64,000 nucleotides of DNA from an uncultured Alphaproteobacteria bacterium (lineage in GTDB: Bacteria > Pseudomonadota > Alphaproteobacteria > Caulobacterales > Hyphomonadaceae): assembly GCA_903842595.1 (NCBI GenBank), contig CAIMMO010000268.1, positions 1-64,000 on the forward strand, in the 5' to 3' direction. The translations under genes were made by a program, and so were the position numbers. Of this stretch, positions 1 to 64,000 are shown piece after piece (position 1 is the first letter of the stretch; each line of letters begins with the position of its first letter). The notes under the pieces are model-generated. The model was not told the DNA's origin. It ran no database searches and saw only the letters and a list, made by a program, of their open reading frames with translations.

Positions 1-24
1 CAATAGAGGGTTGAAACACAGACC

Positions 25-795
25 ATGGCTGACTTCCAATTTGCCCAAGCGCGCACAGGCGCGCAGACGGGCGACATGTCCAAGGACGCCGGCCTGCGCA
101 AGTTCATGCTGGGCGTCTACAACAAGCTGTTCCTCGGCATCCTGCTGGCGGGCGCGCTGGCCTACGCGGCTGGTGCGATTCCCGCCGTCTCGCAGCTCGT
201 GTTCGGCACGCCGCTCGTTTACGTCGTGCAGTGGGGCCCGATCGTCCTGATGCTCGGCTCCATGTTCTTCATGAAGAACCCGTCGCCGCTGGCAACCGGC
301 ATCATGTACTGGGCCATCGTCGTTCTGATGGGCCTTGGACTTGGCACCTGGGTTCTCATGGCTGAGTCCGGCATGTCGGCTGGCACGCGCGGCGGCATTG
401 GTCTGACCACAACCTATGAGACGATCGCCAAGGCCTTCCTGATCACCGCCTCGGCCTTCGGCGCCCTGTCGCTGTTCGGCTACACCACCAAGCGCGACCT
501 GTCGGGCATCGGCTCGTTCGCGCTCATGGCGATGTGGGGCGTGCTGGCGATGTCGCTTCTGAACTTCATCCTGCCGCCGTCCTCGATGTTCGAATGGATC
601 ATCATGGGCGCCGTGTTCGCTCTCTCCGCGGTGCTGATCGCGGTTGAGACGCAGCAGCTGAAGGACGGTTACTACGCCTTCGGCGGCGACGCCCGCAGCC
701 TTGCGGTGATGACGAACTGGGGTGCGCTGAACTTCTTCATCTCGTTCATCAACATGTTCCGCATCGTGCTGATGTTCCTGTCCTCGCGCGAATAG
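25..795 (+). CDS. Bax inhibitor-1/YccA family membrane protein
   Basis: This 256-residue protein is almost entirely hydrophobic. After a short soluble N-terminus of about 25 residues it contains about seven predicted membrane segments, the usual topology and length of the Bax inhibitor-1/YccA (TMBIM) family. The C-terminal part carries the family-like 'ETQQLKDGYY' stretch, followed by a last hydrophobic helix near 'NFFISFINMFRIVLMFL'. Family members in bacteria are inner-membrane proteins linked to FtsH protease control or ion leak; the role here is inferred from family only. It looks monocistronic, with a strong hairpin terminator directly after the stop codon. The start at position 25 follows a purine-rich GAGGG that sits rather far upstream. 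Confidence 0.88.
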   Translation: MADFQFAQARTGAQTGDMSKDAGLRKFMLGVYNKLFLGILLAGALAYAAGAIPAVSQLVFGTPLVYVVQWGPIVLMLGSMFFMKNPSPLATGIMYWAIVVLMGLGLGTWVLMAESGMSAGTRGGIGLTTTYETIAKAFLITASAFGALSLFGYTTKRDLSGIGSFALMAMWGVLAMSLLNFILPPSSMFEWIIMGAVFALSAVLIAVETQQLKDGYYAFGGDARSLAVMTNWGALNFFISFINMFRIVLMFLSSRE

Positions 796-817
796 CGCCT
801 GAAGCAGACCCAAAACG

Positions 818-850
818 AAGGCCCCGGACTTGCGTCCGGGGCCTTTTCGT
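818..850 (+). terminator. Rho-independent terminator after the Bax-inhibitor gene
   Basis: A 12-bp perfect stem (AAGGCCCCGGAC paired with GTCCGGGGCCTT) closes a TTGC tetraloop and is followed by TTCGTTT. It lies 22 nt after the stop of the upstream gene. The flanks (AACGAA before, TTCGTT after) are also complementary, so it could terminate transcription from both sides, including the DUF2794 gene that runs towards it. Confidence 0.85.
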
Positions 851-898
851 TTCGGGTTCTCAACAGTTGTGGATGAACTTGTGTGGGCAGAATGTGGA

Positions 899-1249
899 TC
901 AGTCCACGACCTGGAATCGCTTCTTGTCGAAGAAGGCGAGCACAGGGGCCAGGTCGTGGCCGCGTTTCAGGACCTGCCCGGTCGCATTGGTGAGCACATA
1001 GGCGCCCTGCTTGCGGGCCAGCTCGGGCCATTTCTCGACCGTCCAGGTCGGCGCTTCGGCGGCGCGCTTGAACATGCAGAAGGCGGCGTGGTCGCGAAAG
1101 GCGCCGATCGCGTAGTCGCGGCATTCGCCTTCGGAGACCAGCTTGCCATAGGCCCAGAGGATCTGGTCGAGCTCGCGCCGGTCGAACCAGATTGCCTTCT
1201 CAGGGCGGGAGGAAAGAGGTGAAGACCCGAGCTGAAACTGTTCTTTCAT
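899..1249 (-). CDS. DUF2794 domain-containing protein
   Basis: This 116-residue soluble protein matches the alphaproteobacterial DUF2794 family by its conserved core 'FDRRELDQIL', the 'ARKQGAYVL' segment and the C-terminal 'KRGHDLAPVLAFFDKK'. No catalytic motif or membrane segment is visible, and the function of the family is not known. An AGGAAAG ribosome-binding site lies just upstream of the ATG. The gene is convergent with the Bax-inhibitor gene and shares its terminator region. Confidence 0.85.
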   Translation of the reverse strand: MKEQFQLGSSPLSSRPEKAIWFDRRELDQILWAYGKLVSEGECRDYAIGAFRDHAAFCMFKRAAEAPTWTVEKWPELARKQGAYVLTNATGQVLKRGHDLAPVLAFFDKKRFQVVD

Positions 1250-1652
1250 GGGCTTTCCTGCATCTGGTCAGGCGGTGGCAAACGTTGCATCAGCTTCGGG
1301 TCAGAAACTGCCCGCGAACATTACGAAAGTTTCGCAATATAACCGCTTTTTGGGCTAGCCAAAGCCACCGATCCCGTACAGGTTAATGAGGTCGGGCGGA
1401 TGGTTAAGACGCCGACCTTGGACCCAACAGCCCCCCAGCCCCCCAGGGTTGCGACTGACGGTTCGCCCGACACCTGATCCCCACAACAAGAAAAATCCGC
1501 ACATTGCGGACGCTTGCGTCCGGTCCGCTCGATTTGCGCGGGATTCCTTCCTCGTGTTGGGCGATTTTTCACCTGCAGCTGTTCACTTCTCTGCGCCGGA
1601 GAATCGGTCCGCATGATAGCCCATGGGCTGTATCGCGGCCCCGCTCCGGCTG
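1250..1652. other. Intergenic region between divergent DUF2794 and the ABC operon
   Basis: About 400 bases without a convincing gene; ORFs in it are short and of odd composition. It holds two GGTTAA hexamers at 1381-1386 and 1402-1407, 21 bp apart, a C-rich direct repeat (CAGCCCCC, twice) near 1430-1446, and a GGACGC-TT-GCGTCC hairpin at 1508-1521 without a T-tract. It presumably carries the promoters of both flanking units. No tRNA or riboswitch fold was recognised. Confidence 0.5.
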
Positions 1653-2393
1653 ATGGATGTCATGCAAGCGCTGAAGGTCTCCGGTCTTTCCAAGTCGTTC
1701 GGTGGGCGCAAGGCCGTGCGCGCTGTGAGCTTTGCCGTTTCGGCAGGGCAGGCGGTGGCCTTCCTCGGGCCGAATGGCGCGGGCAAATCGACGACCCTGC
1801 GAATGATCGCGGGCTTTCTCGAGCCGGACGCAGGCGATGCGGAGATCGGCGGGGCGTCCATCATCACAGCGCGCAGCGCAGCCCAGCGATCGCTTGGCTA
1901 TCTCGCGGAGGGCGCGCCGCTCTATCTCGATCTCTCGGTAAGGGCATTCCTCGGATTTCTCGCGCGGACGCACGGGCTGTCCGCAGCGGCGACGAAGGAT
2001 GCAATTGCACGCGTGGCGCAGGATGCCGGCATCGCCGAGGTGATGGGCGCGCGCATCGAAACGCTGTCGAAGGGATACCGGCGGCGCGTCGCACTTGCCG
2101 GCGCGCTGGTGCATGACCCTGTCGTGCTGGTGCTGGACGAGCCGACAGACGGGCTCGATCCCAACCAGAAGGTGGCGATGCGGTCGCTGATCCGGCGCAT
2201 GGCCGAGACGAAGGCGATCCTGATCTCGACCCACCAGCTCGATGAGGTCGAAGCGATGTGCTCGCGCGTCGTGCTGATCGATCGCGGGATCATCGTGACC
2301 GATACGACGCGCACTGAGCTGGCGGCGCAAACGCCAGGCGGGCGGCTGGAGGATGCCTTCCATGCGCTGACGCAGATGGAGCGCGCAGCGTGA
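1653..2393 (+). CDS. ABC transporter ATP-binding protein (Gld-type)
   Basis: ATPase subunit of an ABC-2 type transporter, first gene of a four-gene operon. Walker A (GPNGAGKST) lies about 40 residues in, the signature region reads 'LSKGYRRRVALAGAL', Walker B is 'VLVLDEPTDGLDP' and the switch histidine lies in 'LISTHQ'. Start choice is uncertain: the ORF opens at 1623, with further ATGs at 1653 and 1662. The family usually has only about 10 residues before the 'KSFG' motif, which favours 1653 or 1662. The stop overlaps the next start by 4 nt (GTGA), so ATPase and permease are translationally coupled. The substrate cannot be read from the sequence. Confidence 0.88.
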   Translation: MDVMQALKVSGLSKSFGGRKAVRAVSFAVSAGQAVAFLGPNGAGKSTTLRMIAGFLEPDAGDAEIGGASIITARSAAQRSLGYLAEGAPLYLDLSVRAFLGFLARTHGLSAAATKDAIARVAQDAGIAEVMGARIETLSKGYRRRVALAGALVHDPVVLVLDEPTDGLDPNQKVAMRSLIRRMAETKAILISTHQLDEVEAMCSRVVLIDRGIIVTDTTRTELAAQTPGGRLEDAFHALTQMERAA

Positions 2394-3148
2394 GCATCGA
2401 TGTGGCGCAGTCGGCGCGGCAAGCCGGGCACGCAATCCGCGCGATCTATGTGCGCGAGCTGTCGGCCTACTTCCTGACGCCGCTCGCCTATGTGTTCATG
2501 GCGATCTTCCTCATTTCGCTTGGAGCCTTTACCTTCGAGATCGGGCGGTTCTTCGACACCAATCAGGCGGACCTCTCGCCCTTCTTCCTGTTTCATCCAT
2601 GGCTCCATCTCGTCTTCCTGCCTGCGATCGCGATGCGGCTGTGGGCGGATGAGGCGCGCGGCGGCACGCTCGAACTGCTGATGAGCCTGCCGGCGCCTGC
2701 ATGGGCGCTGGTGCTCGGCAAGTTTCTCGCAGCATGGACGGTGGCAGGCGCTGCGCTGGCGCTGACCGCGCCGATGTGGATCTCGGTGAACTGGCTTGGC
2801 GCACCCGACAATGCGGCGATCGCGCTGGGCTATCTGATGAGCTTCCTGATGGCGGGCGCGTATCTGTCGATCGCATGCGCGCTGTCGGCGGCCGCGGGCA
2901 ATCAAGTGGTGGCGTTCGTGCTGTCGGTGGCTGTGGGCTTCCTGTTCACAGCAGCAGGCCTGCCGGTCGTGGGCGGTGCACTGGGACCGGGACTGGCGGA
3001 TGCGCTGGCGTCATTCTCGCTGCTCTCGCATTTCGAGGCGGCGCAGCGCGGTGTGCTGGAACTGCGCTCGCTGTTCTTCTATCTCGGCTTCATCGGCCTT
3101 TGGCTGACGCTGAACACGATCTGGGTCAGCGCAAGGAAGGGCGGGTGA
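2390..3148 (+). CDS. ABC-2 type transporter permease (GldF-like)
   Basis: This 252-residue integral membrane protein starts with GTG inside the stop of the ATPase gene. It has about six hydrophobic segments and the typical ABC-2 permease opening 'AIYVRELSAYFLTPLAYVFMAIFL', like GldF/NosY-type permeases. The segment 'DEARGGTLELLMSLP' is a common family marker between membrane helices 2 and 3. It should form the membrane channel with the preceding ATPase. The neighbouring GldG-like and DUF4340 genes mark this as the Gld-type arrangement known from many non-gliding bacteria, so gliding motility should not be assumed. Confidence 0.87.
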   Translation: MSIDVAQSARQAGHAIRAIYVRELSAYFLTPLAYVFMAIFLISLGAFTFEIGRFFDTNQADLSPFFLFHPWLHLVFLPAIAMRLWADEARGGTLELLMSLPAPAWALVLGKFLAAWTVAGAALALTAPMWISVNWLGAPDNAAIALGYLMSFLMAGAYLSIACALSAAAGNQVVAFVLSVAVGFLFTAAGLPVVGGALGPGLADALASFSLLSHFEAAQRGVLELRSLFFYLGFIGLWLTLNTIWVSARKGG

Positions 3149-5007
3149 TGAAGCGCAGTCACTACGTCATTCTTGCAAGCCTGGCCGCGGTCCTGATCTT
3201 CGCCGGGCTGAATCTTGCCTCATGGAGATGGCTTGGCGGGGCGCGCGCGGATTTCACCGCCAACGGGCTCTATACGCTCTCGACATCGGCAAAACGCGTG
3301 GTGCAGCGGCTGATCGAGCCAGTGGAGATCGAGCTTGTCTATTCGCGTGAGCTCGGCGCCGACTTCCCGGCGATCCGCGCGCATGCTGACCGCGTGCGCC
3401 AGCTGATGGCCGAGATTGCAGCGCAGAGCGAAGGCAAGGTGAAACTGCGCGAGGTCGAGCCGGAAGCGTTCTCCGAGGAAGAGGACCGCGTGGTAGCCGC
3501 CGGACTGTCGCCTGCGCCGACCGATGGCGGCGAGCCGCTGTATTTCGGGATCATCGGCCGCAATACGTCGGCGGACAACATCACCATTCCGTTTCTCGCG
3601 CCGGAGCGCGATGCACTGCTGGAATACGAGCTCGTCCGCCTGATCTCGCAGCTCGACGATCCGGCCCCGCCGAAAGTGGCGGTGCTGTCGTCGCTGTTGC
3701 CCTACCAGCTTCATCCGACTGAAGAGGGCTCGGCCTTCATCCTGCGAGAGGGCGCGCGCGCATACGAGATCGTCATCGTCGAGCCGGATTTTCGCGCGCT
3801 ACCGGAAGGGACGGACGTGCTGCTGATGGTCCATCCGCGGGCGATGGATGAGTGGCAGAGCTATGTGATCGAGCAGTTCCTGCTCAACATCGGCGCGGCA
3901 ATGATCGCGATCGACCCGGTGTCGCGCGCGGCGCTGGTGCAGCAGGGCGGAACGCCGGTGGCCTCTTCACTGGGACGGATTTCGCAGATGCTCGGCCTTG
4001 CGGAATCTCCTCAGGTCGTGGCGGACTCGACAGTGGCGTTGCCGGTGAATGTCGACATCGGCGGCGGGCGGACGATGCAGGTGGGCCAGCCGCTTTTCCT
4101 CGGGCCGCCGCCAGGGCTGATGTCACGGGACGATGTGATCACGGCGGACCTGTCGCGGCCGATCAATTTCGGCGCGGCAGGACGGCTGATCGTGGCTCCG
4201 CCCGCAGGCGTGACGTTCGAGCCGCTGGTGTCGACCAGCCTCGAGGCTGCGTTGCTGAGCGGCGAGATGGCGGCGGGTGATCCGGGGCCGCGGCAGGTGC
4301 TCGAGGCGTATCAGCCGTCGGGCGAGGCGCAGGTTCTTGCAGGAAGGCTGTCAGGCATTCTGCGCTCGACATTCGCAGGGCCACCTGCGGTTGCTGACAA
4401 TGACGATCCGGTGCTGGCCGAGCTGCGAAGGCAGGAGATGGCGCGCCAGCCACCCTTCGTGGCGGATTCGCAGCGCGATGCGCAGATCATCCTCGTCGCC
4501 GACTCGGACATGTTCGACGACAGCTTTTTCGTACACCCGCAGACGGGCCAGCCCCTGGCCGACAATGCGGCATTCGTTCTGAACGCGCTCGACAATCTCG
4601 GCGGAGATCCGGCCCTGACGGAGCTGCGTTCGCGCGCCCCGGCGGCGCGACCGATGGCGCGCGTGGATGAGCTTCGTGAGGCTGCGCGGACGCGTCTGTT
4701 TGCCGAACAGGAGCGGCTCGAGATGCTGCTGAAGGCCGCCGAAGAGAAAGTTGGCGCGCTGGAGGCGCGGCGTGCGGGCGGGGCGGCATCGACGCCGGAA
4801 GAGCTGGCCGAGATCAGCGACTACCGTGCGCAGGCTGCAGAGATCCGCAGACAGCTCCGCGACGTCGAGCGTGAATTCCGGCGCGACATTGATACGCTGG
4901 AAGGCCAGCTGGTATTCCTCAATGTGTGGTTGCCGCCGGCCCTCGTTGGGCTCGCGGGGATTGCCATGTTCTTCTGGCGCAGTCGCAGACGTGGAGGCGC
5001 GGCATGA
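3148..5007 (+). CDS. GldG-like ABC auxiliary protein
   Basis: This 619-residue protein has an N-terminal membrane helix (about residues 8-27), a large extracytoplasmic region, a coiled-coil near residues 505-590 and a C-terminal helix followed by Arg-rich residues. The 'DFTANGLYTLS' segment after the first helix and the 'PPKVAVLSS' region are typical of the GldG/Gldg-intergenic ABC-type domain. The ORF track begins at 2701, but the ATG at 3148 overlaps the permease stop by one base (TGATG) and gives the expected family start. It probably works with the ABC pair as a periplasm-facing accessory protein; the mechanism is unknown. Confidence 0.85.
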   Translation: MKRSHYVILASLAAVLIFAGLNLASWRWLGGARADFTANGLYTLSTSAKRVVQRLIEPVEIELVYSRELGADFPAIRAHADRVRQLMAEIAAQSEGKVKLREVEPEAFSEEEDRVVAAGLSPAPTDGGEPLYFGIIGRNTSADNITIPFLAPERDALLEYELVRLISQLDDPAPPKVAVLSSLLPYQLHPTEEGSAFILREGARAYEIVIVEPDFRALPEGTDVLLMVHPRAMDEWQSYVIEQFLLNIGAAMIAIDPVSRAALVQQGGTPVASSLGRISQMLGLAESPQVVADSTVALPVNVDIGGGRTMQVGQPLFLGPPPGLMSRDDVITADLSRPINFGAAGRLIVAPPAGVTFEPLVSTSLEAALLSGEMAAGDPGPRQVLEAYQPSGEAQVLAGRLSGILRSTFAGPPAVADNDDPVLAELRRQEMARQPPFVADSQRDAQIILVADSDMFDDSFFVHPQTGQPLADNAAFVLNALDNLGGDPALTELRSRAPAARPMARVDELREAARTRLFAEQERLEMLLKAAEEKVGALEARRAGGAASTPEELAEISDYRAQAAEIRRQLRDVEREFRRDIDTLEGQLVFLNVWLPPALVGLAGIAMFFWRSRRRGGAA

Positions 5008-6020
5008 ATGCGGCGCGGGCGAAGCAGAGACGGCGATCACTGCTGATCGCAGGCGGCGTGGCTGCGGCCTCGATGCTGCTGGGCGCTCTGGCATGGATGC
5101 CAGCCGGCGCCGACCTGCAGCGGTCCGAGGTCGGCAAGCGCGTGCTGCCGGCGTTTGCCGGAAAGCAGGGACTGATCCAGCTGATCATGGTGACAACGCA
5201 GGAGGAGAGTTATCACCTCGTGCGCAATGACGACGGCTGGGTGCTGGCTGAGAAGGGATCGTATCCCGTCACGGACGCAAAAATCCAGGAGCTGACCGAG
5301 GCGCTGTCGAACATCACCTATGCCGAAGCGATGACGCGCGACGAGCGCAAGTTCGACCGCATCGGGCTTGGCGATCCGGCGACGGGCGGCACAGGCGCGC
5401 TGCTGGAAGTTGGCGACGGGAAGGGCAACAGCTTCGCGAAGCTGCTGGTCGGGCATCGCGACGGAAAGTCGTTCGTGCGCAAGCCGGATGACCTTCAGGC
5501 CTGGGCCGTTGCGGGCGCGGTGATGCCGCCGCTCCAGCGCGGCGCGGCGTGGGTTGATCTTGGCGTGCTGGAGATTTCAGCGGAACAGATTGCGGGGGCC
5601 GATGTGCGGCCAGCTCAGGGCCCGGCCTATCGGCTCCTGGCTGCGCCTGGCGGCGGGTTCGCACTGGCCCCGCCGCATGATCGGCTGCAGCTGCTGGCGG
5701 CGCTCGCGCCAACGCTGACAGCGCAAGCGCTTGCACGGTTCGCACCGACCGATGTCGCGCCGGCGCTTGAGGTGGCAACAGGCGCGCCGCTTGCCGAGCA
5801 CATCACGCAGCTTGCCTCCGGCGTGGTTGTCGTCGTGCGCAGCTGGCGCAAGGACGACCAAGGCTGGGTGACGGTCAGCGCAGCCCTGGCCGAGGGCGCG
5901 AGCCCGGAGGCAACGGCGCTGGCCGTCGGGATCAATGCGCGTGCGGCGCCGTGGGCGTTCGCGCTCAGCGAGCTGGACTGGTGGACGTTCTCGACACCGC
6001 TGAATGCAATCGCGGGGTAG
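5004..6020 (+). CDS. DUF4340 domain-containing protein
   Basis: This 338-residue protein starts at an ATG overlapping the GldG-like stop (ATGA). It has a basic N-terminus, one membrane helix (about residues 13-33) and an extracytoplasmic domain. The stretch 'YHLVRNDDGWVLAEKGSYPV' followed by 'IQELTEALSNI' is typical of DUF4340, which regularly follows GldF/GldG-type genes. It is the last gene of the operon and nearly abuts the convergent DUF1223 gene. The ORF track start at 4926 would overlap the previous gene and is not preferred. Function is unknown beyond association with the transporter. Confidence 0.85.
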   Translation: MNAARAKQRRRSLLIAGGVAAASMLLGALAWMPAGADLQRSEVGKRVLPAFAGKQGLIQLIMVTTQEESYHLVRNDDGWVLAEKGSYPVTDAKIQELTEALSNITYAEAMTRDERKFDRIGLGDPATGGTGALLEVGDGKGNSFAKLLVGHRDGKSFVRKPDDLQAWAVAGAVMPPLQRGAAWVDLGVLEISAEQIAGADVRPAQGPAYRLLAAPGGGFALAPPHDRLQLLAALAPTLTAQALARFAPTDVAPALEVATGAPLAEHITQLASGVVVVVRSWRKDDQGWVTVSAALAEGASPEATALAVGINARAAPWAFALSELDWWTFSTPLNAIAG

Positions 6021-6024
6021 CGCG

Positions 6025-6750
6025 CTACTTCTTCTGCACCGCGCCGATGACCATGCCCTCGGGGCCGTTCTTCTGAATCATCACGACGCAAGCGGACGTG
6101 CATTTGACCGGGAAGCGCTGGGCGCCGCCTTTCCATTCGCCGACCTGCTCGTACCTGGTGACGAGGTTCCAGTAGGACATCGGCTTGCCCTTGTTGGTCC
6201 CGCCGCCAGGCGTGACGCTGGTGACGCCGGGGCGATAGTGCACGACCACGACGCCAGCCTTATCGGTATCCGCCGGAATGGCGCCGGAGACGACAACCAT
6301 GTCGTTCTCGAATGCCAGCGTGGCGGGGTAGGGGTTGATGTCGCGGCGGCCGAAGGCCTCCTCGATATCCTTGATGTCGGTTCCGGGCCCATGCAGGCGT
6401 CCCGAATAGACAACCTGCGGTGTGTAGGGCCCGCGGTATTTCAGGATGCGGTTGTAACGCTTCTGACGCTCGGTGAATTCCTTCTTGGCGAAGGTGTCGT
6501 CCCAGCCGAGATAGTCCCAAATGCCGACCGGGTAGGTGAGCGCGATCACGTCGGACCGCTCGGCCAGCTTTGCGATGTTGGCGTTTGCAACGGGGCAGTT
6601 GCCGCAACCCTGGCTGGAGAACAGCTCCATCACGACGGGGCGGGTGGCGTGCTCGGGCACGTCCATGCCGCCGCGCTGCGCGACGGCCGGCGCGGACAGG
6701 GCGGCAAGCGCGATAGCTGCCGAAGCGAGACGTGAGAGTAACCTTCTCAT
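6025..6750 (-). CDS. DUF1223 secreted thioredoxin-like protein
   Basis: This 241-residue protein has a clear Sec signal peptide (cleavage probably after 'APAVA', about residue 24). The mature part begins with a thioredoxin-like segment, 'VMELFSSQGCGNCP', with a CxxC pair (Cys-Gly-Asn-Cys), as in DUF1223. It should be periplasmic and may take part in thiol redox chemistry, but no substrate is known. It lies downstream of acnA on the same strand with an 87-nt gap, a neighbourhood seen in other alphaproteobacteria. Confidence 0.85.
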   Translation of the reverse strand: MRRLLSRLASAAIALAALSAPAVAQRGGMDVPEHATRPVVMELFSSQGCGNCPVANANIAKLAERSDVIALTYPVGIWDYLGWDDTFAKKEFTERQKRYNRILKYRGPYTPQVVYSGRLHGPGTDIKDIEEAFGRRDINPYPATLAFENDMVVVSGAIPADTDKAGVVVVHYRPGVTSVTPGGGTNKGKPMSYWNLVTRYEQVGEWKGGAQRFPVKCTSACVVMIQKNGPEGMVIGAVQKK

Positions 6751-6819
6751 GCCGGTCCGTTATCTCGCAGCCGCACAATTCCGCGAATCAAGAGGCCGTG
6801 ACCCCCTGATCACCTTCCG

Positions 6820-6854
6820 TAACGAAGCCTTGGCAGGTTACGAAGCCCTGGCAA
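6820..6854. repeat. 18-bp-period tandem repeat across the acnA stop
   Basis: Two 17-mers, TAACGAAGCCTTGGCAG (6820-6836) and TTACGAAGCCCTGGCAA (6838-6854), differ at three positions and are separated by one base. The second copy encodes the last codons and stop of acnA; the first lies just beyond the stop. It looks like a small local tandem duplication of the gene's 3' end. Confidence 0.6.
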
Positions 6855-9522
6855 GTTCGCGAAGAACATAGTGCAGGATCCCGCCGTTCTTGAAGTAATC
6901 CAGCTCGTTTTCCGTATCGATCCGGACCTTGGCCTCAAGCGTCCGCTTTGCGCCATCGGGGTAGACGATGTCGATCGAGACAGTCTGGCGCGGCAGCAGG
7001 GTGGCGATACCCGAAATGGTGACCACTTCGGAACCGGAAAGGTTGAGGCCCCGCCAGCTTTCGCCCTCGGCGAACTGGAGCGGAAGCACGCCCATGCCGA
7101 TGAGGTTGGAGCGGTGGATACGCTCGAAGCTCTCGGCGATGACCGCGCGAACGCCAAGCAGTCGCGTGCCCTTGGCGGCCCAGTCGCGCGAGGAGCCGGT
7201 ACCATATTCCTTGCCGGCGAAGATCACCAGCTGGCGGCCCTCGGCGATGTAGTCCATCGCGGCGTCATAGATCGCCTTCTGATCGCCTTCGGGGAACTTC
7301 CGGGTCACGCCGCCCTCAACACCGGGCACGACATGGTTCTTGATCCGGATATTGGCGAACGTGCCGCGCATCATGACTTCGTGGTTGCCACGGCGCGCGC
7401 CGTAGGAGTTGAAGTCGGTGACCGGAACCTGGTGGTCGCGCAGGTATTTGCCGGCCGGACCCTTGGACTGGATATCGCCTGCAGGCGAGATGTGATCGGT
7501 GGTGATGCTGTCGCCAAAGAGCGCAAGAATACGCGCGCCCGCGATGTCGGTGATGGGTTCGGGCGTCATCGTCATGCCCTCGAAGTAGGGCGGGTTCTGC
7601 ACGTAGGTGGAGGCCATCGGCCAGCCATAGGTGGCGCCGCCCTCGACCTTGATCTTCTGCCACTGCTCGTCGCCCTTGAACACGTCGGAATAACGCGTGG
7701 CGAACATCTCGGCTGTCACGACGGCGCGGACGGTGTCGGCGATCTCCTTCGTGGTCGGCCAGATCTCCGAGAGGAAGACCGGCTCGTTCTCGTCATCGTA
7801 GCCGATCGGGTCTTTCGTGATGTCGATGTTCATCGAGCCGGCAAGCGCGTAGGCGACGACCAGCGGCGGGGAGGCGAGATAGTTCGCGCGCACGTCGGGG
7901 TTCACCCGGCCTTCGAAGTTGCGGTTGCCCGACAGCACAGACGTCGCGACGAGATCGCCCTGCGCAATGGCGGCTGAGACAGCCTCAGGCAGTGGTCCGG
8001 AATTGCCGATGCAGGTGGTGCAGCCATAGCCGACGAGATTGAACCCGAGCGCGTTGAGGTCCTCGGTCAGTCCAGCCTTGTCGAGATAGTCGGTAACCAC
8101 CTGTGAGCCCGGCGCGAGCGAGGTCTTGACCCAGGGCTTGCTGGTCAGCTTGCGCTTGCGGGCGTTGCGCGCCAGCAGTCCGGCGGCGACGAGAACGTTC
8201 GGGTTCGATGTGTTCGTGCAGCTCGTGATCGCTGCAATCACGACATCGCCATGGCCGATCGAATAATCCGTGCCCTCGACTTTCGCCCGTGTATGCGCCT
8301 TGTCGAGGCGGCCGAACTCCTTGTCGAGCGCAATGGCGAAGCTGTCTGCGGCGTCGCGCAGGACGATGCGGTCCTGCGGGCGCTTCGGGCCCGCGATCGA
8401 GGGTTCGACCGTTGCGAGGTCGAGCTCGAGCGTGTCGGTGAAGACGGGGTCCTTCATGCCGGCGCGCCAGAAGCCCTGCGCCTTGGCGTAGGCTTCGACC
8501 AGCTGCACACGCTCGGCAAGGCGACCGGTCGAGGAGAGGAAGTTGATGGTCTCCTGGCTGATCGGGAAGAAACCACAGGTCGCGCCGTATTCGGGGGCCA
8601 TGTTGGCGATAGTGGCCTGGTCTTCGAGGCTGAGGTTGTCGATGCCGGCCCCGTAGAATTCGACGAATTTGCCGACGACGCCGTGTCTGCGCAGCATCTG
8701 CGTGACGGTGAGGACGAGGTCGGTCGCGGTCGCGCCTTCCGGCAGCTTGCCGGTGAGCTTGAAGCCGATGACTTCCGGGATCAGCATTGAGACAGGCTGG
8801 CCGAGCATGGCGGCTTCGGCCTCGATGCCGCCGACGCCCCAGCCAAGCACGGCAAGGCCGTTGATCATTGTGGTGTGGCTGTCCGTACCGACGCAGGTGT
8901 CCGGGAAGGCGACGACTTCGCCATCTTCTTCCTTCGTCCAGACGGTCTGGGCAAGGTATTCGAGGTTCACCTGGTGGCAGATGCCGGTGCCGGGCGGCAC
9001 AACGCGGAAATTGTCGAACGCGGTCTGGCCCCATTTGAGGAACTCATAGCGTTCCATGTTGCGCTCGTATTCGCGCTTCACGTTCTGCCTGGCTGAATCC
9101 GCCTTGCCGAAATGGTCGACCATTACGGAGTGGTCGATCACGAGATCGACCGGCACCAGGGGGTTGATGGCCTTGGGGTCGGCGCCAAGCTTGGCGGCTG
9201 CGTCGCGCATGGCGGCAAGATCGACCACGGCGGGTACGCCCGTGAAATCCTGCATCAGCACGCGTGCGGGGCGGTAGGCGATCTCGACCTCGGCGGAACC
9301 CTTGTCCTTGAGCCAGCCGGCGAAAGCCTTGATGTCGGCCTGGGTGACTGTCTTGCCGTCCTCGAAGCGGAGCAGGTTCTCCAGAAGCACCTTGAGGGAA
9401 ACGGGCAGGCGGGAGACATCGCCAAGTCCGTTTTGCGCTGCCGCCTCAAGGCTGTAATAGGCGTACGTCTTCGCGCCCACCTGGAGGGTCTTGCGGGACT
9501 TGAAACTGTCGAGGGACGGCAT
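6838..9522 (-). CDS. acnA: Aconitate hydratase A
   Basis: Cytoplasmic TCA-cycle enzyme that converts citrate to isocitrate with a [4Fe-4S] cluster. The 894-residue length is normal for the AcnA/IRP class. Cluster ligands are visible in 'TSCTNTSNP' (Cys near 436) and '[12 protein letters not shown]' (Cys near 502 and 505). The N-terminus '[21 protein letters not shown]' and the C-terminal swivel domain with '[15 protein letters not shown]' are canonical. It is divergent from ccmA with about 120 bp between them, a conserved alphaproteobacterial arrangement. The stop codon sits in a small tandem repeat. Confidence 0.98.
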
Positions 9523-9642
9523 GCTGGGGCGCCTTTCGGGGCATCGAAATATCGACGTACGGGAGCCGGCGGCCCCCCGCTCTGGCGGCGTTCCTACAGG
9601 ACGCCGTTATGGGAAGCAAATGCACCTGAAGGGGTAAAGGAA

Positions 9643-10278
9643 TTGTCTGGCGCTGGCGCCTCATCACTGGCCCTCGAGGTCGAGAACCTGGCGGCTGCGC
9701 GCGGCCTGCGCGTGCTGTTCGAAGGACTGGCCTTTCGCGTTTCTGCCGGCGAATCGCTGGAGCTGAGAGGCGCCAACGGTTCAGGCAAGTCGACGCTCCT
9801 GCGGATTCTGGCGGGTTTGACCCGTCCGCATGAGGGCAGGGTGCGCTATTCCGGCGCGGGTCCCGGCGACAGTGAAGAGGCGGCGCAGCACTATCTGGGC
9901 CATCTCGACGCCGTGAAGCCCACGGAAACCGCGCTGGAGCAGGCGCGGTTCTGGGCGCGCTATTTCGCTCGTCCGCAGGATGTCGCGGACGCCGCCATAA
10001 AGCGCGTAGGCCTGGCAAACCGCAAATCCGTCCCAGGGCGGGGGCTGTCTGCCGGGCAGAAGCGCCGCCTGGCGCTGACCCGGCTGCTGATCGAGCCGCG
10101 CCCGGTCTGGCTGCTGGACGAACCGACGGCTGCTCTGGACACTGAAGGCCGCACCCTTGTCATGCAGCTGGTCGCCGAACACCGCGCCGGCGGCGGCATC
10201 GTGATCGCAGCGGTGCATGGCGAAGGGTTCGCCAACTCACGCATCCTGGACCTGTCGACCCTGAAGGCGGCCGCATGA
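9643..10278 (+). CDS. ccmA: Haem exporter ATP-binding protein CcmA
   Basis: ATPase of the CcmABCD complex that releases holo-CcmE during cytochrome c maturation (System I). Walker A is 'GANGSGKST', the signature 'LSAGQKRRLALTRLL' and Walker B 'PVWLLDEPTAALD'. The ORF track extends the frame far upstream into antisense acnA. A TTG at 9643, preceded by GAAGGGGTAAAGG, gives 211 residues, the usual CcmA size, and no suitable ATG exists nearby. The stop overlaps the ccmB start by 4 nt. The window holds ccmA, B, C, D and G but not ccmE, F or H, which must lie elsewhere. Confidence 0.93.
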   Translation: MSGAGASSLALEVENLAAARGLRVLFEGLAFRVSAGESLELRGANGSGKSTLLRILAGLTRPHEGRVRYSGAGPGDSEEAAQHYLGHLDAVKPTETALEQARFWARYFARPQDVADAAIKRVGLANRKSVPGRGLSAGQKRRLALTRLLIEPRPVWLLDEPTAALDTEGRTLVMQLVAEHRAGGGIVIAAVHGEGFANSRILDLSTLKAAA

Positions 10279-10940
10279 GCGGCTCGTTCTCGGTCTTTGC
10301 GCGTGAGCTGAAGCTCGCCTGGTCGGGCGGGGGAGGCGCCGCGCTGCCGGTCGGGTTCTTTGCCGCGGCAGCCAGCATGACGCCGTTCGCGGTCGGCAAC
10401 GAGATCGGCAACCTGCAGATCGCAGGGCCAGGCGTCATGTGGATCGCACTCGCGCTGGCCAGCCTCCTGCCAATGGAGCGCCTGTTCCAGGCCGATCTCG
10501 AGGACGGCACGCTGGACGCCTATGCCGGGTCCGGCGTCGGCATGGAGGGGATCGCGCTGGCCAAGACCCTGGCGCACTGGATCGCCACGGGCATTCCACT
10601 GGCTTTCATCGCGCCGATCCTCTGGATCATGCTGCAGGGACCGCCGGAACAGGTTCTGTTTGTGATCGGCGCCGCGCTGGTGGGGTCGCTGGCGTTCTTC
10701 TTCTTCGGCTCAATCGGCGCCGCCCTGGCTGCCGGGCTGAGGCGGGGCGGACTGGTGATCGCCCTGGTCACGCTGCCGCTCTACGTGCCGACCATGATAT
10801 TCGGGGCGGCGGCGCTTTATGCAGCGGCCGGCGGCGGGGATTGGGGCCAGCCGGCCCTGCTGGCGGGCGCGGTTTCCCTGTTTGGCATCGCCACATCGCC
10901 CTTTGCGGCGGCGATGGCGCTCCGTATGGCGATTGACTAG
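10275..10940 (+). CDS. ccmB: Haem exporter permease CcmB
   Basis: This 221-residue inner-membrane permease has about six membrane segments. The N-terminal 'FARELKLAWSGGGGAALPVGFF' and the following 'PFAVGNEIGNLQIAGPGVMWIALALASLLPMER' region match CcmB (the latter quoted only as a region marker). It forms the membrane core of the CcmABCD complex with CcmA and CcmC. The ATG overlaps the ccmA stop, and 89 nt separate it from ccmC. Confidence 0.93.
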   Translation: MSGSFSVFARELKLAWSGGGGAALPVGFFAAAASMTPFAVGNEIGNLQIAGPGVMWIALALASLLPMERLFQADLEDGTLDAYAGSGVGMEGIALAKTLAHWIATGIPLAFIAPILWIMLQGPPEQVLFVIGAALVGSLAFFFFGSIGAALAAGLRRGGLVIALVTLPLYVPTMIFGAAALYAAAGGGDWGQPALLAGAVSLFGIATSPFAAAMALRMAID

Positions 10941-11029
10941 ATGTGCCGCCTCGGCCCGATCCTGAGAATGTGACCCCCGGCGGCGGGCAAGACGACTAGA
11001 GTAGCAGTGCATTCTGGAGTTTCTGGCGC

Positions 11030-11743
11030 ATGGCCGTCCTCTCCTACCTCGCAAACCCGTACCGCTTCATGGCGGTGTCGAAATGGTTTGCCCTGCCTTT
11101 CACCCTGCTTGGCGTAGGGCTGATCCTGATCGGCGCCTATTTCGGGCTGTTCGTCGTTCCGGAGGATTTCCAGCAGGGCGACTCGGCGCGCATCATGTTC
11201 GTGCACGTTCCGGCGATGTGGCTGTCCCTGTTCGCCTACGCCTTCATGACAGGCGCCAGCATCGTGTCCTTCATCTGGCGCCACACGCTGGCGGATGTGG
11301 CGGCGAAGTCGGCCGCACCGATCGGGGCGGCTGTGACGGCGCTTGGCCTGATGACCGGCTCGATCTGGGGCTATCCGACCTGGGGCACGTGGTGGGAATG
11401 GGGCGATGCGCGTCTCGTCTCCGTGCTGGTGCTGTTCTTCATCTACCTCGGCTACATGGCGATCTGGCAGGCGATGGACACGCCCCAGAAGGCCGCGCGG
11501 GCGGCAGCGATCCTGTGTCTTGTGGGCGCAGTGAACCTGCCGATCATCCAGTTCTCCGTGGAATGGTTCTCGACGCTGCACCAGGTGAAGATGAAGGCGG
11601 CCGACGAGTTCAAGTATCCGATGTACGTTGTGGCCCTTGGCTATTTCTCGCTGTTCGGCGGGCTAACCTTGTTCAACATGCGGGCCGAGGTCATGAACAC
11701 ACGCGCAGAAATGCTGATGCAGCGCAGGCAGGCGGCAGAATAG
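11030..11743 (+). CDS. ccmC: Haem transporter CcmC
   Basis: This 237-residue protein of six membrane segments presents haem to CcmE. The tryptophan-rich WWD motif of the haem-handling protein family is present as 'WGYPTWGTWWEWGDARL', and conserved haem-ligand histidines lie in 'MFVHVPAMW' and near 'STLHQVKMK'. It is followed after two bases by ccmD. The identity is secure from motif and gene order. Confidence 0.96.
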   Translation: MAVLSYLANPYRFMAVSKWFALPFTLLGVGLILIGAYFGLFVVPEDFQQGDSARIMFVHVPAMWLSLFAYAFMTGASIVSFIWRHTLADVAAKSAAPIGAAVTALGLMTGSIWGYPTWGTWWEWGDARLVSVLVLFFIYLGYMAIWQAMDTPQKAARAAAILCLVGAVNLPIIQFSVEWFSTLHQVKMKAADEFKYPMYVVALGYFSLFGGLTLFNMRAEVMNTRAEMLMQRRQAAE

Positions 11744-11745
11744 GC

Positions 11746-11895
11746 ATGTTCGATTACGGCAAGTACACGCCCTACGTGCTGACATCCTACGGCATCGCCG
11801 CCGTGGTGATAACGGGGCTCATCATCTGGTCCGTCATGCGGCTCTCCAACGCCCGCCGGAAACTGGCCGAGGCCGAGAAGGATGACACGCCATGA
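11746..11895 (+). CDS. ccmD: Haem exporter protein CcmD
   Basis: A 49-residue protein too short to stand out in the ORF track, where it is hidden in the tail of an 11083-11895 ORF. It has one membrane helix ('VLTSYGIAAVVITGLIIW') after a short aromatic N-terminus and a charged C-terminal tail, as expected for CcmD. It starts two bases after ccmC and its stop overlaps the ccmG start (ATGA). CcmD links CcmC and CcmE to the CcmAB transporter. Confidence 0.92.
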   Translation: MFDYGKYTPYVLTSYGIAAVVITGLIIWSVMRLSNARRKLAEAEKDDTP

Positions 11896-12443
11896 AACGC
11901 TGGTGGGCCTTTCTTCCGGTCGCCGTGTTTGCGGGCATCGTCCTGGTGGCGTTCGTGCAGCTGTCGCGGCCTGCACCTGCACCGGCATCCTTCATCTCGC
12001 CGCAGCGGCCGGCGCCCCAGTTTGCAATTGCAGGGCTTGATGGCGGGGAAGTGAAGCTCTCTGACTTTGCCGGGCGGCCGGTGCTCATCAATTTCTGGGC
12101 GACATGGTGCGCGCCGTGCAAGCTCGAACATCCGCTGCTGGTCGAGATGCGCGCACAGGGCGTCGAGATCGTCGGTGTGCTTTACAAGGATCCGAACGGA
12201 CTGGACGGCGCACGCCAGATCCTGGTGCAGGACGGCAATCCCTTTGCTGCGGTGGGGCTGGACCCCTCCGGTGATCTTGGCATCGACATGGGTTTGTCGG
12301 GCGTGCCCGAGAGCTTCCTGATCGATGCGCAGGGCCAGATCATCAAGACCAAGCGCAACTACTTCGTCGACCAGGATGTGACGGATTTCGTCGCAGCGTA
12401 CCGCGCGGAGAAGGCCAAGCTGTCTGGCGCGGCCGGCGGCTAG
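11892..12443 (+). CDS. ccmG: Periplasmic thiol:disulfide reductase CcmG/DsbE
   Basis: A 183-residue thioredoxin-fold protein anchored by an N-terminal membrane helix (about residues 5-22). The active site is 'FWATWCAPCKLEHP' (CxxC near residue 75), and the cis-Pro region is 'SGVPESFLID'. It keeps the CXXCH cysteines of apocytochrome c reduced for haem ligation. It is the last gene of the ccmABCDG operon; its stop overlaps the stop of the convergent marR gene by 4 bp. Confidence 0.95.
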   Translation: MKRWWAFLPVAVFAGIVLVAFVQLSRPAPAPASFISPQRPAPQFAIAGLDGGEVKLSDFAGRPVLINFWATWCAPCKLEHPLLVEMRAQGVEIVGVLYKDPNGLDGARQILVQDGNPFAAVGLDPSGDLGIDMGLSGVPESFLIDAQGQIIKTKRNYFVDQDVTDFVAAYRAEKAKLSGAAGG

Positions 12444-13021
12444 CGCTTTGCGCGGGGACGCTTGCTGGAGGCGGGCGGCTTCGGCCGGGCCCGCTTCACG
12501 GTCGCGGTCGCGTCGTCGGACATCTTTTCGTCGGCGGCTTCGGCGAGTTCCGCCAGGATGACCTGGAAGGCCGCGCGCTTCGATGCAGACAGGGCGGCAA
12601 GCAGGCTCCGGTCGACGTTCCTGATGGCGGGCAGGACAGCGTCGAGCCGGCGGCGGCCGTCGGCTGTAAGGCGGACGGACTTGGCGCGGCCGTCGTCGGC
12701 GGCCGCAGCGCGGGCGATCAGCCCCTTCTTTTCCATACGGGCCATCATCTCGGCGAGAGTCGAGCGGTCAACGCCCGTGATCCGGACAAGGTCGGACTGG
12801 CTGGCGCCTTCCGCCTCGGCGATGGCGGCCAGAAGCACGGTCTGGCGCAAGGTGACGCCATCATACAGCTCGGATCGGGCGAACAACTCGGTCGCGAACT
12901 GCTCGGCGCGACGCAGGAGATGCGAAGGGGAGCGGCTGAGCCGGAACACCTCGCGCGAGGATGCCTTGCGGGTGCTGCTACCCGCCGCGCCTGAGCGCTT
13001 TGCCGCTTTACGCATCGCCAT
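12440..13021 (-). CDS. MarR-family transcriptional regulator
   Basis: A 193-residue protein with a winged helix-turn-helix domain at about residues 45-135: 'LRQTVLLAAIAEAEGASQSDLVRITG', then 'VDRSTLAEMMARMEKKGLI' and a wing with 'DDGRAKSVRLTADGRRRL'. Lys/Arg-rich extensions at both ends (for instance 'RAKR' at the C-terminus) are longer than in typical MarR proteins of 140-160 residues. The target is unknown. An inverted repeat about 22 bp upstream may be its own operator. Confidence 0.88.
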   Translation of the reverse strand: MAMRKAAKRSGAAGSSTRKASSREVFRLSRSPSHLLRRAEQFATELFARSELYDGVTLRQTVLLAAIAEAEGASQSDLVRITGVDRSTLAEMMARMEKKGLIARAAAADDGRAKSVRLTADGRRRLDAVLPAIRNVDRSLLAALSASKRAAFQVILAELAEAADEKMSDDATATVKRARPKPPASSKRPRAKR

Positions 13022-13042
13022 AATATACCTCGATCCGGATAC

Positions 13043-13060
13043 GGAACATCTACTTGTTCC
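13043..13060. promoter_or_regulatory. Candidate operator upstream of the marR-like gene
   Basis: GGAACA-TCTACT-TGTTCC is an 18-bp inverted repeat with perfect 6-bp arms, 22 bp upstream of the regulator's ATG, where an autoregulated MarR protein would bind. Another palindrome, ATCCGGAT (13033-13040), is adjacent. Assignment as an operator is inferred from position and symmetry. Confidence 0.45.
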
Positions 13061-13158
13061 TGTCAGGCTTCAATGCCCGCAATCGGAATCTAGGGCGAGC
13101 GGTTCGTCTATACCCTTTGTCGGTGTGTTTTTCTGCTGTGAGCGAGGCTTCGGCGCCA

Positions 13159-13677
13159 ATGTCTTTTTCGATGCAGACCCCTCCGGGCGACAATCGCGCA
13201 CGCCGCGTGTGCGATTCGTGCGGCTTCATCGACTATGTGAACCCGCGCATCGTCGCCGGGGTGGTTGCGCACCGGCACGGACAGATATTGCTCTGCAAGC
13301 GTGCAATCGAGCCCAGAATGGGTTTCTGGACGCTGCCCGCGGGGTTCATGGAACTCGGCGAGAGCGTCGAAGAGGGCGCCTGCCGGGAGGCGCGCGAGGA
13401 AGCCCGCGCGGAACTCGAGATCGAAGGACTGCTGGCGGTCTATTCGATCCCGCGAATCGGGCAGGTACAGATTTTCTTCCGTGCACGGCTGATCAATGAT
13501 CCCTCACCGGGTCCTGAAAGCCTCGATGTCGGTCTTTTCGGGTGGGATGCGATCCCATGGCGTGAACTGGCGTTTCCATCGGTCAAATGGGCGCTGGGGC
13601 ACTATCGGGAGACGGAAGGCCGCACCAGCTTTGCGCCATTCGGCAACCCGCCCGCCAGCGATGCGCTGACACGGTGA
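13159..13677 (+). CDS. NUDIX hydrolase
   Basis: A 172-residue NUDIX pyrophosphohydrolase. The Nudix box is visible as 'GFMELGESVEEGACREA' followed by 'REEARAEL', with Arg in place of the usual final Gly. An N-terminal CxxC ('RVCDSCGFIDYVNPRIV') resembles the zinc-ribbon remnant of NudC-like ADP-ribose or NADH pyrophosphatases; the substrate cannot be fixed. The ORF opens at a TTG (13054); the ATG at 13159 gives a compact family-like N-terminus, and GTG 13138 is an alternative. The stop overlaps the globin start (GTGA). Confidence 0.88.
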   Translation: MSFSMQTPPGDNRARRVCDSCGFIDYVNPRIVAGVVAHRHGQILLCKRAIEPRMGFWTLPAGFMELGESVEEGACREAREEARAELEIEGLLAVYSIPRIGQVQIFFRARLINDPSPGPESLDVGLFGWDAIPWRELAFPSVKWALGHYRETEGRTSFAPFGNPPASDALTR

Positions 13678-14069
13678 CCGAGGCTGACGCCAGGCTGGTT
13701 CTTGCGACACTGGACATCGTGGCCGAGCGGCGCGGCGATCCGACAGCGGATGTCTATGCGACACTCTTCTCAGTCCATCCGGAACTGGAAGCGCTGTTCG
13801 TGATGGATCGCGATGGCGGCGTGCGCGCCTCGATGATGCAGCAGGCGCTCGAATGCATCGTCGATCTTGCCGGGGACCGGCTGGTCGCGCCGCAGATCGT
13901 CGCTGCCTCCCGGACCCACCACGATGGCTACGGCGTGCCGGCAGAGCGGTTCGATGCATTCCTTGTGGCGATCAGGGATACATGCCGCACGATCACAGGC
14001 ATCGCATGGACCGCAGAGGCGGACCGCGCCTGGGACAGGATGCTCGATGAGTTCGCGGGGTTTCGCTGA
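13674..14069 (+). CDS. Globin-fold protein
   Basis: A 131-residue protein starting with GTG overlapping the NUDIX stop, so the two are probably co-translated. The helix pattern fits a single-domain globin: 'VYATLFSVHPELEALF' resembles the B/C-helix region, and 'RTHHDGYGVPAERFDAFL' resembles the F/G region where the proximal haem-ligating His lies (one of the His-His pair). A role in O2 or NO binding is inferred. It is shorter than flavohaemoglobin and lacks a reductase domain. It abuts the convergent septation gene with no gap. Confidence 0.75.
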   Translation: MTEADARLVLATLDIVAERRGDPTADVYATLFSVHPELEALFVMDRDGGVRASMMQQALECIVDLAGDRLVAPQIVAASRTHHDGYGVPAERFDAFLVAIRDTCRTITGIAWTAEADRAWDRMLDEFAGFR

Positions 14070-14738
14070 TCAGGCAGGGTCGCTGGCCTTCTTGTCGTCC
14101 GCGCCCTCGCCGTCCTCGATGTTGTGCTTCATCAGGAAGGGCAGGTTGGCCGCCATGAACGCGATCGCCAGGGGAATCGACAGGAACAGCTTGGAGTTGG
14201 CCCAGAACTGCTCCGAGAAATTCCGCCAGATCACCTCATTGAGGATGGCGAGCACGACATAGAAGCCGGCCCAGCGCAGGGCAAAGATCTTCCACGCATG
14301 GTCAGGCATCCTGAAGGCGTGTTCGAACGCCGTCTTCCAGATGTTGCGGCCGATGGCGAGGCTGCCCAGTATGGTGCCGGCGAAGAGCAGATTGATGATG
14401 GTCGGCTTGATGAAGGCAAAGGTCTTGTCCTGCAGGAACAGGGTCAGGCCGCCGAACACCATCACCACGGTTCCCGTGATGATCAGCATGGGCGGCAGCT
14501 TGCGGCCCTTCATCAGCGTCCAGCCGATCGCGGCGGCGACAGCGGCCATGAAGACGCCGGTGGCCCAGAAGATGGCGTTGTCCTTGCCGAACAGGGCGGG
14601 GCCTTCCGGACCATTCTGAAGCACGTTGAAAACGATCACGAAGGCGAGCACCGGGCCCAGGTCAGTCCATATGTTTCCGGTCCCTTTCGGGATGGATTTC
14701 TTCGGCTCGGTCTGGGGCGCATCGGTCATCGGGTTCAC
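14070..14738 (-). CDS. yciB: Inner-membrane septation protein A (YciB/IspZ)
   Basis: A 222-residue protein with a short charged N-terminal tail and about five to six membrane segments. 'WTDLGPVLAFVIVFNVL' near the start and 'NEVIWRNFSEQFWANSKLF' in the C-terminal third are characteristic of the septation protein A family. The family is linked to cell-envelope integrity and septation. Two in-frame ATGs (14738, 14729) are possible starts. Confidence 0.93.
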   Translation of the reverse strand: MNPMTDAPQTEPKKSIPKGTGNIWTDLGPVLAFVIVFNVLQNGPEGPALFGKDNAIFWATGVFMAAVAAAIGWTLMKGRKLPPMLIITGTVVMVFGGLTLFLQDKTFAFIKPTIINLLFAGTILGSLAIGRNIWKTAFEHAFRMPDHAWKIFALRWAGFYVVLAILNEVIWRNFSEQFWANSKLFLSIPLAIAFMAANLPFLMKHNIEDGEGADDKKASDPA

Positions 14739-14761
14739 TTAGCGGTCATGGCCCTTCGCGG

Positions 14762-16243
14762 TCAAACACTGCGCGCACGGCGTGTGGCAAATTGCTGCAA
14801 GGCGGAACGGGCGCCTGCCGCATCGAAAACAAGGGTGGCGAGGCCATAGGTGATCGCGCCGGCGGCCGCTTTCAGCAGGAGTTCGGGCAATCCGCCGAGC
14901 GAGGGCAGGAGGCGAACCGTAATCGCCATTGCGGCGCAGGACCCCGCAACCCTGAGGAAATCAGTCCACGGCCAGGCCAGCGGGATCAGGCGGCGGCTTG
15001 CAAGGGCGAGGAGCACGAGCGCGAGCGCGTAGCACGCGACCGTCGAATAGACCGCGCCCATCAGGCCGATGCGCGGCAGCAGGATGATGTTGAGCGCAAT
15101 GTTGGCGAGGGCAGGGATGACCATGATGCCGGCGCGCAGAGCCGTGCGCTTTGAGAGCTGGAAGGCTTCCGAGACATAGTGGAGCACGAAGCCGTTGATC
15201 AGGCCGGACAACGCGATCCACGGGATGATGGCGGCGGCCTGAGCCCGCATCGCCTCACCGATCATGACTTCGGACAGTGGCTGCGCGACCAGCGCGAGAC
15301 CGGCGGCGGCGGGAGCTGCGATCAGCATCAGCGTGCTGGCGGCATGGGCGGAGGCCTGGCGCACGCCATGGACGCCCTCGCGCTCCCATGCAGCCATCAT
15401 CATCGGCCCGCCTGCAGCGCCTGCCCAGATGCAGAGCAGGCCAACCGACTTGTCAGCGAGGCCATAGCCGGCGGCGTAGACGCCGACCGCTTCGGCCCCG
15501 AGAAAGTACGCGATGAGGAAGCGGTCACCGGCGTCGAGCGCGATGTTCAGCGCGAGTGCAATTGCGACGGGGACGCCGTAGGCGAGGTAAGGTCGCACGC
15601 GCGCGCGCTCGAATTGACCGCCGCGGGATTCGCGCCAGAGCCGCCTGCCTTCGATGCAGGCGAGCAGGCCCAGCACGCTGGCCAGTCCTGCCAGGGGAGC
15701 AGCGGGGCCGAGCCCTGTCTGCCAGGCGAGGAATGTGCCGAGCGTGAAGGCGCCGAGATCCTGGATCATGCGCAGCGTCGTGTAGCGGCTCACGCGATCA
15801 AGCGCGCGGCTCATCTCCTGCGCGGCGTTGACCAGCGGGGTCAGCGCCATCGTGGTCATCGCTACGGCGAGCGCGAGACGCAAGGCGGGGTCGGTCGCGA
15901 TCAGGATCGCGCCGGTCATCAGTGCAATGCCGATGGCGGCGGAGCAGGCGAGCAGGGCGAGGATCGTGCGGATATGGCTGGGCAGGTCCTCGCGCGACAC
16001 GGCCGCGCCGGCGAATCGATAGGCCGCGGCCTCGGCCCATGTGACCGACAGCGTGTAGATGATGCCCATCGTGGTGAGGGCGAGGGCATAAAAGCCGTAG
16101 TCTGCCGGCGAGAGCAGGCGCGTAAGCGCGTAGACCGCGCCGAGGCTGGCGAGACCGCCGGCGAGACTTGCCGGAAAATAGCCAAGAAGGCGTCGCCAGA
16201 TCATGTCCGCCCGTTGGGCCCTTTCTGGGGACCGTTTGTTCAT
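14762..16243 (-). CDS. Oligosaccharide/polysaccharide flippase (Wzx-like)
   Basis: A 493-residue protein with about 12-14 membrane segments of the MATE/Wzx superfamily. 'ALTRLLSPADYGFYALALT' near the N-terminus is the typical Wzx-like signature, and 'FLGAEAVGVYAAGYGLADK' is its mid-protein repeat. It probably moves a lipid-linked glycan across the inner membrane. The predicted start lies only 14 bp from the divergent glycosidase start, too short for two promoters. The internal Met at 16204 ('MIWRRLLGYFPASLAG') is therefore a credible alternative. Confidence 0.87.
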   Translation of the reverse strand: MNKRSPERAQRADMIWRRLLGYFPASLAGGLASLGAVYALTRLLSPADYGFYALALTTMGIIYTLSVTWAEAAAYRFAGAAVSREDLPSHIRTILALLACSAAIGIALMTGAILIATDPALRLALAVAMTTMALTPLVNAAQEMSRALDRVSRYTTLRMIQDLGAFTLGTFLAWQTGLGPAAPLAGLASVLGLLACIEGRRLWRESRGGQFERARVRPYLAYGVPVAIALALNIALDAGDRFLIAYFLGAEAVGVYAAGYGLADKSVGLLCIWAGAAGGPMMMAAWEREGVHGVRQASAHAASTLMLIAAPAAAGLALVAQPLSEVMIGEAMRAQAAAIIPWIALSGLINGFVLHYVSEAFQLSKRTALRAGIMVIPALANIALNIILLPRIGLMGAVYSTVACYALALVLLALASRRLIPLAWPWTDFLRVAGSCAAMAITVRLLPSLGGLPELLLKAAAGAITYGLATLVFDAAGARSALQQFATRRARSV

Positions 16244-16257
16244 CCTGTTAAACCAGA

Positions 16258-17520
16258 ATGCCGTTCATGAAGCGTTTCCGGTCTGACGGGATTGGAAGAA
16301 AGGGCGGCGAATGGACCCGCCGAAGCGCCATTCTCGGCGCCGGAGCGCTGGCCTCGTGCAACAATCCGGCGGCCGTTGCACAGCGCGGCGCCTCTCATTC
16401 GCTCTGGCCGGTGTCGGGGCCGCCCGTGCTGCGCGGGGCCGTGATCGCGCAGCGGCGGCGGCGGATCGAGGTGGACGGTCCGACATTCGGCGGCGGCGGA
16501 CCGGTGCTGCCTGCCTACCGGCGCCCGGACTTCGATGCGCTCGCAAGCATGGGCGCCAATCTTGTCGTGATGTCGTTCCCGGAGTTCTGGACCGCGAGCA
16601 AGCCGTGGAAGCGCGACGCGCAGATGGCAGACGTGCTGGGCCAGCAACTCGACGATGCAAAGGCAGCGGGGCTTTATGTCGTGCTCGCGATGCGCTCAGG
16701 TCCGGGGCGTTCGGATTTCATCTTTCATCGAGAGGCCCAGGACACGTGGTTTCCGGCGCGCCTGATCGATGACTCGATCTGGCGCGATGCCGACGCGCAG
16801 GCGGCCTGGAGCGCCATGTGCGAGGATGCGGCAAAACTGGTGCAGTCGCGCAGCGAGATTGCGGGGCTCAACATCATGGTCGAGCCGGAGCCGAATGTCG
16901 GCGGGCTCAATCGCGAGGGCGGGCGGTTGGGAGCCTGGCAGGCAGAGGACTATGCTGCGCAGGTGAGCTGGATTTCGGACTGGAAGCGCATAGCAGGCGA
17001 TGTTGCACGGAAAGTGCGAGCGGCCGCGAGCGACCTGCCGATCCTGATCTCGCCGCCGTCATTCGGCCGAACCGAATTCCTGTCGGTCATGGGCGCCCCA
17101 CCCGTCGCAGGCACGGTGTGGTGCGTGCACGACTACGAGCCGCGCGCCTTCACGCATCAGTCGGAGGCTGCGGCTGGCCACGCTGTCTTCAGCGAGGGCG
17201 CAGCGAACACGTTCGAATCAAGGATCGATCAGGCGAAGACGGGCAATGTCCCCGTCTTCCTTGGCGAGTTCGGCGCATCGCGCTCTGCGGCAGGCGTAAA
17301 CGACTACTATGCGGCGCGGATTGCGGCGTGCGAGGCGCGCGGCATCGGCTGGGCGGCTTTCCGATGGCCGACGCAGGATGCGGGCTACGAACAGGCGGAC
17401 GACATGTTCAACGTGACGATCGGTGGGCCCGACGCGCGCCCGGCGATGGATACGCTGCGGCCTGCCTGGGCCCGGAATGCGCAGCGGCCGGACGGGATCC
17501 GCTTGCGCGGACGGACCTAG
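16258..17520 (+). CDS. GH5-like glycoside hydrolase, putative Tat lipoprotein
   Basis: A 420-residue protein. The N-terminus has a twin-arginine segment and lipobox-like cysteine ('TRRSAILGAGALASC'), suggesting Tat export and lipid anchoring. The body looks like a cellulase-type (GH5) TIM barrel: the acid/base Glu is probably in 'LNIMVEPEPN' and the nucleophile in 'FLGEFGASRS'. The usual Asn before the acid/base Glu (NEP) is Val here. Being divergent from a flippase suggests a role in trimming or processing an exported glycan. It ends overlapping the convergent EamA stop by 4 bp. ATGs at 16258 and 16267 are both possible starts. Confidence 0.72.
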   Translation: MPFMKRFRSDGIGRKGGEWTRRSAILGAGALASCNNPAAVAQRGASHSLWPVSGPPVLRGAVIAQRRRRIEVDGPTFGGGGPVLPAYRRPDFDALASMGANLVVMSFPEFWTASKPWKRDAQMADVLGQQLDDAKAAGLYVVLAMRSGPGRSDFIFHREAQDTWFPARLIDDSIWRDADAQAAWSAMCEDAAKLVQSRSEIAGLNIMVEPEPNVGGLNREGGRLGAWQAEDYAAQVSWISDWKRIAGDVARKVRAAASDLPILISPPSFGRTEFLSVMGAPPVAGTVWCVHDYEPRAFTHQSEAAAGHAVFSEGAANTFESRIDQAKTGNVPVFLGEFGASRSAAGVNDYYAARIAACEARGIGWAAFRWPTQDAGYEQADDMFNVTIGGPDARPAMDTLRPAWARNAQRPDGIRLRGRT

Positions 17521-18389
17521 CTGAACTGAAGCAGGCAGAGGCCTGCGGCAAGGATGACGGCCGCCAGCGTGCGCCTTGCGCCAAAGCCTTCGCGCAGGAA
17601 CCACCAGCCCATGATTGCCGCAAACACAACGGCCGTCTCGCGCATGGCGGACATGTAGGCGACAGGCGCGATCGAGAAGCCATAGAGCGCCATCGAGAAG
17701 GACAGCGTGGAGCAGACGCCCGCGCCGATGCCGAAACCAAGCGCGCGGCGGGCGGAGAGAACGAATTCGCGGGGGCCGCGCGTCAGCATCATGATGACCG
17801 TGATGCCGATCCAGTCGAGCGCGAACAGCCAGAGGATGAAGCTCCATTGCGTGCCATTCGTGGCAAGGGCCGAGCGCACGCCCTGAGCGTCGATCACATT
17901 GTAGATCGCGATGCCCGCTCCGGTCGCAAGCGCCCACAGAACGGCGGAATTACGCACGCTTCGGGAGCCGCCGAAATTCTTCTCCGGAAGCGCGAACACC
18001 ACCGTGGCGAGACTGGCGACTGCGAGGCCGAGCATGGCCATGGGCGAGAGCTGCTCGCCAAGCACGATGGCGGCGGCGAGTGCGGTAAGCAGCGGCGCCG
18101 AGCCCCGCATGATCGGAAACACAAGCGAGAGGTCGCCACGCGACATCGCGCGCACCAGCGCGGTCTGGTAGAGCCAGTGCGCCGGCAGGGAAAGGGCGAG
18201 AAAGCCCCACGTGGCCGGCGAGGGAAGAGGTACGACGAACAGGAAGGGCAGTACCAGGACGGAGCCTGTCGCCGTCATCACCGTGCGCGCGCCGAGAATG
18301 TCCGTGGCTGCTTTGACAAAGGTGTTGGCGCCCGCAAGCGTGATCGCCGAGCCCATGCCAAGCGCGAAGGCGAAGAGGGTGGGGTCCAC
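17517..18389 (-). CDS. EamA/DMT-family transporter
   Basis: A 290-residue protein with about ten membrane helices in two EamA repeats, as in drug/metabolite exporters. The first repeat contains 'LSLVFPIMRGSAPLLTALAA' and the second 'GFSIAPVAYMSAMRETAVVFAA', both typical family positions. It starts with GTG directly after the ftsY stop with no spacing, so it is probably the last gene of a mtaB-ftsY-eamA transcript. The substrate is unknown. Confidence 0.87.
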   Translation of the reverse strand: MDPTLFAFALGMGSAITLAGANTFVKAATDILGARTVMTATGSVLVLPFLFVVPLPSPATWGFLALSLPAHWLYQTALVRAMSRGDLSLVFPIMRGSAPLLTALAAAIVLGEQLSPMAMLGLAVASLATVVFALPEKNFGGSRSVRNSAVLWALATGAGIAIYNVIDAQGVRSALATNGTQWSFILWLFALDWIGITVIMMLTRGPREFVLSARRALGFGIGAGVCSTLSFSMALYGFSIAPVAYMSAMRETAVVFAAIMGWWFLREGFGARRTLAAVILAAGLCLLQFS

Positions 18390-19550
18390 CTAGCCGTCGA
18401 GCCCCACCAGCGCACGCGCGAAGGCGTCAGCGCTGAAGGGGTGCAGGTCTTCGGCTTTCTCGCCGACGCCGACGAAGTGGATCGGGATGGCGTGTTGCTC
18501 GGCGATGGCGACGAGGACGCCGCCCTTCGCTGTGCCGTCGAGCTTGGTCATCACGAGGCCTGTGACGCCGGCCGTATTGCGGAAAGCCTCGACCTGGCCC
18601 AGCGCGTTCTGGCCAACTGTTGCGTCCAGGACAAGAAGCACGTCGTGCGGCGCGGTTGGATCGATCTTGCGGATGGCGCGGACGACTTTCGCGAGTTCGT
18701 CCATCAGCTGCGTCTTGTTCTGCAGGCGCCCGGCAGTGTCGATGAAGACGAGATCGAGGTTTTCCTTTTGCGCCATCTCGACGGCTTCGTAGGCGAGACC
18801 TGCAGCGTCGGCATTCTGTGGCTTGGACAGGAACCGGGCGCCGGCGCGGTCTGCCCACACGCGCAGCTGTTCCACGGCGGCGGCGCGGAAGGTGTCACCG
18901 GCTGCGAGGAGCACGGTTGCGCCCTGCGCGGAGAGTTTCGCGGCGACCTTGCCGATCGTGGTCGTCTTGCCCGAACCGTTGACGCCGACGAACAGGACGA
19001 TGCGCGGGCGTGGACCGTCGCTGAAATCGACGACCTTCTCTCGCGGCTTGAGGATGGCGGCGATCTCGGTTGCAAGCGCGGCCTTGATCTCCTCGCCGGA
19101 GACTTCGCGGTCGAAACGGTCTTTCGAGAACGCCCTGGCGATCCGCGCGGCGACCTTGGCGCCCATGTCGGAGGTGATCAGCAGCTCTTCCAGCTCCTCG
19201 AGCGCTTCGCGGTCGATCTTGCGTTTCGAGAGCCCGGCCAGACCCTCGGCGAGGCGCGAGGAGGAGCGTTTGAGACCTTCGCTGAGTTGTCGGAGGACGG
19301 ACGCGTCGCGGGCGGCCGCTTCCGCGGCGCGTTCAGCGGCAATGCGCTCGGCCGCCTTGCGGATGCCAAGCGGATCGTCGCCAAGGTCGGGCTCGGCTGC
19401 GATGGGTGCGTTGCCGAACAGTTGCTGATCGAGGCTGACGACCGGCTTGTCCAGCGCAGACGCCGGTGTCTCGCCCGGCTTGAGGGGCTCAACGGGCGTC
19501 TCGCCGGTTTTCGGATCCGGCTGTTTCTTCTTGCCCCACCAGAGGATCAT
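18390..19550 (-). CDS. ftsY: Signal recognition particle receptor FtsY
   Basis: A 386-residue SRP-receptor GTPase that docks ribosome-SRP complexes to the membrane. The N domain ('LEELEELLITSDMGAKVAAR') is followed by the G domain with 'GVNGSGKTTTIGKVA' (G1), 'VFIDTAGRLQNK' (G3) and 'TKLDGTAKGGVL' (G4). An acidic, Pro/Glu-rich A domain of about 60 residues precedes them. The start overlaps the mtaB stop by 4 nt. Confidence 0.97.
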   Translation of the reverse strand: MILWWGKKKQPDPKTGETPVEPLKPGETPASALDKPVVSLDQQLFGNAPIAAEPDLGDDPLGIRKAAERIAAERAAEAAARDASVLRQLSEGLKRSSSRLAEGLAGLSKRKIDREALEELEELLITSDMGAKVAARIARAFSKDRFDREVSGEEIKAALATEIAAILKPREKVVDFSDGPRPRIVLFVGVNGSGKTTTIGKVAAKLSAQGATVLLAAGDTFRAAAVEQLRVWADRAGARFLSKPQNADAAGLAYEAVEMAQKENLDLVFIDTAGRLQNKTQLMDELAKVVRAIRKIDPTAPHDVLLVLDATVGQNALGQVEAFRNTAGVTGLVMTKLDGTAKGGVLVAIAEQHAIPIHFVGVGEKAEDLHPFSADAFARALVGLDG

Positions 19551-20833
19551 GCCGGAACGCCTACCAGTTCGGTCGCGGTGCGCGAGACCAGATGGAAGAG
19601 GGCGGGGCGGCCTGGCTCGGGCGCGGCTCCTTCGAGTCTGACGGGCGCGAAGTTCGAGAGCCGGGCGCGATTGCCGGCCTCGACCAGCGCCATCGCGGTC
19701 TGGCCGACATGGCGGTCCAGGCGAAGGCCAAGGCGCTCGGCGCCTTTCTGGCGGAGGATCGCGGCGCGCGCCTTCACCACGTCGCGCGCAACCTGCGGCA
19801 TCTTCGCGGCGGGCGTCTGCGGGCGCGGCGAGTAGGGGAAGACGTGAAGATAGTCGATGCCGCAGTCGTCCACGCTGGCGAGCGTATTGGCAAACATGGC
19901 GTCGGTCTCGGTCGGGAAGCCAGCGATCAGGTCCGCGCCGAAGGCCATATCAGGGCGGGCGGCGCGCAGGCGGTGGCACAGGTTGATTGCATCGGCGCGC
20001 GAGTGGCGGCGCTTCATGCGCTTGAGGATCATGTCGTCGCCCGACTGGAAAGACAGATGCAGATGCGGCGCGATGCGTGGCTCGCTGGCGAGGAGATCGA
20101 ACAACGCCTCGTCGATCTCGATGGCGTCGATCGAGGACAGGCGCAGCTGCTTCAGGTCCGGGACGAGCTTCAGGATGCGGGCGATGAGGTTGCCGAGCTT
20201 CGGCGCGTTCGGCAGGTCGGCGCCCCAGGAAGTGAGATCGACGCCGGTGAGCACGATTTCATGATGTCCAGTGGCGACGAGCCGCCTCACCTGGTCCACG
20301 ACTTCGCCAGCAGGCACCGAGCGCGAGTTGCCGCGGCCATAGGGGATGATGCAGAAGGTGCAGCGGTGATCGCAACCGGTCTGCACCTGGACGAAGGCGC
20401 GGGCGCGGCCATCGAGGCCGTCGACCAGATGCGCCGCCGTCTCGCGTACCGACATGATATCGTTGACCTGCACGCGCGGCGCATCCGCCAGCAGGTCAAG
20501 GCCGGTGAAGGTCTCCGCTTTCATCTTCTCCGCATTGCCGATGACGCGGGAGACTTCGGGCATGGCGGCAAAGGACGCGGGGTCAATCTGCGCCGCGCAA
20601 CCGGTGACGATAATGGCAGCTGCAGGGCGCTCGCGCCGCGCGCGACGGATCGCCTGACGCGCCTGGCGGACGGCCTCGGCGGTGACGGCGCAGGTATTGA
20701 CGATGATGGCGTCCGACAGGCCTGCGGCCTCGGCGTGGCCGCGCATCACCTCTGATTCATAGGCGTTCAGCCGGCATCCCAGTGTGAGGATGTCGACAGA
20801 GGAATTGGCGAGGGTGGGGGCGCCGTCGGCCAT
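19547..20833 (-). CDS. mtaB: tRNA t6A37 methylthiotransferase MtaB
   Basis: A 428-residue radical-SAM enzyme that adds a methylthio group to t6A37 of tRNA. The N-terminal UPF0004 domain has three cluster cysteines ('TLGCRLNAYESE', 'NTCAVT', 'VTGCAAQ'). The radical-SAM CxxxCxxC motif is 'GCDHRCTFCIIPYGRG' (about residues 153-168). A short TRAM-like segment ends the protein. Pairing with ftsY is common in alphaproteobacteria. Confidence 0.95.
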   Translation of the reverse strand: MADGAPTLANSSVDILTLGCRLNAYESEVMRGHAEAAGLSDAIIVNTCAVTAEAVRQARQAIRRARRERPAAAIIVTGCAAQIDPASFAAMPEVSRVIGNAEKMKAETFTGLDLLADAPRVQVNDIMSVRETAAHLVDGLDGRARAFVQVQTGCDHRCTFCIIPYGRGNSRSVPAGEVVDQVRRLVATGHHEIVLTGVDLTSWGADLPNAPKLGNLIARILKLVPDLKQLRLSSIDAIEIDEALFDLLASEPRIAPHLHLSFQSGDDMILKRMKRRHSRADAINLCHRLRAARPDMAFGADLIAGFPTETDAMFANTLASVDDCGIDYLHVFPYSPRPQTPAAKMPQVARDVVKARAAILRQKGAERLGLRLDRHVGQTAMALVEAGNRARLSNFAPVRLEGAAPEPGRPALFHLVSRTATELVGVPA

Positions 20834-20886
20834 GGCGGGGACATAGGCCGACAGGTCGCGGTTGTCACGCGCCCAGGGTCACGCGG

Positions 20887-21369
20887 TCAGGCTTTGGGCG
20901 GAACCGGATAGTCGATGCCGCCGAGCCTGTTGAGGAGCTGGGCCAGCTGCAGCGCTTCAGCGTCGCCGATTCGCTTCATCGCCTCCTCCATCGCCGGCGC
21001 GTAGACGGTCCACATCCGTTTACGCATCTCGTAGCCTTCGGGCGTGGGCTCCAGCAGATGGCCGCGCTTGTCTTCAGGGCAGGCGATGCGTTGCACCAGC
21101 CCTTCCTCTTCCATGCGGTCGACCAGCCGCGAAAGCTGGTAGGGCATGATGAAGAGCGGGATGGCCAGGTCTTTCGGCCGGGTCGGCTTTGCGGCGCGCT
21201 CGAGCTCCCACAGCACGGTGTACCATGTGATGTCGGGGAGCCTGGCGTTCTTCAGGGCCAGCGCCACGTCTTCGCGAATGGCCTGCGACACGCGCCCAAG
21301 CGCAATCCAGGCCCTCTGGATGGGATCTGAAGGAATCCTCGCAGGTTCCTTTAGCTGAGTTTGTTGCAT
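20887..21369 (-). CDS. MarR-family regulator, divergent from an FMN reductase
   Basis: A 160-residue winged-helix regulator: 'LPDITWYTVLWELERA' precedes the recognition region 'LFIMPYQLSRLVDRMEEEGLV' and the wing 'CPEDKRGHLLEPTPEGYE'. The ORF track begins at a TTG (21378); the ATG at 21369 is the more usual start. An AGGAGG at 21386-21381 lies 11 nt before that ATG and 5 nt before another TTG at 21375, so the exact start is unsure. Two palindromes, one covering the start codon and one beside the ribosome-binding site, suggest autorepression and control of the divergent reductase. Confidence 0.9.
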   Translation of the reverse strand: MQQTQLKEPARIPSDPIQRAWIALGRVSQAIREDVALALKNARLPDITWYTVLWELERAAKPTRPKDLAIPLFIMPYQLSRLVDRMEEEGLVQRIACPEDKRGHLLEPTPEGYEMRKRMWTVYAPAMEEAMKRIGDAEALQLAQLLNRLGGIDYPVPPKA

Positions 21370-21378
21370 TCGCAACAA
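21361..21378. promoter_or_regulatory. Operator palindrome 1 (MarR type)
   Basis: TTGTTGC-ATTC-GCAACAA is an 18-bp inverted repeat with perfect 7-bp arms. It overlaps the start codon of the marR-like gene. It shares 15 of 16 core bases with palindrome 2, whose centre is 26 bp away. Confidence 0.75.
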
Positions 21379-21387
21379 TGCCTCCTA

Positions 21388-21403
21388 TGTTGCATTTGCA
21401 ACA
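21388..21403. promoter_or_regulatory. Operator palindrome 2 (MarR type)
   Basis: TGTTGC-ATTT-GCAACA is a 16-bp inverted repeat with perfect 6-bp arms, in the short gap between the regulator and the FMN-reductase gene. Paired near-identical palindromes next to a MarR gene are the expected layout of its own operators. Confidence 0.75.
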
Positions 21404-21479
21404 AATGAGTGGGGCCAGCCATTTTGCCAATGGCCAAACCGGAATTTCCCAAGCCCCTCAGCTGGAAAGGGACACTGCC

Positions 21480-22043
21480 ATGACCCGTACAATCGCGACA
21501 ATCGTTGGCTCGCTCCGGGCGAACTCGAATTCCGAACGCATCGCCCGGGCGATTGCTGCCGAAGCGCCCAAGGATATGAGCTTCGACATTGTGACCATCG
21601 GAGATCTGCCGCTCTACAACCCCGATCTCGATGCTCCGACCCCGCCAGCCGCCTGGACGGCCTTCCGCTCACGGATCAAATCGGCCGACGCAGCGCTGTT
21701 TGTCACGCCCGAGTACAACCGCTCCGTGCCCGGAGCGCTGAAGAATGCGATCGATGTCGGCTCGCGGCCATATGGCCAGAGCGCCTTTGCAGGCAAGCCG
21801 GCAGCGGTGGTCTCCTCGTCGATGGGCCCGATCTCGGGCTTCGGCGCCAACCATCACCTGCGTCAGTCGCTCGCCTTCCTCGACATGCCCACGCTGCAAC
21901 AGCCGGAAGTCTACCTCGGCGGCGTCAATGACGGCTGGTTCGGCGCCGATGGCCGACTGACCAGGGACGACACGCGCGCCTTCATCGGCAAGTTCGGGCA
22001 GGCATTCGCCGCCTGGATCGAACGCACAGCGCCGAGCAGATAA
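21480..22043 (+). CDS. NADPH-dependent FMN reductase family protein
   Basis: A 187-residue flavodoxin-like protein. 'TIVGSLRANSNSERIARAI' is the FMN phosphate-binding loop of the FMN_red family, and 'LFVTPEYNRSVPGALKNAIDVGSR' is the second conserved segment, as in quinone/chromate reductases and azoreductases. It probably reduces FMN, quinones or similar electrophiles with NAD(P)H. The ORF begins at 21378 inside the operator; the ATG at 21480, after GGAAAGGGACACTGCC, gives the family-standard start. It is probably controlled by the divergent MarR protein. Confidence 0.93.
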   Translation: MTRTIATIVGSLRANSNSERIARAIAAEAPKDMSFDIVTIGDLPLYNPDLDAPTPPAAWTAFRSRIKSADAALFVTPEYNRSVPGALKNAIDVGSRPYGQSAFAGKPAAVVSSSMGPISGFGANHHLRQSLAFLDMPTLQQPEVYLGGVNDGWFGADGRLTRDDTRAFIGKFGQAFAAWIERTAPSR

Positions 22044-22077
22044 GCTTCAGGCGCCGCCGCGGAGGCGGAGGTCAGAC

Positions 22078-22110
22078 TGCGGGGCAGGCGCAAGCCAGCC
22101 CCGCATTTCT
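22078..22110 (+). terminator. Hairpin terminator between convergent genes
   Basis: TGCGGGGC-a-GGC-GCAA-GCC-a-GCCCCGCA forms an 8+3 bp stem with one A/A mismatch and a GCAA tetraloop, followed by TTTCT. It lies between the stops of the FMN reductase and the DUF2145 gene and could serve both. Confidence 0.7.
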
Positions 22111-22114
22111 GCGT

Positions 22115-22951
22115 TCAGGAGGAGGATGGCCGGCGGCGCAGGATATACGCCTCTTTCAGCAGGCCGTTGTCCCTCATGAAGGCCGCCATCGATTCGTAGG
22201 TGGCGGTGATGATCGTGCTGCCCTGGTCGTCGGTCTTGATACGGTCCTCGGCCAGCGGCGCGAGGAAGCGCTCGATCAGCGAGGTTTTGACTTTGGTCGG
22301 CCTGAAATGCTGTTTCAGGTTGGCCTTGATCTGCGCCATGTCGGCCGTCTCCCACGCTGCCGCCGCGATGATGTCGAGCATGAACTCCGTGCAGTTCTGA
22401 TACCTTATGTCGTGCGGGTTGGAGACAAGCGAATAGGCCTCGATGTGCAGCGCGCGATACGTCGGGCTGTCCATGATGGAAAGAATGCGCCGCTGCATTT
22501 CTGCCGTCGGCACGATCACCGCAATATCGTCGACCGCGCTTGGCGCCACGAAGTCGATCGGAAAGTCCTGATGCAGGTAGGACTTGTCCATCGCCAGCGT
22601 CTTCCCGTCGCCGTGGTAGAGATTGTAGACGGCGTAGCCGTTGATCACGCGGCCATCGTCAAGGCTGATCGGCACGAAGGTCCAGAAGGCGCCATGCGTG
22701 TAGGAGATGCCGTCGGGCAGCATGTCCCGCGTCTCTCCTGTGCGAAACACAATGGCGAGGCGCGTGCCTCTGTCGGCGAGGTCACGTTCGACCTGTTTCG
22801 AGAACGCAGCCGCCTGCTCAGCGGTGAGATGACTGGCCGGAGCCCCTCGGGCGCTGAAGCCGCCGCCGCCGGCCGTTGTGGAGCCTCCGCCTGCGCTGGC
22901 GCATGCAGCAAGGCTGAGCGCCGCGACACCGGCGATGAGAGAGCGCATCAC
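22115..22951 (-). CDS. DUF2145 lipoprotein
   Basis: A 278-residue protein with a lipoprotein signal peptide ('AGVAALSLAACASAG', lipobox Cys near residue 17). The mature part matches DUF2145 by 'DGISYTHGAFWTFVPI', 'GYAVYNLYHGDGKTLAMDKSYL' (segment) and 'RYQNCTEFMLDIIAAAAWE'. The conserved Asn-Cys and His residues resemble a papain-like/NlpC-type fold, but this is only a suggestion. It overlaps the preceding small secreted gene by 4 nt, so the two are one transcript. Confidence 0.82.
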   Translation of the reverse strand: MMRSLIAGVAALSLAACASAGGGSTTAGGGGFSARGAPASHLTAEQAAAFSKQVERDLADRGTRLAIVFRTGETRDMLPDGISYTHGAFWTFVPISLDDGRVINGYAVYNLYHGDGKTLAMDKSYLHQDFPIDFVAPSAVDDIAVIVPTAEMQRRILSIMDSPTYRALHIEAYSLVSNPHDIRYQNCTEFMLDIIAAAAWETADMAQIKANLKQHFRPTKVKTSLIERFLAPLAEDRIKTDDQGSTIITATYESMAAFMRDNGLLKEAYILRRRPSSS

Positions 22952-23343
22952 TGGGCCGGCGTGGAGGGCACGACGGGAGCCGGCTGCGCTTGTCGCTGCC
23001 TCTGCCGGCCGACGACCACGTCGTCTGTGATGGTGAGCGGCGCGTTCGAGAAATCGACAACAGCCCTCGCAGCGTCAGTGACGTCAGCCGCGCCCGCGCT
23101 GAAGCCGTCTGCGATGCCGTCCTGGCCGGACGCACGCGCGGCAATGCCGACAGCGCCAGAGGCAAGGGCTGCGCCGCCCAGCGGGATCGAGACAACACCG
23201 GAGCTGGCCCTGAGACCGCTCTCGCCGATGGCGCCGGCGGCGATGCTCGTCTGCCTCGAGGCGGCCGAAGCATTCTGGGAGAATTGAGCGTGGGCGGCAG
23301 GCGAGATGGCCATCAGAGTGGCCGCAGTCAGAACCAGGCGCAT
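22948..23343 (-). CDS. Small secreted Ala/Gly-rich protein, unknown
   Basis: A 131-residue protein with a clear signal peptide ('LTAATLMAISPAAHA', cleavage near residue 19). The mature part is rich in Ala, Gly and Ser, probably with one hydrophobic stretch near residues 50-68, and ends in a Gln/Pro-rich tail. No family was recognised. GAAGGG lies 6 nt before the ATG. It is followed by the overlapping DUF2145 gene, suggesting a paired envelope function. Confidence 0.75.
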   Translation of the reverse strand: MRLVLTAATLMAISPAAHAQFSQNASAASRQTSIAAGAIGESGLRASSGVVSIPLGGAALASGAVGIAARASGQDGIADGFSAGAADVTDAARAVVDFSNAPLTITDDVVVGRQRQRQAQPAPVVPSTPAQ

Positions 23344-23406
23344 TGGAATTCCCTTCGCTGATTGACAGTGTCTAATTATCGGGGAAATCGGGCGTCAATG
23401 GGGCAG

Positions 23407-23422
23407 ATTACACTGCTGTAAT
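23407..23422. promoter_or_regulatory. Inverted repeat upstream of the secreted-protein/DUF2145 operon
   Basis: ATTACA-CTGC-TGTAAT is a perfect 16-bp inverted repeat about 64-79 bp upstream of the secreted-protein start and within the gap to the next gene. It could be a regulator-binding site; no adjacent regulator gene identifies the binder. Confidence 0.4.
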
Positions 23423-23452
23423 GGATGTTCTCGGGCAGCTGCACTGACGCCG

Positions 23453-23716
23453 TCAGGTCAGGCGGTCGGTATTTTTCCTTTGCCCGTCATCGTCGCCATC
23501 ATCCTCGTCTTCAGCGACGTGCTCGCGACGCGCTTCCTCAAGATGCCGCGTGCCGGGGTCAGTGAAGCCGAAGCCAGTGAGAACGTCCCCGCCGCTGCTC
23601 TTCGATTTCACCTTGCGCCAGTAGATCCAGCCGCGCGCCTCCATCCAGAGCAAGAGGCGGTCGAGCGCGATCAGCGCGATGGCGATGCCGGCGATCCAGA
23701 GTGCAATGTCGAGCAT
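23453..23716 (-). CDS. Small membrane-anchored protein, unknown
   Basis: An 87-residue protein with one N-terminal membrane helix ('IALWIAGIAIALIALDRLLL'), a short basic aromatic segment ('ARGWIYWRKVKSKS') and a very acidic C-terminal region ('AEDEDDGDDDG'). No family was recognised. The ATG lies 2 nt after a perfect 13-bp hairpin whose 3' arm contains the only good ribosome-binding site (GGGAGG), so translation is probably limited by that structure. Confidence 0.7.
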   Translation of the reverse strand: MLDIALWIAGIAIALIALDRLLLWMEARGWIYWRKVKSKSSGGDVLTGFGFTDPGTRHLEEARREHVAEDEDDGDDDGQRKNTDRLT

Positions 23717-23718
23717 GC

Positions 23719-23750
23719 GGCGCCTCCCATCCGCAAAGATGGGAGGCGCC
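23719..23750 (-). promoter_or_regulatory. Hairpin that sequesters the RBS of the 23453-23716 gene
   Basis: GGCGCCTCCCATC and GATGGGAGGCGCC form a perfect 13-bp stem with a 6-nt loop. Read on the minus strand it begins 11 nt after the stop of the molybdenum-oxidoreductase gene, has no T-tract, and ends 2 nt before the next ATG, with GGGAGG inside its 3' arm. It may act as mRNA end protection for the upstream gene and as a translation block for the downstream one. Confidence 0.7.
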
Positions 23751-23761
23751 AGAATGTTTCG

Positions 23762-25936
23762 CTAGGCTTTCGTGCCGAGCGGCAGTTTCGCATAGGTCTT
23801 GCCGGTGGCGGCAAGCAAAGCGTTGGCGACGGCGGGGCCGATTGGCGGGACACCGGGCTCGCCCACGCCTGATGGCGGCTCGCTCGAGGGCACGATGAAC
23901 ACCTCCACCTTCGGCATCTGCGCCATGCGCATCACGCTATAGTCGAAGAAGTTCGTCTGCACCGGCGCGCCATCCTTCAGTGTCACAGCCTCGCCCAGGA
24001 TGGACGACAGGCCATAGCCGATGCCGCCCTCCATCTGCGCGCGCACGATGTCGGGATTGATGACGATGCCGCAGTCGACGGCGCAAACAACGCGATCGAC
24101 GTGGAACGTGCCATCGTCCTTGACCGAGACCTCGGCCACCTCAGCCACATAGGACGAGAAGGAGTGGTGCACGGCGATGCCGCGGAATTTTCCGGCGGGC
24201 AGGGGCGTGTCCCAGCCGGCTTTTTCAGCGGCAAGGTTCAGCACGCCGAGCAGGCGCGGATGCGCAGCCAGCAGTTCGCGGCGGTAGGCCACCGGATCCT
24301 TGCCGAGCTTCTTCGCTGCCACGTCGAAGAAGTGCTCCTTGGCATAGGCGGTGTGAGTGTGACCCACCGAGCGCCACCACAGCACGCTCACCGGCGAGGT
24401 CGGCCAGTGAACGTCAGCGGTGATGTTGGAAATCGCATAGGGAATGTCGAACCCGCCCTCGATCGAGGAAAGGTCAGCTGCACCTGCTGGCATGAAGGGT
24501 GTGCCCGCCATGATCGACTGGATCGCCGTGCGGTCGCCCCAGGCCTCGATCGCGTCCCTGTTGAGACGCGCCGTCATGCGGTGCAAGGCCATCGGGCGAT
24601 ACTTGCCCGAGCGGATATCATCTTCGCGCGTCCACATCAGCTTCAGCGGCGCCTTGCCGTTGATGGCCTTGGCGATCTGGGTCGCTTCCATCATCAGATC
24701 GGCGTCCTGCGTCGCACGGCGACCGAACGAGCCGCCAGCCAGCATGGTGACGATGCTGACCTGCTCCGGCTTGAGGCCCAGCACGGCGACGGCGGCGCCC
24801 TTGTCGGCCGTCGGCATCTGCGAGCCGGAGTGGATCACTGCGGCTTCGCCGGGCTTGTATTCGACGACGCAGTTCAGCGGCTCCATCGGCGCGTGGGCGA
24901 GGTAGGGGAATTCGAAGTCGGCGGTGATGACTTCGCCCGCGCCGCGCAGCGCGGCGGCGCCTGCGCCTTCCTTGCGGGCGTCGTGACCGGCCTTGGCCAG
25001 CAGCTTCTTGTAGTCAGCGAAGATCTGGTCGCTCGAGCGGGTCTCGGCTGCGGAATCGTCCCAGGTGATCTTCAGCGCGTCGCGGCCTTTCTTTGCCGCC
25101 CAGAAATCAGTGGCGACAACAGCAACGCCGTTCGAGATCTGCACGACATCGGTGACGCCCTTGACAGCCTTGGCCGCCGTGTCGTCGAAACTCGCGACCT
25201 TGCCGCCGAATTTCGGGCTGCGGGCAAGGAGCGCTGTGAGCGTGCCTTCGGGGTGATAATCGAGCGCGTATTGCGCGCGCGCACTGACCTTGTCGGCGCT
25301 GTCGAGGCGGCCGAAGCCCTTCGATGAGTCACGCTCCTTGCCGATGAATTCGTAGGCTGTAGCGTCCTTGTACTGCAGCCTCGCCGCATCGGGAGGCGTG
25401 ATCTTCGCGGCTTCCGCGGCGAGTTCACCATAGGAGGCGGACTTGCCACCGGCTTCCGCCTTGCCCTTCACGAGCAGGACGTCGGACGCATCGACGCCGA
25501 ACTTCGCAGCGGCCGCCTGGCGCAGCATTTCGCGGGCGCTGGCGCCTGCGGCGCGCAGCTGGGCCCAGGACGAGAAAATCGCGGTGGAGCCGCCGGTTCC
25601 CATCACGCCGCCGAAAGCCGGGTTGCCGTACTTCGCGTCGTCAGCCGGCGAGTGCTCGAAGCGCATCTGGCTCCAGTCAGCATCGATCTCTTCGGCGACG
25701 ATGGTCGTGAGGCCGGTCGAGACGCCCTGACCGAACTCGATATGGCGCAGATAGACGGTGATCGTGTTGTCCGAGCCGATGCGCACATAGTCACCAAGCG
25801 CGGTCTGCGTAACCGGACCGGCGGCAGCTGTCGTGGTGTTTCCGGCCGAGCAGCCGACGGCAAAACCGGCGGCGCCAAGGCCCATGACCGTCAGCACGAG
25901 ACGGCGCGAGGGGGAGAAGGTTGCGGTGTCAGCCAT
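23762..25936 (-). CDS. Molybdopterin-binding oxidoreductase large subunit (IorB-like)
   Basis: A 724-residue xanthine-oxidase-family protein of the isoquinoline 1-oxidoreductase beta type. The N-terminus has a twin-arginine signal with lipobox-like Cys ('[21 protein letters not shown]'), so it is probably exported folded with its cofactor. Family markers are '[15 protein letters not shown]', '[17 protein letters not shown]', '[15 protein letters not shown]' and the C-terminal '[21 protein letters not shown]', which contains the active-site Glu. The ORF track runs on to 26227 by overlapping the [2Fe-2S] gene; the ATG at 25936 lies 5 nt after that gene. It probably oxidises an aldehyde or N-heterocycle. 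Confidence 0.92.
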
Positions 25937-25941
25937 GTCGA

Positions 25942-26394
25942 TTACCCCATGATCTCGGAGGCGCGCGCAACGGCGCCACGGATGCGGTGATAGGTGGCGC
26001 AGCGGCAGATGTTGGAATTCATGCCGTCGGTGATCTGCTGTTCGGAGGGCTTGGGCGTCGCAGTGAGGAGCGCCGCGGCAGCCAGCATCTGGCCCGACTG
26101 GCACCAGCCGCACTGCACGACGTCGAGTTCCTGCCAGGCGGCCTGAACAGCCTTGCCAGCGGGCGTATCGAGACCTTCGATCGTGGTGATCTTCTTGCCG
26201 GCGAGCGAGGCGGCCGGTGTCATGCACGCGCGTGTGGGCTCGCCGTCCACGAGGACCGTGCAGGCGCCGCAGGCGGCGACGCCGCAGCCGAACTTCGTGC
26301 CGGTAAGTTTCAGGTCCTCACGCAGGTACCAGAGCAGGGGGCGATCTTCCTCGCCCGTATATTCCTGTTCCTTGCCGTTGATCGTCAGCTTCAT
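25942..26394 (-). CDS. [2Fe-2S] oxidoreductase small subunit (IorA-like)
   Basis: A 150-residue protein with the plant-ferredoxin-type cluster ('FGCGVAACGACTVLVDGE') and the second helical-domain cluster ('CGWCQSGQ' and 'NICRCATYHRIR'). It carries electrons from the molybdenum site of the following large subunit to an outside acceptor. No cytochrome c subunit gene is adjacent, though many such pairs have one. No export signal is seen, so co-export with the Tat-tagged partner is likely. Two inverted repeats lie upstream. Confidence 0.94.
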   Translation of the reverse strand: MKLTINGKEQEYTGEEDRPLLWYLREDLKLTGTKFGCGVAACGACTVLVDGEPTRACMTPAASLAGKKITTIEGLDTPAGKAVQAAWQELDVVQCGWCQSGQMLAAAALLTATPKPSEQQITDGMNSNICRCATYHRIRGAVARASEIMG

Positions 26395-26410
26395 GGCAAT
26401 CCTCCGCCGT

Positions 26411-26425
26411 CAGCCTCTGAGGCTG
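26411..26425. promoter_or_regulatory. Palindrome just upstream of the iorA-like start
   Basis: CAGCCTC-T-GAGGCTG is a perfect 7-bp-arm palindrome centred about 24 bp before the ATG of the [2Fe-2S] subunit. It could be an operator or an mRNA leader hairpin. Confidence 0.4.
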
Positions 26426-26464
26426 CTGATAGAAATCCGCGGCGCTCTTGCGCCGTCCCGTTCG

Positions 26465-26498
26465 CTTCCATGTGAGTGGATGCTCACATTTATGGAAG
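26465..26498. promoter_or_regulatory. Long inverted repeat upstream of the iorAB-like operon
   Basis: CTTCCA-TGTGAG-TGGATG-CTCACA-TTTA-TGGAAG pairs 6+6 bp with a 4-nt bulge; the inner ATGTGAG/CTCACAT arms are perfect. It sits 71-104 bp upstream of the iorA-like start, a typical place for a TetR- or AraC-type operator. Confidence 0.5.
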
Positions 26499-26567
26499 TA
26501 GCCGGACGCAACTGATCACGCCTGTGATACGAAAGCGATATGTCCCACGAACTACAGCGGCGCTCGC

Positions 26568-27374
26568 CTAGTGGGCGGACGGCTCGACGCCAGCCTTCTT
26601 GTCCTTCCGCTTGCGCGATATGAGGTTCAGGAACTCGACGAAGGCCGAGAACGCCATGGCTGCATAGATGTAGCCCTTGGGCACATGGATGCCGAAGCCG
26701 TCGGCGATCAGCACCATGCCGATCATCAGCAGGAAGCCGAGCGCCAGCATCACCACGGTGGGGTTGGCGTTGATGAAGCGGGCGAGCGGGCCGGACGCCA
26801 GCAGCATCACTGTTACCGCCGAGATGACGGCGATGAACATGATGACGAGGTGTTCGGTCATGCCGACGGCGGTCAGGATCGAGTCGATCGAGAACACCAG
26901 GTCGAGCAGGATGATCTGGAAGATGGCGGCGCCGAAATTGAGGGCGGCGCGACCGGCGATCGGGGCGTCTTCCTTGTGATTGGTTTCAGGGTCCATCGTG
27001 TGATGGATTTCGGACGTGGCCTTCCACACCAGGAACAGGCCGCCCGCGATCAGGATGAGGTCGCGCCAGGAGAAGGACGTCTCGAACGTCGGCTCACCAT
27101 GCTCACCGGGCGGGCCGGTTATGCCAAGATCGATGACCGGCTGCACCAGACCGACGATCCAGGTGATCGTGAACAGCAGGAGCAGGCGCATGACCAGCGC
27201 CAGGCCGATGCCGATGTTGCGCGCCCGCTCGCGCTGCTCCTCGGGGAGCTTGTTGGTGAGGATCGAGATGAAGATCAGGTTGTCGATGCCGAGCACGATT
27301 TCCATGATGACCAGCGACACAAGCGCCGCCCACGCAGCCGGATCATTCAACAGCGGCGAAAAGTCGAAATCCAT
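26568..27374 (-). CDS. TerC-family membrane protein
   Basis: A 268-residue protein with seven to eight membrane segments. '[20 protein letters not shown]' and '[21 protein letters not shown]' are the two paired TerC motifs with membrane Asp residues. Family members handle metal ions (Mn2+ or tellurite-linked) at the inner membrane. An Asp/Glu/Lys-containing cytoplasmic loop ('[12 protein letters not shown]') lies mid-protein. It stands alone. Confidence 0.92.
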
Positions 27375-27465
27375 GGTGATGGCAGCTCCCTCGGCCCTTG
27401 CGGCCTGACCGCTATGTAGGGGGATTGCAGTTCAGAGTTAAGCGGAAAGCGACGGGCAGGCGGCT

Positions 27466-27990
27466 TTACGCAAGGCGAAGGCGCATGATGAATTCGTCAT
27501 CAATCGTGTCGCCGACCTTGAATTTGTAGGCCCCAACCTTCTCGAAGCCCCGGCTTTCGTAGAGCGCGATCGCCTTGTCGTTCGACTCCCAGACGCCAAG
27601 AAAGAGGTTCCTGGCGCCGCGCTGGCGGGCGCGTTCGATCGCCCAGGCAAGCAGGATGCGCCCGACGCCGACGCCCTGGCCGTGCTGGTAGACGTAGACC
27701 CGATGGAGTTCGAGGGCCGGCTCCGGGCCGGTCTCGATCGGCAGCTTGCAGGGGCCGATCTTGCAGTAAGCGACCATCCGCTTGCCGGAATAGGCGATAC
27801 GTACCTCGACATCCGGGTCCTTGAGGTCGCCCTCCATCTTGCTGACCGAATAGGTCTCATCAAGGAACTGGCGCAGATCGCCCGGCGGATAAAGATCGCC
27901 AAAGGTCTCGGCAAACGTCTCACGGCCAATCTCCGCGAGTCCTGCGGCGTCCTTCAGCTGCGCGTCGCGAAATGTCAGATCGCGGTCCAC
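27466..27990 (-). CDS. GNAT-family N-acetyltransferase
   Basis: A 174-residue acetyltransferase. The acetyl-CoA loop is 'QHGQGVGVGRILLAWAIERA' (Q/RxxGxG/A), and 'LFLGVWESNDKAIALYESRGF' is the conserved C-terminal half. The ORF track starts at 28056, inside the preceding gene; the GTG at 27990, after GTGGAGTGACC, gives a clean GNAT start, and GTG 27996 is an alternative. The substrate is unknown. It follows the NAD-GDH gene by about 30 nt and may be in its transcript. Confidence 0.88.
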   Translation of the reverse strand: MDRDLTFRDAQLKDAAGLAEIGRETFAETFGDLYPPGDLRQFLDETYSVSKMEGDLKDPDVEVRIAYSGKRMVAYCKIGPCKLPIETGPEPALELHRVYVYQHGQGVGVGRILLAWAIERARQRGARNLFLGVWESNDKAIALYESRGFEKVGAYKFKVGDTIDDEFIMRLRLA

Positions 27991-28021
27991 GGTCACTCCA
28001 CTCTCGGGTCGATGCTTTATG

Positions 28022-31000
28022 TCAGTTGCCTGAACCGGCGCGGCAAGCATAGACAAATTCGCGCACGGCGTCGCCCAGCAACACCAATTTCGCCAGCGAC
28101 CAACCGCCCTGCCTGTCGAATGCGCTCATGGGTTGCATCAGCCGGTCGACGAGAGGTTTGCGGGGGGCAATCCATGATTCGACGAGAAGCCGCGCCGATT
28201 CGCGGTCCAGCCGGGCGGCCTGCGCGCCTGCCGCCGCGGCGTGACGAATGGCGGCGATCGTAAGCTCGCTCTGCTGGCGGGGCAGGTCGTCGGCAACGCG
28301 CTGGAGAGCCAGCCGGTCCCAGTGATCACGCGGCTGCAGGTCGCGGGCTGCCGCGCGCATGCGGTCGAGGCCAAGCTGGGCGCCGACCTGGTGCTGGACA
28401 TAAAGAGCCGCGCTAAGCGGCCAGCGCGCCTGCTCGGCGATCTCGACCGTCTCACGGGCCGAGGCCAGTGCGCGGATCAGCGCCACGTCGTGCGCGATAT
28501 CGGCGGGGGCGCCTGCCGCGCGGTACTGCTCGGCGCGGGCCTCGACGCGGCCGAGAACGAGGGGGGAGAGCGCCGAAGGAAGCAGCGCGCGGACTTCGGC
28601 GATCGCATCATGCGAGCGGTCGACGGTGCGGGCGATCGAGCCGGTGCGGATGAGGTCGGGGTCGGAGAGGAAGCCGCCGGCCAGCATGCGGAGGTTGGCT
28701 GAAGTTTCAACCATCATCATCGTTTGCGCCTGGGCCGGCGCCTTGCCATCGAGTGCGCCGATCCGCTCGACAAGGTCGTCGATGTGGAAGGCGGAGAAGG
28801 CGGCCTCGAAGGCCTGGGCGAGGTGGCCGGCGTCGGTTCCTTCAGCATCGCGCTTTTGCACCGCGAAGGTCGGGCCTGTGAGATTGACGATGCGGTTGGA
28901 GAGCATGGTGGCGATGATCTCGCGGCGCAGGCGGTGGCGACTGCGTGCCTCGGCATATTTCGCGAGCTCGTCCGGGAAATAGCGGACAAGCATTGGTTCG
29001 AAGGCCGGATCGTCCGGCGCCTTCGAGGCGACGATCGAGGAGAAGAGATCGAGCTTGGCGTAGGCCATGATCACGGCCAGTTCCGGCCGCGTGAGGCCGA
29101 GCCCTAGCTCGCGCAGCTTCCGGAAAGCATCGCTGGAGGGAAGACCTTCGACAGCGCGGTCCAGCTTGCCCTGGCTTTCCAGCGTATCGATCAGGCGCTC
29201 ATGGCTGTCGAGATCGGCCGCGGCCGTCGCCTGCATCATGCTGAGCGCGCCGGTCTGGTCATAGTTGTTCTGGAGGACAAGGTGGCCGACCTCCTCCGTC
29301 ATGCTGGCGAGCAAGGCGTTCCGATCCCCGGCCTTCAGCGCGTGTCTGTTGATCGCTTCTGCAGTGAGGATCTTGATGTTGACCTCGTGGTCCGAGGAGT
29401 CGACGCCAGCGGAATTGTCGATGGCGTCGGTGTTGATGCGTCCACCAAGGCGAGCGAACTCGATCCGGCCAGCCTGCGTCATCCCGAGATTTGCGCCTTC
29501 GGCGATGACCCTGGCTTTCAGGTCCTTCGCGTCCATCCGCAGCGCGTCGTTCGATTTGTCGCCGACATCGGCATGGCTCTGGGTCGAGGCCTTGATGTAG
29601 GTGCCGATGCCGCCGAACCAGAGAAGGTCGACCTCCGCCCCAAGCAGCGCCTTCATCAGCGCATCAGGCGTGACCGCATCGTCTGTGAGGCCGGTGAGAG
29701 CCTTCACCTCCGGCGACAGCGCGATCGATTTGGCCGAGCGCTCGAACACGCCGCCACCCCTGGATATCAGGGCCTTGTTGTAGTCGGCCCAGGACGAGCG
29801 CGGCAGGTCGAACATGCGCTTGCGTTCGTTCCATGTTGCCTCGAGATCTGCCGGGCTGGGGTCGAGGAAGATGTGGCGGTGGTCGAAGGCGGCGCGCAGC
29901 TGAATGCATTTCGACAGCAGCATGCCGTTGCCGAAAACATCGCCCGACATGTCGCCGATGCCGATCACGGAGAAGGGCTGGGTCTGCGTGTCTTGGCCCA
30001 TTTCGCGGAAGTGCCGTTTCACCGCCTCCCACGCGCCGCGGGCGGTGATGCCCATCTTCTTGTGGTCGTAGCCGACCGAGCCGCCCGATGCGAACGCGTC
30101 GCCGAGCCAGAAATCGTAGTCTGCCGAAAGTCCGTTCGCGATGTCGGAGAAGGTCGCTGTGCCCTTGTCGGCGGCGACGACGAGATAGGGGTCATCGCCA
30201 TCCCACGCCACGACGCCCGCTGGATGAACGGTCTTGCCGTCGATGATGTTGTCCGTAAGTTGCAGCAATGCGCCGACAAAGACCTTGTAGGCGGCGATGC
30301 CCGCCGCCTGGATGTCCTCGCGCGTACCTTTGGCAGGGAGGTTCTTGGGATAGAAGCCGCCTTTCGAGCCGACAGGCACGATGACGGCATTCTTGACCTG
30401 TTGCGCCTTCACGAGGCCGAGCACTTCGGATCGGAAATCGTCGCGCCGATCGGACCAGCGCAGTCCGCCGCGCGCGACGGGGCCGAAGCGGAGGTGAACG
30501 CCCTCGACATCCGGCGACCAGACGAAGATTTCGCGGTAGGGACGCGGTGGTGGCAGGGGTTCCGCCTCGCGACTGGCGATCTTCACGGCAATATGCCGAT
30601 GAGGCTTGCCCGTAGAGTCGGTGAGATAGAAGTTCGTGCGCTGCAGGGATTTCACGAGCGCCAGAAGCCGGCGCAGGGCGCGGTCGGCATCAAGCGTGGC
30701 GACGGCCTCGAGTTGCTTTTCGATCCCGGCGATGACGGGCGCGGCCGCAAGCGTCCGCGCAGCGAGGCCCGCCCTGGCTGAAGGATCGAACTTGATGCTG
30801 AACAGCCTGAGCAGGTTGTTGGCGATGTCGGCATGCTCTGCCAGCGCGCGGACCTGTACCTGTTCCGACGGGTCGAGACCGGATTGGCTGCGATAGCGGC
30901 AGAGTGTGCGCAGCAGGGCGGCCAGGCGCCAGTCTGTCCCGAGTGCGACGACCAGGCTGTTGAAGCGGTCATTCTCTGTATCGCGCGCCCAGATCGCCTC

Positions 31001-32863
31001 GAAGGCGCTCTCGAAGCGTTCGTCGAGGCGTTTTTGTCCTGGCGGCCGCTCGATGGCGAGATCGTGGACGTAGACTGTCCCGCCTGCGTGGTCCTCGTGC
31101 TGTGAGATGCGGATCGGATAGCCAACTTCCGCCTGCACGCGCAGGCTCATCCGCTCGAGCACCGGCACGATCTCGGCAAGATCGAGCGGGCTGTCGCGGT
31201 GGTAGATTTTCACGCGGCTCTTGTTTGCCTCGAAGTCCGGTCCCCAGACGCGGGCGCGCAGCGCCTTGCCCGCCGCAAGCGCGCCAATTGCCAGGAGATC
31301 GGCAAGTCCTTCCTCCGGCTGGAAAGCCTCCTTGTAAGCGGCGGTGAAATGGGCGTGCGTGGCGAGCGCCTGATCAGCGCCGGTCGAGCGAGCGACACGG
31401 GCAAGAGCGTCTTCCCACGTCTCGAAAAGCTGGCGCAGCTGCAGGTCGAGTGCGTCTTCGTCCGGCTCGGGGTGGCCGCGGTCGACGCCGATGATCAGGT
31501 GTACGCGCGCAAGCGGACCCTCGCCGAAGGACGGATAGTACGCCGTGGTCCGGCCACCATAGGCGTCTGCCAGCAGGCGATGGGCGCGGGTGCGGAGCTC
31601 GGAATTGTAGCTGTCGCGCGGCGTATAAAGGAGAGCCGAAACATAGCGGTCGAAGCGATCGCGGCGGATGAACAGGCGGGTTCTCGGGCGCAGGAGGAGC
31701 CGCAGGACGCCCGACGATATGCGCTCCAGGTCGGGCTCGGAAATCTGGAAGAGCTCGTCGCGCGGATAGGATTTGAGAACCGAATCGATCTGCTTCTGGG
31801 TGAAGCGAGACCCCTGCGGGGTGGCTGCCTTCACATTCTCGATCTTGCGGCGGATCAGCGGCACTTCATCGGCCGCCCGGATATAGGCTTCCGAGGTGAA
31901 CAGGCCGACGAAGCGCGTCTCGCCGATCACCTCGCCGCGGGCGTCATAGCGCTTGACGCCGATGTAGTCGGCATGACTGCGGCGGTGCACGCGGGAGACG
32001 AAGCTTGCCTTGGCGACGATGATCGGCGAGGGCTCATTGATGAAGGCGCGCACGGTCGGAGCCAGCATGGTGGGCTCCGCGCCGCGCGAGAGCACATTGC
32101 GGGCGAAGTCGCGCAGGATGCCGAGGCCGGAGGTTTCATCGGCAACCGGCTCCTCGTTCGCAAGGCCACCGTCCCTGTCGATTGCAAAAGTGTAGTCACG
32201 GGCGCCGAGATAGGTGAAGTTCTCGTCCGCAAGCCAGGCAAGGAAGGCGCGCGCTTCGTCGATCTCTCCGGAAGTGCGGCCGTTGGCGGCCTTCACGCTG
32301 GCGAGCTCCTCGGAGACGGACTCCATCTTTGCGCGCATGGCGTGGAAATCTGCGTTGACAACGGCGACGTCGGCAAAGGCGTCCTCAAGACGCTTCTGCA
32401 GTTCGGCACGAAGGTTTTCGTCGAGCAGGGGCAGGTGGATCTGGATTGCGGAACGCTTGCCCTTGGGGCCGGCCACCACCGGGTGCAGTACGGCGCGGAT
32501 TTCGACCCGGGCTTCCTGGCAGGCGACGATGGCGCTGTCGACGAGGAAGGCCATGTCGGGCCCGACGATCTCGGCGATGCACAGGCGCAGCGGGCGCTCG
32601 CCCGCACCCATGGCCTCGCGCACGCGGATGGCGCGGTTGCCGCCTGCTTCGTTCTGGCGGTTGAAGTCCCACAGGCCAAGCGCAAGGACGGCGGCGTCTT
32701 CCGTCGTCAGGGCCAGCACGTCTTCGACAAAGGCATCGGCGCAATACTGGTCGAGAAACGCCAGCAGCGCAGGATCGCTCGCATCCTTCTGTCTGGCCGC
32801 GTGCGTGCAGATCGCGGCGAGGAGATCTTCCCGTGAAAAGGCGAGGTCGTTTGACAGGGGCAA
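28022..32863 (-). CDS. NAD-specific glutamate dehydrogenase, large (about 180 kDa) class
   Basis: A homotetrameric-type catabolic GDH of about 1,613 residues that deaminates glutamate to 2-oxoglutarate. Long N-terminal ACT-like regions are followed by the catalytic core with 'GGLRWSDRRDDFRSEVLGL' and 'QQVKNAVIVPVGSKGGF' (catalytic Lys region), then the NAD domain near 'VIGIGDMSGDVFGNGML'. The ORF opens at 33046, overlapping the next gene. No ATG lies near the likely start. GGAGAG is directly before a TTG (32863) and 6 nt before a CTG (32857), so a rare start codon is probable. Confidence 0.93.
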   Translation of the reverse strand: MPLSNDLAFSREDLLAAICTHAARQKDASDPALLAFLDQYCADAFVEDVLALTTEDAAVLALGLWDFNRQNEAGGNRAIRVREAMGAGERPLRLCIAEIVGPDMAFLVDSAIVACQEARVEIRAVLHPVVAGPKGKRSAIQIHLPLLDENLRAELQKRLEDAFADVAVVNADFHAMRAKMESVSEELASVKAANGRTSGEIDEARAFLAWLADENFTYLGARDYTFAIDRDGGLANEEPVADETSGLGILRDFARNVLSRGAEPTMLAPTVRAFINEPSPIIVAKASFVSRVHRRSHADYIGVKRYDARGEVIGETRFVGLFTSEAYIRAADEVPLIRRKIENVKAATPQGSRFTQKQIDSVLKSYPRDELFQISEPDLERISSGVLRLLLRPRTRLFIRRDRFDRYVSALLYTPRDSYNSELRTRAHRLLADAYGGRTTAYYPSFGEGPLARVHLIIGVDRGHPEPDEDALDLQLRQLFETWEDALARVARSTGADQALATHAHFTAAYKEAFQPEEGLADLLAIGALAAGKALRARVWGPDFEANKSRVKIYHRDSPLDLAEIVPVLERMSLRVQAEVGYPIRISQHEDHAGGTVYVHDLAIERPPGQKRLDERFESAFEAIWARDTENDRFNSLVVALGTDWRLAALLRTLCRYRSQSGLDPSEQVQVRALAEHADIANNLLRLFSIKFDPSARAGLAARTLAAAPVIAGIEKQLEAVATLDADRALRRLLALVKSLQRTNFYLTDSTGKPHRHIAVKIASREAEPLPPPRPYREIFVWSPDVEGVHLRFGPVARGGLRWSDRRDDFRSEVLGLVKAQQVKNAVIVPVGSKGGFYPKNLPAKGTREDIQAAGIAAYKVFVGALLQLTDNIIDGKTVHPAGVVAWDGDDPYLVVAADKGTATFSDIANGLSADYDFWLGDAFASGGSVGYDHKKMGITARGAWEAVKRHFREMGQDTQTQPFSVIGIGDMSGDVFGNGMLLSKCIQLRAAFDHRHIFLDPSPADLEATWNERKRMFDLPRSSWADYNKALISRGGGVFERSAKSIALSPEVKALTGLTDDAVTPDALMKALLGAEVDLLWFGGIGTYIKASTQSHADVGDKSNDALRMDAKDLKARVIAEGANLGMTQAGRIEFARLGGRINTDAIDNSAGVDSSDHEVNIKILTAEAINRHALKAGDRNALLASMTEEVGHLVLQNNYDQTGALSMMQATAAADLDSHERLIDTLESQGKLDRAVEGLPSSDAFRKLRELGLGLTRPELAVIMAYAKLDLFSSIVASKAPDDPAFEPMLVRYFPDELAKYAEARSRHRLRREIIATMLSNRIVNLTGPTFAVQKRDAEGTDAGHLAQAFEAAFSAFHIDDLVERIGALDGKAPAQAQTMMMVETSANLRMLAGGFLSDPDLIRTGSIARTVDRSHDAIAEVRALLPSALSPLVLGRVEARAEQYRAAGAPADIAHDVALIRALASARETVEIAEQARWPLSAALYVQHQVGAQLGLDRMRAAARDLQPRDHWDRLALQRVADDLPRQQSELTIAAIRHAAAAGAQAARLDRESARLLVESWIAPRKPLVDRLMQPMSAFDRQGGWSLAKLVLLGDAVREFVYACRAGSGN

Positions 32864-32999
32864 CTCTCCGGACGGAAAGCGAAATGGCGCAGCAACAACG
32901 CGGGAATCAGGACGAGCGAGTGCTAAACCCGCGCAGCTTTGCCGTGCAAGGGCAGGATCGTGCGGGTTTTGTGCTGCAGCGCAAGGAACGCGCGCGCTT

Positions 33000-34202
33000 C
33001 TACCCTGAAGCCGCGCCTTCTGCGTGATCCTCTTCCTTGACGGCATATTCGCCCGGATTGCCGTTGGCGGACAGGAGCACAGCGATCCAGCGCGCCCCGG
33101 GAACCTGCGCCAGCACGATCATCACCATGACCGTAAGCGGCGCCGAGAGGAACATGCCGGCTGGCCCCCACAGGGCGCCCCATACCGCAAGCGAAAGCAA
33201 CACGACGAGCGGTGAGAGATTGAGGCTGTTGGCCTGCATGCGCGGAGCGACAAAATTCCCGATCAGGAACTGCCATACGGCGACACCCAGAAAGACGATG
33301 GCGGCGCAGAGCAGGCTGTCGTCCGGCATCCACTCCGGCCATGCAGACAGCGGCTGGACCACGGCAAACAGGGAGGGCAGCACGGTCGCAATGATCGAGC
33401 CGACCGTCGGGATGAAGTTCAGCACGAAAATGACGAAAGCCCAGAACAGCGCATTGTCGAGGCCGACGATGAGCAGGGTCCCATAGGTTAGGAGCGTCGA
33501 GACGATCGACAGCGCGGTCTGCACCCAGAGGTACTGCTCCATCGTGTGACGGATTTCCTGGCCGATCAGGCGCGCGCGCGCCCTGTCATCCTGACGCTTG
33601 AAGATCTGGTCGAGCTGATTGGAGAAGGCGCTGGCCGACGCGATCAGGAAGGCGACATAGATGAAGACCAGGGCCATGTCGCCGACGAGGCTGGAAGCGA
33701 CGTTTCCGGCGATCTGTGCGATGCTGGTGGCGTTGCTGGACAGGAGCTGGGCCACGGTGGGCGGCTGGGCGGACATTGCATCAGGGACCGCCACAGGGGA
33801 AGGCGCTGCTCCCGGCGCAAGCGGCTGGACCGGTGCGGCCGGGCCGAGCAGGTTGAGCTGGGTGTAGACCTGCTTGATGATGTCGTTGATATGCCTCTCA
33901 TAGTCGCTCGACCTGCCGACGAACTCCTCGACGGCGCCGCGGATGACGCCGATGAAGATCACGATGCTCAGCACCACGATGATGACCGCGAAGAGGTAGG
34001 CCAGCCAGCCGGGCAGGTTGGGGAAGGGGCGGCGGATGGCGCGGGCGAAGCCTTCCATCACCAGCCAGACAAAGATCGCCATGGCAAAGGGCGCCAGGAT
34101 GCGGGCGCCCTGATGCAGCACCATGCCGATCGCAACCGTGGCGATCACCCAGATGCCGGCCGTAAACCAGGTCCGATTGTTGATGCCGTCGGAATGTCGC
34201 AT
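33000..34202 (-). CDS. AI-2E family transporter (PerM-like)
   Basis: A 400-residue membrane protein with about seven to eight helices. '[21 protein letters not shown]' starts the first helical pair, a Pro/Ala-rich loop (about residues 120-145) follows, and the core '[21 protein letters not shown]' plus '[23 protein letters not shown]' are the typical AI-2E/PerM signatures (the latter as a region marker). Substrates of the family include autoinducer-2, Na+ and others; none can be assigned. It is upstream of NAD-GDH on the same strand with a gap of roughly 136 nt. Confidence 0.9.
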
Positions 34203-34354
34203 GCGACAGCCTTATTTCGCGTCGCGCGACAAGCAAGGCAGGTTCGCAAGAATCTCGCGCATTGTGGCGAAGGACTGGTTCCGGCCCCGTTGCGCGCGCT
34301 TGGCGAGGCGGCGCTGGGCTCATAGGCTGGTCGCCCACGATAGCGGAACGCAAC

Positions 34355-35917
34355 ATGACCGACTCGATCTTCCTTGGTGGCGGCGGACCTGACCACAAGA
34401 CCCCGCAGAACATGTTGCTGGCGCGGGCCAATCGGCATGGTCTGGTCGCTGGGGCGACGGGCACCGGCAAGACCGTGACGCTGCAGGTGATGGCCGAGCA
34501 GTTTTCAGCCGCCGGTGTTCCGGTGTTCTGCGCCGACGTGAAGGGAGACTTGTCCGGCATCTGCATGCCGGCAACGCCGACGGGCAAGGGTCTCGAGAAG
34601 ATCAACGAGCGCGTCGCCCAGATCGGGATGGAACCAATCACCTACCAGGCCGCGCCGTGCGTCTTCTGGGACATCTATGGCAAGCGCGGACACCCCATCC
34701 GGGCGACAGTTTCCGAGATGGGGCCGCAGCTGCTGTCGCGCCTGCTCGGCTGCAACGACACGCAGGAAGGCGTCATCACCATCGCCTTCCAGTATGCCGA
34801 CGACAACGACCTGCTGCTGCTCGACTTCAAGGACCTGCGCAGCCTGCTGGCCCACATCTCGACCATAGCGCCCGATATCCAGCGGACATACGGCAACGTC
34901 GCGCCGGCCTCGATCGGGGCCGTGCAGCGCCAGCTCCTGCTGCTGGAGCGGGAAGGGGCCCCGCAGTTCTTTGGCGAACCGGCGCTGGAGCTGGCCGACT
35001 TCATGCGGGTAGACGCGCAGGGGCGCGGCTATGTGAACGTTCTCGATGCGACGACGCTGATCAATTCGCCGCGTCTGTATTCCACCTTCCTGCTCTGGCT
35101 GCTGGCCGAGCTTTTCGAGCAGCTGCCGGAGGTGGGCGATCCGGACAAGCCAAAGCTGGTTTTCTTCTTCGACGAGGCGCACCTGCTCTTTGACGGTGCG
35201 CCCAAGGCGCTGGTCGACAAGATCGAGCAGGTTGTGCGCCTGATCCGCTCCAAGGGCGTGGGCGTCTATTTCGTCACGCAGAACCCGCGCGACCTGCCGG
35301 AGAATGTGCTGGCCCAGCTGGGTACGCGACTTCAGCACGCGCTGCGGGCCTACACCCCAACCGAGCGCAAGGGCGTGAAGGCAGCGGCGCAGAGCTTCCG
35401 GCCCAACCCCGGGCTGGATACGGAGACGGCGATTACGGAGCTGGGCACGGGCGAGGCGCTGGTCTCAACCCTCGATGTGAAGGGCGCGCCGACCGTCGTG
35501 GAGCGGACGCTGATCCGGCCGCCGGCTTCGCGGCTGGGACCGGCGACAGATGCCGAGCGCGCCGCTGTGCAGGCGCTGAGCCCGGTTGTCCAGAAATACG
35601 ACACCCCGATTGACCGGGAGTCGGCCTACGAGATCCTGACCGGGCGCGAGGCGCAGGCTGCCAGGGAGAAAGATGCGCTGAAACGCGCCGAGGCAGCGGA
35701 AGCTGAAGCGGCAAGGGCGCGCAAGCAAGCCGCGAAGGAGGCAGCGGCCAGCAGGACGACTGCCCCGGCGAGGACCACGGCCGCCCGCGCGCCGGCGGCG
35801 CGCAAGTCGACGCGGCAGACGCCCGTGGAGGCGGCCGGCAGCACGTTCATGCGGACGGCAACGCGCGAACTGACGAAGTTCGTCTTCCGAGGCATGTTCG
35901 GGAACCGGAAGCGCTAG
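34355..35917 (+). CDS. HerA-like ATPase (DUF853 helicase family)
   Basis: A 520-residue P-loop ATPase of the DUF853 / HerA-FtsK superfamily. Walker A is '[13 protein letters not shown]' (about residue 33), Walker B '[15 protein letters not shown]', and '[21 protein letters not shown]' is the sensor region. The C-terminal 60 residues are an Ala/Lys/Arg-rich, probably disordered, DNA-attracting tail. The ORF track start at 34262 adds 31 unlikely residues; the ATG at 34355 is preferred. It is followed after 4 nt by the SRAP-like gene, which suggests a DNA-repair or DNA-processing pairing. Its precise role is unknown. Confidence 0.88.
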
Positions 35918-35921
35918 CCAG

Positions 35922-36587
35922 ATGTGCGGGAAGTTCACACAGATGGCCAGCTGGCCGGAGGTTGTCGCCTTCTCCCGGCCCCTGACTGCCATTCCCGATG
36001 GCGGGCCCGTGACGGTCGCGACGCCAATGCGGATCGCCAGGGTGATGCGGCTGGGCGAAGATGGCGGACGTGAGCTTGCGCCGATGCGCTGGGGCTTCTC
36101 GAAGCACGACAATCCGTCGTTCAAGCCGGATCACATGCATGCCCGCGCAGAGACGATCGATACGCGACCGACGTTTGCCGAGGCTTTTGCAGAACGTCGC
36201 GGGATCGTTCTGGTCGAAACGTTCAACGAGGGCGAACAGCTTGCCAGCGGCAAGACGAAGCAGTGGGTTATCCGGGCCAGGGATCGCAAGCCGATTGCCA
36301 TCGCCGTGATCTGGGAGGAGTGGGCTGGCGACAACGGCTCCGAGCCAACCTTCGTGATGGTGACCGTGGCGCCGAACCCGCTGATCGCCAGCATCACGGA
36401 CCGCATGCCGGCGATCCTGCACCAGAAGGACTGGGCGGTGTGGCTCGGAGAGCGCGATGCGGCGCTTGCCGATGTGAAGTCGCTGCTTCGTACGTTCGAC
36501 GAGGGCGGCAATTGGGAGATGGCGGAGCAGGCGCCAGCAAAGTCGTCGAAAGCTGCGACGCCAAAAGCGCAAGGCGAGCTGTTCTGA
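35922..36587 (+). CDS. Divergent SRAP (YedK/HMCES-like) protein
   Basis: A 221-residue protein starting 'MCGKFTQ', with Cys2 as the canonical catalytic nucleophile that crosslinks to abasic DNA in the SRAP family. Other active-site positions differ: the family 'NARxET' reads 'HARAET' (Asn to His) and the 'HDRMP' motif reads 'TDRMPAIL' (His to Thr). The Glu of the 'GxxEW' motif may remain in 'TFNEGEQ'. Either it is a specialised subfamily with altered DNA-protein crosslink chemistry or a non-catalytic binder. It lies 4 nt after the HerA-like ATPase gene. Alignment against characterised members would fix the substitutions. Confidence 0.85.
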   Translation: MCGKFTQMASWPEVVAFSRPLTAIPDGGPVTVATPMRIARVMRLGEDGGRELAPMRWGFSKHDNPSFKPDHMHARAETIDTRPTFAEAFAERRGIVLVETFNEGEQLASGKTKQWVIRARDRKPIAIAVIWEEWAGDNGSEPTFVMVTVAPNPLIASITDRMPAILHQKDWAVWLGERDAALADVKSLLRTFDEGGNWEMAEQAPAKSSKAATPKAQGELF

Positions 36588-36772
36588 CGTCGCTGGTCGA
36601 TCGTCACGATACGGATCATCGCGCGAAAAATCTCTGCAAAAAAGTTTGCGCAAAGACTCGCGAAGGCGATTCTGGAAACTTCGCGTTCAGTTTCTCAGGG
36701 CAGGTTGCGGGTCATCAGATCAATCGATGACTGCCATGTGCAGCGTCGCCAACAGAGAAGCAGGAGAGCAGA

Positions 36773-37096
36773 ATGCCTACCTCGAAAAAGACCGTCACGA
36801 AGAAACCGGCTGTGAAAGCCGCCCCCAAGCCGGTCGCGAAAGTGGTCGCGATGCCGGCACCGATGCCGTCCGCGCCGATGCCGACCCCGGTCGCGATCGC
36901 CCCGGTGTCGAACGTGATCCCGATGCCGCAGAAGCCGGCGGCGAAAAAGCCGGTCGCGAAGAAGAAGCCGGTTGTGAAGGCTTCGGCGAAGAAGCCCGCC
37001 GCCAGGAAACCCGCAGCGAAGAAGCCGGCGCCGAAGATGAAGATGGCCGCCGCCGCCGTGAAGCCCGCCAAGAAAGTGGCGCGCAAGAAGAAGTAG
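36773..37096 (+). CDS. Histone H1-like Lys/Ala/Pro-rich protein
   Basis: A 107-residue protein made almost wholly of Lys, Ala, Pro, Val and Met. Repeats such as 'KKPAARKPAAKKPAPK' in the C-terminal half resemble the tail of eukaryotic H1 and of bacterial nucleoid proteins of the HU-tail/Hc1 type. A central uncharged Pro/Met-rich segment ('MPAPMPSAPMPTPVAIAPV') separates two basic arms. AGGAG lies about 6 nt before the ATG and a strong terminator follows, so it is a real, separately transcribed gene. A DNA- or RNA-compacting role is inferred from composition only. Confidence 0.8.
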   Translation: MPTSKKTVTKKPAVKAAPKPVAKVVAMPAPMPSAPMPTPVAIAPVSNVIPMPQKPAAKKPVAKKKPVVKASAKKPAARKPAAKKPAPKMKMAAAAVKPAKKVARKKK

Positions 37097-37136
37097 GAGC
37101 TACCCGACGGGTAGACATCCTCCGACAGGATGCGAC

Positions 37137-37170
37137 GGCGCGACCTTTACAGGTCGCGCCGTTTGCGTTT
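37137..37170 (+). terminator. Rho-independent terminator after the histone-like gene
   Basis: GGCGCGACCT-TTAC-AGGTCGCGCC is a perfect 10-bp stem with a 4-nt loop, followed by GTTTGCGTTT. It lies about 40 nt after the histone-like stop and about 10 nt before the stop of the convergent ubiB gene, so it may serve both. Confidence 0.85.
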
Positions 37171-37182
37171 GGGGCAGCGGGC

Positions 37183-38724
37183 TTACAGTCGGTAAATCAG
37201 GAGGAACCAAAGTCCCGTCGCTGAAGCGGCGCTGATCGCTGCTCCGGTGAGGAGCCAGGCCCAGCCGGTGGTCTGCTTCACCGTGACGGGAGCAGGCGGG
37301 GGGGAGGCGGCGCGGTTCAGCGCTTCGTCGAGCTTTGCGAGGGTTTCGGGCAGGCGGCGGAGGCGGGCGAACGCTTCGCGGCCTGCGTCCATGGCGAGTT
37401 TGCGCAGGCCCTCGGCGCCGAATTCGCGGCGGCTCCAGCGTTCGACGATGGGTTGGGCAGCCTGCCAGATATTGTGGGCAGGGTCGATCGTGCGGGCGAC
37501 GCCTTCGACCTGAACCATCGTCTTCTGGAGCAGGATCAGTTCGGGCCGCAGGTGCATGCCGAACTGGCGGGTGATGTCGAACAGCTGCAGGAGGACGCGG
37601 GCCATCGAGACTTCGGTCGCGTCCTTGCCGAAGATCGGCTCGCCGACCGAGCGCAGCGCCTGGGCGAACTCATCCATGGAGTGCGAGGCAGGGACGTAGC
37701 CGGCCTCGAAGTGGACGCGGGCAACGTGCTTGTAGTCGCGCTCGAGGAACCCCTTGATGATCTGGGCAAGGAAAAGGCGTTCGTTGGGGCCGACGCGACC
37801 CATGATGCCGAAGTCGACCAGCACAAGCCGGCCGTCGGGCGCCAGGATCATGTTCCCTTCATGCAGGTCGGCATGGAAGAAGCCGTGATCTAGGGCGCAG
37901 GCGAGGAAGCCGCGCGTGATGCGATTGGCCAGGTCGATGCGCTGGTCGGCCGAGAGCTGGCCGGGGTTGGTGAGTGAGCGGCCCTCGATCCATTCGGTGG
38001 TCAGGACGCGCTGGCTGGTGCGCTCCCAGTCGACCTGAGGGGCGTGGACATAGCCGTCGATGGCGGCGATCTCGGCGAACTCGGAGGCAGCGCCGGCTTC
38101 GAAACGCAGGTCCATCTCGCGGGTCAGCGAGGTCGCCATCGTGTCGATGAAGGCGGCCGGCTCCATGCGCTGGACTTCCGCGTTGCCGTGCTTCTGCGCC
38201 GAATAGGCAATGCGCTTCATGGCGCGCAGTTCGAGCTCCATCGTGCGCTCGATATTGGGGCGCAGGATCTTTACCGCGCGCGGACCTTTCGGCGTCTCAA
38301 TGCGATGGACCTGCGCGACCGAGGCGGCGGCGATGGGATTGCCGAGGTCGGGGAACAGGCGGTCGGTCTCGGCGCCGAATTCGGAGCGAAGGGTTTTCAG
38401 GGCCTGCGACCCCGGGAAGGGCGGGATCTGGTCCTTGAGGCGTGAGAGATCCCTCGCCGCTTCGACGCCGATCACATCAGGACGGGTGGCCATGAACTGG
38501 CCGAGCTTGATCCAGGCGGGTCCGAGTTTTTCCAGCGCGCGGGCGAAACGCTCGCCGGGACGACCGCGACCCCCGCCGCCAGAAACGATGCGGAGGACGG
38601 CGCCTGCGGCTTTCGCGGCAAACGGAATCCGCGAGCGATACGCGGCGGGGATGATGACGTCGTTGCGGACCATGACCGCGCCGGCGCGGGCGAGGCGCAG
38701 ATAGTCGCTGAGGGCAGTGAACAT
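37183..38724 (-). CDS. ubiB: Ubiquinone biosynthesis kinase-like protein UbiB
   Basis: A 513-residue ABC1/UbiB atypical kinase needed for coenzyme Q synthesis. The KxGQ motif is '[17 protein letters not shown]' (about residues 69-85), the Ala-rich loop is '[13 protein letters not shown]', and metal-binding motifs lie in '[26 protein letters not shown]' (region marker). One or two C-terminal membrane helices ('[17 protein letters not shown]') end the protein. It starts one base after the ubiE stop, forming an operon. Confidence 0.95.
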
Positions 38725-38725
38725 C

Positions 38726-39484
38726 CTACACCGCCCATCCGGTGTGGAGGGCGGCGATGCCGCCGGAATAGTTCCAGTAATTGACCTCGCCGAAGCCGGC
38801 GGCGCGGATACGTGCCGCGAAGTCGTCCTGGTTCGGGAAGCGACGGATCGACTCGACCAGATACCTGTAGCTGTCCTTGTCGCCCGTCACGAGGCCGCCA
38901 AGGGCGGGGATCACGCTGAACGAATACTGGTCGTAGGCCTGCTGCAGGACGCGGTGCGTCATGTGCGAGAATTCGAGGCAGGCGAAGCGTCCGCCCGGCT
39001 TCAGCACGCGGCGGAACTCCGACAGCGCCCTGTCGATCTCGACCACGTTGCGGATGCCGAAGGAAATCGTCACGGCGTCGGCGCAGCGATCCGGGAAGGG
39101 GAGAGCTGCGGCGTCGCAGGCGAGGCGGGGCATGTTGTGGTCGTCCGGCTTGATGCCGGCCACCAGCATGGCCTCGTTGATGTCGGAAACGAAGGTCATC
39201 GATTCGGCCGTCACATTGCGGCGGCGGGCGACGTCGTTGGCGCGTTTCTGAAAGGCGCGGGCGACATCGCCGGTGCCGCCGGCCACATCGATCAGCGTCT
39301 CGCCGGGCTGGGGGTTCAGCCAGGCGATCATGTTGGCTTTCCAGATCCTGTGGACGCCCGCCGACATCAGGTCGTTCATCAGGTCATATTTGCCAGCGAC
39401 GGACGCGAAGACGCCTTTGACACGGCGGGATTTTTCATCCCGGCTGACATCCTCGAATCCGAAGGAAACCTTGTCCTCGTCCAT
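38726..39484 (-). CDS. ubiE: Demethylmenaquinone/2-methoxy-6-polyprenyl-1,4-benzoquinol methylase UbiE
   Basis: A 252-residue SAM-dependent C-methyltransferase of ubiquinone biosynthesis. The N-terminal motif '[19 protein letters not shown]' and the SAM motif '[15 protein letters not shown]' are typical, as is '[24 protein letters not shown]' (region marker). The ORF track extends upstream through antisense fpg; the ATG at 39484 ('[13 protein letters not shown]') matches family starts, and 39526 is an alternative. It is divergent from fpg, with 45 bp between the chosen starts. Confidence 0.95.
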
Positions 39485-39529
39485 CCCGCGAACATAGGCG
39501 AACGGCTTGCCCGGGGCTATATGCATGCG

Positions 39530-40378
39530 ATGCCAGAATTGCCTGAAGTCGAGACTGTTCGTCGCGGGCTTAGCCCGGCGATGGAAGGTAAACGCATAAT
39601 CCGGGTGGAGACGCGCCGGGCGGACCTGCGTTTCCCGTTCCCGGAGAACTTTAACCAGCGCATCGAGGGCGCCCGGCTGGACCATATGGGGCGGCGGGCG
39701 AAATACCTGGTCGGCGAGTTGTCGAACGGTGAGGCGCTGATCATGCACCTGGGCATGACAGGGCGATTCACGGTCTCCGGGTCGACGCCAGGGAAATTCC
39801 ACCATCAGGCCGGCGAGGACGAAAAGCACGACCACGTCGTCTTCAGCATGCAGGGCGGGGCGCGCGTTGTGTTCAACGATGCACGCCGGTTCGGGTTCAT
39901 GGATCTGTGGGCGCTGGATGATCTGGCGAATTATCCGCCGTTCGCAGGAATGGGGCCGGAACCGATCTCGAACGAGTTCTCGGGCGCGTACCTGGCGGAG
40001 GCGTTCAGGGGCAAGAAGACGCCGGTGAAGTCGGCGCTGCTCGACCAGAATGTCGTGGCGGGCCTGGGCAACATCTATGTGTGCGAGGCGCTGTTCAGGT
40101 CGGGCATTTCGCCGAAGAAGCTGGCGGGCTCTTTGAGAAAGGACCGGCTGGAGCGGCTGGCGGTGGAAGTGCGCAAAGTGATCGCGGAGGCGATCGTCGC
40201 CGGCGGCTCGACGATTTCGGACTTCAAGACGGCCGATGGCGAGCTCGGATACTTCCAGCACGCCTTCCAGGTCTATGACCGTGAGGGGGATGCGTGTCTC
40301 GTGTGTGAGAAGCCGGTGAAGCGGATGGTGCAGTCAGGGCGATCGACGTTCTACTGCGCGGCTTGTCAGCGGACATGA
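39530..40378 (+). CDS. mutM: Formamidopyrimidine-DNA glycosylase Fpg/MutM
   Basis: A 282-residue bifunctional glycosylase/AP lyase that removes 8-oxoguanine. The start at the second ATG of the frame gives '[14 protein letters not shown]', where Pro2 becomes the N-terminal catalytic nucleophile, so the upstream ATG (39521) would abolish activity. The zinc finger at the C-terminus is '[11 protein letters not shown] ... FYCAACQRT' with four Cys. The H2TH region reads '[22 protein letters not shown]'. It is divergent from ubiE. Confidence 0.96.
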
Positions 40379-40593
40379 GGGTGCGATACCGCCCCTGCGC
40401 CGTCGTCGTAACTTGCGAGGCGTGCTTCGACGGGCGCGTTTCCCGTGCGCAGCAGGTTATGAAACGTCTGCGGGCCGCCTGTGGGCCCCCTCCGTCCAGC
40501 GTGTAAGGAACGCGCGATCCACCGCGCCCTCCTGCATTGCAAGCGAAGGAGGAAAGCACCGTCCTTGCAGAGGTGTCTGCCGCGGGAGCGCGG

Positions 40594-41454
40594 TTACGGT
40601 CCGACGACGCAGGCATCCAGCTTGTCGCGCTTGACCATGGCCATCAGCGACTGGATGCGCGTGTTGCGGCGGCCAGAGGCGTACTGGCCGTCGACCTTCC
40701 AGCGGTTGGGGCTGGGCAGGACAGCGGCGAGGGCTGCTGCCTGTCTTGGCGTGAGGTCACTGGCTGAAACGTCAAAGCGCTCCTGCGCGGCCTGTTCGGC
40801 GCCGTAGATGCCGTCGCCCCATTCGGCGATGTTGAGATAGGTCTCCATGATGCGCGGCTTCGACCACATCCATTCAACGTTGACGGTGAACCAGGCTTCG
40901 AGACCTTTGCGGAACCAGCCGCCGCCATTCCACAGGAAGACGTTCTTGGCAGTCTGCTGCGAGATGGTGGAAGCGCCGCGCAGGTCGCCGCCATTCTCCG
41001 CTGCCTGCATCGCCTTCTGGATTTCCTTGAGGTCGAAGCCGTCATGGGCGCAGAAATTCTGGTCTTCGGACGCGATCACAGCGCGAACGAGGTGGGGCGA
41101 GATATCCTTGAGGTCGACCCAGGTGGAACGGACCTCGACGCCCTTCATGGCTGTGCCGGCCATGTTCAGGGTTGGCGGCGGGCCGGTCCAGCCAATGGCG
41201 AAGACGGCAAGCAGGCTGAGGCCCACGAACCCGAACCCGAGGATGCCCGTCCAGAGAAGGAAACCGACGAGAATGCGGCGCCAGAGCGGCTTGTCCCAGG
41301 AGTAGCGTTCGCCCTGGGGTGTTATTCCTCCGCGAAACCGGCTGAGCATGCCGCCGGCCTCGCCCGCAGGACGTACCGGTTCGCGATTGCTGGCCGATTT
41401 CGGCCGGCTGGCCGCATCAGAACCCGGCGGCTGATCTGGCTTCTCGTCCAGCAT
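40594..41454 (-). CDS. mtgA: Monofunctional peptidoglycan glycosyltransferase MtgA
   Basis: A 286-residue GT51 enzyme that polymerises lipid II into glycan strands. A basic N-terminal region leads to one membrane helix ('ILVGFLLWTGILGFGFVG'). The catalytic motifs 'IASEDQNFCAHDGFD' (with the catalytic Glu) and 'GASTISQQTAKNVFLWNGG' follow. The ATG at 41454 is preceded by GAGGAGTGGG and overlaps the queG 3' end by 38 nt; the ORF-track start at 41580 is not preferred. It is convergent with fpg. Confidence 0.95.
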   Translation of the reverse strand: MLDEKPDQPPGSDAASRPKSASNREPVRPAGEAGGMLSRFRGGITPQGERYSWDKPLWRRILVGFLLWTGILGFGFVGLSLLAVFAIGWTGPPPTLNMAGTAMKGVEVRSTWVDLKDISPHLVRAVIASEDQNFCAHDGFDLKEIQKAMQAAENGGDLRGASTISQQTAKNVFLWNGGGWFRKGLEAWFTVNVEWMWSKPRIMETYLNIAEWGDGIYGAEQAAQERFDVSASDLTPRQAAALAAVLPSPNRWKVDGQYASGRRNTRIQSLMAMVKRDKLDACVVGP

Positions 41455-42565
41455 CCCACTCCTCACACACTGCGGGATCGGGCTCGTGCGCCCGTCGCAG
41501 CTTGTAATGTTCGTCGCTCGCAGTCTGAGACAGCTGACCCAGCGCCCACACCGATGCGCCGCGAACCAGCGGCGATGCATCGTCGAGCATCTGGATACAC
41601 AAGTCCACGAGCAGCGTCTGCCCGTTATTTTGAAGAGAATTCCCGATCGCGATCATGACGTTCCGGACAAAACGGTCGCGGCCAATGCGCTTTATCGGCG
41701 AACCGGCGAAGACCTCACGAAAGCCTGCGTCATCAAGCCCCGCAAGATCGGACAGAAGCGGGGCGGTGAGTTCCGCACGCGGATGAAACGCCGCCTCCGA
41801 GGCGGCGTGGGCGAACTTGTTCCAGGGGCAGACGGCGAGGCAGTCGTCACAACCATAGATGCGGTTGCCGATGGCGCGGCGGAATTCGCGAGGGATCGGG
41901 CCTTTCGTTTCGATGGTGAGATAGGAAATGCAGCGGCGCGCATCGAGCTGGTAGGGCGCGGGGAAGGCTTGGGTTGGGCAGATGTCGAGACAGGCCTGGC
42001 ACGTTCCGCATGAGTCCGCTGCGGGATCATCGGGCGCAAGGTCCGCGCTCGTCAGCATGACGCCGAGGAAGAGCCATGAGCCATGCTCGCGGCTGACAAG
42101 GTTGGTGTGCTTGCCCTGCCAGCCGACACCTGCCCTGTGCGCGAGGGGTTTCTCCATCAGCGGCGCCGTGTCGACGAAGATCTTCACGTCGTGGCCGGTG
42201 GACGTGGCAAAGCTCGAGGCGAGCTGGCGGAGCTTGCGCTTCATCAGGTCGTGATAGTCGGCGTTCTGGGCGTAGACGGAGATGGTGGCGTGCTCGCGCC
42301 GGCTGAGCGGTTCGAGCGGGTCGATCTTCGGGCCGTAGTTGAGGCCGACGACGAGCGCGGATTTCGCGTCAGGCCACATGGCCGTCGGGTGCTGGCGGCG
42401 CAGCAGGGTTTCCGCCATCCAGCCCATCTCGCCGTGGAAGCCCTGAGCCACGAAGTCAGCGAGGCGATCGCCGGCCTCCCATGCAGCATCGGCGCGGGCG
42501 ATGCGGGCGACGTCGAAGCCGAGCGCGCGGGCGCTGTCCTTGAGCGATGCTTCCGGGGTGGTCAT
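41417..42565 (-). CDS. queG: Epoxyqueuosine reductase QueG
   Basis: A 382-residue cobalamin-dependent enzyme that makes the last step of queuosine in tRNA. Two [4Fe-4S] clusters are seen in 'CGTCQACLDICPTQAFPAP' with 'RRCISYLTIETKGPIP', and in 'YGCDDCLAVCPWNKFA'. The C-terminal HEAT-like region is present ('MLDDASPLVRGASVWALGQ'). It overlaps the following mtgA gene, which is therefore probably co-transcribed. Confidence 0.96.
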   Translation of the reverse strand: MTTPEASLKDSARALGFDVARIARADAAWEAGDRLADFVAQGFHGEMGWMAETLLRRQHPTAMWPDAKSALVVGLNYGPKIDPLEPLSRREHATISVYAQNADYHDLMKRKLRQLASSFATSTGHDVKIFVDTAPLMEKPLAHRAGVGWQGKHTNLVSREHGSWLFLGVMLTSADLAPDDPAADSCGTCQACLDICPTQAFPAPYQLDARRCISYLTIETKGPIPREFRRAIGNRIYGCDDCLAVCPWNKFAHAASEAAFHPRAELTAPLLSDLAGLDDAGFREVFAGSPIKRIGRDRFVRNVMIAIGNSLQNNGQTLLVDLCIQMLDDASPLVRGASVWALGQLSQTASDEHYKLRRAHEPDPAVCEEWDAGREARSAAGF

Positions 42566-42728
42566 GCGCGACTGCTAGCGAGGGGCGGGGTGGGGAGCAA
42601 GCGGCGCAGCCAGCGGCGCGGCAAGCCTCGATGCGCCAGAAATCACCCAGACGTGACGACAGCTTGACCTAGCGTTGAAGCGGGCTTCGCGCTGACCGGG
42701 CGCGCAGGGGACATGTGCCGCGCATTGC

Positions 42729-42749
42729 AGGCCCGGAAACGGGCCTTTA
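42729..42749 (+). terminator. Hairpin with GAAA tetraloop upstream of the secreted-protein gene
   Basis: AGGCCCG-GAAA-CGGGCCT is a perfect 7-bp stem closed by a GNRA tetraloop and followed by TTAC. It lies about 48 nt before the likely TTG start of the following gene. It could be an attenuator in that gene's leader or an ordinary weak terminator. Its position supports a start downstream of it rather than the ORF-track start at 42713. Confidence 0.45.
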
Positions 42750-42793
42750 CGCTTCGGGCAGTTAGACGCGTCCCATGCTGCAGGAGAACTGAC

Positions 42794-43927
42794 TTGCGCC
42801 ACGCTCTGCTCGCCACCATCGCCGTTTCCCTTTCGATCGCGCTTGCCATCGGCGCCCCGGCCGCGCAGGCGCAGACGCCGACCGCGCAGGCCGCACCGAA
42901 ATACGATCCGACCAAGCCTTACCCGCCCTACGCGGCGCCGAAACTGAAGATCGGGCAGCCCGACCTGCAGGGCTTCTGGCACAACACGACGCTGACAAAG
43001 ATGACGCGTCCTGCCGGTGTGAAGAGCCTCGTCTTTACCGAGGAAGAGGTCGCCAGGATCGAACAGGAGATGATCGAGGAAATCGAGGAAGGCAATGAGC
43101 CGACGGCGGCGGATGCGCCGGCCGAATACGTCATCCCGAAGGACATCAAGCCTGAGTATCTCGCTGGCGGCGGGGCGACGGGCGGGTACAACCGGTTCTG
43201 GATCGATCCTGGCAACCATGTGATGCGGGTCAACGGCCAGCCGCGCTCCTCGATCATCACGACGCCGACGGGAACGGCGCCGCCGCGCAAAGCTGAGGCT
43301 ACGCCTGCGCCTGCCCCAGAGCCGCCGGCTTTCGTGAAGCTGCTGGGACCAACGCCGCCGCGCGGGCAGTCATTCGACAATCCGGAATCGCGCGCAACCG
43401 AGCGCTGCATCATCTCGTTCGGGCGCAATGCCGGGCCGCCAATGTTTGCCAACGGGTTCTACAACAACAGCTACCAGATCGTGCAGTCGCCGGACCACGT
43501 CGTGATCGCGACAGAGATGGTGCATGACGCTCGCATCGTGCGGCTGAATTCGAAACACCGCACCGACGACGTGCGTCCCTATTTCGGGGATTCGATCGGC
43601 TGGTGGGAGGGCGACACGCTGGTGGTGGAGACCACGCACATTCCACAGAGCCAGCAATTCATGGGATCGTGGAAGGACCTGAAAGTCACCGAGCGCTTCC
43701 GCCGCGTGGCCGACGACCGGCTCTATTACGGCTTCACGATCGAGGACCCGATGCTGTGGGATGCGCCGTGGGGCGGCGAGTACGAGTTCGCGGCGCTCGA
43801 TGGCAAGATGTACGAATACGCCTGCCACGAGGGCAATTACGCGCTCTATGGCATTCTCGAAGGCGCGCGCGTGCTTGAGGCACGGGAGGCGGCGGCCAAG
43901 GCGAAGCCCGCGAAGGGCAGGCAGTAG
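42794..43927 (+). CDS. Secreted protein of unknown function
   Basis: A 377-residue protein with a signal peptide ('LLATIAVSLSIALAIGAPAAQAQ', cleavage near residue 27). The mature part carries 'GQPDLQGFWHN' near its start, 'ERCI' near the middle and 'GDSIGWWEGDTLVVETTHI', motifs that recur in many uncharacterised proteobacterial secreted proteins. It has a Pro-rich linker near residues 165-185. The start is a TTG at 42794 with AGGAG 7 nt upstream; the ORF-track start gives an implausible Arg/Cys-rich leader. Function is unknown. Confidence 0.82.
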   Translation: MRHALLATIAVSLSIALAIGAPAAQAQTPTAQAAPKYDPTKPYPPYAAPKLKIGQPDLQGFWHNTTLTKMTRPAGVKSLVFTEEEVARIEQEMIEEIEEGNEPTAADAPAEYVIPKDIKPEYLAGGGATGGYNRFWIDPGNHVMRVNGQPRSSIITTPTGTAPPRKAEATPAPAPEPPAFVKLLGPTPPRGQSFDNPESRATERCIISFGRNAGPPMFANGFYNNSYQIVQSPDHVVIATEMVHDARIVRLNSKHRTDDVRPYFGDSIGWWEGDTLVVETTHIPQSQQFMGSWKDLKVTERFRRVADDRLYYGFTIEDPMLWDAPWGGEYEFAALDGKMYEYACHEGNYALYGILEGARVLEAREAAAKAKPAKGRQ

Positions 43928-43933
43928 CCGTCC

Positions 43934-44644
43934 TCAGGCCGGCTGTTCGATCCTGCCACGGCGCTGGAGCTGCCAGGCGATAAGCCACCAGAGCGCGGCC
44001 CATGCAGCGCCGAGGGCCCAGCCGGCCATGACGTCTGTCGGCCAGTGGACGCCGAGGTAGATCCGGCTCAGGCCGATCAGCACGGTGAGCGTAACGCCGT
44101 AGGTCATCACGATGATCTTCGTCCGCCTGCGTTCGTGCGCGCGTGCGAGCAGCACGCCGAGCGTCAGGTAGGTGACGGCCGAGAGCATGGCGTGCCCGCT
44201 TGGAAAGCTTGAGCTGTAGGCGTGCGAGAGGTGGGCCACGAGGTCGGGGCGCGGGCGGTCGAAGCCGAGCTTGAGGAATGTGGAGAGAATTGCGCCGCTG
44301 CCGACGGCGCCGCCGACCAGCAGGGCAGTGCCGCGCTTGCCGACCGAGAGCAGGTAGACGACGACGCCAACCACCAGAAGCGTCAGCACGGCGTTCCCGC
44401 CAAGGGCCGTCACGTCCGCCATGACGTCCGCCAGCCAGTCCGGGCCGATCGGGTTCTCGGCATCTCCCGGCTCGCGCAGGGCCATCAGGATCGACGTGTC
44501 GAAGGCATGCGTGTCGCCCTCCAGCGCCTCGTCGGCAATCATCTTGAAGGCGAGGGCCCCAAGAGCTGCAATGCCGATGGCGATCACTGCGCCGATCTCC
44601 GACAGGGCGAGGCGGCGGAGGTTGTGCAGCAGCTTCTCGGGCAT
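43934..44644 (-). CDS. PAP2-family phosphatase
   Basis: A 236-residue membrane phosphatase with five to six helices. All three PAP2 motifs are visible: 'KLGFDRPRP', 'SSSFPSGHAMLSAV' and 'SRIYLGVHWPTDVMAGW', carrying the catalytic His residues. It probably dephosphorylates a lipid or undecaprenyl diphosphate at the periplasmic face. The ATG at 44644 follows AGGAGG at 6 nt, which is clearly better than the ORF-track start at 44719. It is convergent with the secreted-protein gene. Confidence 0.93.
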   Translation of the reverse strand: MPEKLLHNLRRLALSEIGAVIAIGIAALGALAFKMIADEALEGDTHAFDTSILMALREPGDAENPIGPDWLADVMADVTALGGNAVLTLLVVGVVVYLLSVGKRGTALLVGGAVGSGAILSTFLKLGFDRPRPDLVAHLSHAYSSSFPSGHAMLSAVTYLTLGVLLARAHERRRTKIIVMTYGVTLTVLIGLSRIYLGVHWPTDVMAGWALGAAWAALWWLIAWQLQRRGRIEQPA

Positions 44645-44922
44645 TCGTCCTCCTTGCAGAGCCCAGCGGGCAGGCCCTTCGGTGATGGAAGCCCTGCCTC
44701 GGGTCGAGGGAGGCTGCATGTGATGAACGGGCAGGCGGACGGGGCTGTTCCATTGCGCTCGGCGCCAGGCGCTGACACCAATTGTTGAGAGGATTGGCCT
44801 CAGCGGCGGCTGCAGGCTATTTCCTTTGTCTGCCCAAAGTTTAAGCAGGGGGGTCTGCTGCGAGGATGGGCGTACCGGGGAGGCTTCGCGATGGCGGTTC
44901 CACCCGCTAGGACTGGGTTGGC

Positions 44923-46329
44923 ATGTACAACGAAATGTTCGCTGACGATCGATCGGTACGGGGCCCTTACGAGAAGGTCGCGGAGTGGATCAACGCGACT
45001 GGCGTTGACCTGCTGAACCTGCGCCAGAACGAGGCGGAAGCGATCTTCCGCAAGATCGGGATCACATTCGCCGTTTATGGCGAAGGGGCCGACCCCGAGC
45101 GACTGATCCCGTTCGATCTGATCCCGCGCGTATTCGGGGCGGCCGAATGGCGCAAGCTGTCGCGGGGGATCAAGCAGCGCAGCCGGGCGCTGAACGCGTT
45201 CCTCTATGACGTCTATCACCGCGGCGAGATCATGCGGGCGGGCGTGGTGCCCGAAGAGCTGGTCTACCAGAACGAGGCTTTCCTGCCGGAGATGGTGGGC
45301 GTCGATCCGCCGGGGAAGGTCTACAGCCACATCGTCGGCGTGGACATCGTGCGCACCGATGGCGACAGGTTCCAGGTGCTCGAGGACAATTGCCGGACGC
45401 CGTCGGGCGTCTCCTACATGCTCGAGAACCGCGAGATCATGATGCGGATGTTTCCGCAGCTGTTCCAGGCGGGCATCGTCGAGGCCGTCGACAGCTATCC
45501 GAGCCTGCTGAAGAAGACGCTGGAGGAAGTCGCGCCGATCAAGTGCGATGATGATCCGACGATGGTGCTGCTGACGCCAGGGTCGCTGAACTCGGCTTAC
45601 TACGAACACTCCTTCCTCGCCGACCTGATGGGCATCGAGCTGGTGGAGCCGCAGGACCTCTTCGTCGAGAACGGGATGTGCTGGATGCGCACGACGCGCG
45701 GACCGCAGCGTGTGGACGTGATCTACCGGCGGATTGACGACACATATATCGACCCGCTGGCCTTCAAGGCAGATTCGCTGCTCGGCGTGCCGGGCATCTT
45801 CGACGTCTATCGCTCTGGCGGCGTGACGCTGTGCTCTGCGCCGGGGGCCGGGGTTGCCGACGACAAGGCGATCTATGTCTTCGTGCCGGACATGATCAAA
45901 TTCTATCTCGGCGAAAAGCCGATCCTCGAGAATGTCCAGACATGGCGCTGCGCCGAGCCGGACCACTGCAAGTATGTCGTCGACAATCTCAAGGACCTCG
46001 TCGTCAAGCGCGTGCACGGGTCAGGCGGCTACGGCATGCTGATCGGCCCGCACGCAACAAAGAAGGAGATCGAGGCGTTCCGCGCCAAGATCAAGGCGAA
46101 CCCGAGCGAGTTCATCGCCCAGCCGACGCTGGATCTATCGACAGCCCCGATACTTGGGAGCGAGGGCGTGGAGGAGCGACATGTCGACTTCCGGCCGTAC
46201 TGCCTCGTGGGCAAGGACATCCGCCTGACGCCGGGCGGTCTGACGCGCGTGGCGCTGAAGAAGGGATCGCTGGTGGTAAACTCCTCGCAAGGCGGCGGGG
46301 TCAAGGACACGTGGATCCTGGCGGAATGA
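44923..46329 (+). CDS. Circularly permuted ATP-grasp protein (Anbu operon)
   Basis: A 468-residue protein of the circularly permuted type 2 ATP-grasp family (COG2308-like). 'VDLLNLRQNEAEAIFRKIGI' and 'RFQVLEDNCRTPSGVSYMLE' are family regions; the glycine-rich 'KRVHGSGGYGMLIGP' is probably the ATP-binding loop. Such enzymes join a carboxylate to an amine, so amide or peptide bond formation is predicted, but the substrates are unknown. It is the first gene of a four-gene operon with alpha-E, transglutaminase and Anbu peptidase genes; the next starts after one base. No signal peptide is seen, so it is cytoplasmic. Confidence 0.93.
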   Translation: MYNEMFADDRSVRGPYEKVAEWINATGVDLLNLRQNEAEAIFRKIGITFAVYGEGADPERLIPFDLIPRVFGAAEWRKLSRGIKQRSRALNAFLYDVYHRGEIMRAGVVPEELVYQNEAFLPEMVGVDPPGKVYSHIVGVDIVRTDGDRFQVLEDNCRTPSGVSYMLENREIMMRMFPQLFQAGIVEAVDSYPSLLKKTLEEVAPIKCDDDPTMVLLTPGSLNSAYYEHSFLADLMGIELVEPQDLFVENGMCWMRTTRGPQRVDVIYRRIDDTYIDPLAFKADSLLGVPGIFDVYRSGGVTLCSAPGAGVADDKAIYVFVPDMIKFYLGEKPILENVQTWRCAEPDHCKYVVDNLKDLVVKRVHGSGGYGMLIGPHATKKEIEAFRAKIKANPSEFIAQPTLDLSTAPILGSEGVEERHVDFRPYCLVGKDIRLTPGGLTRVALKKGSLVVNSSQGGGVKDTWILAE

Positions 46330-46330
46330 C

Positions 46331-47266
46331 ATGCTGAGCCGTACCGCGGAAAACCTGTTCTGGATGGGCCGTTACATGGAGCGGGCGGACGCCACCGCGC
46401 GCCTCATCGAGATGGGGTATCGCATGGCGATGCTGCCCGGATCGAACGAGCAGGAAGAGTGGCGTTCGGTTGCTGCGGCGTCCGGGTCGGCGCCGGAGCT
46501 GGCGCACCCGGACACCAGGAATTTCAGCGCCAGCGCGGTGGTCCAGCGCCTGCTGCTTGATCCTGACAATGCGTCCTCGATCAGGTCGTGCCTCACATCG
46601 GCGCGCGCCAATGGGCGGGCGATCCGTACGGCGCTGACGCAGGATATGTGGGAAGCGCTGAACGATGGCTGGCGCTCGCTCGGACAGATGGATGCGGATA
46701 CCGCGCTGAAGAACCTTCCGTCCCTGCTGGAGTGGACGAAGAACCGGACGGCGGCGTTCCGCGGCGCATCGGAAATCTCGCTCATGCGCAATGACGGCTA
46801 TTATTTCCTGCGGATGGGCGGACTCATTGAGCGGGCGGACATGACGCTCCGGCTGCTCGACGTGAAATACTATGTGCTGCTGCCGGAGACCGATGTGGTC
46901 GGCGGAGGACGCGACTATCACCAGTGGACCAGCGTGCTGCGGGCGACATCGGCCCTTCGCGCGTATCACCACGTTTACAAGGGCGACTACACGCCGTGGG
47001 GGATTGCAGACTTTCTGATTCTCAACACCGCTTTCCCGCGATCGGTTGCGTATTGCTACCGTTCCATCAGCCGCTTCCTGGATGACCTTGCCGAACTCTA
47101 TGGCGAGCAGGGATCGCCGCAGGCGGTGGCGAGCCAGATGGTGGACCAGCTGGACAGGACCGGTATCGAGGAGCTGTTCCAGCACGGGCTGCACGAGTTC
47201 GTCTCGCAAGCGATCACCACGACGCGGCGGCTCTCCTTCGAAATCAGCAAGGCGTATCACTTCTGA
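46331..47266 (+). CDS. Alpha-E domain-containing protein (Anbu operon)
   Basis: A 311-residue all-alpha protein. The N-terminus 'MLSRTAENLFWMGRYMERADATARL' is the signature of the alpha-E family (COG2307), which nearly always sits beside a permuted ATP-grasp gene. Conserved Glu/Asp residues recur through the helices ('MGGLIERADMTLRLLDVKYY'). It probably forms a complex with the ATP-grasp protein. No catalytic residues are recognised. Confidence 0.93.
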   Translation: MLSRTAENLFWMGRYMERADATARLIEMGYRMAMLPGSNEQEEWRSVAAASGSAPELAHPDTRNFSASAVVQRLLLDPDNASSIRSCLTSARANGRAIRTALTQDMWEALNDGWRSLGQMDADTALKNLPSLLEWTKNRTAAFRGASEISLMRNDGYYFLRMGGLIERADMTLRLLDVKYYVLLPETDVVGGGRDYHQWTSVLRATSALRAYHHVYKGDYTPWGIADFLILNTAFPRSVAYCYRSISRFLDDLAELYGEQGSPQAVASQMVDQLDRTGIEELFQHGLHEFVSQAITTTRRLSFEISKAYHF

Positions 47267-47268
47267 CC

Positions 47269-48108
47269 ATGCGGCTCTCGATCAGACACGCGACGACCTA
47301 TGCCTATGACCCGCCCGCGGAGCGTTGTGCGCTGCGCCTGCGTCTGTATCCCCCCAGCTTTGACAGCCAGCGGGTGATCTCCTGGAAGGTCAGCGTCAAC
47401 GGGCAGGTCGTTCCCTCGCTGCTGTCGACAGCGACGGGTGATCGCGCGTCGATCTGGACGGCGGCGGCGGGCGGCGCGGAGCTCGCCATCGTCGCCGAGG
47501 GCGAGATCGAGACACATGATGCGGCGGGTGTGGTCAAGGGCCTGAAGGATACTGTGCGGCCGCAGGTCTTTCTGCGCCCGACGCCGCTGACCGAGACCGA
47601 CAAGCGGATCGAGGAGCTTGCCGCGAGCATCACGGGCGCCAAGGCGCTGGACCGGATGCACGGCCTGTTCAACGCGGTCGCGGATGCAGTTGCCTACAAA
47701 CCGGGCGCGACCTCGTCATCGACCACGGCGGCGCAGGCGTTGAAAGCGGGGCATGGCGTCTGCCAGGACCATGCGCATGTCTTCATCGCTGCAGCCCGCG
47801 TCCTGAAGTTCCCGGCGCGCTATGTCGTGGGTTACCTCCTCGCGTCGGACACGAAACTGACGGAGACGCATGCCTGGGCAGAGGCATGGGCGCCGGATAT
47901 CGGCTGGGTCGGGTTTGATGCGTCGAACCGGCTGTGCCCGACAGATCGTTATGTGCGGCTCGGGTGTGGCCTCGATGCCGCGGATGCAGCTCCGATTCGC
48001 GGCAATGTCTCGGGCGGACCGAAGGAGCGACTTAGCGCCTCGGTCGACATTGTCCAGACGCCGGGCCAGTCTCAGAACCAGAATCAGGACGGGCAGACCC
48101 AGCAATAG
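47269..48108 (+). CDS. Transglutaminase-fold protein (Anbu operon)
   Basis: A 279-residue protein with an N-terminal beta domain ('LSIRHATTYAYDPPAERCAL') and a transglutaminase-like core. The catalytic triad is visible: Cys in 'AGHGVCQDHAHVF', His in 'THAWAEAW' and Asp in 'GWVGFDASNRLCP'. Such proteins cleave or transfer amide bonds. It starts 2 nt after the alpha-E gene. The Gln-rich C-terminal tail ('QNQNQDGQTQQ') is unusual and could be a flexible linker. Confidence 0.93.
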   Translation: MRLSIRHATTYAYDPPAERCALRLRLYPPSFDSQRVISWKVSVNGQVVPSLLSTATGDRASIWTAAAGGAELAIVAEGEIETHDAAGVVKGLKDTVRPQVFLRPTPLTETDKRIEELAASITGAKALDRMHGLFNAVADAVAYKPGATSSSTTAAQALKAGHGVCQDHAHVFIAAARVLKFPARYVVGYLLASDTKLTETHAWAEAWAPDIGWVGFDASNRLCPTDRYVRLGCGLDAADAAPIRGNVSGGPKERLSASVDIVQTPGQSQNQNQDGQTQQ

Positions 48109-48152
48109 TGGGGTCGGATGTTCGCCGGAACTGGCCGGAGATCGGGAGGCAC

Positions 48153-48887
48153 ATGACTTATTGCGTTGGCCTCAAGCTCAAGGCGGGCCTCGTGCTGCTG
48201 TCGGACACGCGCACCAATGCGGGCGTCGACAACATCGCGCGCTTCCGCAAGATGTTCGTGTTCGAGGAGCCGGGCGAGCGCGTCGTGACCCTGATGTGCG
48301 CGGGCAATCTCGGCATTACGCAGGGCGTGGTGACGCACATCGGGGCGGCGGTGAAGCGCGCCAAGATCGACCCGGAAATCGAGAGCGTCATGACCTGCGA
48401 CACGCTCTATCGCGCAGCCCAGCTGGTGGGTGAAGCGATGCGCGAGATCCAGAAGCGCGATCGCGCCGAGATCGAGGCGCAGGGCGCAGCGGCGAACGCC
48501 ACCATCATCATGGCTGGCCAGCGCAGGGGCGGAGAGCTTCGCCTGTTCCTGATCTACACGGCAGGGAATTTCATCGAGGCAGGGGAGGACACCCCCTATC
48601 TCCAGATCGGCGAGCACAAGTATGGCAAGCCGATCCTCGACCGCGTGATCCGGCCGGACACGCCGATCGACGATGCAGTGAAGGCGGTGCTTGTCTCGAT
48701 GGATTCGACGCTGCGTTCCAACCTGTCGGTGGGCATGCCGCTCGACCTCTGCGTCATTCCGGTGGACACGATGAGGGCGCAGACGCAGCGCATCGAAAGT
48801 GACCACAAGGAGTTCCGCCAGATCAGCGACAGCTGGGCGGCGTCGCTCAAGACAGCGTTCATGAACCTGCCGAGCGTGAAGCTGTAA
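48153..48887 (+). CDS. Anbu-type proteasome-like peptidase
   Basis: A 244-residue Ntn-hydrolase of the Anbu (ancestral beta-subunit) family. The ATG at 48153, after GGGAGGCAC, gives 'MTYCVGLKLKAGLVLLSDTRTNAG', so Thr2 becomes the N-terminal nucleophile after Met removal; the ORF-track start would hide it. 'SDTRTNAGVDNIARFRKMF' with the active-site Lys/Asp region matches the family. It likely assembles into an oligomeric cytoplasmic protease. It is the fourth gene of the operon, 44 nt after the transglutaminase. Confidence 0.94.
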   Translation: MTYCVGLKLKAGLVLLSDTRTNAGVDNIARFRKMFVFEEPGERVVTLMCAGNLGITQGVVTHIGAAVKRAKIDPEIESVMTCDTLYRAAQLVGEAMREIQKRDRAEIEAQGAAANATIIMAGQRRGGELRLFLIYTAGNFIEAGEDTPYLQIGEHKYGKPILDRVIRPDTPIDDAVKAVLVSMDSTLRSNLSVGMPLDLCVIPVDTMRAQTQRIESDHKEFRQISDSWAASLKTAFMNLPSVKL

Positions 48888-48926
48888 CTCCACACAACCG
48901 CCGGATTTCACGGCCATCAGCGAGCC

Positions 48927-49685
48927 ATGGGATTCATCCGCGCCGGGCTGGTTGTTCTGTCAATTGCGCTTCTTTCGGCTTCGCCCGATGGCGCAGCGCA
49001 GGCGAGCGATGCGCCATGCGTATCGCTGACCTTCGAGGGCGACGGCTTCACTGTCTGCACGGCGAGGCCCGGCGAGGACGGGATTGCGCTGTCGCTGCGT
49101 GGGGCCGATGGCAAGCCGCATCGGCGGCTTGCCTTGCTGAAGCGCGACCTGGGCAAGGCGGCGGACCAGGTGCGCTTTGCCATGAATGCAGGGATGTTCG
49201 ATGTCCGCGGCGCGCCAATCGGTCTCTATGTCGAGAACGGCCGCCAGCTGAAGGCGGTCAACACGCGCGACGGGTTCGGCAATTTTCACCTCAAGCCGAA
49301 TGGCGTGTTCTGGATCGGCGGCGATGGCAAGCTGAACGTGACCGCAATGGATACCTATGTCGCGCAGAAGCCGAAGCCCGCCTGGGCGACGCAGTCAGGA
49401 CCAATGCTGGTGATCGATGGAAAGCTGCATCCGAAATTCGACCATGACGGGGAGTCGCGCCATATCCGCAACGGCGTCGGTGTGACTGATGCGGGCGATG
49501 CGTTGTTCGTGATCAGCGATGCGCCCGTGTCGTTCGGCAAGCTGGCGCGGCTGTATCGCGACCAGCTGAAGTGCGACGACGCGCTTTACTTCGATGGCGC
49601 CGTGTCGAGCCTTTGGGCGCCGTCCCTGGACAGGCTGGATGCCGGGCGCAATCTCGGACCGATGGTTGTCGTCACGTCCCCTTGA
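48927..49685 (+). CDS. Phosphodiester glycosidase family protein (DUF2233)
   Basis: A 252-residue protein with an N-terminal signal peptide ('LVVLSIALLSASPDGAAQAS'). The body matches the NAGPA-like phosphodiester glycosidase (DUF2233) family: 'FAMNAGMFDVRGAPIGLYVE', 'NGVGVTDAGDALFVISD' and 'DALYFDGAVSSLW'. It is exported and probably acts on a glycosyl phosphodiester. It begins 39 nt after the Anbu gene on the same strand, so it may be in the same transcript, though its exported location differs from the cytoplasmic Anbu proteins. Confidence 0.88.
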   Translation: MGFIRAGLVVLSIALLSASPDGAAQASDAPCVSLTFEGDGFTVCTARPGEDGIALSLRGADGKPHRRLALLKRDLGKAADQVRFAMNAGMFDVRGAPIGLYVENGRQLKAVNTRDGFGNFHLKPNGVFWIGGDGKLNVTAMDTYVAQKPKPAWATQSGPMLVIDGKLHPKFDHDGESRHIRNGVGVTDAGDALFVISDAPVSFGKLARLYRDQLKCDDALYFDGAVSSLWAPSLDRLDAGRNLGPMVVVTSP

Positions 49686-49860
49686 AGAAACCGGCTTGCA
49701 GGCGCTTGCTCGGGTCTGACCCGCAACGTGACGGCGCCGCAATGTCACGCGCCATGGCAAGTGCTGATCGGGCGGCTTTCCTTCCTGTCGCTGCTTCGAC
49801 TAATGTCGTCCCGAATGTCTGGCCGCCGCAAACCCTCGCGCGGCCGAATGGGAGGACCTG

Positions 49861-50172
49861 ATGGGCGGCATTGATCTCGATCTTGCGACGGTGGCTGGCA
49901 TGGCGGGCCTTGGGGGCAGCACAGTCGCCGCACTGAGCGCTGCGTTTTTCTTCCGGGGGTTGATCACGCGCGTGATCGCGCAGGTGATCGCGACGACAGT
50001 CTTGTCGTTCGTCGGCTTCATGGCTCTGTTCCACGGGCTCGGCTTCGAGATCGTGCCGCCGAAGCAGATCGCAGGGTTCAGTATTCCCGGCGCTGAAACC
50101 TTCTCGGTACAGACCGCGCCGGCCGCGCCGGTGGATGAGGATGCCTACTCGGTAAAGTCGCCCTGGCGATAA
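49861..50172 (+). CDS. Small membrane protein, unknown
   Basis: A 103-residue protein with two predicted membrane helices (about residues 10-32 and 35-58) and a short exported or cytoplasmic tail ('ETFSVQTAPAAPVDEDAYSVK'). GGGAGG lies 6 nt before the ATG, which supports a real gene. No family was recognised. A 175-nt gap separates it from the glycosidase gene and nothing recognisable lies there. Confidence 0.7.
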   Translation: MGGIDLDLATVAGMAGLGGSTVAALSAAFFFRGLITRVIAQVIATTVLSFVGFMALFHGLGFEIVPPKQIAGFSIPGAETFSVQTAPAAPVDEDAYSVKSPWR

Positions 50173-50192
50173 GGCCGCCCGGCGAAGCATCG

Positions 50193-50219
50193 CCCGCGCC
50201 GTCTCAGCCGGGGCGCGGG
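50193..50219. terminator. GC-rich hairpin between convergent genes
   Basis: CCCGCGCC and GGCGCGGG form an 8-bp stem around an 11-nt loop in the gap between the small membrane protein and the convergent gltB. There is no T-tract on either side, so terminator function is uncertain. The rest of the 241-nt gap holds no recognisable feature. Confidence 0.35.
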
Positions 50220-50413
50220 AGGGTGCGCCCCAGCAATCCACCGAGGTCCGTGCAGGTCAGCAGCCGCTTGCACATCCGCAAGCCTGTCGGGCCAGGGAGC
50301 CTGCGTAACTCGTGCGGGAATGCAAGGATCGATCGCCTTTCCAAGGCAGCGCCTTTTCCGGCCTCAGGCCCTTCAGGTCTCCGCGCAGCAGACAGCTGCG
50401 GGTTGCCTGACGG

Positions 50414-53400
50414 TCATTCGGCGGCTTTCAGCTCCAGTGGCGCTGCCAATCGCGCAACCGATTCCCTGGGCACGACATGAACGAAGTTGCCTAGCTCCAG
50501 CTGCCAGTTGGCGAGGATCGTCCTTCCGTGAAGCGAGCCAGTACGCTTCACGTGCTCCTCGATGAGGTCGCGCAGCACCTTGCTCCAGTGATCGGTGACC
50601 ACGGGGCGCCAGAGAATGGTCTCGGCGTTCGCCATCAGCGCAAACCGCTGCTGCGGATCGTAGACGAAGGCCATGCCCCCCGTCATGCCGGCGCCGAAAT
50701 TCTGGCCGACCGCACCGAGGATCACCGCCATACCGCCGGTCATGTATTCGCAGCCATTCGATCCGCAACCTTCGACCACGACCGTCGCGCCGGAATTGCG
50801 TACGGCGAAGCGTTCGCCTGCCTGACCTGCGGCGAAGAGATTGCCGGAGGTCGCGCCGTAGAGAACCGTATTGCCGATGATGGTGTTGTCCTTCGCGGCA
50901 AACCTTGCGGTCGATGGCGGCCTGATGATGATGGTCGCGCCTGACAGGCCCTTGCCGACATAGTCGTTGGCGTCACCCACGACTTCGAGCGTCAGGCCCT
51001 TGACGCCGAAGGCGCCGAGCGACTGGCCGCACGAGCCTTCCAGCGTCACCCGGAGACGATCCTCGGGAAGGCCATCCATGCCGTACTTGCGCACGATGTG
51101 AGACGAGGCGCGCGTGCCGATGGCGCGCTGCGTGTTCCTGACGTGATAGTCGAGCTGCATCTTCTCGCCGCGCTCGAAGAAGGGCGCGCCGTCGCGCAGG
51201 ATCTGCTCATCCAGCGCGTCGGGCACTTCGTTGCGAAGCGTCGGCTTGTAGGCGACTTTCGCTGTCGGATCGGCGCGCACTAGCAGCGGTGACAGGTCGA
51301 GGTCGTCGAGCATCGCCGAACCGCGCGAGACCTGATGCAGCAGGTCGGTGCGGCCGATCACCTCGTCGAGACGGGAGAAACCAAGCTCGGCGAGGACTTC
51401 ACGCACCTCCTCGGCGATGAAGGTCATCAGGTTGACGACCTTGTCCGCCGTGCCGGTGAACTTCGCGCGCAGGCGCTCGTCCTGCGTGCAGACACCGACG
51501 GGGCAGGTGTTGGAGTGGCACTGGCGCACCATGATGCAGCCCATGGCCAGCAGACTGGCGGTTCCGATGCCATACTCTTCCGCGCCAAGCATCGCCGCCA
51601 TCACGATGTCGCGCCCTGTGCGGAGTCCGCCATCGGTACGCAGCGTGACCTGGTCGCGCAGGTTGTTGAGCGTCAGAACGTGGTGGGCTTCGGCAAGCCC
51701 GATCTCCCACGGCAGGCCGGCGAACTTGATCGACGACTGGGGTGATGCGCCGGTGCCGCCGACATGACCGGAGATCAGGATGACGTCGGCCTTGGCTTTC
51801 GCAACGCCTGCCGCGATCGTACCGACGCCGGAGCGCGAGACGAGTTTCACGCAGACGCGGCAGTCGGGGTTGATCTGCTTCAGGTCGTAGATGAGCTGGG
51901 CGAGGTCCTCGATCGAATAGATGTCGTGGTGCGGCGGCGGCGAGATCAGCATGACGCCGGGCGTTGCATAGCGGTTGCGTGCGATGAACTCGGTGACCTT
52001 GAATCCCGGAAGCTGGCCGCCTTCCCCGGGCTTGGCCCCCTGCGCGACCTTGATCTCGAGCTCCTTGCAGTTGTTGAGATACTCCGCCGTGACGCCGAAC
52101 CGGCCCGAGGCGACCTGCTTGATCATCGAGTTGGCGTTGTCGCCGTTGGGCATCGGTTTGTAGCGCTCGCGTACTTCGCCGCCCTCGCCGGACACGGACT
52201 TCGCGCCGATGCGGTTCATGGCGATGTTGAGCGTGCCGTGCGCTTCTGGCCCCAGCGCACCGAGCGACATGCCTGGCGTGACGAAGCGCTTGCGGATCTC
52301 GTTGACCGACTGGACATCGTGCAACGAGGCCGGTTTCGGCTGTGGCTTGAAGTCGAGCAGGTCGCGCAGCTGCACCATCTTCTTCTTCGCGTTCGCGAGT
52401 TTCGAATACTTGCGGAAGGCGGCGTAGGAGTTGGTGTCGCAGGCGTGCTGAAGCGCATGGATCAGCTCGCCCGAGAGGGCGTGCGTGTCGCCGCTTGCGC
52501 GGACGCGGTAGAAGCCGCCGATCGGCAGCACGGCGACGGAGGCGCTCCACGCCTTGGCGTGCAGGTCGATCGCCTTGCGTTGCAGTCCCGCGAGGCCGAT
52601 GCCGGAGATGCGGCTGGTCATGCCGGGGAAGTAGTCGGCGACGAGCGCGCGGGAGAGGCCGAGCGCCTCGAAGTTATAGCCGCCGCGATAGGACGAGATG
52701 ACCGAAATTCCCATCTTGGAGAGAATCTTGAGCAGGCCCGCCTCGATCGATTTCTTGTAGTTCAGCACGATCTGGCCGAGCGTCCTGTCGCCGAACAGTC
52801 CCTTGGCGTGACGGTCTGCAAGCGTTTCCTGGGCCATGTACGCGTTGACGCAGGTCGCACCCACGCCGACGAGCACCGCAAAGTAGTGCGTGTCCATGCA
52901 CTCAGCCGATCGGACGGTGATCGAGCAGAAGGTGCGCAGGCCGTGGCTGACCAGCCATGAGTGAACGGCGCCGGCAGCGAGGATCATCGGGATCCCGGCG
53001 CGATCCGCGCTCTGGCCTTCATCGGTCAGGATGATGTGGCCGCGGCCGGAGGAGACGGCGACGCGCGCTTCTTCGCGGATGCGGGCGACCGCTTCGCGCA
53101 GGGCGACGCCCGGCGAGCCCACGGAATCGACCGGGCCAGACAGAGAGAAAGTGCAGTCGATGACAGCGACCTGTTCGCCAATCGTCTCAAGCATGCGCGT
53201 ATACATCCCGTTTGTGAGCACGGGGCTCTCCAGCACGAAGACGTTGGTCTGCGTCGCATCCTGCGCGAGGATGTTGCCGAGGTTCTTGAAGCGCGTCCGC
53301 AGGCTCATCACCCGTTCCTCGCGCAGCGGATCGATGGGCGGGTTGGTGACCTGCGCGAAGTTCTGCCGGAAAAAGTGCGATAGCGGACGGTGAACGTCCG

Positions 53401-54967
53401 AGAGGACGGCGAGGGGGCTGTCATCGCCCATCGAGCCAATGGCTTCCTTGCCGTCTTCTGCCATCGGCGAGAGGATCAGCTCGACGTCTTCCATCGTGAA
53501 GCCGGCTGCGTGCTGGCGGCGCAGGAACTCCGAACGCTCGGCATAGAGGCGCAGCTCCGGACCGGGGCCGATCACGGGCTCCAGTTCGACGACGTTGGAC
53601 AGCCACTGCTCGTAAGGGTGGCTGCTCGCGAGGCGGTCGATCAGCGCTGTGTGCTCGTAGAACTTCCCGTCGCGCACATCGACGGCGATCATGCCGCCAG
53701 GCGGAACGCGGCCCTTGCGCGTGATGATCTCTTCGTTGATCGAGCACATGCCGGCCTCGGAGCCGACTGCGAGCACGCCGTCTTCTGTGAGCGCATAGCG
53801 CATGGGGCGCAGGCCGTTGCGGTCCATGCCGGCGATGGCCCAGCGGCCGTCGAACATGGCGAGGGCCGCCGGACCGTCCCATGGCTCCATCACAGAGTTG
53901 GCGTACGCATAAAGCGCCTGGTGCGCGCGCGGCATGATGCGCTCATCGCGCGAGAGCGGCTCGGGTACGAGCAGGGTTTTCGCCATTGGGCCAGGGCGCC
54001 CGGCGCGCACCAGCAATTCGAATGCATTGTCGAGCGCAGCTGAGTCAGATCCGCCCGGCTGGATCACGGGCTTCACATCATCGCCATGCTCGCCGAACAC
54101 GTCCGAGACCATCTTGATCTCGTGGCTCTTCATCCAGTTGATGTTGCCCGAGATCGTGTTGATCTCGCCATTGTGTGCAAGCATCCGGAAGGGCTGGGCG
54201 AGGCGCCATTGCGGGAACGTGTTGGTCGAATAGCGCTGGTGGTAGATCGCGACGGCCGAGACAAATCGCGGATCCTTCAGGTCGAGATAGAAGGCGTCGA
54301 TGTCCTGGGCAAGGAACATGCCCTTGTAGATCAGCGCCCGCGAGGAGAACGAGCACAGATAGAGGTCGAGGTTCGAGGCGCGCGCGCGGTTCTCGATCCG
54401 GCGGCGGCAGATGTAGAGCGCGCGCTCCAGCTCGGCAGGCTCGCGCTTCAGCTGATCGGAGAACAGGATCTGCTCGATCTCGGGGCGCGTGGCGTTCGCC
54501 TTCATGCCGATGACGGATGTGTCGATCGGCGGCTGGCGCCAGCCATAGATGTAGAAGCCGAAGCGAACGACCTCTGTCTCGATGATCGAACGGGCCTTTT
54601 CCTGGGCCGCAAGATCGGTGCGTGGCAGGAAGATCTGGCCGACGCAGACCTGCCGGTCGTCACTGATCGTGTGGCCCATGCCGCGCACGGCGTCGCGGAA
54701 GAAATCCTGCGGGACATCGACTCGGATGCCTGCGCCATCGCCGGTCTTGCCATCGGCGTCGACAGCGCCGCGGTGGTAGACCGCCTTCAGGGCGCGGATC
54801 GCCATCTCGACGATTTCGCGGCGCGGCGTTCCATCAATCTGCGCCACAAGACCGACGCCGCATGAGTCCTTCTCGTCGGCGGGGTCGTAGGCATTGGCCG
54901 CGATCAGCGCGTCGCGCTGCTCCGTGTAGCGTTCGAGCCATTCCTGGCCAGCTTGGTCGTGTGTCAT
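50414..54967 (-). CDS. gltB: Glutamate synthase large subunit (NADPH)
   Basis: A 1,517-residue enzyme that makes two glutamates from glutamine and 2-oxoglutarate. The N-terminal glutaminase Cys is exposed after a propeptide at 'EKDSCGVGLVAQIDG' (about residue 36). The central and FMN-binding domains include 'MSLGALGPEAHGTLNIAMNR' and 'GHVGGTGASPQSSIKFAGLP'; the [3Fe-4S] cysteines are in 'QCHSNTCPVGVCTQDERLRA'. The C-terminal GXGXG helix region ends with 'GSNGCEYMTGG'. It overlaps the preceding GFA gene and lies in one operon with gltD, but with two small genes between. Confidence 0.98.
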   Translation of the reverse strand: MTHDQAGQEWLERYTEQRDALIAANAYDPADEKDSCGVGLVAQIDGTPRREIVEMAIRALKAVYHRGAVDADGKTGDGAGIRVDVPQDFFRDAVRGMGHTISDDRQVCVGQIFLPRTDLAAQEKARSIIETEVVRFGFYIYGWRQPPIDTSVIGMKANATRPEIEQILFSDQLKREPAELERALYICRRRIENRARASNLDLYLCSFSSRALIYKGMFLAQDIDAFYLDLKDPRFVSAVAIYHQRYSTNTFPQWRLAQPFRMLAHNGEINTISGNINWMKSHEIKMVSDVFGEHGDDVKPVIQPGGSDSAALDNAFELLVRAGRPGPMAKTLLVPEPLSRDERIMPRAHQALYAYANSVMEPWDGPAALAMFDGRWAIAGMDRNGLRPMRYALTEDGVLAVGSEAGMCSINEEIITRKGRVPPGGMIAVDVRDGKFYEHTALIDRLASSHPYEQWLSNVVELEPVIGPGPELRLYAERSEFLRRQHAAGFTMEDVELILSPMAEDGKEAIGSMGDDSPLAVLSDVHRPLSHFFRQNFAQVTNPPIDPLREERVMSLRTRFKNLGNILAQDATQTNVFVLESPVLTNGMYTRMLETIGEQVAVIDCTFSLSGPVDSVGSPGVALREAVARIREEARVAVSSGRGHIILTDEGQSADRAGIPMILAAGAVHSWLVSHGLRTFCSITVRSAECMDTHYFAVLVGVGATCVNAYMAQETLADRHAKGLFGDRTLGQIVLNYKKSIEAGLLKILSKMGISVISSYRGGYNFEALGLSRALVADYFPGMTSRISGIGLAGLQRKAIDLHAKAWSASVAVLPIGGFYRVRASGDTHALSGELIHALQHACDTNSYAAFRKYSKLANAKKKMVQLRDLLDFKPQPKPASLHDVQSVNEIRKRFVTPGMSLGALGPEAHGTLNIAMNRIGAKSVSGEGGEVRERYKPMPNGDNANSMIKQVASGRFGVTAEYLNNCKELEIKVAQGAKPGEGGQLPGFKVTEFIARNRYATPGVMLISPPPHHDIYSIEDLAQLIYDLKQINPDCRVCVKLVSRSGVGTIAAGVAKAKADVILISGHVGGTGASPQSSIKFAGLPWEIGLAEAHHVLTLNNLRDQVTLRTDGGLRTGRDIVMAAMLGAEEYGIGTASLLAMGCIMVRQCHSNTCPVGVCTQDERLRAKFTGTADKVVNLMTFIAEEVREVLAELGFSRLDEVIGRTDLLHQVSRGSAMLDDLDLSPLLVRADPTAKVAYKPTLRNEVPDALDEQILRDGAPFFERGEKMQLDYHVRNTQRAIGTRASSHIVRKYGMDGLPEDRLRVTLEGSCGQSLGAFGVKGLTLEVVGDANDYVGKGLSGATIIIRPPSTARFAAKDNTIIGNTVLYGATSGNLFAAGQAGERFAVRNSGATVVVEGCGSNGCEYMTGGMAVILGAVGQNFGAGMTGGMAFVYDPQQRFALMANAETILWRPVVTDHWSKVLRDLIEEHVKRTGSLHGRTILANWQLELGNFVHVVPRESVARLAAPLELKAAE

Positions 54968-55389
54968 GAAGGCTCGCCCGGTGGCTGGAAGCGCGCAACG
55001 ACCTCTGCGCCTGTCACGCGCGGTGCATTGCCGGAAAAGTCGTAGTGCTCCGGCTTCTCATCGATGAAGACATGCTCGTCGATCTGCCTGATCGCTCCCT
55101 GATCATCGAGGCTTCCGGCCGACACGTTGATGTAGTCGCCATCGACCAGACGGTAGAACAGGGTCGTACCGCATGCTGTGCAGGAGCCTCGCTCGGCCCA
55201 GTCCGAGGAGCGATGCCAGCGAATGGTCGCAGGGGTCTTTATGTCTATGCCAGCAGCGAATGTCAGCGTCATGGCGGGGCTGCCTGTCCAGCGCCGACAG
55301 CTGGCGCAGTGGCAGACCTGCATGATGAAGTCGCCCATGCCGGTGTAGGTGGCGGCCCCGCAGAGGCAGTGTCCGGTGTGCGTCAACAT
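54964..55389 (-). CDS. GFA/CENP-V-family zinc protein
   Basis: A 141-residue protein of the GFA (glutathione-dependent formaldehyde-activating) family. Zinc-binding Cys motifs are seen in 'GHCLCGAATYTG', 'VCHCASCRRWTGSPAM' and 'GSCTACGTTLFYR'. Several members are not formaldehyde enzymes, so the substrate is unknown. It overlaps the previous gene by one base (TGATG) and the gltB start by 4 nt, placing it within the glt operon. Confidence 0.92.
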   Translation of the reverse strand: MLTHTGHCLCGAATYTGMGDFIMQVCHCASCRRWTGSPAMTLTFAAGIDIKTPATIRWHRSSDWAERGSCTACGTTLFYRLVDGDYINVSAGSLDDQGAIRQIDEHVFIDEKPEHYDFSGNAPRVTGAEVVARFQPPGEPS

Positions 55390-55739
55390 CAGAATTTCTC
55401 CTCACCGTGCTTGCGGTGCGGGTCGGGAAAGTCGCGGTAGAGGGCGGCCTGGAAATTGTGGACAAGCGCGCTGACACCGTGATGGGCACCTTCGATCGGC
55501 TCGTCGCGCCTCGAGGCCGAGGTGAAGGCTGCGTCCAGTTGCGTGAGGTCACGCGTCTCGATCAGGATCTGGAATTCGCCAAGGCCTGGCATGCCAAGGC
55601 CGAGCTTGCGCCGCAGCAGGCGCCATCCCTCGATCCGGCCATCGGCTTTCAGCGCGCCAAGATATGTTTCGAGGGCGGCAAGGAACCGCGTATCCCGCAC
55701 GCCAGGCTTGAGGTCGACGGAGATCTGATAGATGTCCAT
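55389..55739 (-). CDS. Small protein of the DUF6614 type
   Basis: A 116-residue soluble protein. 'MDIYQISVDLKPGVRDTRF', 'LRRKLGLGMPGLGEFQILIE' and 'HNFQAALYRDFPDPH' resemble an uncharacterised alphaproteobacterial family (my memory of it is DUF6614; unverified). It is probably a ferredoxin-like alpha/beta dimeric barrel. It starts 6 nt after gltD and overlaps the next gene by one base, so translation is coupled in the glt operon. Confidence 0.65.
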   Translation of the reverse strand: MDIYQISVDLKPGVRDTRFLAALETYLGALKADGRIEGWRLLRRKLGLGMPGLGEFQILIETRDLTQLDAAFTSASRRDEPIEGAHHGVSALVHNFQAALYRDFPDPHRKHGEEKF

Positions 55740-55745
55740 CGTGGC

Positions 55746-57197
55746 CTACTCCGCAGCAACGCGCGCAGAAGCGGCGCGCGCTTTCAGGTAAGCGTCGATC
55801 GAGGCCGCGGCGTCGCGGCCTTCCTTGATCGCCCAGACGACAAGTGATGCGCCGCGCACGATGTCGCCGGCGGCGAAGACGCCGTCCATCGATGTCATCA
55901 TGGTGCGGTAGTCGACTTTCACCGCCCCCCAGCGGTTCACGGCAAGGACGCGCTGGTTGAACTGCGAGGGCAGATCCTCGGGGTCGAAACCCAGCGCCTT
56001 GATGACCATGTCGGCCTTCGCCTCATACTCTGAGCCGGGGATTTCCTCGGGCGCCTGGCGGCCGGACGCGTCCGGCGGGCCAAGGCGCATGCGGACGGCG
56101 CGTACGCCCTTCACCCCGCCGCCTTTCTTCTCGGCGACGGCGCTGGGTGCGGCCAGCCAGTCGAACTTGACGCCCTCTTCCTCGGCATTGGCGACTTCGC
56201 GTTGCGAGCCGGGCATGTTGGCGCGGTCGCGGCGATAGAGGCAGGTGACGGATTTCGCACCCTGCCGGATTGCGGTGCGCACGCAGTCCATCGCGGTGTC
56301 GCCGCCGCCGATGACCACGACATTCTTTTTCGCCGCATCGAGCTTGCCGTTGTCGAAGTCAGCCACTGTCTCGCCAAGGCCGACCCTGTTGGCGGCGATC
56401 AGGAAGTCGAGCGCCTTGAGCACGCCCTTCGCCGTGTTTCCGGGCGTCTGCATCTCCCGTGCGGCATAGACGCCGGTCGCGACCAGGACCGCGTCATGCC
56501 TTGCGCGCAGCTCGGCGAAGCTGATGTCCCTGCCGATGTCGGTGTTGAGCACGAACGTCACGCCGCCGTCCGCGAGGCGCTTTACGCGACGCTCGACGAT
56601 CTCTTTCTCGAGCTTGAAATTCGGGATGCCGTAGATCAGGAGACCGCCTGCGCGGTCGTGGCGATCATAAACGGTGACCTGGTAGCCAGCTGCGCGAAGT
56701 TCGTCGGCCGCCGAGAGGCCGGCAGGGCCTGCGCCGATGATGCCGATGCTTTCGACGCGTTCGCGTGGGGGTGCGATCGGCTGCACCCAGCCGCGATCCC
56801 AGGCCGTGTCGGTAATGTAGCGTTCGACTGCGCCGATCGTCACTGAACCATGCCCCGACTGTTCGATGACGCAGGCGCCTTCGCACAGCCGATCCTGGGG
56901 GCAGATACGGCCGCAGATCTCCGGCATGTTCGATGTGGCAGCGGAGATCTCATAGGCCTCCTGCAGCCGTCCGGTCGCTGTCAGCATCAGCCAATCGGGG
57001 ATGTTGTTCTGGAGCGGGCAGTGCGTCTGGCAGAACGGCACGCCGCATTGCGAGCAGCGGGAGGCCTGCTCATTGGCCTTGGCTGCAATGAAGTCGGCGT
57101 AGATTTCGTGGAAGTCGGCGCGGCGTTCGTCCGGCTCACGCTTGTCGGGCGTCTGCTGGTCGACGGACACAAAAGTGAGCATGCGCTGCTGCGCCAT
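55746..57197 (-). CDS. gltD: Glutamate synthase small subunit (NADPH)
   Basis: A 483-residue FAD protein that transfers electrons from NADPH to GltB. Cluster cysteines are in 'CSQCGVPFCQTHCPLQNNIPDW' (region marker) and 'CGRICPQDRLCEGAC', the FAD site is 'IGIIGAGPAGLSAADEL', and the NADPH site is 'VVVIGGGDTAMDCVRTA'. The ATG at 57197 gives the common start 'MAQQRMLTFVSVDQQ'; the ORF track continues upstream to 57308 without support. It is the first gene of the gltD-x-y-gltB operon. Confidence 0.96.
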   Translation of the reverse strand: MAQQRMLTFVSVDQQTPDKREPDERRADFHEIYADFIAAKANEQASRCSQCGVPFCQTHCPLQNNIPDWLMLTATGRLQEAYEISAATSNMPEICGRICPQDRLCEGACVIEQSGHGSVTIGAVERYITDTAWDRGWVQPIAPPRERVESIGIIGAGPAGLSAADELRAAGYQVTVYDRHDRAGGLLIYGIPNFKLEKEIVERRVKRLADGGVTFVLNTDIGRDISFAELRARHDAVLVATGVYAAREMQTPGNTAKGVLKALDFLIAANRVGLGETVADFDNGKLDAAKKNVVVIGGGDTAMDCVRTAIRQGAKSVTCLYRRDRANMPGSQREVANAEEEGVKFDWLAAPSAVAEKKGGGVKGVRAVRMRLGPPDASGRQAPEEIPGSEYEAKADMVIKALGFDPEDLPSQFNQRVLAVNRWGAVKVDYRTMMTSMDGVFAAGDIVRGASLVVWAIKEGRDAAASIDAYLKARAASARVAAE

Positions 57198-57436
57198 GGG
57201 TGCACCCGGGGTTGGACGGCAGAGCCTCCATGCCGCCCCGCCTGGCGGTCTGCAATCAGATTCTGCAATAAAAGAACCAAACAGGACATAAAGGCGTTCG
57301 GTATGCACTCTGACCGCGCGGTCTGGTCAGCCAATGAGCAAAGAACAGTCCCAAGCGGGACGTATACGCAGGTAACCCAACTTCCACCATAAACGGGCGA
57401 CACCAGCGAACATCTCCAGCGACCCGGGCGGAATTC

Positions 57437-58273
57437 ATGGACGCGACGACAATCCTGCAGGCGATCCTGCTCGGCCTGGTGGAAGGGCTCACCGAGTTCA
57501 TCCCGGTTTCCTCAACCGGCCACCTCCTGCTGACGCAGACGGCGCTGGGGCTGACCTCGCCGTTCTGGACGACCTTCACCGTGATGATTCAGCTGGGTGC
57601 GATTCTGGCGGTGGTGGTGCTCTATTTCGGCCGCCTCTGGAACGTGCTGGTCACGCTGCCGACCGAGCCTGCCTCACGCCGCTTCGCGCTGTCGGTCATT
57701 ATCGCCTGCGCGCCGGCTTTCCTTGCCGGTTTCCTCCTGCACGATTTCATCAAGGCCTATCTGTTCACGGGACTGGAGCTGATCTGCTGGTCGCTGATTG
57801 CCGGCGGCGTCGTGCTTCTGGTGATCGACCGCATCGCTCCGGCTCCAGCAGATCACAGCGCGATGACCCTGCCGCTCCACAAGGCGGCGATCATCGGCCT
57901 TTTCCAGATCCTGTCGATCATACCCGGCGTGTCGCGCTCGGGCTCGACTATCGTCGGCTCGATGCTGCTGAAGATCGACAAGCGCGCAGCGGCTGAGTTC
58001 TCGTTCTTCCTTGCGATCCCCATCATGGTCGGCGCCTTCGTGCTGGACATCTGGGAGAGCCGCGATTTTCTGACCAGCGACAATCTGGGCATCATCGCCG
58101 TAGGCTTTATCGCCAGCTTCGTGTTTGGCCTGATCGTGGTGAAGCTGATGCTCGATTTCGTGCAGAAGCGCGGCTTTGCGCCCTTCGGCTGGTGGCGCAT
58201 TCTTGTCGGCGCTGCCGGCCTGGCGGCGATCTACACCGGCGTCTGGAGCAGTGCTGTTCCGGTCGCGATGTAG
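57437..58273 (+). CDS. uppP: Undecaprenyl-diphosphatase UppP
   Basis: A 278-residue inner-membrane enzyme that recycles the lipid carrier of cell-wall synthesis (bacitracin resistance protein). Catalytic motifs are 'GLTEFIPVSSTGHLLL' (about residues 18-33) and 'PGVSRSGSTIVGSML'. It has about eight membrane helices. It is divergent from gltD, with about 240 bp between; the gap holds no recognised RNA or binding site. Confidence 0.96.
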   Translation: MDATTILQAILLGLVEGLTEFIPVSSTGHLLLTQTALGLTSPFWTTFTVMIQLGAILAVVVLYFGRLWNVLVTLPTEPASRRFALSVIIACAPAFLAGFLLHDFIKAYLFTGLELICWSLIAGGVVLLVIDRIAPAPADHSAMTLPLHKAAIIGLFQILSIIPGVSRSGSTIVGSMLLKIDKRAAAEFSFFLAIPIMVGAFVLDIWESRDFLTSDNLGIIAVGFIASFVFGLIVVKLMLDFVQKRGFAPFGWWRILVGAAGLAAIYTGVWSSAVPVAM

Positions 58274-58282
58274 GAGAGGCCT

Positions 58283-58389
58283 TCACCGCCGCCCGGTTAT
58301 CGGCCGCAGAACGCTCCGCAGCACGAGCGCGGCCAAGCAGACGATGACGAAGATGCCGACAGTGGCGCGTCACGTCGTTGAGCGGGCCG
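58283..58389 (-). pseudogene. Frameshifted 3' fragment of a gene like 60576-60908
   Basis: This 107-bp stretch matches the 3' end of the small membrane protein gene 2.3 kb away. In one frame it reads 'GPLNDVTRH', then in the next frame 'VGIFVIVCLAALVLRSVLRPITGRR' and a stop. The intact gene reads 'GPLNDVTRWLDVFVVSFLGALVLRSILRPITGKG'. A one-base frame change separates the halves and no upstream part of the gene is recognisable. It is a decayed duplicate, probably left by a local duplication around the chemoreceptor gene. Confidence 0.8.
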
Positions 58390-58523
58390 TTTCTCACTCC
58401 AGCGTGAGCCGACGAGGCCCGAAATGGGTGATGTTTGTCTCGAAATTCTAACGGCCGACAGGAGTAATTTAACCGCTGTGCGCGACACTGTGCTGATCAC
58501 TTACATCTCTGGGTAGAATCGGC

Positions 58524-60524
58524 ATGTTGAACCTTCGTATTCGCTCAATGCTGATCGCTTTGGGTGGTTTTGTCTGCTTGGCCTTTGCCGCCGCGACCGG
58601 GGTGCAGCAGTACGCCGCCTCGAAGACGGCGATCAACAGTCCCCACTATCTTCAGATCGTCAGAGCCAAGGACCTGGTTGCCGATGTCCTGCCGCCGCCG
58701 GCTTACCTGCTTGAATCCTACCTCGAGGCGAACCTTGCCGTGCGCGAACCTGCAAGGCTTGAGGAGCATCTCGACGCGCTTGCGAGACTGAAAAAGGACT
58801 ACGAGGCCCGTCACGCGTTCTGGAGTGATCGCGCCAACTGGGAAAGCGACGACGGCGTCAACGAAAAAGCCTACGCTCTGGTTGCGCAGGACTCCGATGC
58901 CGAAGCAAGGAAATTCTGGAGCGCTGTCGATGATCGCCTGATCCCTGCGCTTCGCAGCGGAGATGCCGTCGGGGTCGATGCGGCCATGACCCAGACCGCC
59001 GACGCCTATGCCAAACATCGCGCCATCGTTGATGAAATCGTGAAGGCTGCGATGGCCGATCAGGCAAGGCTAGAGAACATTGCCCGTGAGGAAATCGCCT
59101 TCTTTTCAGTCGCCGTCTACGCCGTGATCGCAGCCGCTCTGCTGCTGACGGCGCTCGGGTTCTTCGTGCTGTTCAGAAGGGTCATTCGCCCCGTCGCCGG
59201 TGTCACTGGCGTCATGACCAGGCTTGCCTCGGGGGACCTTCACGCAAAGGCTGAGGGCGCTGAGCGTCGGGACGAAATTGGAGACATGGTTCGCGCCGTC
59301 GAGGTGTTCCGCGGCAACCTTGTCGAAACGGAGCGGATGCGGATCCAGCAGGCGGAAGACGCTGCAAAGGCCGAAGAGCATCGCCGCGCTTCGCTGCGCG
59401 AGATGGCCCGCGGCGTAGAAGCGGAGGCCAGCTCGGCGGTGATGCGCGTCAGCAGCGAGGCCACCGCGATGGCGCGGCTTGCAGACGCGATGAGCGGGTC
59501 CGTGTCCAACGTGACTGAACAGTGCCAGGGCGTCGCTGCTGCTGCGCAACAGGCCATGATGAGCGCCACCACCGTGACAGCCGCCACGCAGCAGTTCTCG
59601 GCGTCGATTCAGGAAGTTTCGCTGCAGTTGTCAAACGCCCGCAAGATCACTGCGGCCACGGTCGAAACCAGCGAGCGGACGCGAGCGGCGGTGACCAATC
59701 TTGCCGAGGCTGTCGAGAAGATCACCACGGTTGCCAACATTATTTCCGAGATTGCAGACCAGACCAACCTGCTTGCGCTCAATGCAACCATTGAAGCTGC
59801 GCGGGCGGGCGAGGCCGGTCGCGGGTTTGCCGTGGTTGCGAGCGAGGTCAAATCGCTTTCGAGCCAGACTGCAAGATCCACCGAGGAAATCCGCCGTCAC
59901 GTTGCGGATATTCAGGTCGTGATGCGCGAGACAACGTCTGTTGTCTCCGAAATTGCGCACCAGATCTCCAGCGTGGACGAAGGGTCGACAGTCATCGCAG
60001 CTGCCATGGAAGAACAGACTGCGACGATCGGGGAGATCGCGCGGCATGTTGAAGAAACAGCCCGAGCAGCTTCATTTGTCTCGGATTCGGTTGCCATCGT
60101 GCTTGACGAGGCGGCCAAGACCGGAGAGGGCGCCCGCTCGCTCAGCGGCTCGGTCGGCAATGTCGATGAGTCGATTATGCGACTGCGCGAAAGCATCGTG
60201 CGGGTCATCCGCACCTCCTCGCCGGATGTCGAACGTCGGACTGACCCGCGTTATGAGATCCATACGCCAGGCACACTGCTTGAGACCCAGCAGAAGGTGA
60301 TGGTGGAAAATCTCTCGCAGGGCGGCGCGCTGCTGGGAGCTGATGCGAACCTGCGCGGCGGACAGACTGGCCGCCTCGGAGTTGCTGACGCACAAGTCTC
60401 ATACAAGGTCCTCGGCACGGACAAGTCGGGGACGCACCTTCAGTTCGCTGATCCAAAGCCTGCAGAGTTCGAGCAGGCCCTGGCGCGGCTCAGCAAGGGC
60501 GCGCCGGTCCGCAAGGCGGGCTGA
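58524..60524 (+). CDS. Methyl-accepting chemotaxis protein with C-terminal PilZ domain
   Basis: A 666-residue chemoreceptor. Helix TM1 (about residues 8-28) is followed by a periplasmic sensing region to about residue 190, TM2 ('[21 protein letters not shown]'), a HAMP domain, and a cytoplasmic signalling hairpin whose tip is '[20 protein letters not shown]'. After residue 570 a PilZ domain follows, with the RxxxR motif in 'RRTDPRYEI' and the NxSxxG motif in '[11 protein letters not shown]', which bind cyclic di-GMP in the family. It therefore probably links c-di-GMP level to chemotactic signalling. No chemotaxis genes flank it. Confidence 0.93.
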
Positions 60525-60575
60525 CGGCGGTTCGCTTCTGCGCGGCGCCTGCGGATACGGGCCCCAGGCCCGCAA

Positions 60576-60908
60576 TCAGCCCTTGCCGGTGATCGGGCGC
60601 AGGATGCTGCGGAGCACGAGGGCGCCGAGGAAAGAGACGACGAACACATCGAGCCAGCGTGTCACGTCGTTGAGAGGGCCAAGGTCGAGACTCGCGATCC
60701 AGTCCGTCAGCGAGATATCGACCGCCTTCATCAGCGTGCCGATGAGAAAGACGCCGAGCAGGGCAAAGCCGATATCGCCCCAGAGGCCAAGAACCGCTCG
60801 GCCGCGCACGATCTTGCGCGCGGCGAATCCCGCAAGTGTCGCAAGCAGCAGCCAGAGGGCCAGCACGCCTAGATTCGTGCCGGAATACTCGACCGCCAGC
60901 TTGTCCAT
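60576..60908 (-). CDS. Small membrane protein (GlsB/YeaQ/YmgE-like)
   Basis: A 110-residue protein with three or four membrane helices. The Gly/Ala-rich pattern 'FAARKIVRGRAVLGLWGDIGFALLGVFL' resembles the GlsB/YeaQ/YmgE stress-associated family, though 'GDI' rather than the classical Gly repeats makes this tentative. It is convergent with the chemoreceptor gene. A frameshifted copy of its 3' end lies at 58283-58389. Confidence 0.6.
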   Translation of the reverse strand: MDKLAVEYSGTNLGVLALWLLLATLAGFAARKIVRGRAVLGLWGDIGFALLGVFLIGTLMKAVDISLTDWIASLDLGPLNDVTRWLDVFVVSFLGALVLRSILRPITGKG

Positions 60909-60981
60909 CTTGCCGTTCCCCTGAGCTATCGCGCGAAGAGGCTAGCTCGGGTCCATGCGAGGCGGAAGCGTCTGAAAGTGC

Positions 60982-61971
60982 TTAGGCGTCGGCCCTGCTT
61001 GTCTCGTCCACATGCGGCGGCTGGAACTGGCCGTGGGGGCGGTGGCGCCAGAGATAGGTCGGCGTTATGGCTTCGACGGTCTCGAGGCTTGTCACGCCAA
61101 GATCGGCGATCGTCCCGACATTGCCGGTGACGACATTGTCCACCTTCAGCGACTGGACCTGGTCACCCGTCAGCGGCGGACCGAAGAACGGGTTGAGCCG
61201 TGAGAGGGCGCCGATGATGTAGCCCATCGGCGCAGCGATCGGGCCCGGGATCGGCAGCAGCATGCGCGGCCGGTCTATCTCGCGCGTGATATACTGCAGC
61301 AGCTCCTTCATCGTGTAGGTGCGCGGTCCGCCAAGCTCGTAGGTCTTGCCAGCCGCTTCCGGTTTCGACAGCGCCGCGGCGACCGCCTGAGCAACATCGG
61401 CGACATAGATCGGCTGGAAGCGCGTCTTCGCGCCGATCAGCGGCAGGAACGGGCTGATGCGAGCGATCTCGGCAAAGCGCGTGAAGAAGCCGTCCTCGGG
61501 TCCGAACAGAATGGACGGACGCAGGATGGCGGCTGTGGGGATCGCCTTGCGGACAGCCTCCTCGGCCTCGCCCTTGGTGCGTGAATAGTTCGATTTCGAT
61601 GTCGTATTGGCGCCGATGGAGGAGACCTGCACGAAATTGCTGATGCCCGCTTCGGCCGCGACCTGCGCGATATTGGCGCTGCCCAGCCCCTGCGTGCCCT
61701 GGAAGGACTGCGACCCGCGCTCGGTGAGAATCCCCACCAGGTTCACGACAGCTTCCGCATTCTCCAGCGCACGCTGGATCGAGGCGCGGTTCCGGACGTT
61801 GGCCTGGATCAGCTGCACCTGGCCGACATCGCCCGCCAGCTTGACGTCCCCGGCCAGATGCGGCCGGCGGCAGGCGACGCGAACGCGCCAGCCCTGCCGG
61901 CACAGCGCACGCACGACATGGCGTCCGAGAAAGCCTGAACCACCGAAAACAGTAACGATCCTGCCGGTCAT
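60982..61971 (-). CDS. NDUFA9-type NAD(P)-binding protein (complex I-associated)
   Basis: A 329-residue atypical short-chain dehydrogenase/NmrA-like protein. The dinucleotide motif is 'VFGGSGFLGRHVVRAL' (about residues 7-22), with 'VQVSSIGANTTSKSNYSRTK' as the region that normally carries the catalytic Tyr/Lys. It is the alphaproteobacterial counterpart of the complex I NDUFA9 assembly subunit. Its true cofactor function is untested here. It reads away from the CHAP gene. Confidence 0.88.
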   Translation of the reverse strand: MTGRIVTVFGGSGFLGRHVVRALCRQGWRVRVACRRPHLAGDVKLAGDVGQVQLIQANVRNRASIQRALENAEAVVNLVGILTERGSQSFQGTQGLGSANIAQVAAEAGISNFVQVSSIGANTTSKSNYSRTKGEAEEAVRKAIPTAAILRPSILFGPEDGFFTRFAEIARISPFLPLIGAKTRFQPIYVADVAQAVAAALSKPEAAGKTYELGGPRTYTMKELLQYITREIDRPRMLLPIPGPIAAPMGYIIGALSRLNPFFGPPLTGDQVQSLKVDNVVTGNVGTIADLGVTSLETVEAITPTYLWRHRPHGQFQPPHVDETSRADA

Positions 61972-62196
61972 TTCGATTCCCTGGCCGTTGACTCTGGCCT
62001 GTGATTTCCGTGGCTTCGGGAGCAGGGCCCCCGGGGCCTCGGGTCAGGCTCGGGCATAGACCAGAATCGGGCCGTGAAGTCCATGAGGCGGCTTGTTGCG
62101 GGGCGGCCCCCCGCCGCGCGCGGCCAACGGATCGTTCATTTGGCGCTCACCAGATTCCAGCCATTGTCCGCGACCATGACGCGCAGGGGTCAGATC

Positions 62197-62817
62197 ATGT
62201 GGCGAGGGACGACGCTGGCGGGCATGGCCTGCCTCGCAGCTGCCGCCTGCGCCAGCGGCGGCCGAGCCCCCATCCATTACGCCGGCACGTCGGCCCCGGC
62301 AGCTCATCCGGCGATTGCGCCGCGGCCGCCGGCTGCGCCAGCGCCCCTGGATCTCACCGCAATTCCGTTCGAGCCGGCGACCGCGCCGATCGTGATCAAG
62401 GATCAGCCCTATTCAGAATGCGTACCCTATGCCTGCAACATTTCAGGCATCGCGATCTGGGGTGATGCGGTGACATGGTGGGCGCAGGCGGCGAGCCGCT
62501 ATGTGCGCTCAAGCCGCCCTGCGCCGGGCTCGGTGCTTGTGCTGCGCGGCTACAGTGATCTGACACGCGGGCATGTGTCGTTTGTGCGCGACGTGGTCTC
62601 GCCGCGCCTGCTGCGTATCGATCATGCGAACTGGCTGAAAGGCGGCGAGATAAGCCTCAACGTTCCGGTCATCGACGTGTCGCCAGACAATGACTGGAGC
62701 CAGGTACGCGTCTGGCACATTCCGGGCGGCTACTGGGGCGGACGCGCCTACGAGGCCGAAGGCTTCATCCATCCCTACCGGCTCGATGGCGCAAGCAGCG
62801 TCAACGTCAGCGGATAA
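62197..62817 (+). CDS. CHAP-domain lipoprotein, putative amidase/peptidase
   Basis: A 206-residue protein with a lipoprotein-type signal ('GMACLAAAACASGG') and an Ala/Pro-rich linker to about residue 60. The CHAP-like (NlpC/P60) core shows the Cys in 'YSECVPYACN', the His in 'RGHVSFVRD' and a further conserved segment 'LRIDHANWLKG'. It probably cleaves peptidoglycan stem peptides in the periplasm. The ORF opens at 62074; the ATG at 62197, after CAGGGG, is preferred over 62176. Its 3' end overlaps the convergent GNAT gene by 11 bp. Confidence 0.82.
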   Translation: MWRGTTLAGMACLAAAACASGGRAPIHYAGTSAPAAHPAIAPRPPAAPAPLDLTAIPFEPATAPIVIKDQPYSECVPYACNISGIAIWGDAVTWWAQAASRYVRSSRPAPGSVLVLRGYSDLTRGHVSFVRDVVSPRLLRIDHANWLKGGEISLNVPVIDVSPDNDWSQVRVWHIPGGYWGGRAYEAEGFIHPYRLDGASSVNVSG

Positions 62818-63412
62818 CGCGCTCCCATATGTCGGAACGGCGCGCGCGCCATTCGTCGGCAGTCTGGCCCCAGATATCGGTCGGCTCGTTCTCGTAAGGC
62901 GGCGGCATCTTGCCGGGTCCGCGATTCACCGAACCCAGCCGCATGGCCAGCTTCTGCGAGTTGATGTTCTCGGGATGGATGGCGTGGATGATGTCGTTCC
63001 AGCCCAGGACGTCGACGGCGAAGTCCATCGAGGCGATCGCGCCCTCGAGGGCATAACCCTTGCCCCACACGTCGCGGGTGACGCCCCAGCCGACCTCAAG
63101 GCCGGGCCAGCCATGCGGCGACCATGGGCCAAGGCGGCCAACCCATCGGCCAGTGTCTTTCTCGAAGACGGAAAACATGGCGAAGCCCACGGCCTGCCAC
63201 GAACCGATCATCGTGCAGATGCCGCGCCAGACGGCGGCAGGCGGCTGTGTCTTGCCGATGAAGCGAGCCGCCTCCTCGTCCGCCATGTAGGCGCACCAGG
63301 GCTCGAACTCCGCGAGGCTTGGCGCCTTCAGAACCAGGCGCGGCGTCTCGATGACGGTGTCGAGGCGATGCGTGAAGTTGCTGGGTGTGAACGCGTTGGG
63401 CTTGTCGGACAT
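62807..63412 (-). CDS. GNAT-family N-acetyltransferase (RimJ/RimL-like)
   Basis: A 201-residue acetyltransferase of the Acetyltransf_3 type. 'ETPRLVLKAPSLAEFEPW' is the usual N-terminal strand and helix, 'LEVGWGVTRDVWGKGYALEG' contains the acetyl-CoA loop, and 'INSQKLAMRLG' is the conserved C-terminal helix. The acceptor is unknown (ribosomal protein, antibiotic or small molecule). It is followed at the far side by an edge-truncated gene on the same strand. Confidence 0.92.
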   Translation of the reverse strand: MSDKPNAFTPSNFTHRLDTVIETPRLVLKAPSLAEFEPWCAYMADEEAARFIGKTQPPAAVWRGICTMIGSWQAVGFAMFSVFEKDTGRWVGRLGPWSPHGWPGLEVGWGVTRDVWGKGYALEGAIASMDFAVDVLGWNDIIHAIHPENINSQKLAMRLGSVNRGPGKMPPPYENEPTDIWGQTADEWRARRSDIWERVIR

Positions 63413-63464
63413 GCCAGTACGCCTCCTGTCGGGCGCACCTTGTATCCAGCTTCGCCGCCCCGGA

Positions 63465-64000
63465 CTACTGGCCCCCGGCTTCCTTCTGGAAGTCGAGCGT
63501 CACGCGCCAGCCGGATGCCCCGCCGTCCTCGACCCACGCCTTCCTCAGCTGAACCGGGTAGGTGTAGGACGTCCCGGTCATCGCACGCTGCGCATCAGCT
63601 GCGCTTTCGTAGATCATGGCTTCGTTCGCATCGATCTCGTTCACGGCTCCGTCGCGCGATGTCCAGTCTGCGGGCAAGCACGCGTCCATCTGTCGGCGGG
63701 CTTCCACGAAGGCTTTCTTGGCGGCGCCGGCGCTCGTCGCGCGGTCGAGCGCGCCAGACGAATACAGTGTGCAATTCAGCGCGTGGATCACGGGGCCGCC
63801 GGGAGCGGCGGCAGTGGCCTCGGCGACCTTGCAGGCGGCGTTTGCAGGCGCAATCGGCGGGCCCGAGCCTAGCGAGGCAAAGGGCGCCGGCTCGTTGAAG
63901 GCGGCGAAGACGGCATTTATCTGAGTGCAGTCGACTGGCAGCGGCACATCAGAGTCGGCGGTTGCGTCCAGCGGCGCGGCAATGGCCTGTTCCTCAGCAA
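63465..64000 (-). CDS. Unknown protein, 5' end cut by the window edge
   Basis: An open frame of at least 178 codons runs past the window end; the ORF track starts it at a GTG (63947), but the frame remains open upstream with protein-like sequence ('AEEQAIAAPLDATADSD'). Visible features are an N-terminal Pro/Ala-rich stretch, several cysteines ('VDCTQINAVF', 'LNCTLYSS', 'MDACLPADW') and a C-terminal 'SGWRVTLDFQKEAGGQ'. No family was recognised. The real start and any signal peptide lie beyond position 64000. Confidence 0.7.
   Translation of the reverse strand, partial: AEEQAIAAPLDATADSDVPLPVDCTQINAVFAAFNEPAPFASLGSGPPIAPANAACKVAEATAAAPGGPVIHALNCTLYSSGALDRATSAGAAKKAFVEARRQMDACLPADWTSRDGAVNEIDANEAMIYESAADAQRAMTGTSYTYPVQLRKAWVEDGGASGWRVTLDFQKEAGGQ

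Follow-up and report, generated by a model that had tools for sequence, protein, structure and literature searches.

The only Shine-Dalgarno (SD) sequence of a small gene that follows a xanthine-dehydrogenase-like oxidoreductase in the window (the whole stretch of 64,000 nucleotides analysed here) is buried in a perfect 13-bp hairpin, and this hairpin probably switches translation off by a generally known type of mechanism. Judging from predicted folds and from the comparison of related genomes, it seems quite likely that the stem blocks translation of the small gene from within the operon, and, as part of the same overall explanation, that it is a cis-acting RNA element belonging to that gene.

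The hairpin and its operon

The features on which the analysis is built are all on the minus strand:

25942..26394, minus strand: oxidoreductase small subunit ([2Fe-2S]), encoded by the first gene of the presumed operon
23762..26137, minus strand: XDH-L, molybdopterin-binding (xanthine-dehydrogenase-like) oxidoreductase large subunit; 5' end of the open reading frame approximate
23719..23750, minus strand: stem-loop, 13 Watson-Crick pairs, about -29 kcal/mol
23750-23738, minus strand: hairpin 5' arm, GGCGCCTCCCATC
23741..23746, minus strand: anti-SD segment CCUCCC, non-coding, part of the 5' arm and conserved in homologues
23737-23732, minus strand: hairpin loop of 6 nt, UUUGCG (TTTGCG in DNA)
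23731-23719, minus strand: hairpin 3' arm, GATGGGAGGCGCC
23723..23728, minus strand: SD sequence GGGAGG, entirely within the 3' arm, 6 nt 5' of the ATG; present in all homologous loci
23453..23716, minus strand: small gene, 87 aa, with an N-terminal membrane segment, an LWMExxGWIYWR motif, an acidic EDEDDGDDD stretch and a C-terminal DRLT

Read on the minus strand, the junction runs TAG-CGAAACATTCT-GGCGCCTCCCATC-TTTGCG-GATGGGAGGCGCC-GC-ATG: the XDH-L stop codon (TAG, 23764-23762) is followed by an 11-nt spacer (CGAAACATTCT), and 2 nt separate the base of the stem from the ATG of the small gene (23716), a placement already described in an earlier sequence-only reading of this DNA and reproduced by our coordinates. 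That reading had also called the 13-bp hairpin perfect, which is borne out by 13 Watson-Crick pairs between the two 13-nt arms (23750-23738 with 23731-23719), which the MFE fold extends by one U-G pair on the inner and another on the outer side, and had located the only SD in the 3' arm, where GGGAGG does lie (23728-23723), with a predicted probability of being unpaired of 0.0001.

The hairpin is not a random feature, and the original observation is accurate. In the local 111 nt, none of 200 dinucleotide shuffles was equally stable (z = -3.6), and no longer perfect stem with arms up to 60 nt apart occurs in the 64-kb window. An approximate survey of 367 gene starts, called with a home-made gene caller over about 390 kb of this genome, recorded the longest perfect stem whose 3' arm covers positions -14 to -5; our hairpin came first with 13 bp, the runner-up had 8 bp, and when the 367 regions were shuffled by mononucleotide in three rounds, no stem exceeded 10 bp. 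That the stem is such an outlier speaks for a block. The 13-mer arm occurs only once in the genome and its one-mismatch matches form no such stems, and we therefore rejected a genome-wide repeat or REP-like element. The pattern CCTCC...GGAGG...ATG gave 25 matches in this genome as opposed to 13 for a CCTCT control; these 25 were mostly short stems or other palindromes, and hairpins over ribosome-binding sites were discarded as a theme of the genome.

The small gene, third in the presumed molybdenum-enzyme operon, is considered real because of its coding score, its homologues and its dN/dS, which was 0.38, 0.17 and 0.35 against three relatives (dS about 1 for the last two); on these ratios it is under purifying selection. 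Searches of Pfam and NCBIfam with the 87-aa protein returned no match. In Geothrix (L034, L035) the LWMExRGWIYWR region forms the N-terminus of a longer protein, the C-terminal part of which looks hemerythrin-like by eye.

Conservation in related genomes

The small gene was found in six of 15 genomes of the genus and nowhere else in a family sample of 105 genomes. A stem covers the same GGGAGG in all six gene-bearing loci and in one truncated remnant copy, and at each locus GGGAGG pairs with an upstream segment of the YTCYC type; more distant homologues in other phyla showed no comparable stem. The seven stems are as follows:

Window: 13 bp plus U-G pairs
G001: 13 pairs, with GU
G004: 9 + 3 bp, closed by GGAA
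G010: 8 + 4 bp
G008: 9 bp + 3
G012 C70: weak, one mismatch
G012 C265: 13 pairs, closed by GCAA; after the oxidoreductase and before a small-gene remnant

Predicted stem energies in the gene-bearing loci range from -18 to -29 kcal/mol in five and reach -7.7 in the sixth, and the SD has a predicted unpaired probability of 0.0001-0.002 in five and 0.15 in the sixth. With the arms anchored by hand on CCC/GGG, 55 of 56 core pairs are retained, automated alignment being unreliable here because it displaces the 3' arms of G008 and G012. Among the five more divergent loci, mean identity is 80% in the 8-nt core of the 5' arm, which is non-coding and not itself an SD, against 33% in the 14 nt before that core (46% with the best shift) and 41% in the loop. 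Covariation is limited to two neighbouring pairs in a single genome, G010, where both sides are swapped (G-C to C-G and C-G to G-C), and is suggestive only; when whole 3' arms were dealt out anew, the observed pairing was in fact reached in 14% of shuffles. For these reasons the argument from conservation rests mainly on the contrast between arm and flank.

The cores of the stem are spaced 12, 14, 15 or 16 nt apart, a variability that would be as expected for an RNA loop. Perfect palindromic arms could also be read as an inverted repeat in the DNA bound by a dimeric regulator, but a core spacing that varies over 12-16 bp, arms that change by swapped pairs, unlike those of an operator, and the uniqueness of the arm in the genome make this the most improbable of the explanations that we considered.

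Not all copies of the small gene look intact. The G008 copy (C21, L005/L124) has no in-frame ATG, GTG or TTG at the expected start, the codon at SD+6 being GTA, and candidate readings are a non-standard start, a sequence error or early decay. In G012 C265 the gene is cut to 10 codons (MLEIRCPGLS-stop) and the stem is retained. The absence of a standard start in G008, the weak and mismatched stem of G012 C70, and a remnant that keeps its stem although the gene is truncated all count against a block.

The hairpin stays with the small gene

In seven of the genus genomes that lack the small gene (G003, G005, G006, G007, G009, G011 and G013), unrelated terminator-type stems lie right after the oxidoreductase. 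In G010, a 359-codon antisense gene separates the oxidoreductase from an intact hairpin and small gene (L119, C126, 1816-3384), and beside the oxidoreductase there remains a partial small-gene copy that lacks a start codon and no longer has the stem, its pairs being broken and its predicted fold different. Because an ordinary bidirectional terminator lies downstream of the small gene in G010 and of the remnant in G012 C265, we place the hairpin inside the operon and not at its end. The sequence CTAGGCAAACG is shared just 5' of the stem by G004 and G010; we rejected it as a promoter element, since the best account of it is a leftover from the stop region of the ancestral oxidoreductase, where G012 has GCC TAG GCAAGC.

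The strongest other role for the stem, and one that could coexist with a block, is that of a stabilising 3' structure, which, once Rho termination or processing has occurred downstream, would shield the oxidoreductase mRNA against 3'-5' exonucleases, burial of the SD being a side effect. In three loci the stem does lie 11-13 nt beyond the stop of the oxidoreductase, a position taken by terminator stems in genomes that lack the small gene; the G012 remnant retains a stem even though no functional gene follows it; and intercistronic stabilising stems are known in alphaproteobacteria, for example in the puf operon of Rhodobacter (literature cited in PMC6238624). However, the stems of G010 and G012 C70 precede the small gene away from the oxidoreductase, and the stem always centres on the SD, whereas its distance from the stop varies (13, 13, 13, 23 and 29 nt). 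We consider it decidedly unlikely that stabilisation is the main function.

A transcription terminator or attenuator placed just before the small gene is less probable still, and we give it little weight. The sequence-only reading had noted that the hairpin has no T-tract and is not a plain terminator, and we agree: the bases after the stem in the window are GCATGCTCG, and a terminator scan lists nothing at this hairpin. Several T-poor terminator stems follow the oxidoreductase in the genus, and G004 has AATTTTT directly 3' of its stem, but the T-tract is absent from the other five of the six gene-bearing loci, the window included, and in G010 and G012 an ordinary terminator is found further downstream. 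The G004 locus, whose small gene has a TTG start, may have drifted towards attenuation. Elsewhere in the window, the perfect 12-bp stems at 818-845 and 37135-37162, each with a 4-nt loop and short flanking T runs, look like ordinary terminators.

Translational block and its release

The block that we favour would work as follows. Once transcribed within the long oxidoreductase mRNA, the stem would fold and pair the sole SD with the CCUCCC anti-SD, 30S subunits would be kept off, and the small membrane protein would be made in very small amounts, or only when the stem fails to form. Two forms of release appear the most economical: a transcript or processing product that begins within the 5' arm or the loop, as in the late genes of T4, or rare re-initiation by ribosomes that are done with the upstream gene; regulation of this step by a protein or sRNA is also conceivable. 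We infer both the operation of the block in the cell and the nature of the release step, be it a shorter 5' end, rare re-initiation or another factor.

The sequence-only reading had suggested that the hairpin could block translation until melted or bound. The masking of the ribosome-binding site stands, as burial of the SD is predicted and conserved in six homologous loci; release by melting or binding finds no such backing, since we found neither a ligand, protein or sRNA nor an alternative structure, and -29 kcal/mol is too stable for simple melting. A search of the window against Rfam (riboswitch, thermometer and leader families) at the gathering score gave no match anywhere, and a promoter scan of 20000-28000, limited to the sigma-70 type, found none. 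A regulated switch, in which an sRNA, an RNA-binding protein or a nuclease that cleaves within the 5' arm would free the SD and turn the small protein on independently of the oxidoreductase from the same mRNA, seems to us unlikely.

Translational coupling would use the stem differently, keeping the small gene silent except where ribosomes that complete the upstream gene open the stem or re-initiate, and thereby holding the ratio of the two proteins. It shares the block of the ribosome-binding site with our preferred reading and differs in the release, so the likelihoods that we attach to the two overlap. In its favour, the distance from stop to start is 44-64 nt in five loci, and coupled pairs often have a structure masking the ribosome-binding site (PMC12548453). 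At no locus, however, does the upstream reading frame enter the stem, as coupling by RNA unfolding would have it: its stop codon is 11 nt short of the full stem in the window, and 13-29 nt short of the conserved core in five loci. Because the stop lies 11-29 nt before the stem, a terminating ribosome should not open it, and ordinary melting by ribosomes is unlikely. In G010, moreover, the upstream gene is no longer adjacent. Published precedents point the same way, as coupling was abolished in phage f1 VII-IX when the stop was moved well upstream of the hairpin, and structure right after the stop correlates with poorer coupling (PMC12548453). We thus regard coupling as possible though rather doubtful, and favour a default-off block because the stop precedes the stem and because these precedents disfavour coupling.

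Comparison with known systems

Hairpins that sequester the ribosome-binding site are found in T4 late genes and homing endonucleases (e, soc, I-TevI, segB, and mobE of Aeh1; PMC2988022). In these, as in the window, the start codon is closely preceded by a consensus SD concealed in a highly stable stem, on long transcripts that read through from genes further upstream, early transcripts in the phage case (PMC2988022). The T4-type stems, however, belong to phages and contain a late promoter, which yields transcripts without the 5' arm, whereas our hairpin sits on a cellular chromosome and the sigma-70 scan placed no promoter inside it. Masking of a downstream SD in a polycistronic mRNA is likewise seen in MS2 (coat/lysis and coat/replicase) and in E. 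coli rpmI-rplT (PMC12548453, PMC9894550), but in the window the upstream frame ends before the stem and its ribosomes do not traverse it. The intercistronic stems of alphaproteobacteria are also stable stems between operon genes and act on segmental mRNA stability (literature cited in PMC6238624), while the stem in the window is positioned over the SD and travels with the gene that follows it.

The hairpin is therefore a fresh instance of an already known type of translational control, located before an uncharacterised small membrane protein, and it flags that protein as attached to a molybdenum oxidoreductase operon. If it works as we propose, it would be an example, on a chromosome, of an operon with one gene translationally silenced by a stem that stays and decays with that gene, and the intact, moved, truncated and pseudogene copies would form a natural series for testing how an SD hairpin is maintained.

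Two further sites deserve mention. In L109 (G000 C5), a 6-bp stem, CCTCCC-GATCT-GGGAGG, covers the SD of a putative lipoprotein gene on the minus strand near position 1118. At 23408-23421 of the window, the palindrome TTACAGCAGTGTAA lies upstream of a 131-aa/DUF2145 gene pair; the dyad, with changes, is retained at this position in G001, G004 (TTACGGTACCGTAA), G005 and G013, and strong matches, identified from sequence similarity alone, occur in G003, G006, G009 and G012, which makes this palindrome a candidate operator.
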